Shown here piece by piece: positions 1 through 64,000 of a stretch of 64,000 nt of DNA. The notes below the pieces were generated by a model, which was not told the DNA's origin, did no database searches, and worked only from the letters and a program-made list of their open reading frames with translations. The stretch is from assembly GCF_947331465.1 (NCBI RefSeq), contig NZ_CAMZOK010000003.1, forward strand, positions 682,001 to 746,000. Direction: 5' to 3'. The position numbers and the translations under genes were made by a program. Positions within the stretch are counted from its first letter, which is position 1. Every line of letters begins with the position of its first letter. This DNA is from Shimia sp. Alg240-R146 (lineage in GTDB: Bacteria > Pseudomonadota > Alphaproteobacteria > Rhodobacterales > Rhodobacteraceae).

Positions 1-1148
1 ACATCGCCCAGATCAAACGGTTTTTGCCCGTCTTCCATCCACTGCGCCAATGCCATGCCCGCGCCGCCCGCAGATTGAATGCCAATCGAGTTGAACCCCG
101 CCGCGACCCAGACATTGTCCATCTCGGGCGCGAGACCAAGGTGATAGGCGTCATCGGGCGTAAAGCTTTCCGGCCCATTGAAGAAGGTATGAATACCCGC
201 CTCGGCCAACATCGGCATACGATTGACCGCCGCCTCTAGGATGGGTTCAAAGTGGTCAAAATCCTCGGGCAGTTGATCGAATTCAAAACTGTCGGCAATG
301 CCGTTCATGCCCCAAGGTTTGGCCGTGGGTTCAAAAGCACCCAGCAGGATTTTACCCGCGTCCTCTTTGTAATACGCGCATTCATCCGGCACCCGCAGCA
401 CCGGCATTTGCGTCAACTGGGGGATGTTTTCCGTGACGATATAGAAGTGCTCACAGGCATGCAGCGGCACATTGACCCCCGCCATGCGACCAACTTCGTG
501 ACCCCACATACCTGCACAGTTCACGACCATGTCGCAGGCAATGTGGCCTTGATCCTGGCCATCGTCGCTGACCCAGTCCACGCCCGTCACATTGCGGCCG
601 GACTTGGCGATATTGGTGACCTTCACACGCTCTTTGACAATCGCGCCATTCTGACGCGCGCCTTTGGCCAGCGCCAGCGCGATATTGGCCGGATCCCCCT
701 GCCCATCGAGCGGCAGATAAACACCTGCGGTCACATCATCAATGTTGAGATGTTCGTATTTGGCCTTCACTTCGGCGGGTGAAATTTCCTCGACCTCAAC
801 CCCAAAGGCACGCGCCATGGCAGCTTGGCGGAAAATCTCTTCGCGACGTTCCTCGGTTAGGGCTACCGTGATCGAGCCGCACCGCCGAAACCCGGTGGCG
901 ACGCCAGTTTCAGCCTCGAGATTGCCATAGAGCTCTTGGCTATATTTCGCGAGTTTGGTCATATTGGCGGTCGCGCGCAGTTGCGCGATCAGGCCAGCGG
1001 CATGCCATGTGGTGCCGGACGTGAGCTGTTTGCGCTCCAGCAGGACCACGTCCTTCCAGCCCAGTTTGGTCAAATGATAGGCGACTGAGCAGCCGACAAC
1101 GCCGCCGCCGATGATGACCACACGGGCCTTTTGGGGAAGATCAACCAA
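1..1148 (-). CDS. GcvT-family FAD-dependent oxidoreductase, dimethylglycine/sarcosine dehydrogenase-like (3' part missing)
   Basis: Oxidative demethylation of an N-methylated amine such as dimethylglycine or sarcosine is the likely role. The first 382 codons are in the window and the gene runs off the left edge. The N-terminus has the FAD-binding sequence ARVVIIGGGVVGCSVAYHL and a GTTWHAAG motif, whose His is the covalent flavin site in DMGDH/SarDH enzymes. The start is taken as TTG at 1148: an AAAGGA Shine-Dalgarno sits 7 nt upstream and no ATG fits. It is a paralogue of the 816-residue protein at 2143-4593, so a C-terminal folate-binding GcvT domain is expected outside the window. It is the last visible member of a methylated-amine cluster on this strand. 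Confidence 0.85.
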   Translation of the reverse strand, partial: MVDLPQKARVVIIGGGVVGCSVAYHLTKLGWKDVVLLERKQLTSGTTWHAAGLIAQLRATANMTKLAKYSQELYGNLEAETGVATGFRRCGSITVALTEERREEIFRQAAMARAFGVEVEEISPAEVKAKYEHLNIDDVTAGVYLPLDGQGDPANIALALAKGARQNGAIVKERVKVTNIAKSGRNVTGVDWVSDDGQDQGHIACDMVVNCAGMWGHEVGRMAGVNVPLHACEHFYIVTENIPQLTQMPVLRVPDECAYYKEDAGKILLGAFEPTAKPWGMNGIADSFEFDQLPEDFDHFEPILEAAVNRMPMLAEAGIHTFFNGPESFTPDDAYHLGLAPEMDNVWVAAGFNSIGIQSAGGAGMALAQWMEDGQKPFDLGD

Positions 1149-1192
1149 AGCTAAGTCCTTTCAGGTATTTCGGAAGGCTCACGCCATCCGAC

Positions 1193-1240
1193 CGGCCGGG
1201 GGCGCTGCCCCCGGACCCCCGGGATATTTTGAGCAAGAGG
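1193..1240. repeat. Rhodobacteraceae-type intergenic stem-loop repeat, copy 1
   Basis: A GC-rich hairpin (CCGGGGGC at 1196-1203, loop GCT, GCCCCCGG at 1207-1214) is followed by ACCCCCGGGATATTTT. On the minus strand it reads AAAATATCCCGGGGGT and then the hairpin. It lies just 3' of the homocysteine methyltransferase stop and 45 nt before the next gene. A second, inverted copy of the AAATATCCCGGGGGT core is at 21891-21950. From memory this class of repeat is frequent in roseobacter genomes. Its role (terminator, mRNA end protection) is inferred. Confidence 0.6.
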
Positions 1241-1243
1241 AAA

Positions 1244-2146
1244 TCATGCACCGACAATTGTGTGACCCGCGGCGGTGAGACGTGTTGCAAGTTCTGCAAT
1301 ATGCGCCGGACCCACCTCGCAGCAGCCGCCGATCAGCTTCAAGCCTTGATTGGCCCAGCCCATTGCAAAATCGGCATGCGCCGCGGGGGTCAGGTCTTGG
1401 CGAGCCGACAAGGTGTCCACTGTGCCGCCAATTTTGAGCGCGCCGATGCCGGTGAAGCCATTGGCATAAGCGCCCGTCGGCAAACCTGCAGCCAGCACGG
1501 TCGCGATATTGGCGTCGACCACCTCGGGTTTGCAGCAATTGAGGCCGACGCCCGCGACGCCGGAGCCTTGGAGCGCGGCAAGCGCATCTGCCAGTGGTTC
1601 GCCCGAGCGCAAGGTGCCGCTGTCGTCATCGGTCAACGTCATGAAGACCCATGTCGGCACACCCGTCTCAACCGCCGCCTGCGCCGCAGACGTGACCTCG
1701 GCGATGCTGGAGAGCGTTTCTGCAAGGATCAGATCGCTGGCCGCGACCTGACCGGCGATAATCTCGCGGTAAAGTGGCAATAGATCATCGTGGCTCACGG
1801 CCATATCGGGCCGGTAAGAGCCGTGCAAAGGCGACAGGCATCCAGCAAGTTTAACGCCCTCAACACCAACCTCATCTCGCGCCGCATTTGCGAGATCGAT
1901 CGCGCGTTGTTGCAGTGGCGCAAACATATCCGGCTCGTTTTCCCGCTCAAGCCGTTCTGGTGTCACCGTATAGGTGTTGAGCGTGATCAGCTTTGCGCCG
2001 GCGCGGATATAGTCCGCATGCACACCCTGTACCACGTCGGGTTCTTCCATCATCACCTTGCAGGACCACAAGGGATGAGGTGGCATCGACGAGCGCGCCA
2101 GAAGCTCTTGGCCTGTGCCACCGTCTTTGAGAATGATGTCGCTCAC
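1244..2146 (-). CDS. Homocysteine S-methyltransferase family protein (betaine-homocysteine methyltransferase-like)
   Basis: About 300 residues, a TIM-barrel zinc methyltransferase that would pass a methyl group from a betaine-type donor to homocysteine. The N-terminal DGGTGQEL and the zinc-ligand motifs GLNCC and GGCCEVGP are present. The start is taken as GTG at 2146, whose GTGA overlaps the TGA of the upstream oxidoreductase (translational coupling). An ATG at 2176 would add ten residues inside the upstream gene. Lying between two dimethylglycine-dehydrogenase-like genes, it most likely demethylates glycine betaine, so the oxidoreductases then handle dimethylglycine and sarcosine. The exact substrate is inferred. 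Confidence 0.85.
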   Translation of the reverse strand: MSDIILKDGGTGQELLARSSMPPHPLWSCKVMMEEPDVVQGVHADYIRAGAKLITLNTYTVTPERLERENEPDMFAPLQQRAIDLANAARDEVGVEGVKLAGCLSPLHGSYRPDMAVSHDDLLPLYREIIAGQVAASDLILAETLSSIAEVTSAAQAAVETGVPTWVFMTLTDDDSGTLRSGEPLADALAALQGSGVAGVGLNCCKPEVVDANIATVLAAGLPTGAYANGFTGIGALKIGGTVDTLSARQDLTPAAHADFAMGWANQGLKLIGGCCEVGPAHIAELATRLTAAGHTIVGA

Positions 2147-4593
2147 GCCCGCAGTCTTTCGTTTTCCGGATCCCACATCGGTTGATCTTCTTGCACCACG
2201 GCGCGGTATTTCTTGCCGTAGATTTCGACCTCAAGCTCTGTGCCGGCCACGGCCAGTTCCGCCTTGATCATGCCCAGCGCGATCGAGGCATTCACCCGAT
2301 AGCCCCAGCCACCCGACGTGGTTTCGCCCACGATCTGATCGCCATGCCAGACGCAGGACATATAGGGCGCGTCCGTATCTCCGGCCTCGATCTTCAACGT
2401 CACAAAGGACTTTTTCACGCCCTGCTGTTTCTCACTCAAGATCGCGGCTTTGCCCGGGAAATCCTGCGGCTTATCAAGCTTCACAAAGCGCCCAAGTCCC
2501 CCTTCAAGCAGCGAATAATCTGTCGACAAGTCGCCTTTCCACGCGCGGTAACCTTTCTCCAGACGCAGCGAGTTCAGCGCATACATGCCAAAGGGCTTCG
2601 CCCCGCCTGCGACAATCGCATCATAGATCGCTGGCATATCCGCGTTCAGAGCATGGACTTCCCAGCCCAGCTCGCCTGCAAAAGACACGCGGATCAAATA
2701 CGCAGGCCGACCGGCCACGGTGGCGGACTGATGCGTCAACCAACCGGTACTAAGGTCCGCATCGGTCAAACCCGACAGGGTCTCACGCGATTTTGGCCCC
2801 GTCACAATCAACGTGTCTCGCGTGGTGGTGACATCTTCGACCGTCACAGTCGCGGGCATCGCAGCCGTCAGAATATCGCGGTCATGCCATTGCGCCGTGG
2901 CCGCAGTGATCATCAGGAAGTCATCATCGCCCATGCGGATACAGGACATTTCCGTCAGGATCCGCCCACGTGCATCCGCCACATAGACAAGGTTCATGCG
3001 GCCCACTTTCGGCAAACCGCCGGTGATCAGACCACGCAAAGTTTCCGCCGCGCCTTCGCCGCGCACCATAAACCGCGAGAACCCCGGCAGATCAAGCACG
3101 CCGCAGTGATCGCGCACGGTTTCACATTCTTCTTTGATGCGTGCTTCCCAGGGGCCAGTCCGCCCCCATGTGTGGGTGGCGTCCAACGACGTGTCGTCGC
3201 CGTCCTTGGCGAACCAATTGGCCCGCTCCCAACCGTTATAGGCCCCCATAACACCGCCCTGTGCAACAACCCGGTCATGGACGGGGGAGAGCTTTTTGTC
3301 GCGCGCGGCGGGCCATTCGTGATGCGGGAAATGCATGGCGTACTCGTTTCCGTAGACCTCCATGCCTTTCTTCACGCAATAATCGTGATCGGTGTAATCC
3401 GTATAGCGGCGCGGATCGACGGCCCACATGTCCCACTCGGGCGCGCCATCGACGATCCATTCCGCAAGCACCTTGCCTGCGCCGCCACCTTGGGCAATGC
3501 CAAAGGTGAACACACAGTTTTCAAACGCATTTTCCACGCCCGGCATCGGACCAATCAACGGCAATCCGTCTGGCGCATATGGGATCGGGCCATTGATCAC
3601 ACTGCTCACGCCCGACGTCGCCATCAAAGGCACACGCTCCATGGCGTCGGTCACAATGTCCTCGATCCGGTCCAGATCATCCTGCCAAAGCTGAAAGCTG
3701 AAATCGTCGGGCATCACATCGCCGTCGGTATCCCAATGCGCTTTGCAGTTTGGCTCATAGGGACCAAGGTTATAGCCGTGCTTTTCCTGACGCAGATAAT
3801 AAGACACATCCACGTCACGGATCAGCGGCAGTTTCACCCCGCCGTTTTCCTTGGACCAGGCTTCGATCTCGGGGATCTGCTCGGTCAACAGATACTGGTG
3901 GCTCATCACCATCATCGGCACTTTGCGCCCACCGTAGGGTTCAAACATCTCACCCACGCGCTGCGCATAATATCCGGCGGCATTCACCACGTAGTCACAG
4001 GCGATGTCGCCTTTGTCGGTGTGCACGACCCATGTCTTGTCTGCTTGCTGTGTCACACCTGTTGCCGGGCAGAACCGGATGATCTTGGCACCCATGTCGC
4101 GCGCGCCTTTGGCCAACGCCTGTGTCAGCTGCGCGGGGTCAATGTCGCCATCTGTCGGATCATACAGCACACCGGCAAGATCATGTGTTTCCAAAAACGG
4201 ATAGCGTTCCTTGGCCTCTTCCGGAGTCCACATCTCCATCGGGATCCCTTGATAGCGGCCCATCGACAGCGCGCGCTCAAACTCCTGCATCCGCTCTTCG
4301 GTATGTGCCAGTCGGATCGACCCCGACTGGTGATAATTCATCGGGTAATCAACCTCTTCGCCCAGCCGCGCATAAAGCTCGGTGGAATAGCGCTGCATGT
4401 TCATGATCGCCCAGCTGGTCGAGAACGTCGGCACATTGCCCGCCGCATGCCACGTGGACCCCGCTGTAAGCTCGTTCTTTTCCAAAAGAACGCAGTCGCT
4501 CCAGCCCTTTTTGGCCAAGTGATACAGGCTGCTTGCGCCCACGACACCGCCACCGATGATGACCACACGGGCCTTCGTTGGAAAATCAGACAT
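2143..4593 (-). CDS. GcvT-family FAD-dependent oxidoreductase (dimethylglycine/sarcosine dehydrogenase-like)
   Basis: An 816-residue two-part enzyme. Residues about 1-400 are a D-amino-acid-oxidase fold with ARVVIIGGGVVGASSLYHL and STWHAAG (presumed covalent-flavin His). Residues about 430-816 are a GcvT-like tetrahydrofolate domain that captures the released one-carbon unit. The length is usual for the DMGDH/SarDH family. ATG at 4593 is preferred to ATG at 4599 because GGGAG lies 6 nt upstream of it. It is 11 nt downstream of the LysE gene and overlaps the homocysteine methyltransferase by 4 nt. The operon suggests stepwise demethylation of betaine derivatives, with formaldehyde equivalents entering the folate pool. 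Confidence 0.88.
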   Translation of the reverse strand: MSDFPTKARVVIIGGGVVGASSLYHLAKKGWSDCVLLEKNELTAGSTWHAAGNVPTFSTSWAIMNMQRYSTELYARLGEEVDYPMNYHQSGSIRLAHTEERMQEFERALSMGRYQGIPMEMWTPEEAKERYPFLETHDLAGVLYDPTDGDIDPAQLTQALAKGARDMGAKIIRFCPATGVTQQADKTWVVHTDKGDIACDYVVNAAGYYAQRVGEMFEPYGGRKVPMMVMSHQYLLTEQIPEIEAWSKENGGVKLPLIRDVDVSYYLRQEKHGYNLGPYEPNCKAHWDTDGDVMPDDFSFQLWQDDLDRIEDIVTDAMERVPLMATSGVSSVINGPIPYAPDGLPLIGPMPGVENAFENCVFTFGIAQGGGAGKVLAEWIVDGAPEWDMWAVDPRRYTDYTDHDYCVKKGMEVYGNEYAMHFPHHEWPAARDKKLSPVHDRVVAQGGVMGAYNGWERANWFAKDGDDTSLDATHTWGRTGPWEARIKEECETVRDHCGVLDLPGFSRFMVRGEGAAETLRGLITGGLPKVGRMNLVYVADARGRILTEMSCIRMGDDDFLMITAATAQWHDRDILTAAMPATVTVEDVTTTRDTLIVTGPKSRETLSGLTDADLSTGWLTHQSATVAGRPAYLIRVSFAGELGWEVHALNADMPAIYDAIVAGGAKPFGMYALNSLRLEKGYRAWKGDLSTDYSLLEGGLGRFVKLDKPQDFPGKAAILSEKQQGVKKSFVTLKIEAGDTDAPYMSCVWHGDQIVGETTSGGWGYRVNASIALGMIKAELAVAGTELEVEIYGKKYRAVVQEDQPMWDPENERLRA

Positions 4594-4604
4594 GACCATC
4601 TCCC

Positions 4605-5228
4605 TCAGTCAAATACCAGTTTCGCCGCCAGCCCGCCAAAAATGACGGCCGCGATTTTGTTCAATATTCCTGTGGCTTGCTTCAACTTGGCGCCCACCAC
4701 TCCGGCAGAAAGCCCGATGATAGAAACAACAACAAATCCACCCAATGCAAACATCACCCCGAGGATCACGATCTGCTGCCAGATCGGACCTGCAACGGGC
4801 GTGGTGAATTGCGGTAAAAACGCGAGGATGAACAGGATGATCTTGGGGTTCAGCATATTGGTCAGAAACCCGCGCCGCACCGCGCGCGGAATGCTCGATC
4901 GCCCGTCCACGTCATCGCCAACCGGCTTTGCGGTCCACGCTTGATACGCCAGAACCACCAAATACGCCGCCCCCACATATCGGATCACCAGCAACGCGGT
5001 CGGCGAGGCCGCAACCAACACCGCCAATCCCGCCGCCGCAAAGGTGATGTGCACCACCAAGCCCAGCGTCACGCCAACCGAGGCCGCAACGCCGGCCTTG
5101 GGACCGCCCGCAATACCGCTGGCGATGGTGAACATCATGTCCGCGCCGGGCGTCAGATACATCACCAGCGACGCTGCCATAAAGGCCCAAAGCGTCACGC
5201 TTTCCATTTGTGCAAACGTTTCCAGCAT
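4605..5228 (-). CDS. LysE/RhtB family amino-acid exporter
   Basis: A 207-residue hydrophobic inner-membrane protein with about six membrane segments and the family signature LTPGADMMF near residue 26. LysE/RhtB proteins export amino acids or small zwitterions with proton antiport. ATG at 5228 has AAGGAC 6 nt upstream. It sits two bases after the GFA gene and 11 nt before the DMGDH-like gene, so it is part of the same transcript. It may export excess glycine, homoserine-type metabolites or a betaine derivative. The substrate cannot be read from sequence. Confidence 0.85.
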   Translation of the reverse strand: MLETFAQMESVTLWAFMAASLVMYLTPGADMMFTIASGIAGGPKAGVAASVGVTLGLVVHITFAAAGLAVLVAASPTALLVIRYVGAAYLVVLAYQAWTAKPVGDDVDGRSSIPRAVRRGFLTNMLNPKIILFILAFLPQFTTPVAGPIWQQIVILGVMFALGGFVVVSIIGLSAGVVGAKLKQATGILNKIAAVIFGGLAAKLVFD

Positions 5229-5230
5229 GC

Positions 5231-5602
5231 TCAGTCCTTCTGCTCCAAACCATCCGCGATGTCGTAGTAGTCGCCCTTGTCCGCGACAAAGATATGCTTC
5301 TCGATCTTGATCCCCGTCGGCCCGTCCAATGCGCCCAAGGCAAAACTCATCGTGTCCTCGTCATGGGCCTTCCAAAACAGATACGCCCCGCAGCGCGGGC
5401 AACTGCCACGCTTGGCAGTGTCGCTGGCTTCAAACCACAAGACATCGCCGCTTATTTGCAACGCACTCTCCGCCACAAAGGCCGAAGCCCAGACGCCGCC
5501 GGATTGCTTGCGGCACTGGCTGCAATGGCACATCGACGGGCCTTGCGGCGGCGCGGACGTTTCAAACGTCACATCCCCACACAGACAGGATCCTCTCAGC
5601 AT
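5231..5602 (-). CDS. GFA-family zinc protein (glutathione-dependent formaldehyde-activating enzyme-like)
   Basis: A 123-residue CENP-V/GFA-fold protein with the zinc-binding cysteine motifs GSCLCG, CHCSQC and CPRCG. The family was named for accelerating addition of glutathione to formaldehyde, although most members are uncharacterised. An ATG at 5602 (MLRGSCLCG, the usual family start) has AGGGGG 6 nt upstream and is preferred over the in-frame TTG at 5617, which overlaps the regulator stop. Placement beside two demethylating oxidoreductases that release formaldehyde-level carbon makes a formaldehyde-related role plausible, but this is inference. Confidence 0.85.
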   Translation of the reverse strand: MLRGSCLCGDVTFETSAPPQGPSMCHCSQCRKQSGGVWASAFVAESALQISGDVLWFEASDTAKRGSCPRCGAYLFWKAHDEDTMSFALGALDGPTGIKIEKHIFVADKGDYYDIADGLEQKD

Positions 5603-5613
5603 TGCCGTCCCCC

Positions 5614-6186
5614 TCAATAGACCGGCGGCGCGATCACCCAGATCGCAACACAGGCTTCATCATAGGGGTTTGACCAATGGTATTCCTCGCCCCGAATACG
5701 GAAACTGTCCCCCGGCCCGACCGAAAATTTCTGTACGCCAATGCGCAGCTCCAGCCGGCCGGAAATCACATATCCAACTTCTTGCGTGGGCCGCTCCGCA
5801 GGCTCCTGCATGGCCGAGCGAGCCGCAAAAGTAGAATGCACCATCTCGAAATCGTCGGTTAGATCAGGTGACAACAGCTCCTCAACCAGACCCTCCTCCG
5901 AGCCGCCCATCGGCCGCCGCGCTCCGGCGCGCACCACATAACCTTGCTCATGCGCGGGAGCTGACGATTGCCCGAACAGCATCGACATCGGCACATCCAA
6001 CACTTTGGCAATCTGGCGCAAATCGGAGATCGTCGGCTCTGACTTGTCACGCTCCACTTGGCTCAGCCAGCCCACGGACCGGTCCAGCTGGTCCGCCATA
6101 TCCACAAGCGTCAGCCCACGCGCCTTGCGCAGAGCACGCACATCGGCCCCCAACGTTTCAAGATCTGTCGGCACTTTATGCAACAC
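5614..6186 (-). CDS. XRE-family regulator with C-terminal cupin domain
   Basis: About 190 residues: an N-terminal helix-turn-helix (LTLVDMADQL...VGWLSQVERDKSEPTIS, about residues 25-65) and a C-terminal cupin (EVGYVISGRLELRIG through GDSFRIRGEEYHW). Members such as PuuR sense amines or amino-acid derivatives through the cupin. It is the first gene of the methylated-amine operon and probably controls it. The start is uncertain: GTG at 6186 is chosen because it leaves a palindrome at 6200-6224 outside the coding region. A TTG at 6234 would put that palindrome inside the gene. Autoregulation through the GTGAAA palindromes upstream is inferred. Confidence 0.8.
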   Translation of the reverse strand: MLHKVPTDLETLGADVRALRKARGLTLVDMADQLDRSVGWLSQVERDKSEPTISDLRQIAKVLDVPMSMLFGQSSAPAHEQGYVVRAGARRPMGGSEEGLVEELLSPDLTDDFEMVHSTFAARSAMQEPAERPTQEVGYVISGRLELRIGVQKFSVGPGDSFRIRGEEYHWSNPYDEACVAIWVIAPPVY

Positions 6187-6199
6187 GCGCGATTCTTTC

Positions 6200-6283
6200 G
6201 TGAAATTTGCCCTTCGAATTTCACGTTGCGTCAATCTCGTGAAATTTTCAAGAACTTTTTCACGGCATCCCGGAGTTTTTCAC
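6200..6283. promoter_or_regulatory. Tandem palindromic operator array upstream of the XRE-cupin gene
   Basis: Site 1 is GTGAAATT (6200-6207), 9 nt, AATTTCAC (6217-6224), a perfect 8-bp inverted repeat. Site 2 is GTGAAA (6239-6244), 13 nt, TTTCAC (6258-6263). Their centres are 39 bp apart, close to four helical turns, so both face the same side of the DNA. A further half site TTTTTCAC lies at 6276-6283. The array covers the expected promoter region of the minus-strand operon. Binding by the adjacent XRE-cupin protein is inferred. Confidence 0.6.
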
Positions 6284-6351
6284 CCCGCCCGCGCTCTTTT
6301 GTTCAAACAATGCCTAAGAGAGAAAGCCGTCAGGCCAAAGGACAACGCCCC

Positions 6352-6810
6352 TTAGGCGGCCTCGGCAAACACCGCCGCCAACAGCGCGGCAAACACGTCG
6401 GCGTCTTCCTGCGTGAACGCATCTGGCAAATCGCTGTCCAAATCAAACACACCCAACAAATCGCCTTTGCCATTCACCACTGGCAACACCAACTCAGACC
6501 GCGTTGACGTCGCACAGGCTATATGGCCCTCAAAGGCTTCAACATCCGCCACCAACTGCACCTCCCGCGTGCGGGCAGCCGCGCCGCAGACACCGCGTGA
6601 AAACGGAATGACCAAACAGCCGTGCCCGCCCTGATAAGGCCCGATCTTCAAGAGTTCAGGCCCGACAACGCGGTAAAACCCTGTCCAGTCAAACCGGTCG
6701 TCGCTGTGATGCACCTCGCACGCCAATGTCGCCATCAAAGACACCGTGTCCGTTTCCCCTTCGGTCAACGCCAACACCGTCTTTTTCAACTCGTCATAGT
6801 CCACGCGCAT
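6352..6810 (-). CDS. msrC: Free methionine-(R)-sulfoxide reductase, GAF-domain type
   Basis: A 152-residue single GAF domain that reduces free (not protein-bound) methionine-R-sulfoxide with thioredoxin-type reductants in the cytoplasm. The three family cysteines are present: Cys65 (HGCLVIPF), Cys75 (GVCGAAAR) and Cys99 (IACATSTRSE). The length equals that of E. coli YebR/MsrC. The ATG start is 12 nt after the end of the esterase gene, so the two are probably cotranscribed. It differs from signalling GAF domains by the conserved GVCG and HIAC motifs. Confidence 0.9.
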   Translation of the reverse strand: MRVDYDELKKTVLALTEGETDTVSLMATLACEVHHSDDRFDWTGFYRVVGPELLKIGPYQGGHGCLVIPFSRGVCGAAARTREVQLVADVEAFEGHIACATSTRSELVLPVVNGKGDLLGVFDLDSDLPDAFTQEDADVFAALLAAVFAEAA

Positions 6811-6822
6811 CGCTCAGCTTTC

Positions 6823-7857
6823 TTAAAACAGGGTCCTCAGCCACTTGGCTGATGTCTCGATCGCCTCATTGCCCTGCGGGATCACCTTGGTCAATGACAT
6901 GAAGGCATGGATCTGACCCGGGTACGCCACCAGCTCCACCGCAACACCTGCCTCACGCAACGCCTCTGCATAGACATGCGCATCGTCCCACAACGGATCA
7001 TGCCCCCCCGCCACGATCATCGCAGAAGGTTGTTTGGCATAGGTATCGGTAAACAGAGGAGAAACCCGCGGGGCCAGCCGCACCGGACCTTCAGCCACAT
7101 AGAGGTCAAGGTACCACTTGATCCGCGACGCAGGCAGCAAAGGCTGTTCCTGCAAATCCAACATCGATTGGGACGTCAAACGCGCATCCACTGCAGGATA
7201 AATCAAAAGCTGCCCCAAAGGCATCGGCAAGCCCGCTTTGGCAATGTCATGCATCAACACCGCCGTCAGGTTCCCGCCCGCGCTGTCGCCGCCAACCGCC
7301 AGTTGCGCCGGGTCAATGTTCAACACGGTCTGGCCGCTAATCAACGCTGAATAACAGGCCAGCACGTCATCAACGGCGGCAGGAAACATATGCTCCGGCG
7401 CTAGGCGATAGTCATAAGACACCACCCGAATGCCCGCCAAATGCGCCAGCCGCGCGCACAATCCGTCATGGCTTTCAATCGCGCCCTGTACCCAGCCGCC
7501 GCCATGCAGATACAGCAACGTCGGTGCGGCCCCGTCGGGTGACACTCCGGCGGGCGTATAGACCCGCGCACGCCGATCACTTTCGGCTCCGGGCAACTGA
7601 ATGTCGACCATGCCAACGCTGTCCGGCCCCGGCTTTTCCAGCTTCTGCGCACTTTCCAAAAGTTGCTGGCGGCTTTCCTCAATTGTTGGCAAGTCGTTGA
7701 TGTCACGCATCATCCCCACGACTTCGCTGACCGCCTGCGCCTTGGCATCGATCATGCGTCCAGCGACAATCGTACGCCGTCCACGATACATCCATTCAAC
7801 GATGGATTCCGGCAAAACCAGTTTCACCAGCCCGAACACGGCTTTCAACTTGGACAC
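6823..7857 (-). CDS. Alpha/beta hydrolase, hormone-sensitive-lipase type esterase
   Basis: A 344-residue class IV (HSL-type) esterase or lipase. It has the oxyanion motif HGGG at 118-121, the nucleophile elbow GGDSAGG with Ser192, an acid residue in GHDPLWDD and a His in YPGQIHAF near the C-terminus. The start is GTG at 7857 with AAGGAGG 6 nt upstream, a near-perfect Shine-Dalgarno. The first 90 residues precede the core fold and carry no export signal, so it is likely cytoplasmic. It lies between msrC and the thiolase on the same strand. Substrates are probably short acyl esters. Confidence 0.88.
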   Translation of the reverse strand: MSKLKAVFGLVKLVLPESIVEWMYRGRRTIVAGRMIDAKAQAVSEVVGMMRDINDLPTIEESRQQLLESAQKLEKPGPDSVGMVDIQLPGAESDRRARVYTPAGVSPDGAAPTLLYLHGGGWVQGAIESHDGLCARLAHLAGIRVVSYDYRLAPEHMFPAAVDDVLACYSALISGQTVLNIDPAQLAVGGDSAGGNLTAVLMHDIAKAGLPMPLGQLLIYPAVDARLTSQSMLDLQEQPLLPASRIKWYLDLYVAEGPVRLAPRVSPLFTDTYAKQPSAMIVAGGHDPLWDDAHVYAEALREAGVAVELVAYPGQIHAFMSLTKVIPQGNEAIETSAKWLRTLF

Positions 7858-7917
7858 GACGCGCCTCCTTCAGCTTCCCGCAGGTAAGCTGCACCGAGAC
7901 CGCGCCGCGTTCAACAG

Positions 7918-9090
7918 TTACACGCGCTCAATCGCAATCGCCGTGCCTTCGCCGCCACCAATACAGATCGCAGCAACACCCCGCTTCAGTCCGCGTTTTT
8001 CCAATGCGTTCAGCAGAGTCACCATGATCCGCGCGCCCGACGCACCGATTGGATGCCCCAACGCACAGGCGCCGCCGTTCACATTCACAATGTCACGGCT
8101 CAGACCCATTTCATGCATGAAGGCCATCGGCACCACGGCGAAGGCCTCGTTGACTTCCCACAGATCCACGTCGTCCTTGGACCATCCGATCTTCTTCAGC
8201 AACTTCTGCGCCGCAGGCACCGGCGCGGTGGTGAACAATCCTGGCGCTTGCGCATGGCTCTCGTGCCCCAAAATCCGCGCACGCACCTTAAGACCCTGCG
8301 CCTTAGCCGCGTCCTCGGACGCAACGACCAACGCAGCCGCTCCATCGGAAATCGACGACGCGTTTGCGGGTGTCACCGTACCATCCTTGCGAAACGCCGG
8401 CTTGAGCTGCGGAATTTTCTCCGGACGCGCGTTGCCTGGCTGTTCATCCTTGCCCACAACCACATCGCCTTTGCGTGTGGAAATCGTAACTTCGGCAATC
8501 TCACCTTCAAACGCGCCGGAAGACTGGGCTTCCAGAGCGTTGGACAAGGACTTCAAGGCATACGCATCCTGTGCCTCACGTGTGAACTGATAGCTCTCCG
8601 CACAATCCTCGGCAAAAGTGCCCATCAGGCGACCTTTGTCATACGCGTCCTCCAGACCATCAAGGAACATGTGGTCTTTGACTTCCTGATGGCCGATCCG
8701 CGCACCGCCACGCATTTTTGGCAGCACATATGGTGCGTTGGTCATGCTCTCCATGCCACCCGCAATCATCAAATCCCGATCACCCAGCGCGACGGCATCA
8801 AACGCCATCATCGCCGCCTTCATACCGGAGCCGCACATCTTGTTCAGCGTTGTGGCAGGCACTTCCTCGCCCAATCCACCGGCAAACCCTGCTTGCCGCG
8901 CCGGTGCCTGTCCCTGACCGGCGGGCAAAACACACCCCATCAGCACCTCGTCCACCGTCACCGCGCCCGCATCTTTCAGGGCCGCGCGAATCGCCGTACC
9001 GCCAAGCGTCGCTGCCTCGACACCATCAAATGCACCTTGGAATCCACCCATCGGCGTACGCGCAGCACCGGCAATCACTACATTTTTCAT
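7918..9090 (-). CDS. Acetyl-CoA C-acetyltransferase (thiolase II)
   Basis: A 390-residue degradative/biosynthetic thiolase catalysing the reversible condensation of two acetyl-CoA to acetoacetyl-CoA (PhaA/AtoB type). All three catalytic elements are visible: Cys86 in NKMCGSGMKAAM, the His of GGACALGHPIGASG near residue 346, and the second Cys in AAICIGGGEGTA near residue 376. ATG at 9090 has GGGAG about 7 nt upstream, whereas an in-frame TTG at 9105 lacks a ribosome-binding site. No phaB or other PHA gene is adjacent, so the pathway is not decided by context. Confidence 0.9.
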   Translation of the reverse strand: MKNVVIAGAARTPMGGFQGAFDGVEAATLGGTAIRAALKDAGAVTVDEVLMGCVLPAGQGQAPARQAGFAGGLGEEVPATTLNKMCGSGMKAAMMAFDAVALGDRDLMIAGGMESMTNAPYVLPKMRGGARIGHQEVKDHMFLDGLEDAYDKGRLMGTFAEDCAESYQFTREAQDAYALKSLSNALEAQSSGAFEGEIAEVTISTRKGDVVVGKDEQPGNARPEKIPQLKPAFRKDGTVTPANASSISDGAAALVVASEDAAKAQGLKVRARILGHESHAQAPGLFTTAPVPAAQKLLKKIGWSKDDVDLWEVNEAFAVVPMAFMHEMGLSRDIVNVNGGACALGHPIGASGARIMVTLLNALEKRGLKRGVAAICIGGGEGTAIAIERV

Positions 9091-9232
9091 CGATTTCTCC
9101 CACAAATCAGATATTTACCCCTCGACGCGTATGGTTTGCACCACAAACCTTGCACCGATGTTGCAGCTTTCCTGCGGGATCTGGCTGCAGTGTGCAACAT
9201 GTTCGCGCTCACTTATTGGTAAGGATTTTTGT

Positions 9233-9246
9233 GTACAGTTTTGTAC
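9233..9246. promoter_or_regulatory. Short palindrome upstream of the STAS gene
   Basis: GTACA, 4 nt, TGTAC form a perfect 14-bp inverted repeat 26 nt before the STAS start codon, in an AT-richer stretch. The position fits an operator or promoter element. No protein can be assigned to it. Confidence 0.35.
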
Positions 9247-9271
9247 TGACACATGGTTTCGGGAGATACTC

Positions 9272-9601
9272 ATGAACTTAACAAGTAAGACAAAAGGCGA
9301 TACGCGAATTGTAACGGTGCACGAAACCCGCATCGACGCATCTGTCGCGATCCTGTTCAAGGACCGCATGCGAGAGGAAACCGACTCCGCAGAAGGGCGC
9401 GTCGTGTTGGACCTGTCAAAAGTCGACTTCATCGATTCCAGCGGTCTCGGTGCAATCGTTGCGGCTATGAAACAACTGGGCAGCAAGCACCGGATGGATC
9501 TGTCAGGCCTCAATGAAAACGTCGACAAGGTATTTCGCCTGACCCGCATGGACACGGTATTCAAAATCCACCCCTCTTTGGAGGAGGCGTTGGCAGCCTG
9601 A
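9272..9601 (+). CDS. STAS-domain anti-anti-sigma factor (SpoIIAA/RsbV-like)
   Basis: A 109-residue STAS protein. The phospho-acceptor segment DSSGLGAIV (Ser near residue 55) matches anti-sigma factor antagonists, which bind and sequester a HATPase anti-sigma kinase when unphosphorylated. ATG at 9272 is chosen because GGGAGA lies 6 nt upstream and the protein then starts at the first strand of the domain. An upstream TTG/ATG-initiated extension has no family counterpart. The next gene, 31 nt on, is the matching kinase, so this is a partner-switching pair. Confidence 0.88.
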   Translation: MNLTSKTKGDTRIVTVHETRIDASVAILFKDRMREETDSAEGRVVLDLSKVDFIDSSGLGAIVAAMKQLGSKHRMDLSGLNENVDKVFRLTRMDTVFKIHPSLEEALAA

Positions 9602-9632
9602 GTTGCCAGCATCAAGGAAGGACCCGGGGCTC

Positions 9633-10076
9633 GTGACCAAAAACAATCCCGATATCCACATCGAACTCGAAGGCACTCCCGAAGAAGTGCGCGCAGCATT
9701 GATGAAACTACGCGCGCGCGTTTCCGAGCAACAACTCGAAACGTTCAATGCTGGCACCCTTGAAGTGGTGCTCGCCGAAGTGCTGAACAATATCGTTGAG
9801 CACGCTCTCGCCAATCATAGCGACGGCACAATCACATTGTCGGCCGACTATGACGTCAATCAGTGGAACATCCGAGTCCGCGATGACGGCGCGCCGATGC
9901 CCGGCAATCAGATTCCGGCCGGCGATCAACCCGATGTCGACACCGACTTTCTGGACTTACCAGAAGGCGGCTTTGGCTGGATGATGGTGCGCACGCTTGC
10001 CCGCGACATCACCTATTATCGCACCCCCCAAAACTGGAATGAGCTGACCTTTACCATTCCCGACACGCCCACCTGA
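9633..10076 (+). CDS. Anti-sigma factor serine/threonine kinase (RsbW/SpoIIAB-like HATPase)
   Basis: A 147-residue HATPase_c protein. The N box EVLNNIVEHA, G1 box RDDGAPMP and G2 box GGFGWMMVRT are present. It would phosphorylate the STAS protein just upstream and hold a target (a sigma factor or another regulator) inactive. The start is taken as GTG at 9633, preceded by AAGGA about 12 nt away. A TTG at 9603 is an alternative that nearly abuts the STAS stop. No PP2C phosphatase or sigma factor gene is adjacent, so the rest of the module is elsewhere. Confidence 0.85.
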   Translation: MTKNNPDIHIELEGTPEEVRAALMKLRARVSEQQLETFNAGTLEVVLAEVLNNIVEHALANHSDGTITLSADYDVNQWNIRVRDDGAPMPGNQIPAGDQPDVDTDFLDLPEGGFGWMMVRTLARDITYYRTPQNWNELTFTIPDTPT

Positions 10077-10093
10077 CAGCACGTGCTACCCTT

Positions 10094-10114
10094 TGGACAG
10101 AAGTCTGCTGTCCA
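10094..10114. repeat. Intergenic inverted repeat
   Basis: TGGACAG, 7 nt, CTGTCCA form a perfect 7-bp inverted repeat 18 nt after the anti-sigma kinase stop. There is no T-run after it, so it is a poor intrinsic terminator. It may be an mRNA 3' stem or an operator for the following gene. Confidence 0.35.
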
Positions 10115-10185
10115 GACCTTGCACTTCGTCCCCAGCTGTCCCAGTCTCCGCTCCAAGAGACAGGCTGACAATGTAAGGGACACCT

Positions 10186-11763
10186 ATGCGCGATTTTCAA
10201 CTTCCTGGGCGCTCGCCCGTCATGTCCTCAAATGGCATGTGCGCAACGTCGCATCCATTGGCAGCACAGGCCGCGCTCGACATCCTGAAATCCGGCGGCT
10301 CCGCGATGGACGCAGCCATTGCCGGCGCCGTGTTGCTTGGCATTTGTGAGCCGCAATCCACCGGTATCGGCGGCGATTGCTTTGCCTTGGTCTCCCTGCC
10401 CGGCAGCAACGAAGTCCATGCCTTCAACGGCTCAGGCCGCGCGCCTGCAGGGGCCAGTGCCGCCCGCTTGCGCGACATGGGCCACACCGCCGTGCCTGTT
10501 TTTGATGTCGAGGCGATCACCATCCCTGGCGCCATTGATAGCTTTTGCCAGCTGTCTGAAAAATACGGAAAACTCGGCATCTCCGACAGCCTCGCGCCTG
10601 CTATTCATTATGCTGACGCCGGTGTGCCCGTCGCACCGCGCGCCGGGTTTGACTGGGGCGGCAACGGCCGCACTCTACAAGGCCACGGTCGTACCCACTT
10701 CATGAACAACGACAAGCCTTACACCACCGGCCAGCTCTTCAAGGCGCCGGGCCAAGCCGAAGTGCTGCGCCGCATTTCCAAACAAGGCCGCGACGCGTTT
10801 TACACCGGCGAAATCGCCGAAGACATGGTCGCCACGTTGAATGCTCTTGGCGGCGTTCACACGATGGAAGACTTCGCAGCCAGCGTGGGCAACGACGCCA
10901 CCCCGGTCAGCGGCATGTACAAAGACGTGGAACTGATCGAGCATCCGCCCAACGGCCAAGGCGCCATTGCCATCCTGATGCTCAACATTCTCAAGCATTT
11001 CGACATCGCCTCGATGGACCCCTTTGGTACACAGCGCGCCCACATCGAAGCCGAAGCCGCCAAACTGGCCTACGACGCGCGCGACCGGTTTATCGCCGAC
11101 CCGGACTCCACCACGCGACTGGATCATCTGCTGAGCGAAGAGACCGCCGCAAAACTTGCCGCGCTGATCGACCCGAAAAAGGCACTGCCTCACCCTGCCC
11201 CTCTGACCGAAGCGGTGCACAAAGACACGGTTTATATCACCGTCGTCGACAAGGATCGCATGGCGGTCTCGCTGATCTATTCAATCTTCCACGCTTTTGG
11301 CTCCGGCATCGCATCCGAGAAATTCGGCATTCTCATGCAAAACCGTGGCGGCGGCTTTACCTTGCAAGACGGCCACCCCAACGAGCTCGGCCCCAACAAG
11401 CGCCCGATGCACACCATTATCCCCGGCATGACCCGACGAAATGGCGTTGTCGAAATGCCCTTCGGCGTGATGGGCGGACATTATCAGCCCAACGGTCACG
11501 CCCGCGTGCTGACCAATATCGAAGACTTCGGCATGGACGCCCAAGAAGCATTGGACGCGCCGCGCTCCTTTGCCGAAGATGGCGTGCTCAAAGTCGAGCG
11601 CGGCTATTCTGACGCCGTGCGTCAAGAACTCGCTGACCTTGGCCATACCGTCGAAATCCCGCCCGCCCCGTTGGGCGGCGCACAGGCGATTCAGATCCAT
11701 CCCGATGGCTATTTGATCGGCGCCTCTGACCCGCGCAAAGACGGCGCAGCGATTGGATACTGA
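10186..11763 (+). CDS. Gamma-glutamyltransferase family Ntn-hydrolase
   Basis: A 525-residue member of the GGT family, which self-cleaves before a threonine to give large and small subunits. The cleavage site aligns with Thr348 in DTVYITVVD followed by an FGSG motif, and the PNKRPMHTIIPGM segment is also family-typical. ATG at 10186 has AAGGGA 5 nt upstream. The N-terminus starts directly in the mature fold (NGMCATSHPLA) with no signal peptide, unlike periplasmic GGTs. It may therefore act on an intracellular gamma-glutamyl or related amide. The rhodanese gene follows after 3 nt. Confidence 0.88.
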   Translation: MRDFQLPGRSPVMSSNGMCATSHPLAAQAALDILKSGGSAMDAAIAGAVLLGICEPQSTGIGGDCFALVSLPGSNEVHAFNGSGRAPAGASAARLRDMGHTAVPVFDVEAITIPGAIDSFCQLSEKYGKLGISDSLAPAIHYADAGVPVAPRAGFDWGGNGRTLQGHGRTHFMNNDKPYTTGQLFKAPGQAEVLRRISKQGRDAFYTGEIAEDMVATLNALGGVHTMEDFAASVGNDATPVSGMYKDVELIEHPPNGQGAIAILMLNILKHFDIASMDPFGTQRAHIEAEAAKLAYDARDRFIADPDSTTRLDHLLSEETAAKLAALIDPKKALPHPAPLTEAVHKDTVYITVVDKDRMAVSLIYSIFHAFGSGIASEKFGILMQNRGGGFTLQDGHPNELGPNKRPMHTIIPGMTRRNGVVEMPFGVMGGHYQPNGHARVLTNIEDFGMDAQEALDAPRSFAEDGVLKVERGYSDAVRQELADLGHTVEIPPAPLGGAQAIQIHPDGYLIGASDPRKDGAAIGY

Positions 11764-11766
11764 TCG

Positions 11767-12153
11767 ATGACCATCACCCCTGTGAAAACCCTCGTAGCGC
11801 AAGCCAAGGACCAGATCACCAGCCTGTCACAAGACGCGGCCGAGGCGATGGTGGCAGATGGTAAAGCGCTGTTTGTCGACATCCGCGACCCGCGCGAATT
11901 GGCGCGTGAGGGCCGCATCGAAGGCGCGTTTCACGCCCCGCGCGGCATGCTGGAATTCTGGTTTGATCCCGAAAGCCCCTATCACAAACCTGCGCTGGCG
12001 ACCGACAAAACCCTGATCCTGTTCTGCGCCAGCGCGTGGCGCAGCGCCTTGTCGGTGAAAACCCTGCAAGACATGGGCGCCACCAATGTGGCCGAGATGG
12101 AAGGCGGATTTTCAACGTGGAAAAAACGCGGCGCGCCAGTCGACACCGACTGA
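11767..12153 (+). CDS. Rhodanese-like sulfurtransferase
   Basis: A 128-residue single rhodanese domain with the active-site loop CASAWR (Cys87) preceded by KTLILF, and the N-terminal DIRDPREL motif. It would carry persulfide sulfur on Cys87 in the cytoplasm. The start is 3 nt after the GGT-like stop, so the two are probably cotranscribed. A shared role in glutathione or thiol metabolism is suggested by this pairing, but the sulfur donor is unknown. Confidence 0.9.
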   Translation: MTITPVKTLVAQAKDQITSLSQDAAEAMVADGKALFVDIRDPRELAREGRIEGAFHAPRGMLEFWFDPESPYHKPALATDKTLILFCASAWRSALSVKTLQDMGATNVAEMEGGFSTWKKRGAPVDTD

Positions 12154-12183
12154 CGCACCCAATTTTTCACGGCCCAAATGGGC

Positions 12184-12510
12184 TCAGTTCATGTTGTAAT
12201 GCAGCGGGTATATCCCGTCTTCCATCGGACCAAACATCTCCGGCAGGTCAGGATGGCCAACCGGTTCGCCGGAATAATCCGCGATCAGGTTCTGCTCAGA
12301 GACATAAGCCACATAGTAGCTTTGGTCATTCTCGGCCAACAGATGATAAAACGGCTGGTCTTTCACCGGCCGACTTTCCTCAGGGATGTTCTCATACCAT
12401 TCGTCGGTATTGGAAAACTCGGGGTCGACGTCAAACACCACGCCGCGAAACGGGTGTTTACGATGACGGACCACTTGACCGAGATAATATTTTGCGCGTG
12501 TTCTAAGCAT
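12184..12510 (-). CDS. hspQ: Heat shock protein HspQ (hemimethylated-DNA-binding YccV-like)
   Basis: A 108-residue beta-rich protein with the family sequence RGVVFDVDPEF and QPFYHLLAENDQSYYVAYVS. In E. coli HspQ is a heat-shock protein and a specificity-enhancing factor for the Lon protease, and it was first noted for binding hemimethylated DNA. It is monocistronic, convergent with the rhodanese gene and divergent from the AEC permease. A candidate RpoH-type promoter lies upstream at 12523-12549. Confidence 0.92.
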   Translation of the reverse strand: MLRTRAKYYLGQVVRHRKHPFRGVVFDVDPEFSNTDEWYENIPEESRPVKDQPFYHLLAENDQSYYVAYVSEQNLIADYSGEPVGHPDLPEMFGPMEDGIYPLHYNMN

Positions 12511-12522
12511 GTATTGCAGCCT

Positions 12523-12549
12523 CTATTGCCTAAAGTTAGACCCTTCAAG
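12523..12549 (-). promoter_or_regulatory. Possible RpoH-type promoter of hspQ
   Basis: On the minus strand CTTGAA (12549-12544), a 15-nt spacer and CAATAG (12528-12523) lie just before the hspQ start. The CTTGAA hexamer matches the heat-shock sigma-32 -35 consensus and the gene is heat-inducible in other bacteria. The -10 match is weak. Confidence 0.35.
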
Positions 12550-12593
12550 GGGGCAATGTCCAACTTTTGACACATTTTTCCGGGAAACAGTCT

Positions 12594-13475
12594 GTGAACA
12601 TAATCTTAACAGTTCTCGAAATTGTCGCGCCGGTCTTCCTGGTCGCGGGCGTTGGCTTTGCCTGGGTAAAAGCCGGTTTTGAATATAGAATTCAATTTGT
12701 TACCCGCCTCGCCATGACACTGGCGGTGCCCTGTCTGATCTTTACCGCCTTGATGAAAACGCAAGCTGATCTCGCCACTCTTGGCACGCTCGCCATCGCT
12801 GGAAGTGTCGGCTATGCCGTAATTGGCGTGCTGTCATGGGGGATGTTGTCGCTCGCCGGCCTCGACATTCGCACCTACCTCGCACCGGTGATTTTTGGCA
12901 ATACCGGCAATCTCGGCATCCCGTTGTGTTACTTCGCCTTTGGACAGATCGGGCTTGAGGCCGCCGTGGTCATGCTGGCAGTTACCGCGATCTGGTCTTT
13001 CACAATCGGCATCTGGCTGGTCGCGGGCAAAGGCTCGGCGGGCAAGATCCTCAAAGAACCGATGATTGCGGCCACCATTCTGGGCGCGCTGTTCCTGTGG
13101 CAAGGCTGGGAAACCCCGCGTTTTCTTACCAACACGCTTGATTTGATTGGCCAAATGGCGATCCCCCTGATGCTCATCACACTTGGCGTGGCCGTTGCCC
13201 GCCTGACCCCGGCCCGCGTGGCCACCGCAATTTGGCTATCGGTCGCCAAACTGGCGCTGTGCACCGCCGTTGGCTGGGGCGTGGGCCTCGCATTTGGCCT
13301 AACCGGCGCCATTTTTGGCGTGCTGGTATTGGAATTGGCGACGCCCGTGGCCGTCACCGCCTACCTTTTGGCGGAAAAATACGAGGCTGACAGCAATGCG
13401 GTTGCGGGCCTTGTGATGGTGTCGACCCTGACATGTGTGATCGGATTACCGCTCATCCTTGGCTTTCTTGTCTGA
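12594..13475 (+). CDS. AEC family transporter (auxin efflux carrier type permease)
   Basis: A 293-residue inner-membrane permease with about ten hydrophobic segments. The family features are the N-terminal VAPVFLVAGVGF, the central NTGNLGIPL motif near residue 105, and a second half with IPLMLITLGV. AEC proteins move small carboxylates such as malonate or malate. GTG at 12594 is preferred to TTG at 12567, because it has GGGAAA upstream and gives the standard short N-terminus. The substrate is unknown, and the neighbours do not point to a pathway. Confidence 0.87.
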   Translation: MNIILTVLEIVAPVFLVAGVGFAWVKAGFEYRIQFVTRLAMTLAVPCLIFTALMKTQADLATLGTLAIAGSVGYAVIGVLSWGMLSLAGLDIRTYLAPVIFGNTGNLGIPLCYFAFGQIGLEAAVVMLAVTAIWSFTIGIWLVAGKGSAGKILKEPMIAATILGALFLWQGWETPRFLTNTLDLIGQMAIPLMLITLGVAVARLTPARVATAIWLSVAKLALCTAVGWGVGLAFGLTGAIFGVLVLELATPVAVTAYLLAEKYEADSNAVAGLVMVSTLTCVIGLPLILGFLV

Positions 13476-13552
13476 TCCCCCGCGATTGTGATTTCACCCC
13501 ACCACACGAATGCGCTAAACTGCTGCAAAACAACAAACATAGCGTGAGGCAG

Positions 13553-14140
13553 ATGAGCAGAGTCCTTATCGCGCTTTTGGCCGTCCTTATTGTGGCGTCC
13601 TGTGGTGGCGGCGACAAACAGCCACCGAGAAACCTTGAGAATGCGTGTTCGATTCTCAAGGAGAAGAAGCATTTTGGCAAAGCGTTCAAGCGAACGCAGC
13701 GCAAATGGGGTGTGCCGGTCAACGTACAAATGGCCGTTCTCTATCAGGAGAGCAAGTTTGTTTCTAACGCTCGCACACCGCACAAATACATTCTCGGCGT
13801 GTTGCCGATGGGGCGTCAATCGTCCGCCTATGGCTATGCGCAGGCGCTTGATGGCACATGGGATCAATACCGCAAGGAAACCCGCAATCGCAGCGCCAAG
13901 CGGACCGACATCCGTGACGCGTCTGACTTCATGGGCTGGTACTTCACCAAGTCCCGCGAGCGGAACGGCGTTTCATTGGCCGACGCGCGGGGTCAGTATT
14001 TGAACTATCACGAGGGCCACACCGGGTATGCCCGTGGTACTTACAAGAACAAGTCGTGGCTGCTGCGCGTGGCCGACGACGTCAACAGCCGCGCCGCCCG
14101 ATATGGCCAGCAACTTCAGGGCTGCAAACGTCTGTGGTAA
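13553..14140 (+). CDS. Lytic-transglycosylase-like (SLT fold) lipoprotein
   Basis: A 195-residue predicted lipoprotein: an N-terminal hydrophobic segment ends in the lipobox VASC, so it is anchored to a membrane in the periplasm. The sequence AVLYQESKF carries the Glu-Ser of the goose-lysozyme/SLT transglycosylase active site. YGYAQALDGTWDQY and the later NYHEGHTGYARG fit the same fold. It would cleave peptidoglycan glycan strands. ATG at 13553 is chosen because it starts the signal peptide. It is convergent with lolA 18 nt away. Confidence 0.8.
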   Translation: MSRVLIALLAVLIVASCGGGDKQPPRNLENACSILKEKKHFGKAFKRTQRKWGVPVNVQMAVLYQESKFVSNARTPHKYILGVLPMGRQSSAYGYAQALDGTWDQYRKETRNRSAKRTDIRDASDFMGWYFTKSRERNGVSLADARGQYLNYHEGHTGYARGTYKNKSWLLRVADDVNSRAARYGQQLQGCKRLW

Positions 14141-14158
14141 ATCCGGTAGGCGCGGGGC

Positions 14159-14770
14159 TCAGTTGGCGCCGCGCCGCTCCCGGTCAATGTCAAAAATCCG
14201 GTTGCGCAGGGGCATCCCCGACTGGGTATCCCCAAGAATGACAGTGGTCTGACTGCCGGTGCTGTCATTGATCACCCACTGTCGCAGCTCCACCGGATCC
14301 GCCGTAAACTTCAATTGGAGACTGCCGACGTCAGGGTTTTCCGGATCCTGTGCTGTCACCACGGTGGCCGTGCCGTCATAGTCGTGCCCGACCACCATAT
14401 TGGCTCGGCCAAGGTTCACGTTCTTATCCAGAATTATCGACAGCGGCGTGCGCTTTAGCGGGTAAACCTCCGGCGGCTGGTTTGACCGCCCATCAAAAAT
14501 GGCCACGCTGTTGTTGAACGTGAGAACCAATGCCTTTTCCGGTGGGTTGTACTCAAACCGCATCATGCCGGGCCGTTTGATAAACAACTTGCCGGTTTGC
14601 ACCGACCCGTCATCCGAAATTTGTGTGAAATTCGCCTGCACCGTGACCATGTCATTCAAATAGTCAGACAGTGCATCCAACGAAATCTGCTCCGCCTGTG
14701 CGGGTAATGCGGACACCGCAACGGATGCGGCCACGACGGCGGGGGCAAAAAAGCTTTTCAACATTCTCAT
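14159..14770 (-). CDS. lolA: Outer-membrane lipoprotein carrier protein LolA-like
   Basis: A 203-residue periplasmic protein with a cleavable signal peptide ending ALPAQA near residue 26. The QANFTQISDDGS and PGMMRFEYNPPEKALV segments are typical of LolA, which carries lipoproteins from LolCDE to the outer membrane. The C-terminal half contains DPVELRQWVIND, also family-typical. It lies 80 nt downstream of ftsK on the same strand, an arrangement common in proteobacteria. Confidence 0.88.
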   Translation of the reverse strand: MRMLKSFFAPAVVAASVAVSALPAQAEQISLDALSDYLNDMVTVQANFTQISDDGSVQTGKLFIKRPGMMRFEYNPPEKALVLTFNNSVAIFDGRSNQPPEVYPLKRTPLSIILDKNVNLGRANMVVGHDYDGTATVVTAQDPENPDVGSLQLKFTADPVELRQWVINDSTGSQTTVILGDTQSGMPLRNRIFDIDRERRGAN

Positions 14771-14850
14771 GGCCTTAACCTAAGGAACCGCCGCTCGGAA
14801 ATCAGCCCCGAACGACGGTCACAATCCTGTGTCAGCGATGCGCCGCCGAC

Positions 14851-17832
14851 TTATTGCTCTGGTATAAGAATTTCACGTTTGCCCACATGGTTCGCGGCAC
14901 TCACCAAATTCTCGTCTTCCATCTGCTCCACAAGGCGCGCGGCCTTGTTGTACCCAATCGCCAGTTTGCGCTGGATATAACTGGTCGAACACTTGCGGTC
15001 CTTGATCACAATCGCGACCGCCTGATCATAAAGCGCATCTTCGCCATTGGTGTTGCCACCGGTGTTCAGTCCCAGAACCGCATCGATATTGTCGGCCTTC
15101 TCATCATCGGGCCCTTCAACAACGCCACCGATATAGCTTGGCGGACCAAAGCTCTTGAGGTGGTTGACGATTTCCTCAACTTCTTCGTCGCTCACAAACG
15201 GGCCGTGGCAACGGGTAATCTTGGCGCCACCCGCCATGTAAAGCATGTCGCCCATGCCCAAGAGCTGCTCGGCACCCATCTCACCAAGAATAGTACGACT
15301 GTCGATTTTGGATGTCACTTGGAACGAAATCCGAGTCGGGAAGTTCGCCTTGATTGTACCGGTGATCACGTCCACCGATGGGCGCTGTGTGGCCATGATC
15401 AGGTGAATACCCGAGGCACGCGCCATCTGTGCCAGACGCTGGATGCAAGCCTCGATCTCTTTGCCCGCCACCATCATCAGATCGGCCATCTCGTCGACGA
15501 TAACGACGATATAGGGCATCTTTTCGGGCTTCATTTCCTCGGTCTCAAACACCGGCTCGCCTGTTTCATCGTCAAACCCGGTCTGAACGGTGCGCGAGAA
15601 CATGTCCCCTTTGGCCAACGCATCCGCCACGCGGCTGTTGTAGCCATCGATGTTGCGCACGCCCATTTTGGACATCTTGCGATAGCGTTCTTCCATCTCG
15701 CCCACGACCCATTTGAGGGCCACAACGGCCTTCTTCGGGTCGGTCACAACCGGCGACAATAAGTGCGGAATGCCGTCATAAACCGACAGTTCCAACATTT
15801 TGGGGTCGATCATGATCAAGCGGCAATCTTCCGGTGTCAGACGATAGAGCAGCGACAGGATCATCGTGTTGATCGCCACCGATTTACCGGACCCCGTGGT
15901 CCCCGCAATCAACAGGTGAGGCATCTTGGCAAGGTTGGCGACCACCGGATCGCCGCCAATGTCTTTGCCCAAGGCCAACGGCAACTTCATGTTGCTGTCG
16001 CCAAAGTCCCGCGCGCTTAGGATCTCGCGCAGCACCACCTTCTCGCGGTTTTCGTTTGGCAATTCGATACCAATCACACTGCGGCCTGGCACCGTCGACA
16101 CACGCGCCGACAGGGCCGACATCGATCGTGCAATATCATCCGCAAGACCAATCACGCGGCTCGCTTTCAAACCGGGCGCGGGCTCAAGCTCATACATCGT
16201 CACGACAGGACCGGGGCGCACGGACACGATCTCGCCCTTGACGCCATAGTCATCCAACACAACCTCAAGCATCCGCGCGTTCTCTTCCAGCGCGTCATCG
16301 CTCAGATGATGGCGCGAGATTTCCAGCGGGCTTTCCAACAGGTTCAGCGGCGGCAATTCATACTCGATCTTGTTTTCTTCAAACGCCAGCGACGGTTGCG
16401 CCTCTTGCTTGGCGCGCGTCGACGGCTGCACCGGCTTGTTCTGACGCGGCTGCACCACTTTGCGCTGTTCCGGCACCGGAATCGGCTGCGGGGCGCTTTG
16501 CTGGTACGGCTGGATCGGAGCCGACTCAACGAGCATCGGATCCTGCCAATCGGTGCCGTCGTCCAACACAACATCTTCGGCCATCGGTGTTTCGTGCATT
16601 TGCGGCGCGGCCATCGCAGACATCGCGGCCGAAAGCGGTGGCTCCGCACGCAGGCCAACTCCACCGGTCAAAGGTGGCTCCATCGGATGGGCGGCTTGCG
16701 GGAATTGCGCGTCATCCTGCGCATCCGTTGCCAGCACCAAAGGATCAGGCCGACGGCCCCGGCCTTTGGTCAACGGCTTGTCGGCGTGTAAATCGGGATG
16801 CAACTCTGGGTCCAGATCCGACGGCGACACTGCTTCGCCGCGCTGTGCGCGGTTGCGCATCACGTCGGCAATTTTGGATTTGATCCGCGCCTCTCCGCCC
16901 GGCACATCCGCGATGTCCTGCACGAAAATATTCTCAACCAGTTCCTGTTCCGGCAATTCTTCAGGGGCCGCTTCGGTCCGCTTGATCAACGTCGGCATCC
17001 GCAGGCGTGGCTTGGCGAACGGCGCAACTTCTTCAATTGTCGGCGCGGGCGTGTCCTCAACCACAGCGTCATTCCAGCCTTCGACAGCGGCTTGCGCGAC
17101 GCGTGCTTCTTCAGCTTCGCGGCGCTCCTGACGGCGGGTTTGCATGGTCTTGGCGGCCTGCGATGCTCCAGCAACCGCGCCGCTTGCGCCACGGCCCAAC
17201 AGGGTCATCAACTTGTCGTAGGCCAACACCAGACCCACCACGATCCGGCGCGCAATTCCCTGCAGCTCCGCCTTGGTGAAGCCAAGCGTAAACAGCGCGA
17301 TCGCAACAAAGGCCACACCGGTCGCCAACGACAGGATTTTCACGCCCGCCTGAGCCCCAATCGGCAGCACTGTCAGCAAAAAGCCGGTCACAGTGTCGCC
17401 AAACAGCCCGCCAACACCAAAGTCATGAGTCCACGCCGCACCAGGGGCCAAAGTAGAGGCATAGATCGCCCCCAAGGCCAACATGATCGGCGCAAAAATG
17501 ATGCGGGATTGCACTCTGTCTTCGCCAATATGTAGCGCCAAACGCACGCCCCAAACGGCCAAAACTGCCGCCACACCCCAGCTGGCAAAGCCTATGATCA
17601 CAAACAATCCGGCGGAAATCGACGCCCCGATCCAGCCCATCCAATTCTGCACAGGCGCATCCGTCACCGACAGGAAACTCGGGTCCGTCGGCGTGTATGA
17701 TGCGATCATCGCCGCCGCCATCAGACCAAGCCCGATCAGCACAAAACCAATCAGCTCCTTGCCGCGTTTTTCCACCGCTGCCTGTGTTGCACTGTCCAAA
17801 AGAGGGCCTCTGCCACGCGCTTGATATGCCAT
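14851..17832 (-). CDS. ftsK: DNA translocase FtsK
   Basis: A 993-residue FtsK: four to five N-terminal membrane segments (residues about 27-200), a long charged and Pro/Gln-rich linker (about 230-500), and the RecA-like motor. The Walker A motif GTTGSGKS is near residue 640 and the Walker [14 protein letters not shown] near 777. The C-terminal winged-helix gamma domain ([18 protein letters not shown]) recognises KOPS-like sites. It pumps chromosomal DNA at the septum to support dimer resolution. The gene is followed by lolA and preceded, 21 nt away, by an aminotransferase gene. Confidence 0.96.
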
Positions 17833-17853
17833 CTCGTTACCTACCTCGTTCTT

Positions 17854-19032
17854 TTATCCGTAAATACAGGCGCGCAGCTTGGTGAGCGCTTCCTGTACTT
17901 CGGTCTTTGGGGCCACCAAGGCGACCCGAATAAATTTTTTGCCGGGGTTAAACCCTTCGGCGTCGCGGCTCAGATACGCGCCGGGCAACACCCGCACGCC
18001 GGTCTCTGTCCACAGTTTGACCGCGGCCTCTTCGCCGTCGTCCACCGGCAACCACAGGAAAAATCCGGCCTGCGGGCTCATGTATCCCGGCACATCCCCG
18101 AGGATCGCATCAGCGATTTCGAACTTTTCGGCATAAAGGGCGCGGCTCTCTTCCACATGCGCCTCATCCGCCCAAACCTTTTCCGCCGCACGTTGCAACG
18201 GCAGCGGCAAAGGCGCGCCGGAATAGGCCCGTAGCTGGCGAATACGCCGGATGCTCTCTGGCCCGCCCGCAACAAAACCGGACCGCAAGCCCGGCAGATT
18301 TGACCGCTTGCTCAGCGAATGGAAAATCAGAACCCGTTCGGGGTCTGCTCCCATCTCATACGCGATCTGCAAGGCACCGGTCGGCGGTGTCTCGCGATAT
18401 ACTTCGGAATAACACTCATCCGCGAAAATCTGGAAATCGTGCTTTTCCGCCAGCGCGATCAGCGCACGCCAATACGTCGCATCCGCCACCGCGCCCTGCG
18501 GATTGGCAGGCGAACACACATAGGCAATTGCGACGCGATCCAACACATCCGCGCCCAACGCCGCGAAGTCCGGCAAATGGCCACTGGCCTCGGTCGCTGG
18601 CACAAACCGCGCTTCTGCCCCAACCGAGGCAGCTGCCACAGCATAGACCTGATAAAACGGGTTCGGCGTTAAAATGATCGGCTGCGCGCCGTTTTTGGTT
18701 TCCGGACACAACGCCATCGCGGCGTTATAAAGCCCCTCACGCGTGCCATTCAGCGCCATAATCTGGGCCGACGGGATACTGACGTCATACCGACGCTTTA
18801 TCCACGCGGAAATCGCATCCAAAAGCTCGGGTGTGCCATCATTTGGCGGGTATTTGTTAAAGCCTTCGGCATGCTGAACAATCACATCTGTGACCCACTG
18901 CGGAAACACATGTTTCGGCTCACCAATGGTCATATGTGTTACCGGCCCACCTGGTTCCAGGTGATCCAAAAGCGCGCGCAAACGCGGGAACGCATAAGCC
19001 GGTAGGTTCGAAAACCGCTCGGGGAACATCAT
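17854..19032 (-). CDS. Class I/II pyridoxal-phosphate aminotransferase (succinyldiaminopimelate transaminase-like)
   Basis: A 392-residue fold-type I aminotransferase. The PLP-lysine lies in HSLSKRSNLPGLRSGF, and TIGEPKH, CSPANPQGAVA and DECYSEVY are the usual cofactor and substrate segments. The N-terminus (RFSNLPAYAFPRL) resembles DapC of beta- and alphaproteobacteria, which makes N-succinyl-LL-diaminopimelate for lysine and peptidoglycan. Specificity is not certain from motifs. ATG at 19032 is used, and a TTG two codons upstream is a possible alternative. It ends 21 nt before ftsK. Confidence 0.82.
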   Translation of the reverse strand: MMFPERFSNLPAYAFPRLRALLDHLEPGGPVTHMTIGEPKHVFPQWVTDVIVQHAEGFNKYPPNDGTPELLDAISAWIKRRYDVSIPSAQIMALNGTREGLYNAAMALCPETKNGAQPIILTPNPFYQVYAVAAASVGAEARFVPATEASGHLPDFAALGADVLDRVAIAYVCSPANPQGAVADATYWRALIALAEKHDFQIFADECYSEVYRETPPTGALQIAYEMGADPERVLIFHSLSKRSNLPGLRSGFVAGGPESIRRIRQLRAYSGAPLPLPLQRAAEKVWADEAHVEESRALYAEKFEIADAILGDVPGYMSPQAGFFLWLPVDDGEEAAVKLWTETGVRVLPGAYLSRDAEGFNPGKKFIRVALVAPKTEVQEALTKLRACIYG

Positions 19033-19245
19033 ATTCAATCTGCCTCAGGATCGGGATCATATCGCCCCGTTTCAAACCCAAGTTACCCAATGCGAGTCCG
19101 CCAGTCCACTAAAATGCCGAAGACTCCGGCACTTGTGGCCTCTGCGCCACCCGACATTTCTGCGATAAACTAACTAAACTTCTTCATTTGGCGCAAATCA
19201 CTGCAAAAGCGGTTGCGACAAAGGCCTTTAACGACCGCTGCCCGA

Positions 19246-20574
19246 TTAGCGCAACACCGTTTCAGCAGCCGCCGCCAGCCGCAACAACCGCTCTTCCGTG
19301 TTCGGCGCGCCCAACATCATCAACCCGCAACTTGGCATTCCGGATGGCAAGGTTACTGCTGCACTGCCCATCAGGTTGCCTATCCGCGTATTGCGCAAAG
19401 CCAAAAGGTTTTCAGTGACATAGTAGTCCTGATCGCTCATCAGCCGCGCCGCATCGGGCGGCAGAATCGGCGACGTCGGCAAAAGCACCGCGTCAAATCC
19501 GGCAATCCGTGCATTCCACCGCGCGCGATGCTCCTCAAGCGCCTGCCACGCGTCCACATAGTCCGGCCCCGAAAACGATGCACCGGCGCGGAACCGTTCC
19601 AAAATCTGGTCAAACATCAAATCCGGCGCCGCCTCGATTTCGTCGCGCCACTCGCCATAGGCTTCGGAGGTGAACAAGGGTCCCGTCAATTCCATCGCCC
19701 GCGCCACTTCTCCGGCTTTCAGAAATTCCATCTGGGCGCCCGCTTCGCTGAACCGCGCCAACGCACGCTCAAACCCAGCCATCGGCGCATCGCGCACAGC
19801 CTCAAGGGCGACCGTTTCCAATATGGCAAACCGCTTGCCTTCAAGCGACGCGCCCTGCAAATCCACAGGCTTTTCACCAGCCAATGCAGCAAACAGAAGC
19901 GAGGCATCCTCAACCGTCCGGGCCAACGGCCCAACCGTGTCAAAGCTCCGGCACAATGGCACGACACCGGCATTGGACAGCCGTCCGGATGTGGTTTTCA
20001 AGCCCACGAGGTCATTCCATGCCGATGGAATTCGCACCGATCCGCCTGTGTCCGATCCGATGCCAGCCGCAGCCAATCCAAAGGCCACAGACGCCGCCGC
20101 GCCCGAGCTCGATCCGCCCGGCACCGCCTTGGGATCATTCACGCATGGAGGCGTTGCTGTCATCGGGTTCAACCCCAATCCTGAAAACGCCAACTCGCTC
20201 ATGTGCGTCTTTCCCAGACACACCAGCCCGGCTGCGGTCGCGTTGCGCAGCGCCTCCGCATCGCGGCCCGGCACCCGGTCCTTGAGCAATAACGATCCGG
20301 CCTCCGTCGCCACACCAGCGCTGTCAAACAGGTCTTTCCAGCTAATGGGCACCCCATCCAAAAGCGACAACCGCTCTCCGATCCGCGCCCGCTCTGCGGC
20401 GGCTTCGGCTTCTGCCAGCGCCCGCTCGCGGGTGACAGCTGAATAAATCCGGTCCTTGTGATCGCTGCTGTCAATCGCGCCCAGAAACGCCTGCGTCAGC
20501 GCGACCGGATCAATTGAACCCTCGCCAATCCCACGCCCCAGATCCGCCGCGCTCATTTCCAGCCAGTCCAACAT
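19246..20574 (-). CDS. Amidase (amidase signature family, GatA-like)
   Basis: A 442-residue amidase-signature enzyme with the full Ser-cisSer-Lys triad: Lys80 in SWKDLFD, the serine cluster GGSSSG at 153-158, and Ser179 in GSDTGGSVRIPSA. It hydrolyses a carboxamide in the cytoplasm. It is shorter than GatA (about 490 residues) and no gatC/gatB is nearby, so it is a catabolic amidase, not the tRNA amidotransferase subunit. ATG at 20574 has GAGGA 6 nt upstream. It is divergent from the UbiH-type gene. Confidence 0.88.
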   Translation of the reverse strand: MLDWLEMSAADLGRGIGEGSIDPVALTQAFLGAIDSSDHKDRIYSAVTRERALAEAEAAAERARIGERLSLLDGVPISWKDLFDSAGVATEAGSLLLKDRVPGRDAEALRNATAAGLVCLGKTHMSELAFSGLGLNPMTATPPCVNDPKAVPGGSSSGAAASVAFGLAAAGIGSDTGGSVRIPSAWNDLVGLKTTSGRLSNAGVVPLCRSFDTVGPLARTVEDASLLFAALAGEKPVDLQGASLEGKRFAILETVALEAVRDAPMAGFERALARFSEAGAQMEFLKAGEVARAMELTGPLFTSEAYGEWRDEIEAAPDLMFDQILERFRAGASFSGPDYVDAWQALEEHRARWNARIAGFDAVLLPTSPILPPDAARLMSDQDYYVTENLLALRNTRIGNLMGSAAVTLPSGMPSCGLMMLGAPNTEERLLRLAAAAETVLR

Positions 20575-20658
20575 CACAAGTCCTCAAATATGCCTTTGCG
20601 CGACGGTAGCGGCGCAAAGGCACATGGACAATCCCGAACCGACTCCCATATTGGGACC

Positions 20659-21873
20659 ATGCGCTTTGACACAGATATCCTCATCGCCGGCGGCGGCCTC
20701 AACGGCCCTGCCCTTGCCCTCGCCCTCAGCCATGCCGGGTTTACCGTAACGGTGGTTGACGCCCGCCCCGCCCCGGAACGCGCAGGCAGCAATTTCGACG
20801 GGCGCGGCTATGCGCTGGCTCTGGCCTCCAAGCGTCTGCTGGACCGGCTTGGCGTCTGGCAGGATGTCGCGCCAAACGCCCAACCCATGCTTGATATCAA
20901 GGTCTCAGATGGCCGCGCCGGCGAAGGCCCTTCGCCGTTCTTCCTCCACTTTGACCATTCCGAACTCGAAGAAGGCCCGATGGGCTTTATGCTCGAGGAC
21001 CGCTTTCTGTATCGCGCGTTTCTGACCGCCATGGAAAACGACCCCGCCATCACCCTGATTCCGGATACCAGCGTCACAGAGCAATCGGTCGATCCCTCCG
21101 GCGTCACGGTCACGCTTTCCAATGGCGAAACCCGCCGCGCCCGCCTTTTGGTGGGCTGCGACGGTCGCCAATCCGGTGTCGCGCAGCGCGCAGGCATCCG
21201 CCGCACAGGCTGGGGATACGGCCAAACCGCGCTGGTCTGCGCCATTGCGCATGAAAAGCCGCACAACGGTGTCGCGCATCAGTTCTTTATGCCTCCCGGC
21301 CCTCTGGCGATCCTGCCGCTTCCCGGCAATATGTCCTCGATTGTCTGGTCCGAAACAGAAGAAAACGCCGCCCGCATCCACGCGCTTTCAGACGAGGATT
21401 ACCTCGCCGTTCTACGCCCGCGGTTTGGCGATTTCCTTGGCGACATCTCCCTCGCGGGCGCCCGGTTCACCTATCCATTGGGCCTCACCGTTGCGAACCA
21501 TTTCGTGTCTGATCACGTTGCTTTGGTGGGCGACGCGGCCCACGGCATGCACCCGATTGCGGGCCAAGGCCTTAACGCAGGCCTGCGCGATGTCGCAGCG
21601 TTGGCCCAAGTGCTGGCCGAGGCCAAATCGCGCGGCGAAGACATCGCCTCAATTCTGGTGCTGGAGCGATATCAGGAATGGCGTCGTTTCGACACACAGG
21701 CCCTGGTGGCCGCGACAGATATCACCAACAAACTGTTTTCCAACGACAATCCGCTCCTGCGGGCTGGCCGTGACATCGGCATGGGGCTCATCGGCAAAGT
21801 CCCAGCCCTGCGCCGCACCTTTATGCGCGAGGCCGCAGGCCTTACAGGGGATCTGCCCGACCTGATGCGCTAA
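20659..21873 (+). CDS. UbiH/UbiF-family FAD-dependent monooxygenase (ubiquinone biosynthesis hydroxylase)
   Basis: A 404-residue flavoprotein hydroxylase. The N-terminal IAGGGLNGPALALALSHAG binds the FAD ADP moiety, and the second FAD motif is VGDAAHGMHPIAGQGLNAG near residue 290. This motif combination is characteristic of UbiH/UbiF/Coq6/UbiL enzymes that hydroxylate the ubiquinone ring. Which ring position it acts on cannot be told. ATG at 20659 begins the dinucleotide fold directly, and its ribosome-binding site (GGGA) is close and weak. A stem-loop repeat follows the gene. Confidence 0.85.
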   Translation: MRFDTDILIAGGGLNGPALALALSHAGFTVTVVDARPAPERAGSNFDGRGYALALASKRLLDRLGVWQDVAPNAQPMLDIKVSDGRAGEGPSPFFLHFDHSELEEGPMGFMLEDRFLYRAFLTAMENDPAITLIPDTSVTEQSVDPSGVTVTLSNGETRRARLLVGCDGRQSGVAQRAGIRRTGWGYGQTALVCAIAHEKPHNGVAHQFFMPPGPLAILPLPGNMSSIVWSETEENAARIHALSDEDYLAVLRPRFGDFLGDISLAGARFTYPLGLTVANHFVSDHVALVGDAAHGMHPIAGQGLNAGLRDVAALAQVLAEAKSRGEDIASILVLERYQEWRRFDTQALVAATDITNKLFSNDNPLLRAGRDIGMGLIGKVPALRRTFMREAAGLTGDLPDLMR

Positions 21874-21890
21874 GGCATACCTTCCTTTTG

Positions 21891-21950
21891 CCGGAAATAT
21901 CCCGGGGGTGAATTGGCCGCAGGCCAAGGGGGGGGGGCTGGCCCCTCCCT
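21891..21950. repeat. Rhodobacteraceae-type intergenic stem-loop repeat, copy 2
   Basis: GGAAATATCCCGGGGGTG is followed by a hairpin (TTGGCC at 21913-21918, GCA, GGCCAA at 21922-21927) and a run of ten G, then GCTGGCCCCTCCC, which can pair with the G-run. It shares AAATATCCCGGGGGT with the inverse of the copy at 1193-1240. It occupies the space between the convergent ubiH-type and Trm112 genes and may serve as a bidirectional terminator. Confidence 0.6.
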
Positions 21951-21953
21951 TCC

Positions 21954-22145
21954 TCAGTCCAACGTGCGCGCCTCGTCCACAAGCATCACGGGAATGCCGT
22001 TGCGGATCGGAAAGGCCAATCCGGCACCGCGTGAAATCAGCTCCTGCTTCGCCGCATCATACTCAAGCGTCGCGCGGGTCTCAGGGCACACCAATGCTTC
22101 CAGCATACGCCGGTCAAATCCGGGTTCAGTCACATCGTTTGTCAT
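21954..22145 (-). CDS. Trm112-family small protein
   Basis: A 63-residue protein with [16 protein letters not shown] at the N-terminus and [14 protein letters not shown] at the C-terminus, the Trm112/YcaR pattern. Only one of the usual Cys pairs is left (VCPET), so zinc binding may be lost. Eukaryotic Trm112 activates methyltransferases, and the bacterial role is unsettled. Its ATG overlaps the stop of the Lon-N gene by 4 nt, so it is translationally coupled. Confidence 0.88.
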
Positions 22146-22786
22146 TGTATCAAGTCCTCTCCGCCGCCACCACGCAGCGCAAATTCCAACAGCGTCACCA
22201 AGGTTTCACGGCGTGTGCTCAGGCTCGGCGCTTCTAGCAACGCTTGCTTGTCCTCAGCGCCAAAATCCAGAAGCATCGACAGCGAATTGATCAGCAGTTC
22301 GTCATCTGCATCTTTGAGCGTTTCCCAATCGGTCTGCAACTCCAACTGCTCGAAATACCGCTTCAGCAGCGCCAAGAACGCGGGGCGGTGAAACGCCTCG
22401 TCGTGTTCCGTCCGCCCCAGATCCCGGTCAAACCCGTCCCAGCTCACGGAACACCGCCGATAAGGTGCAAACCCGTCAACCTCGTCCTGAATGCGAAACC
22501 GCGACACGCCTGTCAGCGTGATCATATAGCGATTGTCTTCGGTTTCGCTGAATTGCGTGATCCGTCCGGCACAGCCAATGGTCTGCAATCCAATCCCCTC
22601 GCGGCCCGGTACTTCGTTGGGCTGCACCATGCCGATCAAACGCTCAGGCGTTTTGAGCGCATCATCCAGCATCGTCAAATAACGTGGCTCGAAAATGTGC
22701 AACGGCAGACGTGATCGCGGCAGCAAAAGCGCACCCGGAAGCGGGAAAACCGCAATCATGTCTGGAAGATCGGCAGGCCTGATCAT
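22142..22786 (-). CDS. Lon N-terminal substrate-binding domain protein
   Basis: A 214-residue stand-alone PUA-like LON domain (residues about 10-200) without ATPase or protease parts. [23 protein letters not shown] near the start and the GCAGRITQF segment are typical. Such proteins are found in many alphaproteobacteria next to a thioredoxin-TPR gene, as here, and their role is unknown (possibly an adaptor or proteostasis factor). It starts 27 nt after the thioredoxin gene and overlaps the Trm112 gene by 4 nt. Confidence 0.9.
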
Positions 22787-22813
22787 ACCGCCAGCCTACG
22801 CTGGATTTGCCGA

Positions 22814-23740
22814 TCAGGCAAAGATCATCGAACTGAGCTTGCGCCGCCCGTTCAACACCACTGGATCATTCGGTTTGAGCGCTTCGAAAATGGTGAACAA
22901 CTGCGCTTTGGCGGCGCCGTCATTCCACTCACGATCGCGTCGGAACAGGTCAAGCAACTCATCCACAGCCGCCTCGACCTCACCCGCACCATGCAGCGCC
23001 TGCGCAAGGTCCAGCCGCGCCTGATAGTTGTCGGGCTCCGCCTCAACCACCGCCCGAAGCTCCGCTACCGGACCCGCGTTTTCGGCTTGCCGCGCCAGTG
23101 CCAACTGCGCGTGCGCAGCTTCGACTTCGGGGGCTTCTGCAAATTCTGCCGGCGCACCGTTCAGAACCGCCTCGGCCTGATCCAAAGCGCCCAAAGCGAT
23201 GTTGGCCCGCGCCAATCCGGCAAAAGCGGCCACGTTGTCGGTGTCCTGCTCCAAAATAGCGGCGAAGGTCTCCGCTGCGTCCTGGGCCTGGCCCTCCGTC
23301 AGCATCTCTTCGGCCGCCGCCAGTGCATCATCTAGCCCACCGTCAGGCATCTGCCCGCCACCGGCCTCGACCACTTTGGTGACAAACGCCTCAATTTCGC
23401 TGGGCGGCAATGCGCCCTGAAAGCCGTCAATCGGCTGGCCTTGGTAAAACGCATAGACAGTCGGGATCGACTGAACCTGCATTTGACCGGCGATGCCCTG
23501 ATTTTCGTCGACGTTGATCTTGGCCATCTTCACCGCGCCACCAGCCGCCGTGACCGCTGCCTCAAGCGCTGGCCCCAACGTTTTGCACGGCCCACACCAC
23601 GGCGCCCAGAAATCCACGATCACTGGCACAGTCATCGAGACATCCACGACATCCGCCATGAAAGTTGCCTCAGAAACGTCTTTGATCAAATCGCTGTCGG
23701 CCGGCGCTGCTGCACCGTTGCCTTGTCCAAGTTCAAGCAT
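22814..23740 (-). CDS. Thioredoxin-TPR chaperedoxin (CnoX/YbbN family)
   Basis: A 308-residue fusion of an N-terminal thioredoxin (residues about 20-130, active site WCGPC with Cys49 and Cys52) and a C-terminal TPR array (about 140-308, Ala-rich helical repeats). CnoX/YbbN proteins hold aggregation-prone clients and hand them to GroEL or DnaK. Some members keep the redox-active CXXC and others do not, and here it is intact. It heads an operon with the Lon-N and Trm112 genes, which supports a protein-quality theme. Confidence 0.9.
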   Translation of the reverse strand: MLELGQGNGAAAPADSDLIKDVSEATFMADVVDVSMTVPVIVDFWAPWCGPCKTLGPALEAAVTAAGGAVKMAKINVDENQGIAGQMQVQSIPTVYAFYQGQPIDGFQGALPPSEIEAFVTKVVEAGGGQMPDGGLDDALAAAEEMLTEGQAQDAAETFAAILEQDTDNVAAFAGLARANIALGALDQAEAVLNGAPAEFAEAPEVEAAHAQLALARQAENAGPVAELRAVVEAEPDNYQARLDLAQALHGAGEVEAAVDELLDLFRRDREWNDGAAKAQLFTIFEALKPNDPVVLNGRRKLSSMIFA

Positions 23741-23793
23741 TGGAGTCGTCCTTTATATGCGTTGGTTCCTATATGAGGTCCCGCGTCGGAAAG

Positions 23794-24582
23794 TCAAAGG
23801 TCAAACGTCGCAAACACCGGCGCGTGGTCACTGGGTTTTTCCCAGCCCCGCGCCTCGCGCAAAACACGGCTTGAATGCCCCGCATTGGAGATATCGCCCG
23901 TCGCCCAAACGTGATCCAGCCGCCGGCCTTTGTCGGCCGCATCCCAGTCACGGGCGCGATAGCTCCACCAGCTATAAAGCTGCCCTTCCGGCACATCCTG
24001 CCGCGTGATATCAACCCAACCGCCCGCGTCCTGCGTCTCGGCCAGCGCTTCGACCTCCACCGGCGTATGGCTGACGATTTTCAGCAGCTTCTTGTGGTCC
24101 CACACATCGTCTTCGCGCGGCGCGATGTTCAAATCCCCGACAAGAACCGCCTTCTGCATCTTCTCACGGCGAAAATAGTCTCGCATATCGCTGAGATAAT
24201 CGAGCTTCTGGCCAAATTTCTCGTTCTTCTCGCGGTCCGGCACATCGCCTCCCGCTGGCACATAAAAATTGTGGACCGTCACACCGTTCTCCAGCTTGCC
24301 GGCGATGTGGCGGGCGTGGCCCAAGTCGGCAAAATCTTCGGCGCCGGCTTCAACCATCGGGATTTTCGACAGGATCGCGACACCGTTGTATCCCTTCTGC
24401 CCGCGCGCCACCATGTGCGTGTAGCCAAGCGCAGCAAAGCCTTCGGTCGGGATGTTTTCAACCGGACTTTTGCACTCCTGCAAACACAACACATCCGGTG
24501 CTTCTTCTTGCAGCAACTTAAGCACAATCGGCTCGCGCAAGCGCACCGAATTGATGTTCCAGGTGGCAAGGCTAAAGGACAT
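23794..24582 (-). CDS. xth: Exodeoxyribonuclease III
   Basis: A 262-residue AP endonuclease/3'-exonuclease for base excision repair. Motifs run in the family order: ATWNINSVRLR at the N-terminus, LCLQECK with the metal-binding Glu, VLVGDLNIAP, GRRLDHVWAT and SDHAPVFATF at the C-terminus. The ATG at 24582 begins the fold directly. Two small-RNA-like units lie upstream on the same strand, so the xth leader may include or follow them. Confidence 0.95.
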   Translation of the reverse strand: MSFSLATWNINSVRLREPIVLKLLQEEAPDVLCLQECKSPVENIPTEGFAALGYTHMVARGQKGYNGVAILSKIPMVEAGAEDFADLGHARHIAGKLENGVTVHNFYVPAGGDVPDREKNEKFGQKLDYLSDMRDYFRREKMQKAVLVGDLNIAPREDDVWDHKKLLKIVSHTPVEVEALAETQDAGGWVDITRQDVPEGQLYSWWSYRARDWDAADKGRRLDHVWATGDISNAGHSSRVLREARGWEKPSDHAPVFATFDL

Positions 24583-24674
24583 GAAAACTCTCCGCGCTGA
24601 TACTGTTCGCGCACCCTACCCCCGCCCCTGACGCGATGCCAATGCCATTTCCTGCGCATTGGTGCACTGCCGCC

Positions 24675-24757
24675 AAAAAAAGGGCCCGAGCAAAAGCCCG
24701 GGCCAGTCCAACAGGGAGGTATATGCCAATACCCGGGCATATGCGGGATCTCTTCAG
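24675..24757 (-). ncRNA. Small RNA unit 1 (tandem copy nearer xth)
   Basis: On the minus strand the unit runs AGAGAUCCCGC, hairpin 1 (AUAUGCC/GGCAUAU, 24742-24736 with 24727-24721), a linker ACCUCCCUGUUGGACUG (24720-24704), then an intrinsic terminator (GGCCCGGGC, loop UUUU, GCUCGGGCC at 24704-24683, C, seven U at 24681-24675). The linker is identical to that in unit 2, while the stems differ by paired changes, which is good evidence for a functional RNA. CCUCCC can pair with Shine-Dalgarno sequences. It resembles in concept the CcsR/'cuckoo' RNAs of Rhodobacter and the alpha-r14 family, which carry CCUCCUCCC loops. The 5' end is approximate and no promoter could be assigned. Confidence 0.75.
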
Positions 24758-24849
24758 CGACCACCCTAAAGGTGCAGCCGAAATGTTTCTTTGATCGAGG
24801 TCAAACAATTTGGCAGGTTTTTGCGGCGCGGCGCAAAAGCTGCATCCCC

Positions 24850-24932
24850 AAAAAAAGGACCCGAGCCGAAGCCCGGGTCAGTCCAACAGGGAGGTCATGT
24901 CATAACCCGGACATGGCGGGATTCTCTCATGA
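24850..24932 (-). ncRNA. Small RNA unit 2 (tandem copy nearer cenR)
   Basis: Same architecture as unit 1: AGAGAAUCCCGCC, hairpin 1 (CAUGUC/GACAUG, 24915-24910 with 24901-24896), linker ACCUCCCUGUUGGACUG (24895-24879) and terminator (GACCCGGGC, loop UUCG, GCUCGGGUC at 24879-24858, C, seven U at 24856-24850). Both hairpin-1 loops begin CGGGU. A CCTATAT element at 24944-24938 is a possible -10 box, with no convincing -35. It lies about 75 nt after the cenR stop, so processing from the cenR mRNA is an alternative to an own promoter. Confidence 0.75.
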
Positions 24933-25003
24933 CTCTGATATAGGATGAATCTTACGGAATTCTTGCTTTATCGGCGCCAAGACTGTTCTTTTTGCCGCCA
25001 AAC

Positions 25004-25690
25004 TTAGGCGACCAGACGATACCCGCCACTTTCCGTCACCAAAAGCCGCGCGTTGCTGGGGTCGGGCTCGATCTTCTGGCGCAGGCGATAGATGTGCGTC
25101 TCAAGCGTGTGCGTCGTAACACCCGCGTTGTAGCCCCAGACCTCATGCAGCAGCACATCCCGCGCCACCACGCCGTCCGTGGACCGATACAGGTACTTGA
25201 GGATGTTGGTCTCTTTCTCGGTCAGGCGGATCTTGCGCTCATCTTCAGTGATCAGCATCTTCATCGCTGGCTTGAACGTATACGGGCCAAGCACAAACAC
25301 CGCGTCCTCAGATTGCTCATGCTGGCGCAACTGCGCCCGAATGCGGGCCAAAAGCACCGGGAATTTGAACGGTTTGGTCACGTAATCGTTGGCCCCGCTA
25401 TCAAGGCCCAAAATCGTGTCGGCGTCGCTGTCATGCCCTGTCAGCATCAGGATCGGGCTTTTCACCCCTTGTTTGCGCATCAGGCGGCACAATTCGCGCC
25501 CGTCTGTGTCAGGCAGACCCACATCAAGAATGATGATGTCATACAGGCCTTCTTTGACGCGACTCATCGCTTCGCTGCCGTTGCCGGCCTCAAAGACATC
25601 AAAATCTTCGGTCATCACAAGTTGCTCTGACAGAGCCTCGCGCAGATCTTCATCATCATCCACAAGCAGGATTTTCTTAAGCTGTGCCAT
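25004..25690 (-). CDS. cenR: OmpR-family response regulator, CenR-like
   Basis: A 228-residue two-domain regulator. The receiver has the acidic pocket DDDED (11-15), phospho-acceptor Asp56 in IILDVGLP, the Thr in MLTGHD and Lys in VTKPFKF. The C-terminal winged helix ends THTLETHIYRLRQKIEPD and GGYRLVA. The sequence around ILGLDSGANDYVTKPFKF and LRQHEQSED closely resembles Caulobacter/Rhodobacter CenR, an essential cell-envelope regulator working with the kinase CenK. No kinase gene is adjacent. The RNA units follow its stop, and ribA is divergent 172 nt upstream. Confidence 0.85.
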   Translation of the reverse strand: MAQLKKILLVDDDEDLREALSEQLVMTEDFDVFEAGNGSEAMSRVKEGLYDIIILDVGLPDTDGRELCRLMRKQGVKSPILMLTGHDSDADTILGLDSGANDYVTKPFKFPVLLARIRAQLRQHEQSEDAVFVLGPYTFKPAMKMLITEDERKIRLTEKETNILKYLYRSTDGVVARDVLLHEVWGYNAGVTTHTLETHIYRLRQKIEPDPSNARLLVTESGGYRLVA

Positions 25691-25862
25691 CCGTGTCCTC
25701 CACGTTCAATCCGTATCACTTTGTTGTTCACGACATGTATACGCACGAAAGGCACAACAAGATTTCTTGCAATTGCCTCACGGCCTCGTGTTTCTGTGAC
25801 GTCAAATGTTTCATCTTGCGACAAAGGCGGCTAAATGTGATGCGCTAAGCCGTGAGGACCCC

Positions 25863-26954
25863 ATGAGTTTTTCTCCCGATATCGTCGAACGTCTGGCCCG
25901 CGCCCGGGCTGACCTGCGCATGGGTGTGCCAATTGTGCTCACCGGCAATGGCGCTGCCACCTTGGTGATGGCGGCGGAAACGCTGGATCGCGACCGCCTT
26001 GCTGACCTGCGCGCCTTGGGCGGTGTGCCGGTTTTGGTGATCACAGTGCGCCGCGCCGAAACGCTCAAGGCCCGCGCCTATGACGGGGACATCGCGCGCG
26101 TGCGATTGCCTGCGGATGCCGATTTGAAGTGGCTGCGCGGCATCGCTGATCCCGCCGACGATCTCATGAGCCCGATGAAAGGCCCGCTGACCACCGAACG
26201 CGACGGCGATGCCGACCTACACCGCGCCGCTGTCAAACTGGTAAAATCCGCGCAACTCCTGCCGGCTGCGCTTTCACTGCCGCTGGCCAAAGCCGGGGCC
26301 TTTGCGCTGGTGCATGGTCTCACGGTGATCCCCGCCGACCTCGCTGCGCCACATCTGACGGCCACAAGCCCTTTGCACCCTGTTGTGCACGCCCGCTTGC
26401 CGATTTCTGCGGCCGACGCGGGCCGGCTGCATATCTTCCGGCCCGAGGATGGCGGCGAAGAGCACTATGCCATCGAGATCGGCCGACCGCCCCGCGACAA
26501 ACCCGTGCTCGCGCGTTTGCACTCTGCCTGTTTCACCGGCGACGTGCTGGGGTCTCTGAAATGTGACTGTGGCCCGCAACTCAACGCCGCCCTGATGCAG
26601 ATGGGCGCAAACGGCGAAGGCGTGCTGCTTTATCTCAACCAAGAAGGTCGCGGCATTGGCCTCGCCAACAAAATGCGCGCCTATTCGCTTCAGGATCAGG
26701 GCTTTGACACGGTCGAGGCCAACCACCGCCTCGGCTTTGAAGATGATGAACGCGATTTTCGCATTGGCGCCAAGATTCTCAAGGAAATGGGGTTCTCCTC
26801 CGTGCGATTGCTGACCAACAATCCCCGCAAGATCGAGATGATGGAAAACGCGGGCGTCTTTGTGACGGAACGCGTCGCGCTCAAGGTTGGCGAAAACGCC
26901 CACAACCGCGCCTACCTCGCCACCAAAGCCAACAAATCAGGCCACATGCTGTGA
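25863..26954 (+). CDS. ribA: GTP cyclohydrolase II
   Basis: A 363-residue enzyme for the first step of riboflavin synthesis (GTP to the diaminopyrimidinone). The C-terminal 190 residues hold the catalytic domain, with the zinc cysteines in HSACFTGDVLGSLKCDC (near 222-235) and YLNQEGRGIGLANKMRAY. The first about 170 residues are an Ala/Arg-rich domain (GNGAATLVMAAETLDRDRL) that lacks DHBP-synthase motifs, so it is not a RibBA fusion. ATG at 25863 is used, since an upstream in-frame ATG has no ribosome-binding site. The stop overlaps the next gene by 4 nt. Confidence 0.9.
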   Translation: MSFSPDIVERLARARADLRMGVPIVLTGNGAATLVMAAETLDRDRLADLRALGGVPVLVITVRRAETLKARAYDGDIARVRLPADADLKWLRGIADPADDLMSPMKGPLTTERDGDADLHRAAVKLVKSAQLLPAALSLPLAKAGAFALVHGLTVIPADLAAPHLTATSPLHPVVHARLPISAADAGRLHIFRPEDGGEEHYAIEIGRPPRDKPVLARLHSACFTGDVLGSLKCDCGPQLNAALMQMGANGEGVLLYLNQEGRGIGLANKMRAYSLQDQGFDTVEANHRLGFEDDERDFRIGAKILKEMGFSSVRLLTNNPRKIEMMENAGVFVTERVALKVGENAHNRAYLATKANKSGHML

Positions 26955-27445
26955 GTCCCTTCGACCTTGTGCTTACAAAGCGCGGCCTGCGTTTTATGGG
27001 GCGTTATTTCCCCTGCACCATTGGCAAGGGCGGGCTGCAGTCCAACAAGCGTGAGGGCGACGGTGCCACGCCGCGCGGCATTCATCACATCACGGGCCTG
27101 CTTTATCGCGCCGACCGCCTTGCACCACCCGCGCCTTGGGCGCGGCCCATAGGCAAAGACGACCTCTGGTCAGACGCTTCGGGTGATCCCGCCTACAATC
27201 ATCATGTCCGCGCGCCCTATGCGCCCAGCCACGAAAAGCTCTGTCGCGCTGATCCTCTGTATGACATGATCCTGCTCACCGATTGGAACTGGCCTGACGC
27301 GCAGCCGGGCAAAGGCTCGGCGATTTTCCTGCACACGTGGCGGCGTCGGGGTTTTCCGACCGAAGGCTGCATCGCCTTTCGCCGGGATCACATGAGGATC
27401 ATAGCCCGCTCTGCCGCACCGGGCACGCGCCTGATCGTGCGCTAG
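26951..27445 (+). CDS. L,D-transpeptidase (YkuD) family protein
   Basis: A 164-residue YkuD-domain protein. The active-site pattern is SAIFLH...PTEGCIAF, with the catalytic Cys near residue 143 and the His about 15 residues before it. Such enzymes form 3-3 peptidoglycan cross-links or attach lipoproteins. The start is GTG in a GTGA overlap with the ribA stop. No signal peptide is visible, so it either uses another export route or acts on a cytoplasmic substrate. Short signal-less YkuD proteins of this kind are widespread in alphaproteobacteria. Confidence 0.85.
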   Translation: MSPFDLVLTKRGLRFMGRYFPCTIGKGGLQSNKREGDGATPRGIHHITGLLYRADRLAPPAPWARPIGKDDLWSDASGDPAYNHHVRAPYAPSHEKLCRADPLYDMILLTDWNWPDAQPGKGSAIFLHTWRRRGFPTEGCIAFRRDHMRIIARSAAPGTRLIVR

Positions 27446-27448
27446 GGC

Positions 27449-27841
27449 TCACTCAGGGTACTTGCGCGCCGCCTTGGCCTTGCCAACCACCTTGCCGCCC
27501 GCCCGCGCTGTCGCGGTCCACTCATAGGTGTGCATGCCGTTCGGCGGACAGGGGCTTTTGTACTTGAACGTGCCCGCTGCGACGCGACCGTCCTGCGTGA
27601 CCTTCAGCTTCTTGCTGCCACCGTGGTTATAGTTTGGCACGTCCAGATCCTTAATCTTGAACTGAACGGTGGTTGTCCCTGCTGGCAGACCCGTCACGAC
27701 AAACTCAGGATTGCCAACGGTGTTTGGGCGCCCGGTGGTACAGGACTTAATCCCACCCCAATTGGCAAAAGAAATCTTGAATTCCGCGGCTACGGGGGCT
27801 GCCCACAGCGCCACGATTATGGCTCCGATAAAAAGACGCAT
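27449..27841 (-). CDS. Secreted PEBP-like protein, paralogue A
   Basis: A 130-residue protein with a signal peptide (MRLFIGAIIVALWAAPVAA). The mature part has GLPAGTTTVQFKIKDLDVP and YKSPCPPNGMHTYEWTATA, which mirror the PEBP/YbhB pattern LPxGTxxL...DDPDAP and GPCPPxGxHRYxF. The ligand-pocket DPDAP is changed to DLDVP and the usual FVHW is absent, so ligand binding may be lost or altered. Two Cys are kept in both paralogues (IKSCTTG and SPCPP). The next gene upstream on this strand is paralogue B. Function unknown. Confidence 0.7.
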   Translation of the reverse strand: MRLFIGAIIVALWAAPVAAEFKISFANWGGIKSCTTGRPNTVGNPEFVVTGLPAGTTTVQFKIKDLDVPNYNHGGSKKLKVTQDGRVAAGTFKYKSPCPPNGMHTYEWTATARAGGKVVGKAKAARKYPE

Positions 27842-27985
27842 TCCTAAAAACTCCACTAGAGGCGAAACACTCAGAGTGTGACCGCCTTTTTTGTAAACCA
27901 ATGACAATTTCGGCGAGAACTCAGCATTTCCCTCCAAGGCATCACCACCTCACACAACAATACGCGTGAAGCATCCCGCGCATTC

Positions 27986-28381
27986 TTACTCCGGATATTT
28001 GCGCCTTGCCTTCGCATTGCCGCTGATCCGGTTTCCCGCCCGCGCCGTGGCCTTCCACTCATAGGTATTGGTGCCGCTCACCGGACATGGACCACGATAG
28101 TTAAACGTGCCTGCAGGGAAGCGCCCGTCAGCCGGAACCGGCAATCGTTTGCTCGCGCCGCGATTGGCAGCCGGCACGTTCACATTCTTGAAATAGAACT
28201 GCACCGTCGTCGTTCCAGCCGGAATATCCGTCAAAAAGAACTCGGGATTGGGAACCGACTTCGGATTACCGTTGTTGCAAAATGGGATATCTCCCCAACC
28301 GTCAAACCGCAGGGAAAACTCTGCTGACGCCATTCCCGCGCTTACACAAAGGGACAAAACAGCAAAAAGAAAACGCATCAT
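27986..28381 (-). CDS. Secreted PEBP-like protein, paralogue B
   Basis: A 131-residue protein with a signal peptide ending GMASA and a mature start EFSLRFDGWGDIPFCNNG. It matches paralogue A over its whole length (PAGTTTVQF, AGTFNYRGPCP, TYEWKATARAG, ending ARRKYPE). The GPCPVSGTNTYEW segment again resembles the PEBP signature, and DPDAP is replaced by NVNVP. AAGGAG lies 4-7 nt before the two possible ATG codons. The 144-nt gap to paralogue A has no gene. They look like a local duplication of a periplasmic protein of unknown role. Confidence 0.7.
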   Translation of the reverse strand: MMRFLFAVLSLCVSAGMASAEFSLRFDGWGDIPFCNNGNPKSVPNPEFFLTDIPAGTTTVQFYFKNVNVPAANRGASKRLPVPADGRFPAGTFNYRGPCPVSGTNTYEWKATARAGNRISGNAKARRKYPE

Positions 28382-28441
28382 GAAACTCCTTAATCAATTC
28401 GGTCAGCTTCACTCTGACATTAACGCCAACGGATAATACAA

Positions 28442-29098
28442 TCACATTTGCGTCGGCCGCTCTCCAAAAATAGCAGAGCCAACCCGAACATGCGTCGCAC
28501 CCAACGCCACAGCCCGCTCGAAATCGCCGCTCATGCCCATGCTCAACCCGACCAGCCCGTTGCGCGCCGCCATCTTGGCGAGCAAAGCAAAATGCAACGA
28601 GGCTTCTTCTTCTACCGGCGGGATGCACATCAGGCCCACAATCGGCAATTCCAGCGCGCGGCACTCTGCCACAAACCCGTCCACATCTTGGGGCAACACG
28701 CCGGCTTTCTGCGGCTCCTTACCTGTGTTCACCTGAATAAACAGATCGGGACACGCGCCGGTTTCCTGCGCCAAACGCGCCAGCGTTTTGGCCAATTTCG
28801 GACGATCCAGCGAATGGATCACGTCAAACAGCTCCATGGCTTGGCGGGCTTTGTTGGTTTGCAGCGGCCCCAACAAATGCACCGAAACGCCCTCGTAAGT
28901 CTCTTTGAAGCCAGGCCACTTGCCTGCCGCTTCCTGCACCTGGTTCTCACCAAACACCCGATGCCCGCCTTCAAGCACCTCCGCCACCCGCGCGTCGGGC
29001 TGTCGCTTGCTGACGGCGATCAACTGCGTCGCGCCCACCGCGCGGTCCGCATCTGCTTCAGCCTTGTGAATAAGTGCGGTGATTTCGGCAAGCGACAT
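28442..29098 (-). CDS. YggS-family pyridoxal-phosphate homeostasis protein
   Basis: A 218-residue alanine-racemase-N TIM barrel that binds PLP without a known enzymatic reaction and buffers B6 levels. PLP-lysine motif LIAVSKRQP (near residue 33), FGENQVQEA, HLLGPLQTNKA, IQVNTGKEPQKAG and LSMGMSGDFERAVALGATHVRVG are all present. ATG at 29098 is chosen (GAGGAG upstream). An upstream in-frame extension has no family match. It is separated from paralogue B by 60 nt. Confidence 0.93.
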   Translation of the reverse strand: MSLAEITALIHKAEADADRAVGATQLIAVSKRQPDARVAEVLEGGHRVFGENQVQEAAGKWPGFKETYEGVSVHLLGPLQTNKARQAMELFDVIHSLDRPKLAKTLARLAQETGACPDLFIQVNTGKEPQKAGVLPQDVDGFVAECRALELPIVGLMCIPPVEEEASLHFALLAKMAARNGLVGLSMGMSGDFERAVALGATHVRVGSAIFGERPTQM

Positions 29099-29195
29099 AA
29101 TGGGCTCCTCAGACAGGGTGTGATGTGTATCTGCGCCCCGCAAACAACACCATTGCCGCCCAAAAGAAAAGCCTCTGCACCCGCTCTTTCAATGC

Positions 29196-29224
29196 AAAAA
29201 GGCAGAGCCGAAGCCCTGCCTTTC
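29196..29224 (-). terminator. Intrinsic terminator of porin gene 1
   Basis: On the minus strand GGCAGGGC, loop UUCG, GCUCUGCC, then UUUUU. It lies 26 nt after the porin stop. Confidence 0.85.
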
Positions 29225-29249
29225 GCTATGTGTTTTGATCAAGAACCGA

Positions 29250-30131
29250 TCAGAATTGGAAACGCACACCAAGGTCGGCAAGCGTGGCACCCAGCTCGTT
29301 GCCGTGCACAGCTCCCGCAAGAACCGCGCCGCCCAGAGAGTGGGTGAAGCCCAGCCCCCAAAGAGTGTCTGTGCCGCTTTCGTCATCCGCCACAAAGGCC
29401 GTGATGTCGGTGCCGGACCCAACCTGAACAGTGCCGTGCAGGCGCCATTTGTCGGTGCCGTCGTTGTCACCGTAACCAGCGCCAACGCTAAAGTTGCCAA
29501 ATTCGGCGCCACCGATCAGCAGCAGCTTTTCGTCAATCGCGAGAGGACCGTCCTGATAAGCACCAGACACAAACCAGTTGCTGCCTTCATAAGCCAGAAC
29601 CAGAGCGGTCAACTCAGTCGAGGAACCGTAGCTCAGGTGGCCCATAAAGCCGCTGTTGGAATAGATGACTTCAGCACCGTTTGAACCACTACCAGCCGAG
29701 CTGAAGGCGTCATAGTTGCCGCCGGTGCGGTTTGTGACCGCAACCGCTGTCGGGTCATTAAAGGCCGTCAGGCCAATTTCGCCGTCATACAGGCCGGGCA
29801 TCTCTTCGATCGCACCCTTGATATTGCCTGTTGCGAATTCAAAATTGCCAACGCGCAGACCAACGCGCGGCGCGGAAATGCCGGAGGATGAGAGACCGCT
29901 GACACCTTCGTTTTCACCACGAACGCGAACACGTGCAAAGAATTCAATGCCTGTGTCGGTTTGAGCCGACCCGTCGATGTTCAGTGTGAATCGGTTGTGG
30001 AGCTTAACCTCATTCGCTGCGGAGTCGTCATAAACGATACCAAAACGGGCCGAGCCGCCAAAGTTGATCTCTGCTGCCGCAACGCCTGCGGACAGAACCA
30101 GAGCTGTCGATGTAAGGAGGAGATGTTTCAT
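29250..30131 (-). CDS. Outer-membrane porin 1 (Rhodobacteraceae type)
   Basis: A 293-residue trimeric-porin-type beta-barrel. The signal peptide ends GVAAA and the mature chain starts EINFGGSARFGIVYDD. Alternating beta strands include FTLNIDGSAQTDTGIEFFARVR and the C-terminus ends in Phe (LGVRFQF), the BAM recognition signal. The loop-3 region EEMPGLYDGEIGL is shared with porin 2. It allows passive diffusion of small solutes. It is the third of three tandem porins and has its own terminator, so each is probably transcribed separately. Confidence 0.9.
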   Translation of the reverse strand: MKHLLLTSTALVLSAGVAAAEINFGGSARFGIVYDDSAANEVKLHNRFTLNIDGSAQTDTGIEFFARVRVRGENEGVSGLSSSGISAPRVGLRVGNFEFATGNIKGAIEEMPGLYDGEIGLTAFNDPTAVAVTNRTGGNYDAFSSAGSGSNGAEVIYSNSGFMGHLSYGSSTELTALVLAYEGSNWFVSGAYQDGPLAIDEKLLLIGGAEFGNFSVGAGYGDNDGTDKWRLHGTVQVGSGTDITAFVADDESGTDTLWGLGFTHSLGGAVLAGAVHGNELGATLADLGVRFQF

Positions 30132-30252
30132 GGGGAATCCAATAATCTGGGGAGTTCAAAGGAGTTCTTTTGATGAAGATATACTCTCAAAATGCGTGTC
30201 CAGAGGCAACGGCCCACATGCTGCAGGTGCAAAGATGTTGTGCAAAGGCCAC

Positions 30253-30280
30253 AAAAAAGGGGCAGGCCAAGGCCCGCCCC
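30253..30280 (-). terminator. Intrinsic terminator of porin gene 2
   Basis: On the minus strand GGGGCGGGCC, UUGG-type loop, CCUGCCCC, then UUUUUU, about 20 nt after the porin 2 stop. Confidence 0.8.
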
Positions 30281-30301
30281 AATCTCGAAATGTTGAGTTG
30301 A

Positions 30302-31192
30302 TCAGAAGGAGAAACGCACACCCAAATCGGCTTGGTTTTCGCCATCTTCGTCGCCGACAACACCGCCAACGAGCTCTGCACCACCGAGGTCATGCACAAA
30401 GCCCAGACCCCACATGGTTTTGCTGGATGCTATGTCTTCTTCAGCAACAAACGCTGTCACGACTGTGCCCGAGCCCACCCGAGCGTCTCCGCTCAGGCGC
30501 CATTTGTCGACACCATCGTTGTCGCCGTAACCGATGCCGATCTTGTAGTTATCAGCAAAAGTAAAGCCACCAGTCACGAGGGTTTTGTCCTCGCTAGTCA
30601 GGCCACCATCTTGGTAACCCGCTGCGACAAACCATGTGTCGGTAGTGTAGGCAACGTTCAAAGCGGTACGACCGCTGGTTTCGCTGTGGGACAGGTGACC
30701 CCTGAATGCGCCGTTTGAGTAGATCACTTCGGCACCGTTGGATCCGCCACCGGTGGACGAGAAGTCATCCCAGTCGAAATCATTTACAGACGTCATAGCC
30801 ACAACGCTCATGTCGCCCAGCGCGGTCAGACCAACTTCGCCGTCATACAGACCTGGCATTTCTTCGATCGCACCAAGGATGTTGCCCACCGCAACTTCCA
30901 CACCGTTGTAACGCATGCCAACGCGAGGAGCGGAGATGCCGTTGCTGTGAGTGCCGCTTTTATCATCAGTTTCACTCTGGATACGGATACGCGCGAAGAA
31001 CTCGAGACCGGAATCGGTTTCGGTTGTTGCGTCGATGTTCAACCGGAAACGAGTGTGAACGTTGAAGTCGTCAGTTGTATCTGTGGAGTCATAGAGACCA
31101 CCAAAGCGAGCTTCGCCGGAGAAGGTGATGTCAGCCGCGGCAACGCCAGCCGACAGTGCAAGCGCCGTAGAGGCGAGGAGTAGGTTTTTCAT
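30302..31192 (-). CDS. Outer-membrane porin 2 (Rhodobacteraceae type)
   Basis: A 296-residue porin: signal peptide MKNLLLASTALALSAGVAAA, mature start DITFSGEARFGGLYD, and C-terminal LGVRFSF. It is the most divergent of the three, with Asp/Thr-rich insertions (STDTTDDFNVHTRF) and a changed KSGTHSNGISAPRVGM segment. ATG at 31192 starts the signal peptide, and an upstream extension would run into the structured leader. The ribosome-binding site GGAAG directly abuts a leader stem (31201-31272), which suggests translational control. Confidence 0.9.
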   Translation of the reverse strand: MKNLLLASTALALSAGVAAADITFSGEARFGGLYDSTDTTDDFNVHTRFRLNIDATTETDSGLEFFARIRIQSETDDKSGTHSNGISAPRVGMRYNGVEVAVGNILGAIEEMPGLYDGEVGLTALGDMSVVAMTSVNDFDWDDFSSTGGGSNGAEVIYSNGAFRGHLSHSETSGRTALNVAYTTDTWFVAAGYQDGGLTSEDKTLVTGGFTFADNYKIGIGYGDNDGVDKWRLSGDARVGSGTVVTAFVAEEDIASSKTMWGLGFVHDLGGAELVGGVVGDEDGENQADLGVRFSF

Positions 31193-31541
31193 AACACTTC
31201 CTAATAGATTAGTTACGCACTCGTCGGAGGAGCCCGACTGCGTGTGATGCTGTAATTGCAACGATCTATTAGGACCTCAATGGCCTTCTCGCGGTGGAAA
31301 CACCGGGCGCGATTTGATCGGCGGAAAGTGGATCAAGGGGTCAGCAAGAGTTTGCTTAATTTTCCGTGAACCTGTCAGAAATGGCCGAATTCCCCAAAAA
31401 ATGTCCTTAATTCTAAATAGCCTGTGGCCGCCGACTCACGCCGGCAAGGCAGGCACTCTGCGTCGCCAGCCTGTTTCTGTCCCGTGAAATGCGGGTGCCC
31501 GACTCACCTGCCGGACAAAAGAACCGGCCAGACAAAAGAAA
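31193..31541 (-). other. Long untranslated region between porin 3 terminator and porin 2
   Basis: About 350 nt with no credible gene. The porin-2-proximal third holds the nested stem leader at 31201-31272. The remainder is AT-richer near 31345-31425 (minus strand TTTAGAATTAAGG and AAAATTAAGCAAAC), likely containing the porin 2 promoter, which I cannot place exactly. Confidence 0.6.
31201..31272 (-). promoter_or_regulatory. Nested-stem 5' leader of porin 2 mRNA
   Basis: Outer stem: CUAAUAGAU (31272-31264) with AUCUAUUAG (31209-31201), 9 perfect pairs. Inside it is a second hairpin ACGCAGUCGG (31243-31234 region), loop GCUCCU, CCGAC, bulge GAG, UGCGU (down to 31215). The outer stem ends one base before GGAAG, the ribosome-binding site. 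The loop GCUCCU is itself anti-Shine-Dalgarno-like. The structure is read directly from the sequence, and regulation by it is inferred. Confidence 0.6.
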
Positions 31542-31567
31542 AGGGGCAGAACCGAAGTTCTGCCCCT
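31537..31567 (-). terminator. Intrinsic terminator of porin gene 3
   Basis: On the minus strand AGGGGCAGAAC, loop UUCG, GUUCUGCCCCU (11 perfect pairs, 31567-31542), then a U-rich tail. Confidence 0.9.
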
Positions 31568-31593
31568 CTCTATGAGGTGTTTGTCGTTCTGAA

Positions 31594-32517
31594 TTAGAAC
31601 GAGAAACGAACACCCAGGTCGGCAAGGTTTTCGCCGTCGGCTTGACCAACAACACCACCGGCCAGAACTGCGCCACCCAGCGAGTGAGTGAAGCCCAGAC
31701 CCCAAAGGGTGTCGGCGCCAGGGAGGTCTTCGTCCGCGATGTAAGCGGTTACAGTTGTGCCGGAACCGAAGGAGTAGGAACCGTTGATGCGGAACTTGTC
31801 CACGTCGCCGAATTCGTTGTCAGCGTAAGCAAAGCCAACACCGAAGTCACCAAAGGAACCACCAACAGTCAGAACAGTCGCGTCGTAGTTGTTCTGGGAC
31901 TGGTGAGCCGCAGCAACAGTCCAGTCACCGAAGTTGTAGGACAGGTTGATCGCGATACGATCGGCACTGCCGCCGCCGCCGTTGTTACCAGACCAAGAAA
32001 CGTGACCGCCGAAACCAGCGTTGGAGTAGATCACTTCAAGACCGTTGGAACCAGCGCCTGCGGAAGAGAACGAGTCCCAGTTCCAGTAGCCAGCGCCAGT
32101 GTCTGGATCACCGTAGTTGGTTACCAGGTTGCCCCAGCCAAGGCCGGTCAGGCCAACTGCGCCGGAGTACATGCCAGGTGCGCTTTCCAGAGCGCCCAGG
32201 ATGTTACCTGTTGCAACTGTGAAGCCAGCTACGGACATACCAACGCGAGGTGCGGATACGCCGGAGTTACCCAGACCAGCTGTGCCGGTGTTGCCGCCAC
32301 GTACACGAACACGTGCGAAGAACTCGATGCCGGTGTCTGTTTCAACAGAACCATCGATGTTCAGAGTGAAACGGTTGTGGATGGCCAGTTCGTCAGTTGC
32401 TGTGTTGTCACCGTCATAGATGACACCAAAACGTGCGGAACCGCCAAAGTTGATTTCTGCTGCAGCCATGCCCGCTGTTGCGATCAGCGCGGTGGTTGCG
32501 AAGAGAACGTTTTTCAT
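31594..32517 (-). CDS. Outer-membrane porin 3 (Rhodobacteraceae type)
   Basis: A 307-residue porin: signal peptide ending GMAAA, mature start EINFGGSARFGVIYDG, C-terminal LGVRFSF. It is closer to porin 1 than to porin 2 (shared EINFGGSARFG, FTLNIDGS, TLWGLGFTHSLGGAVLAG). It carries Gly/Trp-rich loop insertions (GAGYWNWDSF and SGNNGGGGSAD) that would alter the channel constriction. Codon choice is markedly restricted (many GTT and CAG/AAC codons), consistent with a highly expressed protein. A hairpin in its leader is at 32548-32573. Confidence 0.92.
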   Translation of the reverse strand: MKNVLFATTALIATAGMAAAEINFGGSARFGVIYDGDNTATDELAIHNRFTLNIDGSVETDTGIEFFARVRVRGGNTGTAGLGNSGVSAPRVGMSVAGFTVATGNILGALESAPGMYSGAVGLTGLGWGNLVTNYGDPDTGAGYWNWDSFSSAGAGSNGLEVIYSNAGFGGHVSWSGNNGGGGSADRIAINLSYNFGDWTVAAAHQSQNNYDATVLTVGGSFGDFGVGFAYADNEFGDVDKFRINGSYSFGSGTTVTAYIADEDLPGADTLWGLGFTHSLGGAVLAGGVVGQADGENLADLGVRFSF

Positions 32518-32547
32518 AGTTTTTCCCTCGGTTTTTCAATTCATGCG

Positions 32548-32573
32548 CCCAATCCGGAGAATCCCAGATTGGG
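32548..32573 (-). promoter_or_regulatory. Hairpin in porin 3 leader
   Basis: CCCAATC (32548-32554) and GATTGGG (32567-32573) form a 7-bp stem with a 12-nt interior that can add two G-C pairs. It lies 31 nt before the start codon. The GGGAAA ribosome-binding site is outside it. Confidence 0.4.
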
Positions 32574-32807
32574 TATGGCGACACGTTTCGCTTTTTTGGG
32601 GGGCGCTTTGCAAGAAAACCGAGGACCCGCTCCGCATTGCACATAGAAATGGTGCAGACATGTCACACTCAATTTTCGAGGCCTCTGACAGGTGCTGCCG
32701 TGACATTACACCTATAAAGGGCGCATTGACACCAATACGACTATTAATCTTGCCCAATGCGGCAGGCTTGGCTAGGACAGTAACAGATTGTTTCTAAGGG
32801 CTGGATC

Positions 32808-33323
32808 ATGGACCTACTTCGCCGCACGGCAATGATTTTTCTGTTGGGCGCGCTTGCTGTGACAAGTGCCTGTGGAAACCGGAACAAAGGTGCGTCCACC
32901 ACCACACACCGTGAACTGGAACGCCGCGACGACGTCGGCAACCCAATTGACGGTCTTTATGCCGACGAAAACGGATCATCGGAGTCCATCTGGAACCTCT
33001 TTGGCCCAGACAACAGCGACCTGACGCTGAGCGTGAACAAATACCTCTGGGCCGCCTCTATCGAAGTCCTGAACTTCCTGCCCATTCAAACCGTGGATCC
33101 GTTTTCCGGCGTGATCTCTACCGGCTACGGCACACCGCCCGGTGGCGGGCGCAGCTATCGCGCAACTATTTATATCCGTGACGCCGCTCTGGATGCCCGC
33201 TCGCTGAATGTGGCGCTGCAAACCCGTGGTGGACGCGCTGTGCCCGAAGGCACCGCCCGCGCCGTTGAAGATGCCATCCTGACACGCGCGCGCCAGCTGC
33301 GGATATCAGACAGCAAATTCTAA
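32808..33323 (+). CDS. DUF3576 lipoprotein
   Basis: A 171-residue predicted lipoprotein with the lipobox TSAC (Cys22). The mature part matches DUF3576 as remembered: SIWNLFGPDNSDLTLSVNKYLW, ASIEVLNFLPIQTVDPFSGV, YRATIYIRDAALDARSLNV, and a C-terminal helix ILTRARQLRISDSKF. The family is alphaproteobacterial and of unknown function, probably in the outer membrane or periplasm. It is divergent from porin 3 and ends in a strong shared terminator. Confidence 0.88.
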   Translation: MDLLRRTAMIFLLGALAVTSACGNRNKGASTTTHRELERRDDVGNPIDGLYADENGSSESIWNLFGPDNSDLTLSVNKYLWAASIEVLNFLPIQTVDPFSGVISTGYGTPPGGGRSYRATIYIRDAALDARSLNVALQTRGGRAVPEGTARAVEDAILTRARQLRISDSKF

Positions 33324-33360
33324 CCGCATTTAACGCGACGACATCTAACAAGCCAAAACA

Positions 33361-33387
33361 AAGGCCGCCACGCAGGGCGGCCTTTTT
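33361..33387. terminator. Bidirectional intrinsic terminator
   Basis: AAGGCCGCC, loop ACGCAG, GGCGGCCTT followed by TTT, and preceded on the other side by AAAACAAAGG, so it can serve both the DUF3576 gene and the convergent glycosyltransferase gene. Confidence 0.85.
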
Positions 33388-33405
33388 GCTGCCCGCGCCG
33401 CACCC

Positions 33406-34665
33406 TCAGGGCGTCACCTTGCCCGGTGTCATGGCATAAAGCTGTTCGATCCACTGCACCTGCTTCGGCAAACATTGGCCTTCAAGGTCATACCCTGCCA
33501 CCGCAAATGCCCGCGCAGCCGCCCCCATGTGGGCGCGCATGTCAGGATCATCCAGCACTTTGCACACTTCGGCCACCATCTGGTCGCCGTCAAAAAACGG
33601 GAACAGGCGGCCGGTATCACCATGGCTGATCACTTCGCGCAACGGCGCCGTGTCACTGGCCACAATCGGCGCACCGATGGCCATGGCCTCGATCAGCGAC
33701 CAGCTCAGCACAAAGGGATAGGTCAAATAGACGTGCGCACGGGTGATCTGCAGCATCGACAGGAAACGGTCATAAGGCACCTTGCCCAAGAAATGCACCC
33801 GCTCCCAATCCGGCGTCGGGATGCGTCCGCGCACTTCGTCGATGTATTTCTGTTTCCACGTCTGCCCTTTGGGTGGCGCCGCGCCATAGCTGACCTCATC
33901 CCCCCCAACGATCAGAACCTGCGCGTTGGGCCGTTCTTTCAGTAACTTCGGCAGCGCCCTCATAAACACATGATAGCCGCGATATGGCTCAAGGTTACGA
34001 TTCACGAATGTGATCACCTCATCATTGCGCGTCAGAACCTGCCCGCCCTCCAAGGAAAACGTCGCCTCAGGATCAGGCTTCACCACATTGGTGTCGATTC
34101 CGTCATGAATGACCGAAATGATCTTGCGCCACTCCTCGGGATAGGTGCCGGCCTGAAACTCGGTCGGGCTAATGCCCAAATCCGCCACGCCGCGATGCAT
34201 TTTGTTGTTCATATTCTTCAGGCGCAGGCGGATCGCCTCACTTTCCGGCTCCACCCTCGGAAACTCCGGATCAAACCCCACGTCCGTGTCGACGCCGCCA
34301 TAGTACAACTCGCAATAAAGACCGATGCGCGCGGTTGGCCAAAGATCCCGCAGAAACATCGGCTCTCCCCATCCGGGATGGGCGACAATGACATCCGGTG
34401 TGAATCCTTCGTCCCGCAACCGCCGCGCCGCCACAAAACAGCTTTCAGCCCGCAGCATCTTGGTTTCAAAATCCACCAACCACGGATGCAGACCCTTGGA
34501 CGGCTTGCGCTTGATCTCATAAGGCAGCAGCCGCACACCGTTCCACTCACCGGGTTTCTTCACCCGCAGTGTCAGCGACACAACTTCATGCCCGCGCTCA
34601 ACAAGCGCCGGTGCCAGATGTTTGAACTGCCCGGGAAAGTTCTGATGGATGAAGAGGATTTTCAT
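33406..34665 (-). CDS. Glycosyltransferase family 4 protein
   Basis: A 419-residue GT-B retaining glycosyltransferase. The N-terminal [17 protein letters not shown] acceptor domain has GHEVV. The C-terminal donor domain has the sugar-nucleotide segment [20 protein letters not shown] with the catalytic Glu near residue 335, and [16 protein letters not shown] begins the second Rossmann fold. It probably builds an exopolysaccharide or LPS sugar in the cytoplasm. ATG at 34665 gives the standard start. It is divergent from leuS and stands alone, so the polysaccharide is unknown. Confidence 0.87.
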
Positions 34666-34845
34666 TCTGCTCGCCTGCAAATTTGCACTCTATTGGGCTG
34701 TATATCGCAGATTCTCGCACCCGTAAGCCCGCAACGCGCGCATTTTCACGGCTCGGCACTGGACCGCGACGCCAAGCCCGCCTATCACCTTGCCCGAACT
34801 GCGCCGCAAATTGCGGACGAGACTCTATATATACAGGTGCCACCC

Positions 34846-37410
34846 ATGTCGCGCTACACACCCGCCGAAATCGAAGCCAACTGGCAAGCCGCTTGGGCAA
34901 AGAACGAGACCTTCAAGGCCGTTCGCGATGAATCCAAGCCGAAATACTATGTGCTAGAGATGTTCCCTTATCCGTCGGGCAAACTGCACATGGGTCACGT
35001 GCGCAACTACACGATGGGTGATGTGATCGCGCGCCACAAAATGGCGACGGGTCATAACGTGTTGCACCCGATGGGTTTTGACGCCTTTGGCATGCCTGCT
35101 GAAAACGCCGCGATGGCCTCGGGCGGTCACCCCAAGGATTGGACCTATTCCAACATCGACACGATGGTCGAGCAGATGAAGCCGCTGGGCCTGTCGCTGG
35201 ATTGGTCACGCATGTTTGCCACCTGTGACGTGGATTACTACGGCCAGCAACAAAGCCTCTTCCTCGATTTCCTCGACAAAGGGCTGGTCTATCGCAAGAA
35301 CGCCGTCGTGAACTGGGATCCGGTCGACATGACCGTTCTGGCCAACGAGCAGGTCGAAGGCGGCCGCGGCTGGCGCTCTGGTGCTTTGGTAGAACGGCGT
35401 GAACTCACACAGTGGTTCTTCAAAATCTCTGAACATTCCGACGAGCTGCTGACCGCGCTTGAAGGTCTGGACAACTGGCCCGCCAAAGTGCGCCTGATGC
35501 AGGAAAACTGGATCGGCAAATCGCGCGGTCTGGAATTCGGCTTTGAGCGCACCGACGCAGGCGAGCCGATCACCGTCTACACCACCCGCCCCGACACGCT
35601 CATGGGCGCGTCGTTTGTCGGCATCTCGCCGGATCACCCGATCTCCAAGGAACTGGAGCAAGACAACCCCGAGTTGGCCGAATTCCTCGCCGAGTGCCGC
35701 AAGGGCGGCACGACAGAGGAAGCCATCGAGACCGCGCCGAAACTCGGCTATGACACCGGCATCCGCGTGAAACACCCGCTGAACCCTGATTGGGAACTGC
35801 CGGTCTGGATCGCCAACTTCATCCTGATGGACTACGGCACCGGCGCGATCTTCGCCTGCCCCGCGCACGATCAGCGCGACCTCGACTTCTGCCGCAAGTA
35901 TGACTTGCCCGTGGTCGACACCTTCTTTGCAATGGACGACCAGACGCCCGTGGACAAAACCGCTTTCGTGCCCGGCAAAGAAGAAAAGGTGAAATGGGTC
36001 AACCACTTCGCCGGATTGGATGAGGCCACCGGCCAAGAGGCCATCGACGTCACCATCGACTTCGCCGAAAAGGCCGGTTGGGGCAAAGGCGTCACCAACT
36101 TCCGCCTGCGCGATTGGGGCCTGTCCCGTCAACGCTATTGGGGTTGCCCAATCCCGGTCGTGCATTGTGACAGCTGTGGCGTGGTTCCGGAGAAAAAAGA
36201 AAACCTGCCGATCGAATTGCCCTATGACGAAGGCGGCAAGCCGATCGACTTCTCCGTGCCCGGCAACCCGCTGGACCGCCACCCGACATGGCGCGACTGT
36301 GCCTGCCCATCCTGTGGCGCGCCCGCGAAACGCGAGACCGACACGATGGACACCTTTGTGGACAGCTCGTGGTACTTCGCCCGCTTCACCGCGCCCAAGG
36401 CCGACACGCCCACCGTGGCCGAAGACGCCGCCTACTGGATGAACGTCGACCAATACATCGGCGGCATCGAGCATGCGATCCTGCACCTTTTGTATTCGCG
36501 TTTCTTTGCCCGCGCGATGCACATCTGCGGCCACCTGCCAGAAACCGCCAAAGAGCCTTTTGACGCGCTCTTCACCCAAGGCATGGTGACACACGCGATC
36601 TACAAACGCGAAAACCAGAGCGGCCGCCCGACCTACTACTACCCCGAACAGGTCGAACTGCGCGATGGCAAGGCCTTCCTCAAGGAAGACGACTCCGAGG
36701 TCGACATCGTGCCATCGGCAAAAATGTCAAAGTCGAAAAACAACGTCGTGGACCCCGTCGATATCATCACCGCTTTCGGTGCCGACACCGCCCGTTGGTT
36801 TGTTCTGTCCGACAGCCCGCCCGAGCGTGACGTAGAATGGACAGCCTCTGGCGCCGAGGCCTCTTTCAAGCACCTTTCGCGCGTGCACCGCATCGCCTGT
36901 GACATCGCCGAGATGCCCGAAGGCACCGCACAGGACGACCAAGAGCTGCTACGCGAAACCCACAAAGCGATCCGCGACGTGACGCTTGGGGTGGAAAGCT
37001 TCGGCTTCAACGCGTCCATCGCCAAGCTTTATGGCTTCACCAACACGCTGGCGAAATCCAAGGCCGGCGGCGACGCCAAACGCACCGCAGCACGCGCGCT
37101 CGCGCAACTAATGGCGCCAATGACGCCCCACCTCTCTGAGGACATTTGGCAGATGCTGGGCGGCGAAGGCCTTGTGATCCACGCACCTTGGCCCGTCGCG
37201 GACGAGGCGATGCTGGTCGAAGCCGAAGTCACCCTGCCGATCCAGATCAACGGCAAACGCCGTGGCGAAATCACCGTTGCCAAGGATCTGCCGAAAGAAG
37301 AGGTTGAAAAACTGGCGCTGGCCCACGAAGCTGTCTCCAGCCGGCTGGAAGGGGCCCAGCCTAAGAAACTCATCGTTGTCCCCGGCCGGATTGTGAATGT
37401 CGTCATCTAA
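34846..37410 (+). CDS. leuS: Leucyl-tRNA synthetase
   Basis: An 854-residue class I synthetase that charges tRNA-Leu. The HIGH-like motif is HMGH at 48-51 within [15 protein letters not shown]. The CP1 editing domain includes [12 protein letters not shown], and KMSKS is at about 626-630. The anticodon-binding and C-terminal domains follow. ATG at 34846 has AGGTG upstream and gives the usual [11 protein letters not shown]-terminus. A long upstream in-frame extension is excluded. It leads an operon with lptE and holA, a common alphaproteobacterial order. Confidence 0.97.
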
Positions 37411-37507
37411 ATCGTTTCCCGTTATGAACAAAATACAGCATCGGTTTTCTGCGTTTGCGCCAAAGGCGAAAGGCAGCGAAAAACGATCCCTTTCTAACGG
37501 GACAACG
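37411..37507 (+). promoter_or_regulatory. Structured leader before lptE (possible H-type pseudoknot)
   Basis: Two complementary pairs interleave. ATCGTTT (37411-37417) pairs with AAACGAT (37481-37487), and CCCGTTA (37418-37424) pairs with TAACGGG (37495-37501). Between them is a hairpin around CTGCGTTTGCGCC/GGCGAAAGGCAG (about 37450-37476). The second pair covers the GGGA ribosome-binding site of lptE. The complementarity is exact. A pseudoknot fold and any regulatory effect are inferred. Confidence 0.5.
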
Positions 37508-38002
37508 ATGAACCGACGCGGCTTTCTTCTGCTCACCGCAGCCGCCGCCCCCACGTTGGCGGGCTGCGGCTTTGAACCTGTCTATGGTACCCAAGGCGCC
37601 GCATCCGGCCTTCTGGATCGGATCGCCATGGATGAACCCAACGACAACAACAGCTACCTTCTGGTGCGCGAACTCGAAGACCGGCTTGGCCGCACCTCTG
37701 GCGGCGAAACTTTTGGCCTGTCGTACTCTGTCGCCACCGAAAGCAAGGCAGTGGGCAAAACAGTCGCTCAGGTCACATCACGCTTTGATATCTTGGGCGA
37801 AGTCACCTACGCGCTGCGTGATCTCGACACCAAAGAGGTGCTGACCACCAACACGATCAACAGCTTTGTGGGCTATTCTGCCAGCGGCTCCACCGTGTCC
37901 GAGGTCGCAGCCGAGGCCGATGCCTACGAGCGCCTGATGGTGATCTTGGCGGACCGCATCGTTGCCGAACTGCAAGCCTACGCGACCACCAACGCCCTAT
38001 GA
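37508..38002 (+). CDS. lptE: LPS-assembly lipoprotein LptE-like
   Basis: A 164-residue lipoprotein with a twin-Arg-like signal (MNRRGFLLLT) and lipobox LAGC (Cys20), followed by GFEPVYG, the usual start of alphaproteobacterial LptE. It plugs the LptD barrel for LPS export. ATG at 37508 has GGGA 6 nt upstream. An ATG at 37397 overlapping the leuS end would place a hydrophilic stretch before the signal peptide and is rejected. Its stop overlaps holA by 4 nt. Confidence 0.88.
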   Translation: MNRRGFLLLTAAAAPTLAGCGFEPVYGTQGAASGLLDRIAMDEPNDNNSYLLVRELEDRLGRTSGGETFGLSYSVATESKAVGKTVAQVTSRFDILGEVTYALRDLDTKEVLTTNTINSFVGYSASGSTVSEVAAEADAYERLMVILADRIVAELQAYATTNAL

Positions 38003-39024
38003 AGCTCTCCAGCCGCGACGCAAACCGCTACTTTGGCAAACCCGATCCAGACCGCACCGGCGTTCTGATCTATGGGCCAGACGCCATGCGCGTGGCGCTA
38101 AAACGGCAGGAATTGATCGCCGCCCTGATTGGCCCGAAAGGCGAAGAAGAAATGCGCCTGACCCGCATTCCCGGTGCTGAGCTGCGCAAGGACAAGGCCA
38201 AGCTGCACGACGCCGTCAAGGAAATCAGCTTCTTCCCCGGCCCCCGCGTGGCCTTTGTTGAAGACGCAAACGACACCGCCGCACCTGCAATCCTTGCCGC
38301 GCTAGAGGATTGGTCGCATGGCGATGCACAAATCGTCGTGACCGCCGGTCAACTGAAAGCCAGTTCAAAAATCCGCAAAGCCTTCGAAAACCACGCCCGC
38401 ACTTATGCTGTGGGCATCTACAACGACCCGCCCAGCCGCGAGGAAATCGAGTCCGACCTGACCTCTGCCGGTCTGAAAAACATCGAACCTGAGGCGATGA
38501 CCGATCTCTTCAACCTGTCGCGTGAACTCGATCCCGGAGATTTTCGCCAAACCGTCGAAAAACTCGCACTCTATAAACTCAACGACGACCTGCCGGTCAG
38601 CAGCGATGACGTCGCCGCCTGCGCGCCTGTCTCCACCGAGGCCGCGCTTGACGACATTCTCAACATCGTCGCCGAAGGCCGCGCCGAGGAACTCGGCCCG
38701 ATCCTGCGTAAGCTTCAGGCTCAGGGCACCAACCCCGTGGCGCTTCTGATCGCCGCCACCCGCCACTTCCGCGCGCTTTATACCGCCGCCTCTGATCCCG
38801 GCGGCGCCTCTGCCGGTATTGCCCGTATGCGTCCGCCAATCTTTGGCCCCCGCCGTGACCGCATGCTGCGTCAGGCCTCCGGCTGGGGCGCGCCGAAACT
38901 GGAACAGGCGCTGACCGGCTTGACGGATACCGACTTAAAATTGCGCTCCGCTGGCCAACACGCTCCCGACATGGCGCTTGTGGAACGGTTGTTTTTGCGC
39001 ATGGCCATGCTGGCTCGCCGCTAG
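37999..39024 (+). CDS. holA: DNA polymerase III delta subunit
   Basis: A 341-residue clamp-loader subunit that opens the beta clamp. It has the N-terminal KPDPDRTGVLIYGPDAMRV, the FFPGPRVAFVEDA segment, and a C-terminal helical domain. The ATG overlaps the lptE stop (ATGA). The leuS-lptE-holA order supports the call. Length is normal. Confidence 0.93.
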   Translation: MKLSSRDANRYFGKPDPDRTGVLIYGPDAMRVALKRQELIAALIGPKGEEEMRLTRIPGAELRKDKAKLHDAVKEISFFPGPRVAFVEDANDTAAPAILAALEDWSHGDAQIVVTAGQLKASSKIRKAFENHARTYAVGIYNDPPSREEIESDLTSAGLKNIEPEAMTDLFNLSRELDPGDFRQTVEKLALYKLNDDLPVSSDDVAACAPVSTEAALDDILNIVAEGRAEELGPILRKLQAQGTNPVALLIAATRHFRALYTAASDPGGASAGIARMRPPIFGPRRDRMLRQASGWGAPKLEQALTGLTDTDLKLRSAGQHAPDMALVERLFLRMAMLARR

Positions 39025-39123
39025 CGGTCAAGACACCCAACAAGACCGAACGTCACCGATCGCAACCAACGCTTGTGCAACCCTCTCGCCCTTGGCACTC
39101 TGTCGCCAACAGGGAGGATCACT

Positions 39124-39717
39124 ATGTATGACGTCATCGGAAGTTCCACCAGCCGCGCCTTTCGCGTGATGTGGATGCTTGAGGAACTCGGCCAGCCTTA
39201 CACCTACATCCCAGAGCAGCCGCAAAGCGACATGGTCCGCGAACTCAACCCCTCCGGCAAAATTCCCGTTCTGCGTGACGGCGACGCGGTCATCACCGAC
39301 AGCACCGCAATCCTCACCTACCTCGCGGACAAACACGGCGCGCTGACCTATCCCGCAGGCACGCTCGAGCGCGCTCATCAGGACAGCCTCACGCTAATGA
39401 TTCTGGACGAGATCGAAAGCCCGCTCTGGACCGCCAGCCGCCACAGCTTCGTTCTGCCCAAAGACAAGCGTGTGCCCGAGGTCAAAGACAGCCTGAAATG
39501 GGAATACAGCCGCAACATGAAAACCGTCATGTCCCGCAAGCGCGGCGCCTACATGATGGGCGACATGTTCACCCTGCCCGACATCATCCTCACCCAATGT
39601 GCCACGTGGGCCAAAGTCGCGGGCTTCCCGACCGACAATGAGGATCTGCTTGCTTATATTCAGGAAACCCGTGCACGTCCGGCGTTTCGAACCTTGCTTG
39701 AGAAAATCAAAAAGTAA
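39124..39717 (+). CDS. Glutathione S-transferase family protein
   Basis: A 197-residue protein with an N-terminal thioredoxin-like domain (MYDVIGSSTSRAFRVMWMLEELGQPY, then NPSGKIPVLRDGDAVITDSTAIL) and an all-helical C-terminal domain (about 85-197, GDMFTLPDIILTQCATWA). Ser8/Ser9 in GSSTSR are candidates for the glutathione-activating residue. AGGGAGG is upstream of ATG at 39124. It is separated from holA by about 100 nt and convergent with the flavoprotein gene. Substrate unknown. Confidence 0.88.
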   Translation: MYDVIGSSTSRAFRVMWMLEELGQPYTYIPEQPQSDMVRELNPSGKIPVLRDGDAVITDSTAILTYLADKHGALTYPAGTLERAHQDSLTLMILDEIESPLWTASRHSFVLPKDKRVPEVKDSLKWEYSRNMKTVMSRKRGAYMMGDMFTLPDIILTQCATWAKVAGFPTDNEDLLAYIQETRARPAFRTLLEKIKK

Positions 39718-39734
39718 TTCTGGGCGGGGCGGCT

Positions 39735-40898
39735 TTATGCGGTTGGCGATCTGGACAGGTATTTCACCGCCCCGTCGCCCGCCCAGCGCCCCGTTGCCAA
39801 ACAGGCCGTCAGCAGATAGCCGCCCGTCGGCGCCTCCCAGTCCAGCATTTCGCCGGCCGCGAAAACGCCAGGACGGTCGCGCATCATCAGCGCCTCATCC
39901 AAAGCGTCCAGCCGCAGACCGCCTGCAGTGCTGATTGCCTCATCCATTGGCCTTGGCCCCGCATGGGTCACCGGCAGCGCTTTCAGAACCGCCGCCAGAT
40001 CGTCAGGCAGCGGTCGCGCAAACTCCATCAGCAACGCCAGCTTCTCGGGCGGCAGCTTCAACACTTTGCGCAGGAAATTTGTCAGGCTCGCTTTGCCGCG
40101 CGGCTTCGCCAATTTTGCCCGCACAGCCTCTGGCGACATGTCCGGCAGCAGGTCCAGCGTCAACGCCTGCCCATCCCGCATCATGCGCGACACCGCATAG
40201 ATCCCGCCGCCTTCCAGCCCTCGCGCCGAAATCACAAACTCTGCGCGCACGCGGTTTGCGCCCACCTGCAGCTCTACGTTTTTCACTGGCGTGCCAAAAT
40301 GCTTGGCCATATGCGGCGACCACGCGACCTCAAACCCCATATTGGCCGGTTGAAACGGCGTCAGCGGCGCATCGATCCAGCCCGACCAAGCCGCATCCGA
40401 CCCCAACCGCGCCCAGCTCGCCCCGCCACAGGCCAACACGCAGACCTTGGGCGTGATCTCCTGCACGCCCTCGGGCGTCTCAAAACGATAGGCGCCCCCA
40501 ATCCAGCGCCATCGCGTCCGAACCTCTACACCCTGCGCATCCAGTCGCCCAAGCCACGCCCGCAACAACGGCGACGCCTTCATCGCCTTGGGAAACACCC
40601 GCCCGGACGAGCCGGTGAACATCTCCTGTCCCAGCCCTTCGGCCCAAGCGACGGCTTGCGTCGGCCCAAAGGCCTCCAACATGGGTCGCAACACCGGTGC
40701 GGCCTCTTCATATGCATTTAGGAAAGCCTCAAACGGCGCATCTTTGGTCAGGTTCAGGCCCGACTTGCCCGCCATCAGAAACTTGCGCCCCACAGACGGC
40801 TTGGTCTCGACCACCACCACCGAATGTCCCGCAGCAGACAACACTTCCGCCGCCATCAACCCCGCAGGGCCGGCCCCTATGACCAGCGCATCGCTCAC
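39735..40898 (-). CDS. TIGR03862-type HI0933-like flavoprotein
   Basis: A 387-residue FAD protein of the BaiN/HI0933 family. It has ALVIGAGPAGLMAAEVL at the N-terminus, SVGRKFLMAGKSGLNLT (family hallmark), ISARGLEGGGIYAVS, and the C-terminal GVFAAGEMLDWEAPTGGYLL. Family members are putative NAD(P)/FAD oxidoreductases of unclear role. The start overlaps the mechanosensitive channel gene by 4 nt, so the two are cotranscribed. Confidence 0.9.
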   Translation of the reverse strand: MSDALVIGAGPAGLMAAEVLSAAGHSVVVVETKPSVGRKFLMAGKSGLNLTKDAPFEAFLNAYEEAAPVLRPMLEAFGPTQAVAWAEGLGQEMFTGSSGRVFPKAMKASPLLRAWLGRLDAQGVEVRTRWRWIGGAYRFETPEGVQEITPKVCVLACGGASWARLGSDAAWSGWIDAPLTPFQPANMGFEVAWSPHMAKHFGTPVKNVELQVGANRVRAEFVISARGLEGGGIYAVSRMMRDGQALTLDLLPDMSPEAVRAKLAKPRGKASLTNFLRKVLKLPPEKLALLMEFARPLPDDLAAVLKALPVTHAGPRPMDEAISTAGGLRLDALDEALMMRDRPGVFAAGEMLDWEAPTGGYLLTACLATGRWAGDGAVKYLSRSPTA

Positions 40899-42208
40899 GA
40901 TGTTGGCAAGGGTGTTTTCAACTCCACAACCCGATGCGGATAAGGGATCTGGATGCCTTCGTCCTTGAGCGCATTCCAGATCAGGAACAGCACATCGGAC
41001 AGGAATTTATTCTTACCGTCATCAATACCTTCGACCCAGAATTCCACCGAGAAATCCACGCCACTGTCGCCAAACCCGCGCAATTCGCAATCCGGCGGAA
41101 AGGGCTTGTCCAGCACACCGGGATGTTTGGCCACAGCCGCCTCGATGATCGCAGGCACACGGTTGATGTCGGTGTCATAGCTGACCGAAAAATCCGCCTC
41201 ATAGCGATTGGCAGACCCGCTGTCGGAATAGTTCACCACCCGTGTGGTGATAAAATCCTCGTTTGGCACCACGATCCAGCGCCCGTCGTAGGTTTCCAGA
41301 ATGGTCGCCCGCGCGGTCATCTTGATGATCGTGCCCGCCTCGCCCCCGTCCAGTTCGACATAGTCGCCGACCGTGGCTTGCCCTTCGAGCAGAAGGATCA
41401 CACCCGAGATAAAGTTGGAGGCAATCTTTTGCAGACCAAAGCCAAGGCCAACACCAATCACACCGGTCAGAACCGCCAGCGACGTCAGCGATATGCCCAT
41501 GATGTTCATCACCAACAGGAACGCGACGCCAAAGATTGCGATCTCTATGGTTTTGGCCGCCAGCTCGCGCATGGCGGGGCGCATTTCATCCTGACTTTTG
41601 ATGAACTGGCTGGACTGATCGTTGGACCAGCGTCCGAACCAGAAAATCGCGCCTGCCACCAGCACAAAGCGAATGGCAAACAACACCGAGAACGACAGAT
41701 TGCCCAACGGTACCACCGTGGCATCCAGATAAGCCATGACTTCATCCAGAATGCCCAGCGCATACAGACCGGCAATCGGCACAAGGATATACCGCCCCAG
41801 CACCTTCATCACTGGATCATTGATGATTTCCTTCACCAATATGCGCACCGCAATGAACAGGAACACACGTTTGCCAAAGGCAATCACAGCGCCAGATCCA
41901 AACATCGCACGGGTGGCGGTCTCTCCGATCCCGATGAACGCATAAGCCAGCAGCGGTAAAAGAAGTGGCAGGAACATCGCCACAAACCTGCGCGCTCGAG
42001 CGAGATAAGTCTCCGCGTCCGCAGCTGGCGTCAGCAATCTGTTGAGCAAAGGGCGCAGCTTCTTGGCCACAAACAGAGCCGCAACATAAGCCACCACCAA
42101 CAGCGCAAATTGCGACCATGCGGCGGGCGACAGCAACCACCCCTGCGCGATGTCCCAAAGCTCGGCAACTTTTGCCAGCAAGTTCTCAACGATCACTGAA
42201 CGCTCCAT
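40895..42208 (-). CDS. MscS-family mechanosensitive ion channel
   Basis: A 437-residue inner-membrane channel with about six transmembrane segments (residues about 30-260). The pore helix and MscS beta domain are seen in VIGVGLGFGLQKIASNFISGVILLLEG and VVPNEDFITTRVVNYS, and the C-terminal alpha/beta domain is complete. It releases solutes under osmotic downshock. ATG at 42208 has GAGAGG about 5 nt upstream and replaces a TTG at 42223. No ligand domain is fused. Confidence 0.9.
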   Translation of the reverse strand: MERSVIVENLLAKVAELWDIAQGWLLSPAAWSQFALLVVAYVAALFVAKKLRPLLNRLLTPAADAETYLARARRFVAMFLPLLLPLLAYAFIGIGETATRAMFGSGAVIAFGKRVFLFIAVRILVKEIINDPVMKVLGRYILVPIAGLYALGILDEVMAYLDATVVPLGNLSFSVLFAIRFVLVAGAIFWFGRWSNDQSSQFIKSQDEMRPAMRELAAKTIEIAIFGVAFLLVMNIMGISLTSLAVLTGVIGVGLGFGLQKIASNFISGVILLLEGQATVGDYVELDGGEAGTIIKMTARATILETYDGRWIVVPNEDFITTRVVNYSDSGSANRYEADFSVSYDTDINRVPAIIEAAVAKHPGVLDKPFPPDCELRGFGDSGVDFSVEFWVEGIDDGKNKFLSDVLFLIWNALKDEGIQIPYPHRVVELKTPLPTS

Positions 42209-42483
42209 CCGGGCCTCTCGCAAAACTAACCTGACATTCCTCTTGCCCGCTTGGCGACATCAACTCAATGGGCAAGTCGGGGGAAAGCGAGAGGCGTGAC
42301 CTCATCGCTGCACCAATCTGCAGGCTTCGCAAGCACCCGACGGAGAGCGCCGCGCGTTGCGCAAACTTTTGGACAGCGCGGAGTTGGCACCTACGCAATA
42401 CCGACGTTTTGCAGACGCGTTGCCGAATTCGGATTCGCTGCGACTTCGCGATTGGTTAACGGCGCTCTGAAAGCGCCGTCAGC
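42209..42483. other. Noncoding stretch with a weak hairpin
   Basis: No credible gene in 275 nt. ACGGCGCT (42459-42466), loop CTGAA and AGCGCCGT (42472-42479) form an 8-bp hairpin a few bases after the crotonase stop. It lacks a U-run on the minus strand, so it is at best a weak terminator. The rest probably carries the channel gene promoter. Confidence 0.5.
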
Positions 42484-43101
42484 CTATTGCCTGTCGCACA
42501 TTGCCTTAATGCTGGCTGCAATCTCAGGTTTGGCCGCAAGCGTGTGCTCTGAAATAGAATGAGCCTCGGCAAGCAACTGATCGCGATCCACAATTCGGTC
42601 TACCAGACCAAAAGAGAGCGCATCGGCGGCGGTGACTTTCTGACCACTCATCAGGATCAACTTGGTGCGCGCCGGCCCTATCAGAGACGCCATACGTTTC
42701 GGATCAGACGGCTGCGGTAGAAATCCAAGCTTCATCACCGGATAGAAAAACTTTGCTTCCGGCACCGCTAAACGGATGTCACACGCCAGCGCCATTCCCA
42801 TCGCACCGCCAGCAAGCGTTCCGTTGAGGGCCGCAATCGTCAGCCCTGGCAAGCTGGCAATCGCGCCTGACAGACGCTCCCAGACATCACTGGTGGCGAG
42901 GCCCGCACGGGCCTCATCCAGATCGGCGCCAGCGGAAAAAACCTTGCCTGTTCCAGTGATTACCAACACGCGGGCCGCTTGTGCGCTCTCGGCAATTTCT
43001 GCCAATTCAGTCAGCATCGCAAGGGTCAGAGAGTTCGCTTTATCGGGGCGGTTGATGGTCACCACCCACAGCCCCGATGGCTCCTTGATCAGATCGATCA
43101 T
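42484..43101 (-). CDS. Crotonase-family protein (enoyl-CoA hydratase/isomerase-like)
   Basis: A 205-residue short crotonase. VVTINRPDKANSL, FSAGADLDEARAG and GTLAGGAMGMALACDIRLA form the CoA and oxyanion-hole framework. The two catalytic glutamates of enoyl-CoA hydratase are not seen: GGxxE reads GGAMGM and the QPE segment reads YPVMKLG. It is therefore unlikely to be a classical hydratase and may be an isomerase, thioesterase or decarboxylase-type crotonase. It is about 50 residues shorter than usual at the C-terminus. Its ATG overlaps the SDR stop. Confidence 0.82.
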   Translation of the reverse strand: MIDLIKEPSGLWVVTINRPDKANSLTLAMLTELAEIAESAQAARVLVITGTGKVFSAGADLDEARAGLATSDVWERLSGAIASLPGLTIAALNGTLAGGAMGMALACDIRLAVPEAKFFYPVMKLGFLPQPSDPKRMASLIGPARTKLILMSGQKVTAADALSFGLVDRIVDRDQLLAEAHSISEHTLAAKPEIAASIKAMCDRQ

Positions 43102-43850
43102 ATGAGGCCAACCTTGCGGCGGATGTCTTCATCCCGAAGGGCAATCTCATCACCCAGCCAACCATCGGCTTCGGCAGAGCACATCCAAAGCAGACACTTT
43201 GCGGGCCATTCCGGCGGCACGTGATCGGTCCACTCCAGCTTGCTAACAGGATTGATGCCGCTTGCCTTGATCTCTCGCTGCATTTGGGTGGCCACGGTGC
43301 CAGGGCTCAGGCCAATCGCACGGATGCCTTTTTCCCCTGCTTCCTTGTGCACACAACGGGTCAACATATTGACGGCCGCCTTGGAGGCACAATAGTGGCT
43401 CCAGGCTTCAACCGGTCCATGCGCCGCACCGGAGCTGATGGTTAGGATCGAGCCGCCACCAGCCTTTTCCATCACCGGCATAACAGCCCGCAAGCCGTGG
43501 TAAACGCCCTTGAGATTGATATCGATCACCTGCCCCCATTCGGCTGGATCTGATTGATCCAAATGCGAAATCGGCTCCACGACACCAGCGTTATTGATCA
43601 GGATATCCACGCCGCCAAACTTGGCCACAGCGGCTGCAACCGCAGCCTCAACTTGCGAGTAATCCGCGACGTCGCAGGTCACGGCCAGCGCTGCGTCACC
43701 AATCTCCGCTGCTATCGCCTCAATCGCGGCGCCACCGCGTGCCGTCAACACCACATTGGCCCCCGCAGCGGCAAACACCCGTGCCGCGCTTTCGCCGATA
43801 CCGCGACTCGCGCCGGTGATCATTACTGTTTTTCCGGTTACATCAGACAT
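43098..43850 (-). CDS. Short-chain dehydrogenase/reductase
   Basis: A 250-residue classical SDR. NAD(P)-binding TGASRGIGE at 12-20, INNAG near 86, and catalytic Ser140, Tyr153 and Lys157 (SHYCASK). ATG at 43850 has GGGAG upstream. A long upstream extension is not family-like. It is coupled with the crotonase gene (4-nt overlap), so both may work on the same acyl-CoA or alcohol substrate, which is unknown. Confidence 0.9.
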   Translation of the reverse strand: MSDVTGKTVMITGASRGIGESAARVFAAAGANVVLTARGGAAIEAIAAEIGDAALAVTCDVADYSQVEAAVAAAVAKFGGVDILINNAGVVEPISHLDQSDPAEWGQVIDINLKGVYHGLRAVMPVMEKAGGGSILTISSGAAHGPVEAWSHYCASKAAVNMLTRCVHKEAGEKGIRAIGLSPGTVATQMQREIKASGINPVSKLEWTDHVPPEWPAKCLLWMCSAEADGWLGDEIALRDEDIRRKVGLI

Positions 43851-43979
43851 ATCGCTCTCCCGCATTCTATTGCGCCCAATTGCTACTGCGCCAGTCCGCA
43901 ATGGTCCAGCCTTTCGCCTTGACGACCGCCCGCGTTCAGAAGACCTTTGGAAGGTCATATTTATCGAGGAACATTCATC

Positions 43980-45482
43980 ATGAGTATTTTCCCACGCCAA
44001 CGTATGCTCGCCACCACCGCCGGTCTGGCTCTTTTGTGCGGGCCAGCAATGGCGGACGTCACAGCTCAGGACGTCTGGGCCAATTGGCAAGCTTACATGG
44101 AAGAGGTCGGCTACGACCTGACCGCGACAGAGGAAGCCGGCAACGGCAACCTGGTGATTAAGAATATCGAACTGACCATGGATATGCCCGAGGACGGCGG
44201 CACAGCCTCTGTCACAATGGGGGAAATGGCATTTGCAGAAAACGGTGATGGCACCGTTTCGGTAACACTGGCGAGCGGATTACCCCTCAGCCTTGCCTTT
44301 AGTGATGGCACCGAGGATGTGGCGGCCACTCTTGAAATGTCTCATCAGGGACTGACAACCGTGGCCTCCGGCACACCCGAAGCAATTGTTTACACTTACA
44401 ACGCCGAGAATATCGCATGGACGCTGCTGGACTTGAGCGTGGATGGTGCCCAGATTGATGACCTGGACGGCAAGATCTCTGTGGACGATATCGCAGGCAC
44501 CTCCCAGGTTTCTTTAGGCGAAAGCTCCTTCAGCAAGGACGCGATGACCGCAGAACAGCTGAATATTATGGTCAAAGGCGTTGACCCCGAGTCCGGCGGC
44601 ATCATTGATTTGACGATTGCGATGATTGGCCTAAAGGGAAAGTCCGAAGGCACCCTGCCGTTTGGTAGCCTCACGGGAAATCCCTCCACCATGTTTGTCG
44701 AAGGGCTTGACCTCATGTCCGGCTTCACCATGCAAAGCGCAGCGCTGGCCGCAGCTTTTGAAGACGAAGAAGGCCCCGGTCAGATCAACCTCACCACTGG
44801 CGCGGGCGCAATTGATCTCGAAATGAGCGATGCGTTGGTGTCCTATGGCGGCGAAATCAGTGACGTAGCGGCTACTGTCATGTCGCCGGATGTGCCACTG
44901 CCCATCGATGTTGCATTTGGCGAGTTGGGATATGGTTTCACCATGCCGCTCAAGGCTTCTGAAGAGGAACAGGACTTTGGCCTGAGCCTTAAGTTCAACG
45001 ATATCAGCCTGTCCGACTTCCTGTGGAACATGTTTGACCCGGGTGCGGTTTTGCCACGTGATGCGGCTTCGTTGGTGGTTGGCCTGTCCGGCCGCGCCAC
45101 AGTGTTTGAGGACCTTGTCACATTGGACGAAAACATGTCTGAGATCCCGGGTGAACTGAACGCAGTGACGATCGACACCCTGAAGCTAAGCGCAGCGGGC
45201 GCGGATATTTCAGGCACCGGGAGCTTCACCTTCGACAACTCGGATATGATTTCCTTTGACGGTTTCCCGCGTCCTGAAGGGGCGGTTGATCTGGAAATCA
45301 ACGGGATCAATGGACTGATCGATAAGTTGATCACCATGGGCCTGTTGCCGGCGGAACAGGCCATGCCGGCGCGCATGATGTTGGGCATGTTCACGGTGCC
45401 GCAGGGCGAGGACCAACTGACGTCGCGCATAGAGGTGAACGAACAGGGCCACGTGCTCGCCAACGGCCAGCGGTTGAAATAG
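43980..45482 (+). CDS. DUF2125 protein (secreted)
   Basis: A 500-residue protein with a signal peptide ending GPAMA near residue 25 and a mature start DVTAQDVWANWQAYMEEVGY. The rest is beta-rich and acidic with many Gly-Asp turns, consistent with the DUF2125 family of alphaproteobacteria. Function is unknown, and a periplasmic or outer-membrane assembly role is possible. ATG at 43980 is preceded by GAGGA. It is divergent from the SDR gene and has an intrinsic terminator 30 nt downstream. Confidence 0.8.
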   Translation: MSIFPRQRMLATTAGLALLCGPAMADVTAQDVWANWQAYMEEVGYDLTATEEAGNGNLVIKNIELTMDMPEDGGTASVTMGEMAFAENGDGTVSVTLASGLPLSLAFSDGTEDVAATLEMSHQGLTTVASGTPEAIVYTYNAENIAWTLLDLSVDGAQIDDLDGKISVDDIAGTSQVSLGESSFSKDAMTAEQLNIMVKGVDPESGGIIDLTIAMIGLKGKSEGTLPFGSLTGNPSTMFVEGLDLMSGFTMQSAALAAAFEDEEGPGQINLTTGAGAIDLEMSDALVSYGGEISDVAATVMSPDVPLPIDVAFGELGYGFTMPLKASEEEQDFGLSLKFNDISLSDFLWNMFDPGAVLPRDAASLVVGLSGRATVFEDLVTLDENMSEIPGELNAVTIDTLKLSAAGADISGTGSFTFDNSDMISFDGFPRPEGAVDLEINGINGLIDKLITMGLLPAEQAMPARMMLGMFTVPQGEDQLTSRIEVNEQGHVLANGQRLK

Positions 45483-45515
45483 CGTCATAGGCCTGATCTG
45501 GCCAATCGGCCAAGC

Positions 45516-45544
45516 GGGAGGCTGTTTTTATGGCCTCCTTTTTT
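45516..45544 (+). terminator. Intrinsic terminator after the DUF2125 gene
   Basis: GGAGGC (45517-45522), 10-nt loop, GCCTCC (45533-45538), then six T. Confidence 0.75.
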
Positions 45545-45607
45545 GGTGGCGGCTTGCGCTGTGGGGCCACGAGGTCTAACTCAGTTGAAACACGCAGCGA
45601 GGACACG

Positions 45608-46954
45608 ATGGCAGACTCCCCACAAGCCCTGACCCAACAGCTTTTGGACGCCGCCCGCACCGCGGGCGCCGAGGCCAGCGACGCCATCGTTGTGGCTGGT
45701 ACATCTCTTTCCATCGAGGTGCGTGCCGGTGCTCTTGAGCAGGCCGAACGCTCCGAAGGTCTGGATCTGGGGCTACGAGTTCTGGTCGGAAAACGTCAAG
45801 CCAATGTATCGATTTCCGATGCCCGCCCAGATGCCATCCGAGAGATGGCGGAACGCGCCGTTGCCATGGCGAAAGAGGCGCCGGAGGATCCCTATGTGGG
45901 CCTCGCGGACACAGATCAACTTACTAAAAACCGCGACTCCAATACGTTGGAACTTGCAGACCCCTCTGCAGAACCGAACCCTGCTGCACTACAGGACGAC
46001 GCTCTCGCGAGCGAAGCCGCAGCGTTGGCTGTGAACGGCGTCACGCAGGTGCAATCCGCAACCGCAGGCTATTCCGCCAATGATGTCTGGTTGGCGGCCA
46101 GCAACGGATTTTCAGGCGGCTATCGCCGCACAAGCCGCGGCACCTATTGCACGGCCATCACCGGCACAGGCGACGGGATGGAACGGGACTACGATGGCGA
46201 CAGCCGCGTGTTTCAAACCGACTTGCGCACAGCTGCCGACATAGGCCAATCCGCCGGTCAACGTGCTGTCGATCGCCTGAACGCCCGACAACCGCAAACC
46301 GGAACATTTCCGGTGCTGTTTGACGAGCGTATCTCCAGCTCTCTGCTTGGCCACCTGCTGGCCGCTGCCAACGGTGCCACTGTGGCGCGCGGTTCCGGAT
46401 GGTTGCGCGAAAAACTCGGGGCTCAGGTCTTGCCTGCGACGATGTCGGTGATCGAAGAGCCCCATCGCCCGCGCGTGACCGGCTCTCGCATGTTTGACGC
46501 AGAAGGCCTGCCCACTCGACGCCGTGCCATCATCGAAAACGGCGTGTTGACGGGATGGACGTTGGATCTCGCCAATGCCCGCAAGCTTGGCATGGCATCC
46601 ACAGGCAACGCTGCGCGAGGCGTTTCGGGCCCGCCTTCGCCGTCCAACTGGAACGTTTCGATGACGCAAGGCGACAAGACCCGCGCCGAATTGTTGCAGG
46701 ATATGGGCACCGGCCTTCTGGTCACCTCGATGATCGGCTCCACCATTAACCCCAATACGGGCGATTACTCCCGTGGCGCCTCCGGTTTCTGGGTCGAAAA
46801 TGGCGAGATCACATTTGCGGTGAACGAATGCACCATCGCAGGAAACCTGCAGGAGATGATGCGCTCCCTGATCCCAGCCAATGACGCTCGCCAGCACCTG
46901 TCGCGACCTGTCCCGTCTTTGTTGATCGAGGGGCTCACCCTTGCCGGCGCGTGA
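45608..46954 (+). CDS. pmbA: TldD/PmbA family metalloprotease subunit
   Basis: A 448-residue PmbA/TldE-type protein. Family segments are DLGLRVLVGKRQANVSISD, FPVLFDERISSSLLGHLL and SPSNWNVSMTQGD, and a C-terminal SRGASGFWVENGEI. It lacks the HExxxH zinc motif of TldD, as PmbA does, so it would act with a TldD partner elsewhere to process peptides or toxins. ATG at 45608 has GAGGA upstream. The next gene overlaps its end by 14 nt. Confidence 0.9.
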   Translation: MADSPQALTQQLLDAARTAGAEASDAIVVAGTSLSIEVRAGALEQAERSEGLDLGLRVLVGKRQANVSISDARPDAIREMAERAVAMAKEAPEDPYVGLADTDQLTKNRDSNTLELADPSAEPNPAALQDDALASEAAALAVNGVTQVQSATAGYSANDVWLAASNGFSGGYRRTSRGTYCTAITGTGDGMERDYDGDSRVFQTDLRTAADIGQSAGQRAVDRLNARQPQTGTFPVLFDERISSSLLGHLLAAANGATVARGSGWLREKLGAQVLPATMSVIEEPHRPRVTGSRMFDAEGLPTRRRAIIENGVLTGWTLDLANARKLGMASTGNAARGVSGPPSPSNWNVSMTQGDKTRAELLQDMGTGLLVTSMIGSTINPNTGDYSRGASGFWVENGEITFAVNECTIAGNLQEMMRSLIPANDARQHLSRPVPSLLIEGLTLAGA

Positions 46955-47729
46955 TCTTCAACTCCTGCTAGATGCAGCACAAGAAGCCGGTCGTATCGCC
47001 ATGCGCTACACCGGACCCAAAGCCGAAACCTGGCATAAACCGGACGGTGCCGGCCCTGTAACAGAGGCCGACCTCGCTGTGAACGATATGCTGGAAACCA
47101 CCCTGCGCAGCGAACGCCCTGACTACGGCTGGCTCAGCGAAGAAAGCAGCGACGGACCAGAACGCCAAGACGCCGAGCGTGTTTTTATCATCGATCCGAT
47201 CGACGGAACCCGCAGCTTTATCGATGGCTCCAGCACATGGGCGCACTCGCTTGCGATTGCCGAACGTGGTCAGGTCACTGCCGCCGTTGTTTTCCTGCCG
47301 ATGCGCGACAAAATCTATGCCGCCGCCCTTGGCAATGGCGCAACTCTGAACAACGAACCGATCACGGCAACGGATCAGGAGCAAATGGTCGACGCCAGCG
47401 TATTGGCCGCGCGACCCGTTATGCATTCCGACCTTTGGCGCGACAAGGCACCGGACTTTGCCCTCGGTTATCGCCCTTCGTTGGCCTATAGGTTGGCGCT
47501 TGTCGCACAGGGGCGCTTTGACGCCATGCTGACGTTGCGCCCGACATGGGAGTGGGACATCGCCGCCGGTGATCTTATTCTACGCGAGGCTGGAGCTGCG
47601 GTGTCTGACCGGATGGCACAACCGCTTGTGTTCAACAAACCCGACCCGCGGCTAAACGGTGTGGTCGCAGGAGGGGTTCCTTTGCATCGCCAGATTTGCG
47701 ATGCGCTCGCGCCTGTTAACCCTCTTTGA
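46941..47729 (+). CDS. Inositol-monophosphatase family protein (CysQ-like)
   Basis: A 262-residue lithium-sensitive phosphatase fold. The metal-binding motifs are SEESSDG, DPIDGTRSFIDG and WEWDIAAGDLILREAG. CysQ-type members hydrolyse 3'-phosphoadenosine 5'-phosphate. The start is TTG at 46941 with GAGGGG about 8 nt upstream, inside the end of pmbA. No later start fits. Grouping with pmbA, DUF4170, Kdo transferase and lpxK is typical of roseobacters, and a role in lipid A or sulfur metabolism is inferred. Confidence 0.85.
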   Translation: MPARDLQLLLDAAQEAGRIAMRYTGPKAETWHKPDGAGPVTEADLAVNDMLETTLRSERPDYGWLSEESSDGPERQDAERVFIIDPIDGTRSFIDGSSTWAHSLAIAERGQVTAAVVFLPMRDKIYAAALGNGATLNNEPITATDQEQMVDASVLAARPVMHSDLWRDKAPDFALGYRPSLAYRLALVAQGRFDAMLTLRPTWEWDIAAGDLILREAGAAVSDRMAQPLVFNKPDPRLNGVVAGGVPLHRQICDALAPVNPL

Positions 47730-47831
47730 CTTTGATGACGGATTGCGGGGCGTTGATCAGGTCTACCCTTGAGGCCCGATGCTATCGCGATTAGTTTGCG
47801 CAAGAACACAGCATCTCAAAGGAGATCCACG

Positions 47832-48074
47832 ATGGCGCAACGCTTGCACCTTGTTTTTGGCGGCGAACTTATTGACCCGACCAAAACGGCATTCAAAGAT
47901 GTGGACGACATCCACGTAGTTGGCATTTTTCCTGACTACCAGTCGGCCTATGATGCGTGGAAGGCCGAAGCCCAGCGCACCGTGGACAACGCCCATATGC
48001 GTTACTTCATCGCGCATCTACATCGCCTTCGCAACGAGGCTGCCGAAGCCTCTTCCACCGAAGAACTCGGTTAA
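47832..48074 (+). CDS. DUF4170 small protein
   Basis: An 80-residue alphaproteobacterial protein: MAQRLHLVFGGELIDPTKTAF, then VVGIFPDYQSAYDAWKAEAQ and MRYFIAHLHRL. AAGGAGA precedes ATG at 47832. It sits 8 nt before the Kdo-transferase gene. The family has no known function. Its fixed place next to lipid A genes hints at an envelope link. Confidence 0.88.
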   Translation: MAQRLHLVFGGELIDPTKTAFKDVDDIHVVGIFPDYQSAYDAWKAEAQRTVDNAHMRYFIAHLHRLRNEAAEASSTEELG

Positions 48075-48082
48075 AGTCGACG

Positions 48083-49303
48083 ATGCCGCGCTCGCTCGGG
48101 CTGACAGCATATTTGGCATTTGCCCGCCGTCAGCCACGCAGGTTCAAACCGAGCATCACCAACCGACCCAAAGGGGAGTTGATCTGGCTGCACTGCTCAG
48201 ACCCCGCTCGCGTCCGCAGCCTTGCCCAACTGGGTCTGCGTTTGGCCCATGTACGGGGTGACACACCGAAAGTTCTAATCACCACTGCTGGCGACGCCGC
48301 GCCGACCCAGAGCCTGCCGGAAGGTGCGATCTGGCAAGAATGCCCCGGTGAAAATCCCGACGACATCAAGGATTTTCTCGAGCACTGGCAGCCTGATTTG
48401 TTAATCTGGCTTGGGAAATGGCTTCGCACCGCGCTTATTGTGGCGAGCGCTGAGCGTATGCCTGCGATGCTGTTGGAACCGGGATCTCCGATGCTCGAAA
48501 ACAAACGATGGCGTGTCGGCCCCGAACCCATTCGGGCCACGCTCGCGCGTTTTTCTATCATTCTCGCAGACACGCCCGCCAACCAATCACGCTTCCGCTC
48601 CATTTTGCCTGAGACGGTCGAGGTTCGGGCCAGCGGACCGCTGACTGAAGAAGCCCCGGCACTGGGGTGTGTCGACAGTGATCTCGAAGACCTGCGTGAA
48701 ACTTTGGCCGGGCGGCCTGTTTGGTTGGCGGCTCGGGTGCAACCCGAGGAAATGCCCGCCGTCTTGACCGCCTACAGAGCCGCGCTGCGGCTTTCTCATC
48801 GCCTTCTATTGGCGGTGGTGCCCGACTCACCTACGCAGGTCGCAGTGATTGACCGCCAGATTGTCGAACAGAATTGGCGCGTGGCCTATTGGGATGACGG
48901 TGCGTTCCCGCAGCGGGATACTCAGGTGGTGCTTGCGGAATCGTCGCAAGAACTGGGGCTTTGGTATCGCATTGCGCCGGTCAGTTTTGTAGGATCATCT
49001 CTGGTGTCTGGCCACGGTGGTCGCGACCCACTGGAACCTGCGGCACTTGGCTCTGCCGTGCTTTATGGTCCTTCGGTGCGCAATCATCTGGACAGCTACA
49101 CGCGCCTGGCCAATGCCGGTGCCGCGCGAATTGTGCGAGACGCCGACAGCCTCGCTACGGCGCTCATTCAACTGGCCGCACCCGATCAGCTGGCCGCTAT
49201 GGCGCATGCAGGGTGGCAGGTGATTTCCCAAACTGCCGAGGTCACTGATACAATTGTCGCCCACGCTCAGAGGTTGCTCGACGAACAGGAGGCCGCACAT
49301 TGA
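48083..49303 (+). CDS. waaA: 3-deoxy-D-manno-octulosonic acid transferase (WaaA/KdtA)-like
   Basis: A 406-residue GT-B enzyme that adds Kdo to the lipid A precursor at the cytoplasmic membrane face. Features: N-terminal [52 protein letters not shown], and the C-terminal [23 protein letters not shown]. The usual acidic base region is divergent compared with enterobacterial WaaA. ATG at 48083 gives the family-like start. It overlaps lpxK by 4 nt, supporting the lipid A assignment. Confidence 0.85.
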
Positions 49304-50304
49304 AACCCCCTCTGTTCTGGACCAATCCGCCAAGCTCACCTGGTTGGCAATCTACCCTTCTGGCGCCTCTTGGAAGGCTTTATGCTGCCACAACCAGCCG
49401 CCGCATCTCCCAAACCTCAAATGCCTATCGGGCACCAGTTCCGGTGATCTGTATCGGCAACATCAATGCTGGCGGCACCGGCAAAACTCCGACGACAATC
49501 GCGCTAGTGCATCACCTGCAATCGAAAGGCCTTTCGCCGCACGTTGTTTCGCGCGGGTACGGTGGAAGTCTGGACGGGCCTGTCGAAGTTCACGAACGCA
49601 CACACAGCGCGGAGCAGACCGGCGACGAACCATTGTTGCTTGCGGCTTTTGCGCCCACTTGGGTCGCCAAGGACCGGGCTGCAGGCGTCAAGGCCGCGGC
49701 TGAGGGCGGGGCCAAAGTGATCTTGCTAGACGATGGATTTCAAAACCCATCCGTTGTCAAAGATGCTTCGATCGTGGTGGTGGATGCCCAGCGCGGCTTT
49801 GGCAACGGACGCTGCATTCCTGCGGGCCCATTGCGCGAACCTGTTGCGCCCGGCCTTGCGCGCGCAGATGTTCTATTGTCGATCGGAGGCGCAAATGCAC
49901 AAAAAGCGTTCTCCGACACATGGGGCCATGCGATCTCGCGGCCCCATGTGCGCGGCGCCCTAAATCCGCTGCCGACGGGGATGGACTGGACCCAAACACC
50001 GTTTCTTGCATTTGCGGGGATTGGCCATCCTGAGAAGTTCTTTGCCACCTTGCGCGGGCTTGGTGCAACGCTTTTGCACTGCGAGGCACTGGCCGATCAC
50101 CAACCATTTTCGCCCCAGCTTTTGACGCGCCTCTCGATGGACGCCAAGCGTTTGGGCGCGCAGCTTGTGACGACGGAAAAAGACGCCGTGCGCCTGCCAC
50201 AAGACATGCGCCAAGACGTGCTGACGTTACCGGTCAGGCTGGAATTGGAAAACTGGTCGGAAATAGACGCGCTTCTGGATCGCGTTGTTCCCGGGCAGGG
50301 CTGA
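49300..50304 (+). CDS. lpxK: Tetraacyldisaccharide 4'-kinase
   Basis: A 334-residue kinase that phosphorylates the 4' position of lipid A. P-loop [11 protein letters not shown] at 53-63, [22 protein letters not shown] (catalytic Asp-Asp) and a C-terminal TTEKDAVRL are diagnostic. The start is TTG at 49300 in a TTGA overlap with waaA, with AGGAGG 7 nt upstream. The stop lies within the loop of a terminator hairpin. Confidence 0.94.
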
Positions 50305-50321
50305 CCCAGCCCGGGACTTTT
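50289..50321 (+). terminator. Terminator overlapping the lpxK stop codon
   Basis: TCCCGGGC (50289-50296), 12-nt loop holding the TGA stop (50302-50304), GCCCGGGA (50309-50316), then CTTTT. The 5' arm is coding sequence. Confidence 0.7.
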
Positions 50322-50324
50322 GAC

Positions 50325-50993
50325 TTACTCAGCCAGTTTCTCTTCGATGAGTTCCTTCAAAGCCGCATAGCTCATATTGGAATATTTTTCACCATCGATG
50401 ATCAGGGTCGGTGTAGCGCTCACATCGTCGGCTGCTGCATTTTCCTGATACCAACCGACAAGCGCCTTGGCTTTGTCCTCGTCTTGCAGACACGCTTGCA
50501 AGGTATCGTCATCCAGACCCGCCAGACGACCGGTTTTGCGCAAAGCACCGGCGATGGCAGTAGGATCACCAGCGCGCGACCATTCCGCCTGAGTGCTCAT
50601 CAGAATGTCTGCGATGCCAAAGAACTTTTCCTGACCGCCGCAACGGGCAACCATGCTGGCCCACAAGCCAAAACGGTCAAAGTACACATCACGGAAGATG
50701 AATTTTACTTTGCCTGTATCCACAAATTCCGCTTTCAGCGGCTTCAGAACCTGACTGTGAAAAGACGCACAATGTGGGCATGTAAAGGACGCATATTCGA
50801 CAATCGTGACCTTGGCGTCATCGGCGCCCATCACCATTTCAACCACGCCAGAGGTGTCAACATCAGCACCGTCCGAAGACACCGGTTCAATCTGGGTGAC
50901 CCCAGCAATCGGCCCCTGTTGGGTATTTAGCCAATAAGCGCCGCCTGCCACCGCAAGCACCACAACCGCGACAAGCGGGAGGATACGTTTCAT
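50325..50993 (-). CDS. DsbA-family thiol:disulfide oxidoreductase
   Basis: A 222-residue periplasmic thioredoxin-fold protein anchored or exported by an N-terminal hydrophobic segment (residues 3-22). Active site FTCPHC (Cys72, Cys75), cis-Pro loop SATPTLIIDG near residue 200, and a helical insert between. It would oxidise or isomerise exported proteins. It follows dciA with no gap on the same strand. Confidence 0.9.
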   Translation of the reverse strand: MKRILPLVAVVVLAVAGGAYWLNTQQGPIAGVTQIEPVSSDGADVDTSGVVEMVMGADDAKVTIVEYASFTCPHCASFHSQVLKPLKAEFVDTGKVKFIFRDVYFDRFGLWASMVARCGGQEKFFGIADILMSTQAEWSRAGDPTAIAGALRKTGRLAGLDDDTLQACLQDEDKAKALVGWYQENAAADDVSATPTLIIDGEKYSNMSYAALKELIEEKLAE

Positions 50994-51509
50994 CTAGAAA
51001 CCTTTCTTCGTATGTTTGTTTTTATCGAGTACGTTTTCTGCGAGCCGCGCAAGCGCCTGTCGCAAATCCGGATCACCAACAGGGGCAGCGACATGTGCAG
51101 CTTCCTTGACCACCTCCGGGTCTTTGGGAGCGTCCGTCGTTTTCTTTGCAGGCGCAAACTGGGCCTGTCCTTCGGCGAATCCCGTGGCCGCCGTCTGGGT
51201 AATACGCAGGTGGGCAATCGCGTTATAGCCGTAGGCTGCATTCACGCGGTTGCGCAGTTTTTCTTTTTGCATCTCCAACATCGGCGCCTGCGCGCCTGTG
51301 GTCAGAACGGTCAATGTCGCGCCAAACCCCTGGCGCCCGTATTTGACATCTACCGGGCGACAGATACCCGCCATGTCTTCTCCAACAATTTCCGTCCAAT
51401 GCGTCAGCACCCGCGTCACGGCAAAACCACGACTTTCCCCCGCGCTGCGGATGCGGTCCCGCAGCAACGTTGACGTGCGTTTGAAGCCTTTGGTTGTGGC
51501 GCGTCGCAT
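50994..51509 (-). CDS. dciA: DciA-family protein (DUF721), replicative helicase loader candidate
   Basis: A 171-residue protein with an N-terminal DUF721 domain (RVLTHWTEIVGEDMAGICRPVDV, TLTVLTTGAQAPMLEMQ) and a flexible C-terminus. DciA is the ancestral loader of DnaB helicase in bacteria without DnaC. The C-terminal extension (about residues 115-171) is Ala/Lys-rich. It is divergent from mutY and cotranscribed with the dsbA gene. Confidence 0.87.
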   Translation of the reverse strand: MRRATTKGFKRTSTLLRDRIRSAGESRGFAVTRVLTHWTEIVGEDMAGICRPVDVKYGRQGFGATLTVLTTGAQAPMLEMQKEKLRNRVNAAYGYNAIAHLRITQTAATGFAEGQAQFAPAKKTTDAPKDPEVVKEAAHVAAPVGDPDLRQALARLAENVLDKNKHTKKGF

Positions 51510-51596
51510 GGTCGGCCTTGCATCCTTGGATCGCTGGCTATTTTAGTAGCCCCGCGCACATGCGCCAGCGAAACCGTTCCTAAAGGGAGATAAAAC

Positions 51597-52649
51597 TTGC
51601 GTGACCAGCAAGACAGCGCCGATTTGCTTGAGTGGTATGACCGCCATGCCCGTGCAATGCCTTGGCGCGTTGGCCCCGCCGCTCGGGCGGCAGGCACCTC
51701 ACCCGATCCATATCAGGTTTGGCTGTCTGAGATCATGCTGCAGCAAACCACGGTGGCGGCGGTAAAAGATTATTTTGAACGTTTCACCGCTCGCTGGCCC
51801 ACGGTTCAGGATCTGGCGAATGCGGCAGATGAGGACGTTATGGCGGAATGGGCAGGCCTTGGGTATTACGCCCGCGCCCGAAACCTTTTGAAATGCGCCC
51901 GTGTGGTCGCCAATGAGATGCAAGGCCATTTCCCAGCTGACTATGACGACTTGCTCACCCTGCCCGGCGTTGGGCCCTACACGGCAGGCGCAGTATCAGC
52001 GATTGCTTTTGACCGGCCTTCCACAGTGGTGGACGGTAATGTTGAACGTGTGATGGCGCGAATGTTTGATGTCCACACGCCCCTACCCGCCGCCAAACCC
52101 GAGCTAACCAAACATGCGGCCGCGCTGACCCCGATAAAGCGCCCGGGCGATTATGCACAGGCTGTCATGGATCTGGGCGCTACGATTTGCACGCCGCGCA
52201 ATCCCGCATGCGGTATTTGCCCGTGGCGCGCACCGTGCAAGGCGCGTGAACTCGGAACCGCCAGCGATCTGCCTAAGAAAACACCGAAGAAACCCAAACC
52301 CATTCGGTTCGGCGTGGTCTACATCGCCAAACGCGTCGACGGGGCCTACTTGCTGGAGAGGCGTCCCGATAGTGGTCTCTTGGGAGGCATGTTGGGCTGG
52401 CCCGGATCAGAATGGCTTGAAGAGGCCGCACCGGCACACAAAGCCCCTATTCGCGCTGAGTGGAAAACCCTCAACGGTGAAGCCCGCCATACATTCACCC
52501 ATTTTCACCTACGTTTAACGGTCAAAACTGCACTGGTGCCAATGGACCGCCAACCTCATGGCAGCTTTTTTGTGGAAAGCGAAACATTTACGCCCAATGA
52601 TCTGCCCACAGCGATGCGCAAGGCCTTTGCCCTAGTACCGGACCGCTAG
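51597..52649 (+). CDS. mutY: A/G-specific adenine DNA glycosylase
   Basis: A 350-residue MutY that removes A opposite 8-oxoG. Helix-hairpin-helix LPGVGPYTAGAV with the catalytic Asp just after (DGNVERV), and the iron-sulfur ligands in CTPRNPACGICPWRAPC (Cys spacing 6-2-5). The C-terminal NUDIX-like domain recognises 8-oxoG. The start is TTG at 51597 with AAGGGAGA 6 nt upstream. Confidence 0.94.
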   Translation: MRDQQDSADLLEWYDRHARAMPWRVGPAARAAGTSPDPYQVWLSEIMLQQTTVAAVKDYFERFTARWPTVQDLANAADEDVMAEWAGLGYYARARNLLKCARVVANEMQGHFPADYDDLLTLPGVGPYTAGAVSAIAFDRPSTVVDGNVERVMARMFDVHTPLPAAKPELTKHAAALTPIKRPGDYAQAVMDLGATICTPRNPACGICPWRAPCKARELGTASDLPKKTPKKPKPIRFGVVYIAKRVDGAYLLERRPDSGLLGGMLGWPGSEWLEEAAPAHKAPIRAEWKTLNGEARHTFTHFHLRLTVKTALVPMDRQPHGSFFVESETFTPNDLPTAMRKAFALVPDR

Positions 52650-52709
52650 AGCCGTTGCAGCACGCCGACTATCGGCTCATACTTCGAGCAAAACCTGATG
52701 GAGTCGCCC

Positions 52710-53843
52710 ATGATCCCCGCACAGCACGTCGCCAAAGTGACCAGCGCACTGCCGTTCTGGATATCACTTTTGTTGATCCCGTTGATCTGGGTCTCTGCCA
52801 ATTTGGGCGGATGGTGGGTTCTGCTGGTGCCGGTCATCACATGGTATCTTTTTGCCGGTCTTGATGCGATTGCAGGCCTGAACCTAGAAAATGCGGATCT
52901 TGAGACCACCGACGAACAACTTCATTTCTACAGTCTGGTCACCAAAATCTGGCCATTTGCGCAGTTTTTCACGCTGTTTGGTCTGATTTGGCTAGTCACC
53001 CACACCGACCACCTGTCCGTGGGGGCGACCATTGGCCTGATGTTCGGAATGGGCGTGATCTCTGGCACAATCGGCATCAATTATAGCCACGAGTTGATGC
53101 ACCAAAAGAACAATACGGAACGCTGGATGGGCGATGTCCTGTTGGCGATGGTACTGTATTCACATTTCCGGTCTGAACACCTGCTGGTGCATCACCGCTA
53201 TGTTGGAACGCCGCGTGATCCGGTGACCGCCCGCTACAACGAAGGCTTTCACCGTTTTTTTCCACGCGTTCTGATCGCCTGCTTCAAAAGCGCCTTTCGC
53301 GCGGAAAAGGACATGCTTGCACGCAAGGATTTGCCCTGGACTGATCTATCCAATCCCTTCTTTCGCTATTGGGCCCTACAGGGCGCAATGCTGCTGCTGG
53401 CGTTGATCATTGGTGGATGGGTGGGTGTTCTGCTGTTTATCTGGCAGGCCTATATAGCGGTTTGGCAGCTGGAGCTTGTGAACTACGTTGAACACTACGG
53501 CCTGACACGCAAACACTTGGGCGATGGCAAATACGAGCACGTCAAACCACACCACAGCTGGAACGCTGCCCATAAAGTATCCAACTGGTTGCTGATCAAT
53601 TTGCAACGTCACTCAGACCATCACTACAAACCTGACCGGCGCTTTCCGTTGTTGCAAAACTACACGGACGCAGAGGCGCCTCAGTTGCCCTTTGGCTATC
53701 CGGTCATGACCATCGCCGCGATGATTCCACCACTTTGGAAAGTTGTGATGAACCCGCGCGTACGTAAATGGCGTGGCATGTATTATCCGGAAATCACCGA
53801 TTGGCATGCCTACAACAAGGCCAAAAACCCAATGCCCCGCTAG
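52710..53843 (+). CDS. alkB: Alkane 1-monooxygenase (AlkB family)
   Basis: A 377-residue integral-membrane di-iron hydroxylase. The eight-His signature is complete: HELMH near 127, EHLLVHH near 156 and LQRHSDHH near 298, plus the AlkB-specific NYVEHYG near 260. About six transmembrane segments surround them. It oxidises a terminal methyl of medium-chain alkanes or related lipids. ATG at 52710 (GGAG 6 nt upstream) is preferred to ATG at 52698. No rubredoxin or rubredoxin-reductase gene is adjacent. The physiological substrate is therefore open. Confidence 0.92.
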   Translation: MIPAQHVAKVTSALPFWISLLLIPLIWVSANLGGWWVLLVPVITWYLFAGLDAIAGLNLENADLETTDEQLHFYSLVTKIWPFAQFFTLFGLIWLVTHTDHLSVGATIGLMFGMGVISGTIGINYSHELMHQKNNTERWMGDVLLAMVLYSHFRSEHLLVHHRYVGTPRDPVTARYNEGFHRFFPRVLIACFKSAFRAEKDMLARKDLPWTDLSNPFFRYWALQGAMLLLALIIGGWVGVLLFIWQAYIAVWQLELVNYVEHYGLTRKHLGDGKYEHVKPHHSWNAAHKVSNWLLINLQRHSDHHYKPDRRFPLLQNYTDAEAPQLPFGYPVMTIAAMIPPLWKVVMNPRVRKWRGMYYPEITDWHAYNKAKNPMPR

Positions 53844-53854
53844 TCTGCGGGGGT

Positions 53855-55261
53855 TTAAATCTGGTGGTCCAACGGCCGCTCAAAAGCCCACACTGTGAGC
53901 TTTTCGGCAACGCCTCGAATGTCCTGATCAGTGAACTTTTGCAAGCCGTCCAGGCATTCGTCGCCACCCTCCGCCAACACTTCGGCCCGCATTCCATCGC
54001 TGATCACCAGCCGCGCATTCAGGCCCCGCGTCATGCTTTCCAGCCGCGACGCAACGTTGACCGTGTTGCCGACAACCGCAAATTCAAGCCGGTTCGCCCC
54101 GATGTCGGCAAGGACCGCCGGACCATAGTGCGCACCGAACCCGACCCGCAATGGCGGTTGCCCTTTGGCGATCCGTTTGGTGTTCCAATCGTCCACATCC
54201 GCCATCATCTGGCGCACGCATTGCATGGCATTTTGGGCGTCATGATCTGATGGGCTGGGCGTGCCAAACGTCGCCATCAGCCCGTCACCAAGGTACTTGT
54301 CCAACGTGCCTTCGTGGGAAAACACCGCCCGCTCCATTAGGCCATGAAAATCCCGAAGGGTGTCGATAACCTCCTCCGGTTTGCGGGTTGCGGCGAACTC
54401 CGTGAAGCTGACGATATCCACAAATAGCACCGCGATGTCATGGCTTCGGATCTGTTTGAGCGGCTCATCATTCTGGCTCAACTCTTCGACAACATTGGGT
54501 GAGAAATACCGCGAAAGGTTGGTCCGCTCCCGCTCAAGCGACGCATTTGACCGCATCAGCGCATTGAACCGACGCACACCAAGGCCAAGGACAAAAGCGA
54601 CCAGAACAAAGATCACAATTTCCTGAACGCGTTGCTGCACGTTGAAGAGGTTGGGGTCCACTTGCTCTGCCAGCCCCGGAAAGTCGGCAAGTGCTCCGTC
54701 GATTGCTTCGCTGATGCCCGGAATTGGCTCAGCAAACCAAATCGAGAGACCCAAAGCAGCCGCCCACATCATGCCTGTCCACGTGCCTATCGCGATCACG
54801 GTCCGCCAAGAATACGCCAACGTGCCAGCGGCCAGAATAAGGAAAAAGTACTGAAAGTTGCCGAACTGGAACTGCATCGCCTGCGGCCAGTCGGCGTGAG
54901 CAATCGGATTGGGACCGATCATGCCCACAACCATTATGAAAAGGTCCACAAAGATCAAAAGTAACTCTAACCGGGATTTGCCAACCCGACCAACTCTACG
55001 GATTAACCATCCGTTGAGACACAACAGCAGCAGAATGAATTCGTAGTAAAAAACGTCAGGCCACGGCGCGGTAAACAGCAAAAAGACACCGACCACAGCC
55101 ATCGCCACCCAACGCGCGATAACGGCAAGTTCCAAGCCTTCGCGCTTGTGTTTTTCAAGCACAGCCTCGGTATAGCTGTCGTCTCGAAATCCGTCGTCGT
55201 CAAAGTGATCAAGCACTACGGTTCTATCGCCGTGTGTGTCCGTCGCGGTGTTCTGGGCCAT
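53855..55261 (-). CDS. Membrane-anchored class III adenylate/guanylate cyclase
   Basis: A 468-residue cyclase. N-terminal about 45-230 has six hydrophobic segments, then a linker and the catalytic domain (about 270-450). Metal-binding Asp residues are in AVLFVDIVSF (near 283) and KYLGDGLMATF (near 324), with the dimer-interface NRLEFAVVGNTVNVASRLE. It makes cAMP or cGMP. The integral-membrane N-terminus could sense a membrane or redox cue. It is convergent with alkB, 11 nt away. A second, soluble cyclase is at 59088-60659. Confidence 0.9.
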   Translation of the reverse strand: MAQNTATDTHGDRTVVLDHFDDDGFRDDSYTEAVLEKHKREGLELAVIARWVAMAVVGVFLLFTAPWPDVFYYEFILLLLCLNGWLIRRVGRVGKSRLELLLIFVDLFIMVVGMIGPNPIAHADWPQAMQFQFGNFQYFFLILAAGTLAYSWRTVIAIGTWTGMMWAAALGLSIWFAEPIPGISEAIDGALADFPGLAEQVDPNLFNVQQRVQEIVIFVLVAFVLGLGVRRFNALMRSNASLERERTNLSRYFSPNVVEELSQNDEPLKQIRSHDIAVLFVDIVSFTEFAATRKPEEVIDTLRDFHGLMERAVFSHEGTLDKYLGDGLMATFGTPSPSDHDAQNAMQCVRQMMADVDDWNTKRIAKGQPPLRVGFGAHYGPAVLADIGANRLEFAVVGNTVNVASRLESMTRGLNARLVISDGMRAEVLAEGGDECLDGLQKFTDQDIRGVAEKLTVWAFERPLDHQI

Positions 55262-55331
55262 TTTGCCTGGTCCTCCCTGCTCCGTTGCACAAAATAGGTG
55301 CGCTTTGAGTCTATCACACCCCCCAAACGAG

Positions 55332-55359
55332 AAAAAACCCCGCCGTCAGAACGGCGGGG
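55332..55359 (-). terminator. Intrinsic terminator of ccrM
   Basis: On the minus strand CCCCGCCGU, loop UCUG, ACGGCGGGG, then six U; 70 nt after the ccrM stop. Confidence 0.9.
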
Positions 55360-55429
55360 CAAGTCATGGTGCCTGCCTGACCATTCTGGACGGCGGCACC
55401 GGCGGTATCACTTGAGTGATCTGCTAAAT

Positions 55430-56638
<1,209 letters not shown>

Positions 56639-56651
56639 AACGACTTAGTTT

Positions 56652-57269
56652 TTACTCTTGATACAAGATATTGTGTACCGGCTTGAACGAACGTCTATGA
56701 TGTGGGGTTACACCAAGATTTTGCAGTGCCGCTTTGTGGCTTTTTGATGGATATCCGGCGTTTGTGTCCCATCCATAGCCAGGAAACTGTTGCGCCAAAT
56801 CCATCATGATGTCGTCGCGTGCGATTTTTGCCACGATAGATGCCGCCGCAATCGACACTGATTTGCCATCCCCTTTGACCACTGCCTCTGACGTCAACGT
56901 CAAGTTGCTTGGGATCAAATTTCCATCAATCAACAAGTAGTCCGGTGCAGGATCAAGTGCCGCCACAGCCCGTTCCATCGCCAAATGACTGGCGCGTAGA
57001 ATGTTGATCTCGTCGATTTCCGCGACCGATGCATGCGCGACTGACACTTGCGCGGTTGCCCAGATCTCTTTTGCAATCGCTTCACGTTTCTTGGCGGACA
57101 GTTTTTTGGAGTCATTCAATCCGGCGGGTATCCGCATGGGGTCAAGGATGACAGCTGCCGCCGTGACGGGGCCAGCCAAGGGGCCGCGACCCACTTCGTC
57201 CACTCCGGCGACACGTGTGGCGCCTTTTGAAAGCGCACGGTCTTCGAGAGAAAAATCGGGATAATCCAT
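56652..57269 (-). CDS. rnhB: Ribonuclease HII
   Basis: A 205-residue enzyme that cuts RNA in RNA-DNA hybrids. The catalytic DEDD residues are seen in VAGVDEVGRGPLAGPV (Asp24, Glu25), YLLIDGNLIPSN and KIARDDIMMD. The GRG motif is kept. ATG at 57269 gives the usual length. It is followed by ccrM 107 nt downstream on the same strand, an order common in roseobacters. Confidence 0.95.
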   Translation of the reverse strand: MDYPDFSLEDRALSKGATRVAGVDEVGRGPLAGPVTAAAVILDPMRIPAGLNDSKKLSAKKREAIAKEIWATAQVSVAHASVAEIDEINILRASHLAMERAVAALDPAPDYLLIDGNLIPSNLTLTSEAVVKGDGKSVSIAAASIVAKIARDDIMMDLAQQFPGYGWDTNAGYPSKSHKAALQNLGVTPHHRRSFKPVHNILYQE

Positions 57270-57304
57270 ACCGCCTGAGAAGCATTTCACGTCGGCCAAA
57301 TCAA

Positions 57305-57335
57305 CAAAAAACCGGGGCACATTTCTGTGCCCCGG
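57305..57335 (-). terminator. Intrinsic terminator upstream of rnhB
   Basis: On the minus strand CCGGGGCACA, loop GAAA, UGUGCCCCGG, then a run of U. It ends the transcript of the hypothetical gene at 57375-57830 and insulates rnhB. Confidence 0.9.
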
Positions 57336-57374
57336 CCTCGGTTACCGGTCTGTGCCGGCTTTCTGCCCGATGGT

Positions 57375-57830
57375 TCAGTGCCAGCTGACGTCAAAGCCCT
57401 TGCGATTCAGGCATTGGGTTTTGTACCCCGTCACCTTGCGTCCATATTGGTTGATCGCCTTGAAATGACATTCTTGAGGCAACCGGTGCGTGCGAGCGCG
57501 GGCCTGTGTCAAACACCCTGTCCCATAAGCTTGCACCTTACGTCCTCCGCGGAGAGTAAAGGTCTTGGAGCACCGGCGAGGCAAAATGCTCCGCCCCGGA
57601 CGCCGGTCCGGCAAGATGTCACGGGGCTGTGGATCCCGTGGCCGCGTAACTACAATCGGCTCAGGGTCATTGTTGTTGGCGACAGCGCTGCCGATGATGA
57701 CCAAAGCTGTGGTGCCAAACAAAATCTTGGCAAGATCATCATTGCTCAGCGCACGAGCGGGTAGTGCGGAAATGCCTGTCACCGTCATAGCGAGGCCGAG
57801 AATGGTGGCGATAAACTGTTTGGAGGTCAT
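57375..57830 (-). CDS. Hypothetical secreted cysteine-containing protein
   Basis: A 151-residue protein with an N-terminal signal-like segment (MTSKQFIATILGLAMTVTG). The middle is Pro/Arg-rich (PRDPQPRDILPDRRPGRS). The C-terminal domain has four cysteines in a spaced pattern (RRCSK, TGCLT, QECHF, TQCLN) and a repeated aromatic/Lys motif, suggesting two disulfides. I do not recognise a family. GGAAAG precedes ATG at 57830. It is divergent from the small gene at 58004 and ends in a strong terminator. Confidence 0.6.
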   Translation of the reverse strand: MTSKQFIATILGLAMTVTGISALPARALSNDDLAKILFGTTALVIIGSAVANNNDPEPIVVTRPRDPQPRDILPDRRPGRSILPRRCSKTFTLRGGRKVQAYGTGCLTQARARTHRLPQECHFKAINQYGRKVTGYKTQCLNRKGFDVSWH

Positions 57831-58003
57831 GGTGTGTCTTTCCTGTTGGAGGCTGCTCGAAAAGTGACGCATGGGCGTCGGTGATGCCCCAACATGGCCT
57901 CGCCTAGAAAAACCGCTCAATATCAGCCATTTGTTATGCGATATCCCCGACATTCCGAGCGCTGGTTATTGAATATCAAGCGGTTTGAGCGCAGTGTTTG
58001 GCC

Positions 58004-58306
58004 ATGTTCAAACAGCTTTCATATTCCCTTCGCCTGCTCGCAATCCCGGTCGCGCTTGTTTTGGCTTCTCCTGCTGCGGCTGCTGATTGCTACGCCGACT
58101 ACAAGGCCAAAAAGGACAACCCGTTGCGGCTGCACTATGGTGTGGTCGCTCTGCGATCTGGCTGCGACAAACCCTCGGCGCGTGCCGAGGTCGCAAACCG
58201 CATCGCCAAAGACGGGTGGACTTTGCTAAACGTTCTCTCGGTATTTGACGAAACCGAACTCTCTGGAAAGGAAGCCAGTGCAGGGCAATTCTACCTCTTC
58301 TACTGA
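58004..58306 (+). CDS. Hypothetical small secreted protein
   Basis: A 100-residue protein with a signal peptide (hydrophobic stretch LLAIPVALVLASPAAAA). The mature chain starts DCYADYKAKK and ends EASAGQFYLFY, with two cysteines (DCY and SGCDK). I recognise no family by name. The start codon ATG at 58004 lacks a clear ribosome-binding site. Its last 29 nt overlap the membrane-protein gene, implying coupling and a joint role. Confidence 0.6.
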   Translation: MFKQLSYSLRLLAIPVALVLASPAAAADCYADYKAKKDNPLRLHYGVVALRSGCDKPSARAEVANRIAKDGWTLLNVLSVFDETELSGKEASAGQFYLFY

Positions 58307-58982
58307 CTTGCGCCGCAGCGGTGGCCGCATCGTCAGCCTTGGCATCGGAGCAATCATTGCCCTTCTTCTTGTAGGCACGATTGTTTTGGTCTTCACGCTG
58401 CCGGACGCCAACGCATTTAATCTGCGGGTTGAACAGCTGTTTTTGGAAAACGACACGCTGACCGGTCAGGCGGAAATCAAGCTTCTGGAAATTCTCGCAC
58501 AGTCCGGCACAGCCTTTGCCGATACGCTTGCAAGTTACCGACTGGTGCTCCTTGTGCTTTTGGTCTTTGCAACTGCGATGATGATTGCAGCACTGGTTTT
58601 TCTTGTGGCGTTGGTGATGATGAATCGCCGCATGGCACAAATTGAGCGCGCGGGCATTCAGGTGAACTCCCTCATCGTCAGCCGCGACGAGAAAACCGTC
58701 TACCTCAACAACATGGGCTTCAAGCTGACGGACGCGGCGATGGAAACGCTGTCGGTATTGGCCGAGGCGCGGCTGGATGATGATGTGATTTCCGGCATAG
58801 AGATCGAGGCCGTGATCTCTGGAAAATCGGCAGCCGATTGTGATGAAGCCGCAGGAGCCACCCGGATCAAAAGACTACGTGACAGTCTCGGAAATCAGAT
58901 GGTGAGCGAGCTTTTGGTCAAAAACATCGCGCGCAAAGGCTATATGTTGGCCATCGACAAAGACGTGATCCGCGTCCTGTAA
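58278..58982 (+). CDS. Two-TM protein with C-terminal winged-helix-like domain
   Basis: A 234-residue protein: TM1 about 17-42, a short extracytoplasmic part (about 45-80, NAFNLRVEQLFLENDTL), TM2 about 84-113, and a cytoplasmic C-terminus. The final about 110 residues include NSLIVSRDEKTVYLNNMGFKLTDAAMETL and TRIKRLRDSLG...ARKGYMLA. This echoes the OmpR-type winged helix (LT..E..lL, RLRxKL, GxGYxL). GTG at 58278 has AAAGGA 5 nt upstream and overlaps the secreted-protein gene by 29 nt. A membrane-bound regulator is a hypothesis only. Confidence 0.55.
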   Translation: MQGNSTSSTDLRRSGGRIVSLGIGAIIALLLVGTIVLVFTLPDANAFNLRVEQLFLENDTLTGQAEIKLLEILAQSGTAFADTLASYRLVLLVLLVFATAMMIAALVFLVALVMMNRRMAQIERAGIQVNSLIVSRDEKTVYLNNMGFKLTDAAMETLSVLAEARLDDDVISGIEIEAVISGKSAADCDEAAGATRIKRLRDSLGNQMVSELLVKNIARKGYMLAIDKDVIRVL

Positions 58983-59087
58983 TCTGAAGGCTTGTCGCGG
59001 TGTCTCGGATATATGACACGTCAGCAGTCTTGGATTTCGAGGCATCAGCCCTCACATTACCCACAACATGATAGGGAGGGCAGCCCC

Positions 59088-60659
59088 ATGGAAGGGTCCC
59101 GGTTTAACAGTGCGTCGGGCTATGGCATCGACATCGAAACAGTGGAGGGTCGTGTTCGAATCCTACGAGATGGCGTGGTGTTGGCCGACAGCATACGCGC
59201 CAAAGTGATGTATGAGACCCGCTTGTCACCTCAAATCTACCTGCCTCTGGAAGACATCAAAGTCGCGCTGTCAGACCAAACCGATCTGAAAACCTTTTGC
59301 CCTTTCAAAGGCACGGCACGGTACCGTGACATGGTTCTGGACGGCGAAATCATTCCCAACGGTGCGTGGTCCTATGACGACGCACTGCCGGAAAGTCGCG
59401 GCATCAACGGCTTTATCGGCTTTCTGCCTTCGAGCTATACCGACGTTGACCTTGGTAAAGTGCAACTCGACGCTGGCGTCGCGGGCAACATCTCCGGCCC
59501 GCTGGTGGACTGGTTGATGCGCGGCGCGGCCTTTGAGCCTACGCCCGAGGATTTCATCCGCGCATTGGGCGAAAAGATGATCGAGAGCGGAATTGCGCTC
59601 TACCGGATGTCCACCATGATCTGGTCTCTCCACCCGATGATTGCCGGCAAAAACTATATCTGGACTCGCGACTCGGACGAGATCCGGACGTTCGCGCCGT
59701 CCTATGAACTTTTTGAGCATCGCAGCTTCATTAACTCTCCGCTTCACCATGTATCCAATGGGCTTGGCGGCGTGCGTCAAATGCTGGACGTGCCAGACGA
59801 CAAGATGCAATTCCCGATCATGAAAGACCTCAAGGATGAGGGCGCGACAGATTACGTTGCCATGCCGCTGTTTTTTTCCAACGGACAGGTGAATGTTCTT
59901 ACCTTGACCAGTGACCATCCCAACGGTTTCACGACTGCCAACCTTGGCCTGATCTTCGAAGTTTCCAGCGTCATCAGCCGCTTCTTTGAGGTTTTCACCC
60001 AAAAAGAGAACGCGCAATCCCTTTTAGAAACGTACGTCGGGCGCCGCTCCGGCGCGCGTGTTCTTGGTGGCGAAATTCGGCGTGGTGACGGCGATGAAAT
60101 CGATGCCGCCATCATGTTCTGCGATTTGCGCGGCTCTACCAGTCTCGAAGAGACTCTGGGCCGCGATGCCTACATCGAACTTCTGAATGGGTTCTTTGAC
60201 ACAGTGTCTGCAGTTGTCCACGACACAGGTGGGGAGGTTTTAAAGTTCATTGGTGACGCTGTTTTGGCCGTGTTCCCTGACCATGAAAAAGGCACCGAAG
60301 GCTGCATCAACGCCATTGAAGCCTGCAAACGCATTGTCGCCGAGCTGGATGCGGCGTCTCAAGAACGATCGCAGCGCGTAGAATGTTCCATCGGTGTCAG
60401 CCATGGCAGCGTGACCTATGGAAATGTTGGCTCTCAGGAGCGGTTGGATTTCACCGTCATCGGTCAACCCGCAAATGTCGCAGCCCGCCTAGGTGACTAT
60501 GGCAAAAAAGTCGGCCACCGCATCGTCGTGTCTCAGGATTTGGCTGACCAATGCGATGACTGCATCCCGCTTGGCCCTGTTTCTTTGCACAACGTTTCCG
60601 AACCTGTTGAAAGCTTTGCAGTCAGCGCAGGCGTGCCGAAACCTGCGGAACTGGTGTAA
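59088..60659 (+). CDS. DUF427-class III adenylate/guanylate cyclase fusion
   Basis: A 523-residue soluble protein in three parts. Residues about 12-105 are a DUF427 domain (GRVRILRDGVVLADS, LPLEDIKVAL, FCPFKGTARYRDM). About 115-325 resembles a GAF-like sensor. About 335-515 is a class III cyclase with Asp residues in MFCDLRGSTS (near 346) and FIGDAVLAVF (near 387) and the dimer segment QERLDFTVIGQPANVAARLG. It likely produces cAMP on a signal sensed by the N-terminal parts. ATG at 59088 follows GGGAGGG. Confidence 0.85.
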   Translation: MEGSRFNSASGYGIDIETVEGRVRILRDGVVLADSIRAKVMYETRLSPQIYLPLEDIKVALSDQTDLKTFCPFKGTARYRDMVLDGEIIPNGAWSYDDALPESRGINGFIGFLPSSYTDVDLGKVQLDAGVAGNISGPLVDWLMRGAAFEPTPEDFIRALGEKMIESGIALYRMSTMIWSLHPMIAGKNYIWTRDSDEIRTFAPSYELFEHRSFINSPLHHVSNGLGGVRQMLDVPDDKMQFPIMKDLKDEGATDYVAMPLFFSNGQVNVLTLTSDHPNGFTTANLGLIFEVSSVISRFFEVFTQKENAQSLLETYVGRRSGARVLGGEIRRGDGDEIDAAIMFCDLRGSTSLEETLGRDAYIELLNGFFDTVSAVVHDTGGEVLKFIGDAVLAVFPDHEKGTEGCINAIEACKRIVAELDAASQERSQRVECSIGVSHGSVTYGNVGSQERLDFTVIGQPANVAARLGDYGKKVGHRIVVSQDLADQCDDCIPLGPVSLHNVSEPVESFAVSAGVPKPAELV

Positions 60660-60676
60660 TCTGGAGCCTAACCGCT

Positions 60677-60696
60677 TGAACACTCTGAGATGTTCA
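60677..60696. promoter_or_regulatory. Palindrome upstream of the LacI-family gene
   Basis: TGAACA, 8 nt, TGTTCA is a 6-bp perfect inverted repeat 37 nt before the regulator ATG. It may be an autoregulatory operator. Confidence 0.4.
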
Positions 60697-60732
60697 CGCT
60701 AGCATCACAAACAGATCAGCGGGAAAACAACA

Positions 60733-61749
60733 ATGACACAAAACAACCGTTCTTTGACCCTTCGCGATGTCTCAGAGGCTTCCGGCGTTTCCGAAATGAC
60801 CGTCAGCCGCGTGCTGCGCAATCGGGGCGACGTTTCTGCCACTACACGCGAAAAGGTTCTGACGGCCGCCAAGGACCTTGGGTATGTGCCAAACAAAATT
60901 GCAGGCGCGCTTGCCAGCCAACGGGTCAATCTTGTGGCGGTTATCATCCCCTCGCTGTCGAACATGGTTTTCCCCGAAGTTCTCGCTGGCGTTAGTCAGG
61001 TTCTGGAGGACACCGAGCTGCAGCCTGTTGTGGGCGTAACTGACTACCTTCCGGAAAAAGAGGAAAAAGTTCTCTATGAGATGCTGTCGTGGCGTCCGTC
61101 CGGCGTGATAATTGCCGGCCTGGAACATACCGAAGCTGCGCGCGCCATGATGAACGCCAGCGGCATTCCCGTGGTCGAAATCATGGATGCTGACGGAGAG
61201 GCCGTAGATGCGATGGTCGGCATTTCGCATCGCCGCGCTGGCCGCGTGATGGCCGCCTCGATCTTGGAGGCCGGGTACAAAAAGATTGCCTTCCTCGGCA
61301 CCAAAATGCCGCTGGATCACCGCGCCCGCAAACGCTTTGAAGGGTTCACCGAAACTCTCGCAAAGTCCGGTATCGAAGTGGCAGAACGCGAATTCTATTC
61401 AGGCGGGTCAGCCCTCGCCAAAGGGCGGGAGATGACTGAAGCGGTGCTAAAACGGTCCCCCGACATCGATTTCATCTACTATTCTAACGACATGATTGGC
61501 GCCGGTGGGCTGCTCTATCTGATGGAAAAAGGCATCGACGTGCCGGGGCAAATAGGCCTTGCAGGTTTCAATGGCGTTGAACTGTTGCAAGGGTTGCCCC
61601 GTCAATTGGCCACCATGGACGCCTGCCGTCGAGAAATTGGTGTGAAGGCTGCAGAAATCATTGCGTCCCGCGTCAATGGAGACGACACCGACAAGTCGGT
61701 GACCCTGACACCAAAAATCAGCTTTGGTGATACACTGCTTAGAAAGTGA
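60733..61749 (+). CDS. LacI/GntR-family transcriptional regulator
   Basis: A 338-residue regulator. N-terminal LacI helix-turn-helix (LTLRDVSEASGVSEMTVSR, VSATTREKV and hinge LGYVPNKIAGALAS), then a periplasmic-binding-protein-type sugar domain (VNLVAVIIPSLSNMVFPEV, YYSNDMIGAGGLLYL, GLAGFNGVEL). It most resembles gluconate-type GntR regulators. No adjacent sugar catabolic genes are visible, so its target is elsewhere or itself. Confidence 0.92.
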   Translation: MTQNNRSLTLRDVSEASGVSEMTVSRVLRNRGDVSATTREKVLTAAKDLGYVPNKIAGALASQRVNLVAVIIPSLSNMVFPEVLAGVSQVLEDTELQPVVGVTDYLPEKEEKVLYEMLSWRPSGVIIAGLEHTEAARAMMNASGIPVVEIMDADGEAVDAMVGISHRRAGRVMAASILEAGYKKIAFLGTKMPLDHRARKRFEGFTETLAKSGIEVAEREFYSGGSALAKGREMTEAVLKRSPDIDFIYYSNDMIGAGGLLYLMEKGIDVPGQIGLAGFNGVELLQGLPRQLATMDACRREIGVKAAEIIASRVNGDDTDKSVTLTPKISFGDTLLRK

Positions 61750-62658
61750 TTACTTTTTGTGTTTGGCGATGCGGGCATCTGCAGCCCGCAGCGCCTTGCG
61801 GAACACCGGCGCACCACGGCGTGCTAAAACAGCGGTGCAATAGCGGCGGATGAGCTTGGGCCTGTCCGCCTTTTCCAATGCTGACAGCATTTCCTTTTGA
61901 AACCGACTGATCTCACGTCGACGACGCAACAGTGTGTAAAACTCAGACTGCGTCATGGTTCCCGCGACACAGCCTTCGATCACAGGCTTCAAAACTCCCA
62001 TCAAAAGCCACAACGATGCAATGCGGTGCCCCATGAAACGACAGCGATACTTGGTCACGTTGTCGCCGCGATACAGCGCAGCATGCATCGCATCCAACGG
62101 CGCCCGTGGGTCGTAAAACACATGCACGGCCTCGGCCGAGGCGACCATGTCCGGCCCATAGGCATAGCGGCTGTGGAAATCACGCTTCCACACCTTGCGA
62201 TATCGCGTTTCCCAGCTTGCGATCTCGCGATCCAGCGTGGCCTGTGGCGAAATACAGATCACCGTCGCACCCGGTGCGGCGCTTGAAAACACCGATGCGG
62301 CATAAGCCCCCATCGAAGCGCCGTAAAAAATCACTTTTTCAAAGCCTTCAAAGAACCCATCGTCGCGCAGCCGATCAAAGAAATCATGCACTGAATCGTC
62401 GCGATACCATGTCCAGTCGTGCGCCATCAGGCCCAGCATCGACCAACCGCGTGACGTGACAAAATCATAGCCCCAGGGCATCCGATCATCGCCCCGCTCA
62501 TAAACGTGATCCAGATTTTCAAACGTCACGATTAGCGTTTTTCCACGCTCAACAAACAGCGCAGTATGCTCATCGCCAAGAGCCTCATAGAACCCTTCGG
62601 CCGCTCCGACTTTCTCAAGGTTGCGGCGCCATTCAAGTTGTGTTGGCTCTTTGGTCAC
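61750..62658 (-). CDS. Alpha/beta-hydrolase-like protein of a surface-modification cluster
   Basis: A 302-residue protein with a nucleophile elbow FYGASMGAYAA (Ser115) and an acid-containing strand VHVFYDPRAPLD near residue 180. The C-terminal third is Arg/Lys-rich and helical (LLRRRREISRFQKEML). The GTG start at 62658 shares one base with the sulfotransferase stop. I recognise related roseobacter proteins encoded beside sulfotransferases but no named function. It might be a hydrolase that edits a sulfated surface polymer, which is speculation. Confidence 0.7.
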   Translation of the reverse strand: MTKEPTQLEWRRNLEKVGAAEGFYEALGDEHTALFVERGKTLIVTFENLDHVYERGDDRMPWGYDFVTSRGWSMLGLMAHDWTWYRDDSVHDFFDRLRDDGFFEGFEKVIFYGASMGAYAASVFSSAAPGATVICISPQATLDREIASWETRYRKVWKRDFHSRYAYGPDMVASAEAVHVFYDPRAPLDAMHAALYRGDNVTKYRCRFMGHRIASLWLLMGVLKPVIEGCVAGTMTQSEFYTLLRRRREISRFQKEMLSALEKADRPKLIRRYCTAVLARRGAPVFRKALRAADARIAKHKK

Positions 62659-63419
62659 TACGCAGCCCGCGCGAGCCGTAGGCGCACGTCCTCATACATA
62701 TCGAAATCCTCGCCAAAGGCGGTTTCAATGTTGCGTCGATCGGCTGGCGTCATCGCCTCGATCATCTCGGCACTTGCCGATTTGTGACCAAGCGAGCGGC
62801 GCGTGTCCTGAACAACCGGTCGATCCGCGTCAAACAACGTTTTTACCACGAGATTGAGCGCCCCATTTAGATCCGCCATATCGCCTACAAAATCGTAATT
62901 GATGAAGTCGTAGGACACTTCTTTCCGCTGGCTCCGCCAATGGCGGTCAATGTCGCGTGCGGCCTCGTCTTGGGCCATGATATCTAGAAATTCAGACAGC
63001 GTGATATCATCATCAATTGGCCGATTGAGATGGCGCATCAGTTTAGCCTTCTGCTTCTCGCCTTTGACGATTTTGTCTGAGAATGACGACACCGTCCGGG
63101 CCACCGGTTCCCGCACCACAGTGAACTTAAAGACCTGCCGATCCGCCAATGCCTCCATCACCCGCGCCATCGTCAACCCGCGCGGGCCCGTCAACAAAAG
63201 TGACTGAGGCGGGGTGTGCACGCTTGTCATATCGATGGTTTCATCGCCATCGCCACGCACCTTGATCAGATTGTCCATCAACGTGGCCAATACTGTCGTG
63301 CAAGCGGCCTTGTGGTTTTTCATATAAAGGAACGGCTTGCCAAAAACCGGCACATTCACCAGTTGCAAAAAATGCTTGGTGTGCAAGTAGTTGTCCAGAA
63401 TGCGAGGGTGGTGATCCAT
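62658..63419 (-). CDS. Sulfotransferase family 2-type protein
   Basis: A 253-residue PAPS-dependent sulfotransferase. The 5'-phosphosulfate-binding loop is KNHKAACTT at 34-42 and the 3'-phosphate motif is VVREPVARTVSSFSDK at about 101-116. The pattern fits carbohydrate sulfotransferases. It lacks a membrane anchor, so it acts in the cytoplasm, probably on an LPS or exopolysaccharide precursor. It starts 3 nt after the glycosyltransferase-like gene. Confidence 0.85.
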   Translation of the reverse strand: MDHHPRILDNYLHTKHFLQLVNVPVFGKPFLYMKNHKAACTTVLATLMDNLIKVRGDGDETIDMTSVHTPPQSLLLTGPRGLTMARVMEALADRQVFKFTVVREPVARTVSSFSDKIVKGEKQKAKLMRHLNRPIDDDITLSEFLDIMAQDEAARDIDRHWRSQRKEVSYDFINYDFVGDMADLNGALNLVVKTLFDADRPVVQDTRRSLGHKSASAEMIEAMTPADRRNIETAFGEDFDMYEDVRLRLARAA

Positions 63420-63422
63420 CGC

Positions 63423-64000
63423 TTACCCCTCTTGAAACAGACTTGGCGCTGCCTGGATCAATTTCGCACGGCAGTCCTTGATAAACTGCTTATCCACAAG
63501 AAAATCGCGCGAAATCTTTTCCACCGAGGCCTCACCCTTGAGCGATTCAATGGCGATCTTGGCACGAAATTCCGGATCATTGACCGGCGCCTGCTGCATG
63601 ATTTTCTTGGCGGGGATCGGTGCAGCATCCGGATCAATACCGTGCTTCTTCATCACCTCGTCCATGAACGAGCCACGACGCGGACGGTTGTTTTCTGCTT
63701 CTTGCAATCGTGGCTTCATACGGCGCGCCCAGAAATGTACTGCCTTGGTGTCCTCGTTCAGCCAGTCTTTTTCGATGTCAAACTTGCTCTGGAACATCTT
63801 GTTCCGGTCTTTGAATGAAACAGGATAGAAAGCCTCAACCGGTTCGGCGTATTTGATCTCTCCGCTCTGCTGAAGGAACCACGTCACCGCCGCCGGTCCG
63901 GTAAAGCCCCAATTCTGCGCGGTCATATGCACCGGCTTGCCTGCGTCTTTCTCGGCCTGCAATTCCTTCTGCTGCCACGGCTTCAACCACGGACCAATCG
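63423..64000 (-). CDS. Probable glycosyltransferase, 5' part missing
   Basis: The reading frame is open to the right edge, so the true start lies beyond the window. The visible 192 residues contain NWGFTGPAAVTWFLQ, VEAFYPVSFKDRNKMF and DTKAVHFWARRM, reminiscent of the C-terminal part of alpha-1,4-glycosyltransferases with a DXD N-terminus (Gb3_synth/GT32 type). The last about 90 residues (EASVEKISRDFLVDKQFIKDCRAKL) are an extra helical tail. It is transcribed with the sulfotransferase and hydrolase-like genes. Confidence 0.6.
   Translation of the reverse strand, partial: IGPWLKPWQQKELQAEKDAGKPVHMTAQNWGFTGPAAVTWFLQQSGEIKYAEPVEAFYPVSFKDRNKMFQSKFDIEKDWLNEDTKAVHFWARRMKPRLQEAENNRPRRGSFMDEVMKKHGIDPDAAPIPAKKIMQQAPVNDPEFRAKIAIESLKGEASVEKISRDFLVDKQFIKDCRAKLIQAAPSLFQEG

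Follow-up and report, generated by a model that had tools for sequence, protein, structure and literature searches.

Between an OmpR-type response regulator gene and xth, a 64,000-nucleotide stretch of the Shimia sp. Alg240-R146 genome (the whole stretch of DNA that was analysed, hereafter the window) carries two tandem copies of the small RNA SorX. Only the copy distal to the regulator is preceded by an exact FNR-type box, which lies near the class-II promoter distance. The two copies share a near-invariant linker, and the first hairpin of the family covaries. The SorX family itself is ordinary; the points of moderate interest are the proposed split of promoters between the copies and the recurrence of the FNR-type box. 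We consider it fairly probable (about 0.6) that the locus is a tandem SorX duplicate in which copy A arises alongside the regulator mRNA or from a promoter independent of FNR, and FnrL drives copy B at low oxygen, both RNAs repressing mRNAs through an anti-Shine-Dalgarno linker; transcription, oxygen control and the targets of both copies are what we infer here from sequence. The features of the locus, in window coordinates, are as follows.

25004..25690, minus strand: OmpR-type response regulator gene (Pfam Response_reg and Trans_reg_C), orthologue of the SorX host gene
about 24850..24930, minus strand: SorX copy A, proximal to the regulator (RF02784, 67.0 bits at 24853-24922)
24791..24804, minus strand: FNR-type box TTGACCTCGATCAA upstream of copy B, exact TTGA-N6-TCAA
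24763..24770, minus strand: -10-like element TTTAGGGT of copy B, its TTTA starting 21 nt after the box
about 24675..24756, minus strand: SorX copy B, distal (RF02784, 71.1 bits at 24678-24749)
23794..24582, minus strand: xth, exodeoxyribonuclease III, the next gene downstream (TIGR00195 and TIGR00633 above their cut-offs)

The initial annotation had placed two small RNA units here from the letters alone, and the sequence agrees with it: two minus-strand units of ~75–80 nt lie between the regulator and xth, each consisting of AUCCC, a hairpin, the linker ACCUCCCUGUUGGACUG, a G+C-rich terminator and a seven-T run. In copy A, AUCCC is at 24922, the hairpin at 24915-24896 and the linker at 24895-24879, and the 7-T terminator ends at 24850; the corresponding positions in copy B are 24749, 24742-24721, 24720-24704 and 24675, while its start at ~24756 is a prediction from the geometry of the FNR-type box. 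The regulator stop codon is 81 nt from the copy A AUCCC, and the linker of copy A is 175 nt from that of copy B. The finer points of the earlier description also held, since the 17-nt linker ACCTCCCTGTTGGACTG is the same in both copies, hairpin 1 is re-paired from CATGTC/GACATG in copy A to ATATGCC/GGCATAT in copy B, and the second terminator pair is A-T in copy A and G-C in copy B. Its protein shares 86% identity with that of the gene immediately upstream of SorX in genome G051, which is taken from the position of its SorX to be R. sphaeroides or a very close relative, and among the 25 NCBIfam matches listed no equivalog for the window regulator exceeded its cut-off. The name cenR for the window regulator is that of the initial annotation; RSP_0847, the R. 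sphaeroides host gene, also bears this name. Elsewhere on the minus strand, two adjacent genes (27449-27937 and 27986-28381) encode similar small, secreted-looking proteins, the first with a weak match to PF01161 (phosphatidylethanolamine-binding protein) and the second with no match in Pfam or NCBIfam.

Both window units are SorX, a known family and not a new one. Their scores exceed the gathering score of the Rfam covariance model RF02784 (46.6 bits) by 20–24 bits, with E-values in the 64-kb window of 2.1e-15 for copy B and 3.3e-14 for copy A, far above chance. The main claim of the initial annotation, that the units may form a distinct family, falls because SorX is already a known family; the drifted stem sequences and the rarity of tandem copies speak for a separate family, but the RF02784 match of both copies and their position at the SorX locus rule it out, and we give it next to no probability. 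The accompanying description of paralogous small RNAs with strong terminators and a near-invariant linker resembling an anti-Shine-Dalgarno sequence was borne out. Against the SorY model (RF02651, threshold 111) the copies score 44.9 and 35.9 bits and do not reach the threshold. The 15-base core of the linker has a third exact copy in the genome, on contig C2 at 777677-777691, within a SorY-like RNA that scores 64.7 bits, below the SorY cut-off of 111. This RNA (1501-1588 of locus L010, minus strand; G000:C2:777648-777735) has its linker in common with SorX. Rfam keeps SorX and SorY separate and shows no clan for either; the common seed suggests that the two may share targets or origin.

SorX is widespread around the window's own lineage. 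Of 198 genera in the family, 188 had a match to RF02784, 157 of them above cut-off; every one of the 25 genomes of the genus had a match too. At the class level, 58 of 190 genomes matched at E <= 0.001, and only three of the 190, all of the window's own family, passed the cut-off. The neighbourhood of the regulator was compared in 146 of the 198 genera, those with a listed regulator match and enough contig room, a set in which genera with a distant CenR are under-represented because it is limited to listed matches. Units were detected through the linker core with up to two mismatches and a TTTT after the linker. At most 1.5 kb from the regulator, a unit was present in 126 of the 146 genera (117 single, 9 double, 20 none), this limit omitting farther units such as SorX of G088, ~2 kb off. 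The conservation behind the same regulator that had been anticipated is therefore seen across the family (126/146), and the expected arrays of one to three copies do exist but are uncommon: nine of the 146 loci have two copies, and L113 has three. Among the 20 loci without a unit, three (L193, L214 and L250) lack a single base of the linker, L276 was rejected by the T-run filter although its linker is perfect, and L198 and L260 have more divergent CCTCCC stretches.

Far from varying freely in related genomes, the linker retains each of its 12 positions CTCCCTGTTGGA in at least 133 of 135 units, a count favoured by the fact that the units were located through the linker core with at most two mismatches. 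Hfq-bound small RNAs end in a run of T. A terminal run of at least six T is present in 129 of the 135 units, four T being required for detection. Because the genera are related, all such counts of units are not independent. The compensatory stem changes proposed from the two window copies recur in the family. In a set of 49 rows, hand-picked from 75 printed references (131 of 135 units being foldable) with shifted-register rows omitted, which favours pairing, 89.5% of hairpin 1 cells are paired and both sides are changed in 80 cells versus 15.6 in shuffles. The covariation score of these 49 rows is 0.656 and reaches at most 0.157 when the partner is slid by 1–3 columns; on one of five measures, the number of pairs changed on both sides (8 versus 6.8), 102 of 500 shuffles did as well. 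In all 135 units, unpicked, a stem of at least 6 bp is formed in 121, versus 26.7 expected from base shuffles, and 82 different hairpin 1 stems occur. Just below the SorX cut-off (41.5–44.9 bits) lie seven loci from other families of the class, L343-L349; by eye, six of the seven have a GACGUNAAA/G-type stem side followed by CCUCCCUG and a terminator, and these loci perhaps represent a wider group of linker small RNAs in Alphaproteobacteria.

The exact palindrome TTGA-N6-TCAA occurs only twice in the 64-kb window, one occurrence being the box 42 nt before the AUCCC of copy B. Copy A has no exact FNR-type box; its best site, TTGGCGCCGATAAA, mismatches at two of eight positions, and sites with two mismatches are in no excess (9 among 104 real units versus 9.8 in shuffles). 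Across the family, an exact box lies 30–100 nt before 42 of 135 units, at 62–81 nt in 35 and at 36–40 nt in 7. No other of the 1792 spaced palindromes compared is as frequent. Of the three that come next, two are this box read with different half-sites, and the most frequent palindrome unrelated to it reaches 6 units versus 42. When the 104 units with at least 70 nt of room were considered, 35 had an exact box and 12 more had one with a single mismatch, the expectations from dinucleotide shuffles being 0.14 and 0.88. An overlapping earlier collection (30 + 80 loci and the window) had the box in 35 of 98 units. A box within one mismatch is absent from 81 of the 135 units, counted over two distance ranges, and 25 of these 81 lie 9–55 nt from the stop codon, counted to CTCCC. 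On the tree of 126 loci the presence of the box changes at least 22 times, so that it was often gained or lost.

In most boxed units the box stands near class-II distance from the RNA. A TTTA element follows 21–24 nt after the box, its four positions being kept in 22 (T), 27 (T), 30 (T) and 27 (A) of 35 boxed units, and in 21 of 33 boxed units a spacing of 35–37 nt separates the box from the motif at the start of the mature RNA, which places this motif 0–2 nt from where transcription would begin if the box were centred at -41.5. Nine of the remaining boxed units, the window included, have this motif at 40–42 nt, and three have it elsewhere; in the window, a box centred at -41.5 would put the start of copy B near 24756, 7 nt before AUCCC. 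Short forms with the box 35–36 nt before CTCCC were seen in L118 (at 3472), L115 (at 3398), L113 (at 3038) and the second unit of L272, and with a class-II start the linker would stand at the extreme 5' end of these RNAs. In the literature searched, outside of which the primary SorX and SorY papers lay, we recognised no description of tandem SorX copies or of a conserved FNR box before SorX.

Where a tandem locus has an exact box, it stands at a distal copy. Two SorX copies are present in 3 of the 25 genomes of the genus, with an exact box at the distal copy in 3/3 and at the proximal copy in 0/3, and the other two tandem genomes have these same 14 bases as their copy B box; 16 of the 22 single-copy genomes have an exact box. 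Among nine two-copy loci at the genus level, including the window, the distal copy is boxed in four and the proximal copy in none, five having no exact box, and in the multi-copy loci L113, L115 and L118 a distal copy is boxed in all three and the first copy in none; these tandem counts are small and come from related genomes. The three tandem genomes cluster with genome G207 (SH-aLRT 96) in a genus tree whose outgroup rows are not cleanly outside. Behind its regulator (locus L144), G207, which is closely related to the window's species, has a copy-A-like unit alone, and the sequence past its terminator matches that past the copy B terminator in the window. It looks as though a deletion from one terminator to the other had removed copy B, which makes G207 a natural strain lacking the boxed copy. 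The history of the tandem in the genus would be accounted for by a single duplication and a single loss. A decayed box before copy A is not claimed as proof of a co-duplicated promoter, because the regions upstream of copies A and B show no significant likeness: in the three tandem genomes, 44, 155 and 263 of 500 shuffles scored as high.

SorX of R. sphaeroides, formerly RSs2461, co-immunoprecipitates with Hfq, as stated in the available part of the report (PMC5036791). According to the portions available of three further papers, it is a stress-induced 75-nt RNA derived from the 3'UTR of ompR-1 (RSP_0847), with RNase E acting in the last step, and it represses translation of the polyamine transporter gene potA and counters oxidative stress (PMC8625941, PMC6238624, PMC9438474). 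The published excerpts further describe an RpoHI/II promoter from which it is transcribed along with the regulator, and they present the signal at the pre-SorX 5' end only as a processing product. SorX of G051 is located at 2598225, one base off the published RNase E site at 2,598,224. In this genome a one-mismatch box, TTGCGTGAGATCAA, spans the regulator stop codon and TATAAA follows 23–28 nt later; the start that the box predicts does not agree exactly with the published end of the precursor, from which it lies 14 nt downstream.

These data bear on an alternative that we consider rather unlikely, in which both copies are pieces of the regulator 3'UTR cut by RNase E, the box is unrelated or serves xth, and the duplicate only raises the dose. 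The RNase E route of R. sphaeroides SorX and the account of the pre-SorX 5' end solely as a processing product, both as given in those excerpts, argue for it, as do the many units that lie too near the stop codon for a promoter, such as the 25 of 81 boxless ones at 9–55 nt. Against it, the terminator of copy A separates the regulator from copy B, and the -10-like TTTA recurs at a fixed spacing from the box. The distances of the box point the same way: in the 20 boxed loci where xth could be seen, the distance from box to RNA is well kept (sd 2.3 nt), whereas that to xth is loose (sd 404 nt; 14 of 20 at 151–282 nt and six farther), which disfavours a box serving xth.

The genome encodes FnrL (NF045989, 449.7 bits, cut-off 300), and two such boxes lie within ~3 kb around the fnrL gene (L341 at 915 and 2749). 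In R. sphaeroides, the part available of a ChIP-seq study reports FnrL binding in what is regarded as the promoter region of RSs2461, leaves the effect of FnrL on this RNA unestablished and names E. coli FnrS as a parallel (PMC4263372). The passages at hand from a study of Dinoroseobacter shibae place FnrL sites 41.5 bp upstream of starts and describe FNR and Dnr sites as indistinguishable by sequence (PMC5398030). The last point would favour a copy B promoter whose box is used by another Crp/Fnr-type factor, for example a Dnr/NnrR-type nitric oxide regulator, so that the signal would not be oxygen itself. We regard this as improbable: FnrL is encoded in the genome, published data from R. sphaeroides show it bound near SorX, and PF00325 has a single match in the genome, though this model misses some Crp/Fnr proteins. 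An FnrL promoter for copy B is proposed from the exact box, its spacing, the 3/3 distal boxes, the presence of FnrL and the published ChIP-seq site.

According to the FnrL-based reading, copy A would be cotranscribed with the regulator and released by cleavage, or would come from a promoter without an FNR box, while copy B would have a separate FnrL-activated promoter, would be made at low oxygen and would start slightly upstream of AUCCC. In both RNAs the identical anti-Shine-Dalgarno linker would lie exposed between the two hairpins and, with the help of Hfq, would pair with the ribosome-binding sites of mRNAs and so repress them. In this way the signals that make SorX would have been split by the duplication, with the seed retained. 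Several observations weaken the promoter part of this proposal, namely the 81 of 135 boxless units, the 22 changes on the tree and the five of nine boxless tandem loci, a predicted window start 7 nt upstream of AUCCC instead of on it, and, in R. sphaeroides, the published RpoHI/II route and the 14-nt offset of the start predicted in G051 from the precursor end.

The SorX linker, placed between two hairpins, is complementary to a strong Shine-Dalgarno sequence. The pattern AACAGGGAGG-N3-11-ATG has four matches in the genome and its reversed control none; two of the four are the sRNA genes read backwards and two stand before open frames. The pattern CCAACAGGGAGG-N4-9-ATG has matches in 94 of 198 genomes, its reversed control having three matches altogether, and on visual inspection many of them look like SorX- or SorY-type genes in reverse orientation. 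Among the pattern matches in the own genome and the 198 genomes, no conserved SorX target was seen by eye, which weakens the repression part of the proposal. Duplexes of the linker with the starts of potA-like genes, taken as candidates for the published potA, were no clear improvement on shuffles (z values of -1.5 to +1.3). On the plus strand of the window, a GST-like frame (39106-39717, ATG at 39124, Pfam GST_N_3) carries CCAACAGGGAGG at 39106-39117, 18 bases before its ATG, as a perfect 12-nt complement of the linker over the ribosome-binding site; this gene is a candidate SorX target only.

A broader reading, which we hold tentatively and rate at somewhat below even odds, is that SorX has a dual input in much of the Rhodobacteraceae. 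The seed RNA would be cut from the regulator mRNA under stress or made from an FnrL class-II promoter whose start coincides, or nearly so, with the 5' end left by processing; certain tandem loci, the window included, would have divided the inputs between the copies, with copy B playing the part of FnrS. In some loci with a short form, where the box precedes CTCCC by 35–40 nt, the seed would be the first part of the RNA. Should the FnrL promoter prove functional, a small RNA known as a by-product of mRNA processing is also an oxygen-responsive gene in many genera and, if the reading is true of the tandem pair, duplication splits the inputs of a small RNA with its seed frozen. The boxed copy appears to have a low-oxygen switch of its own, shared by many related species, and one RNA may thus serve two signals. 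The FnrL promoter would also offer a possible reason for the published FnrL ChIP-seq site at SorX, the effect of which is left open in the accessible part of that report (PMC4263372).

Compared with known systems, the window units resemble SorX (RF02784) in architecture, linker, terminator and place behind an OmpR-type regulator, and differ in that two tandem copies are present and that an exact box precedes the AUCCC of copy B by 42 nt, whereas the box of G051 has one mismatch and lies farther upstream. They share the linker ACCUCCCUGUUGGACU and a similar terminator with SorY (RF02651; formerly RSs1543), but SorY has another 5' part, the window copies score far below its cut-off of 111, and, in the part of the literature available, SorY has its own promoter in R. 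sphaeroides. CcsR and mmgR carry C-rich anti-Shine-Dalgarno stretches. The match to the mmgR/suhB model (RF00519) is weak, at 27.5 and 19.9 bits for the two copies, under the cut-off of 41. CcsR1-4, described in the available text as four homologous 3'UTR-derived small RNAs in one cluster behind ccaF1, are similar by description as clustered homologous 3'UTR-derived RNAs and differ in having ccaF1 as their host. No FnrS match was among the Rfam matches obtained for the window copies, and the accessible part of the R. sphaeroides study likewise describes small RNAs without sequence resemblance to FnrS (PMC4263372). On the proposed reading, copy B would nevertheless be like FnrS of E. coli, a short small RNA made by FNR at low oxygen.
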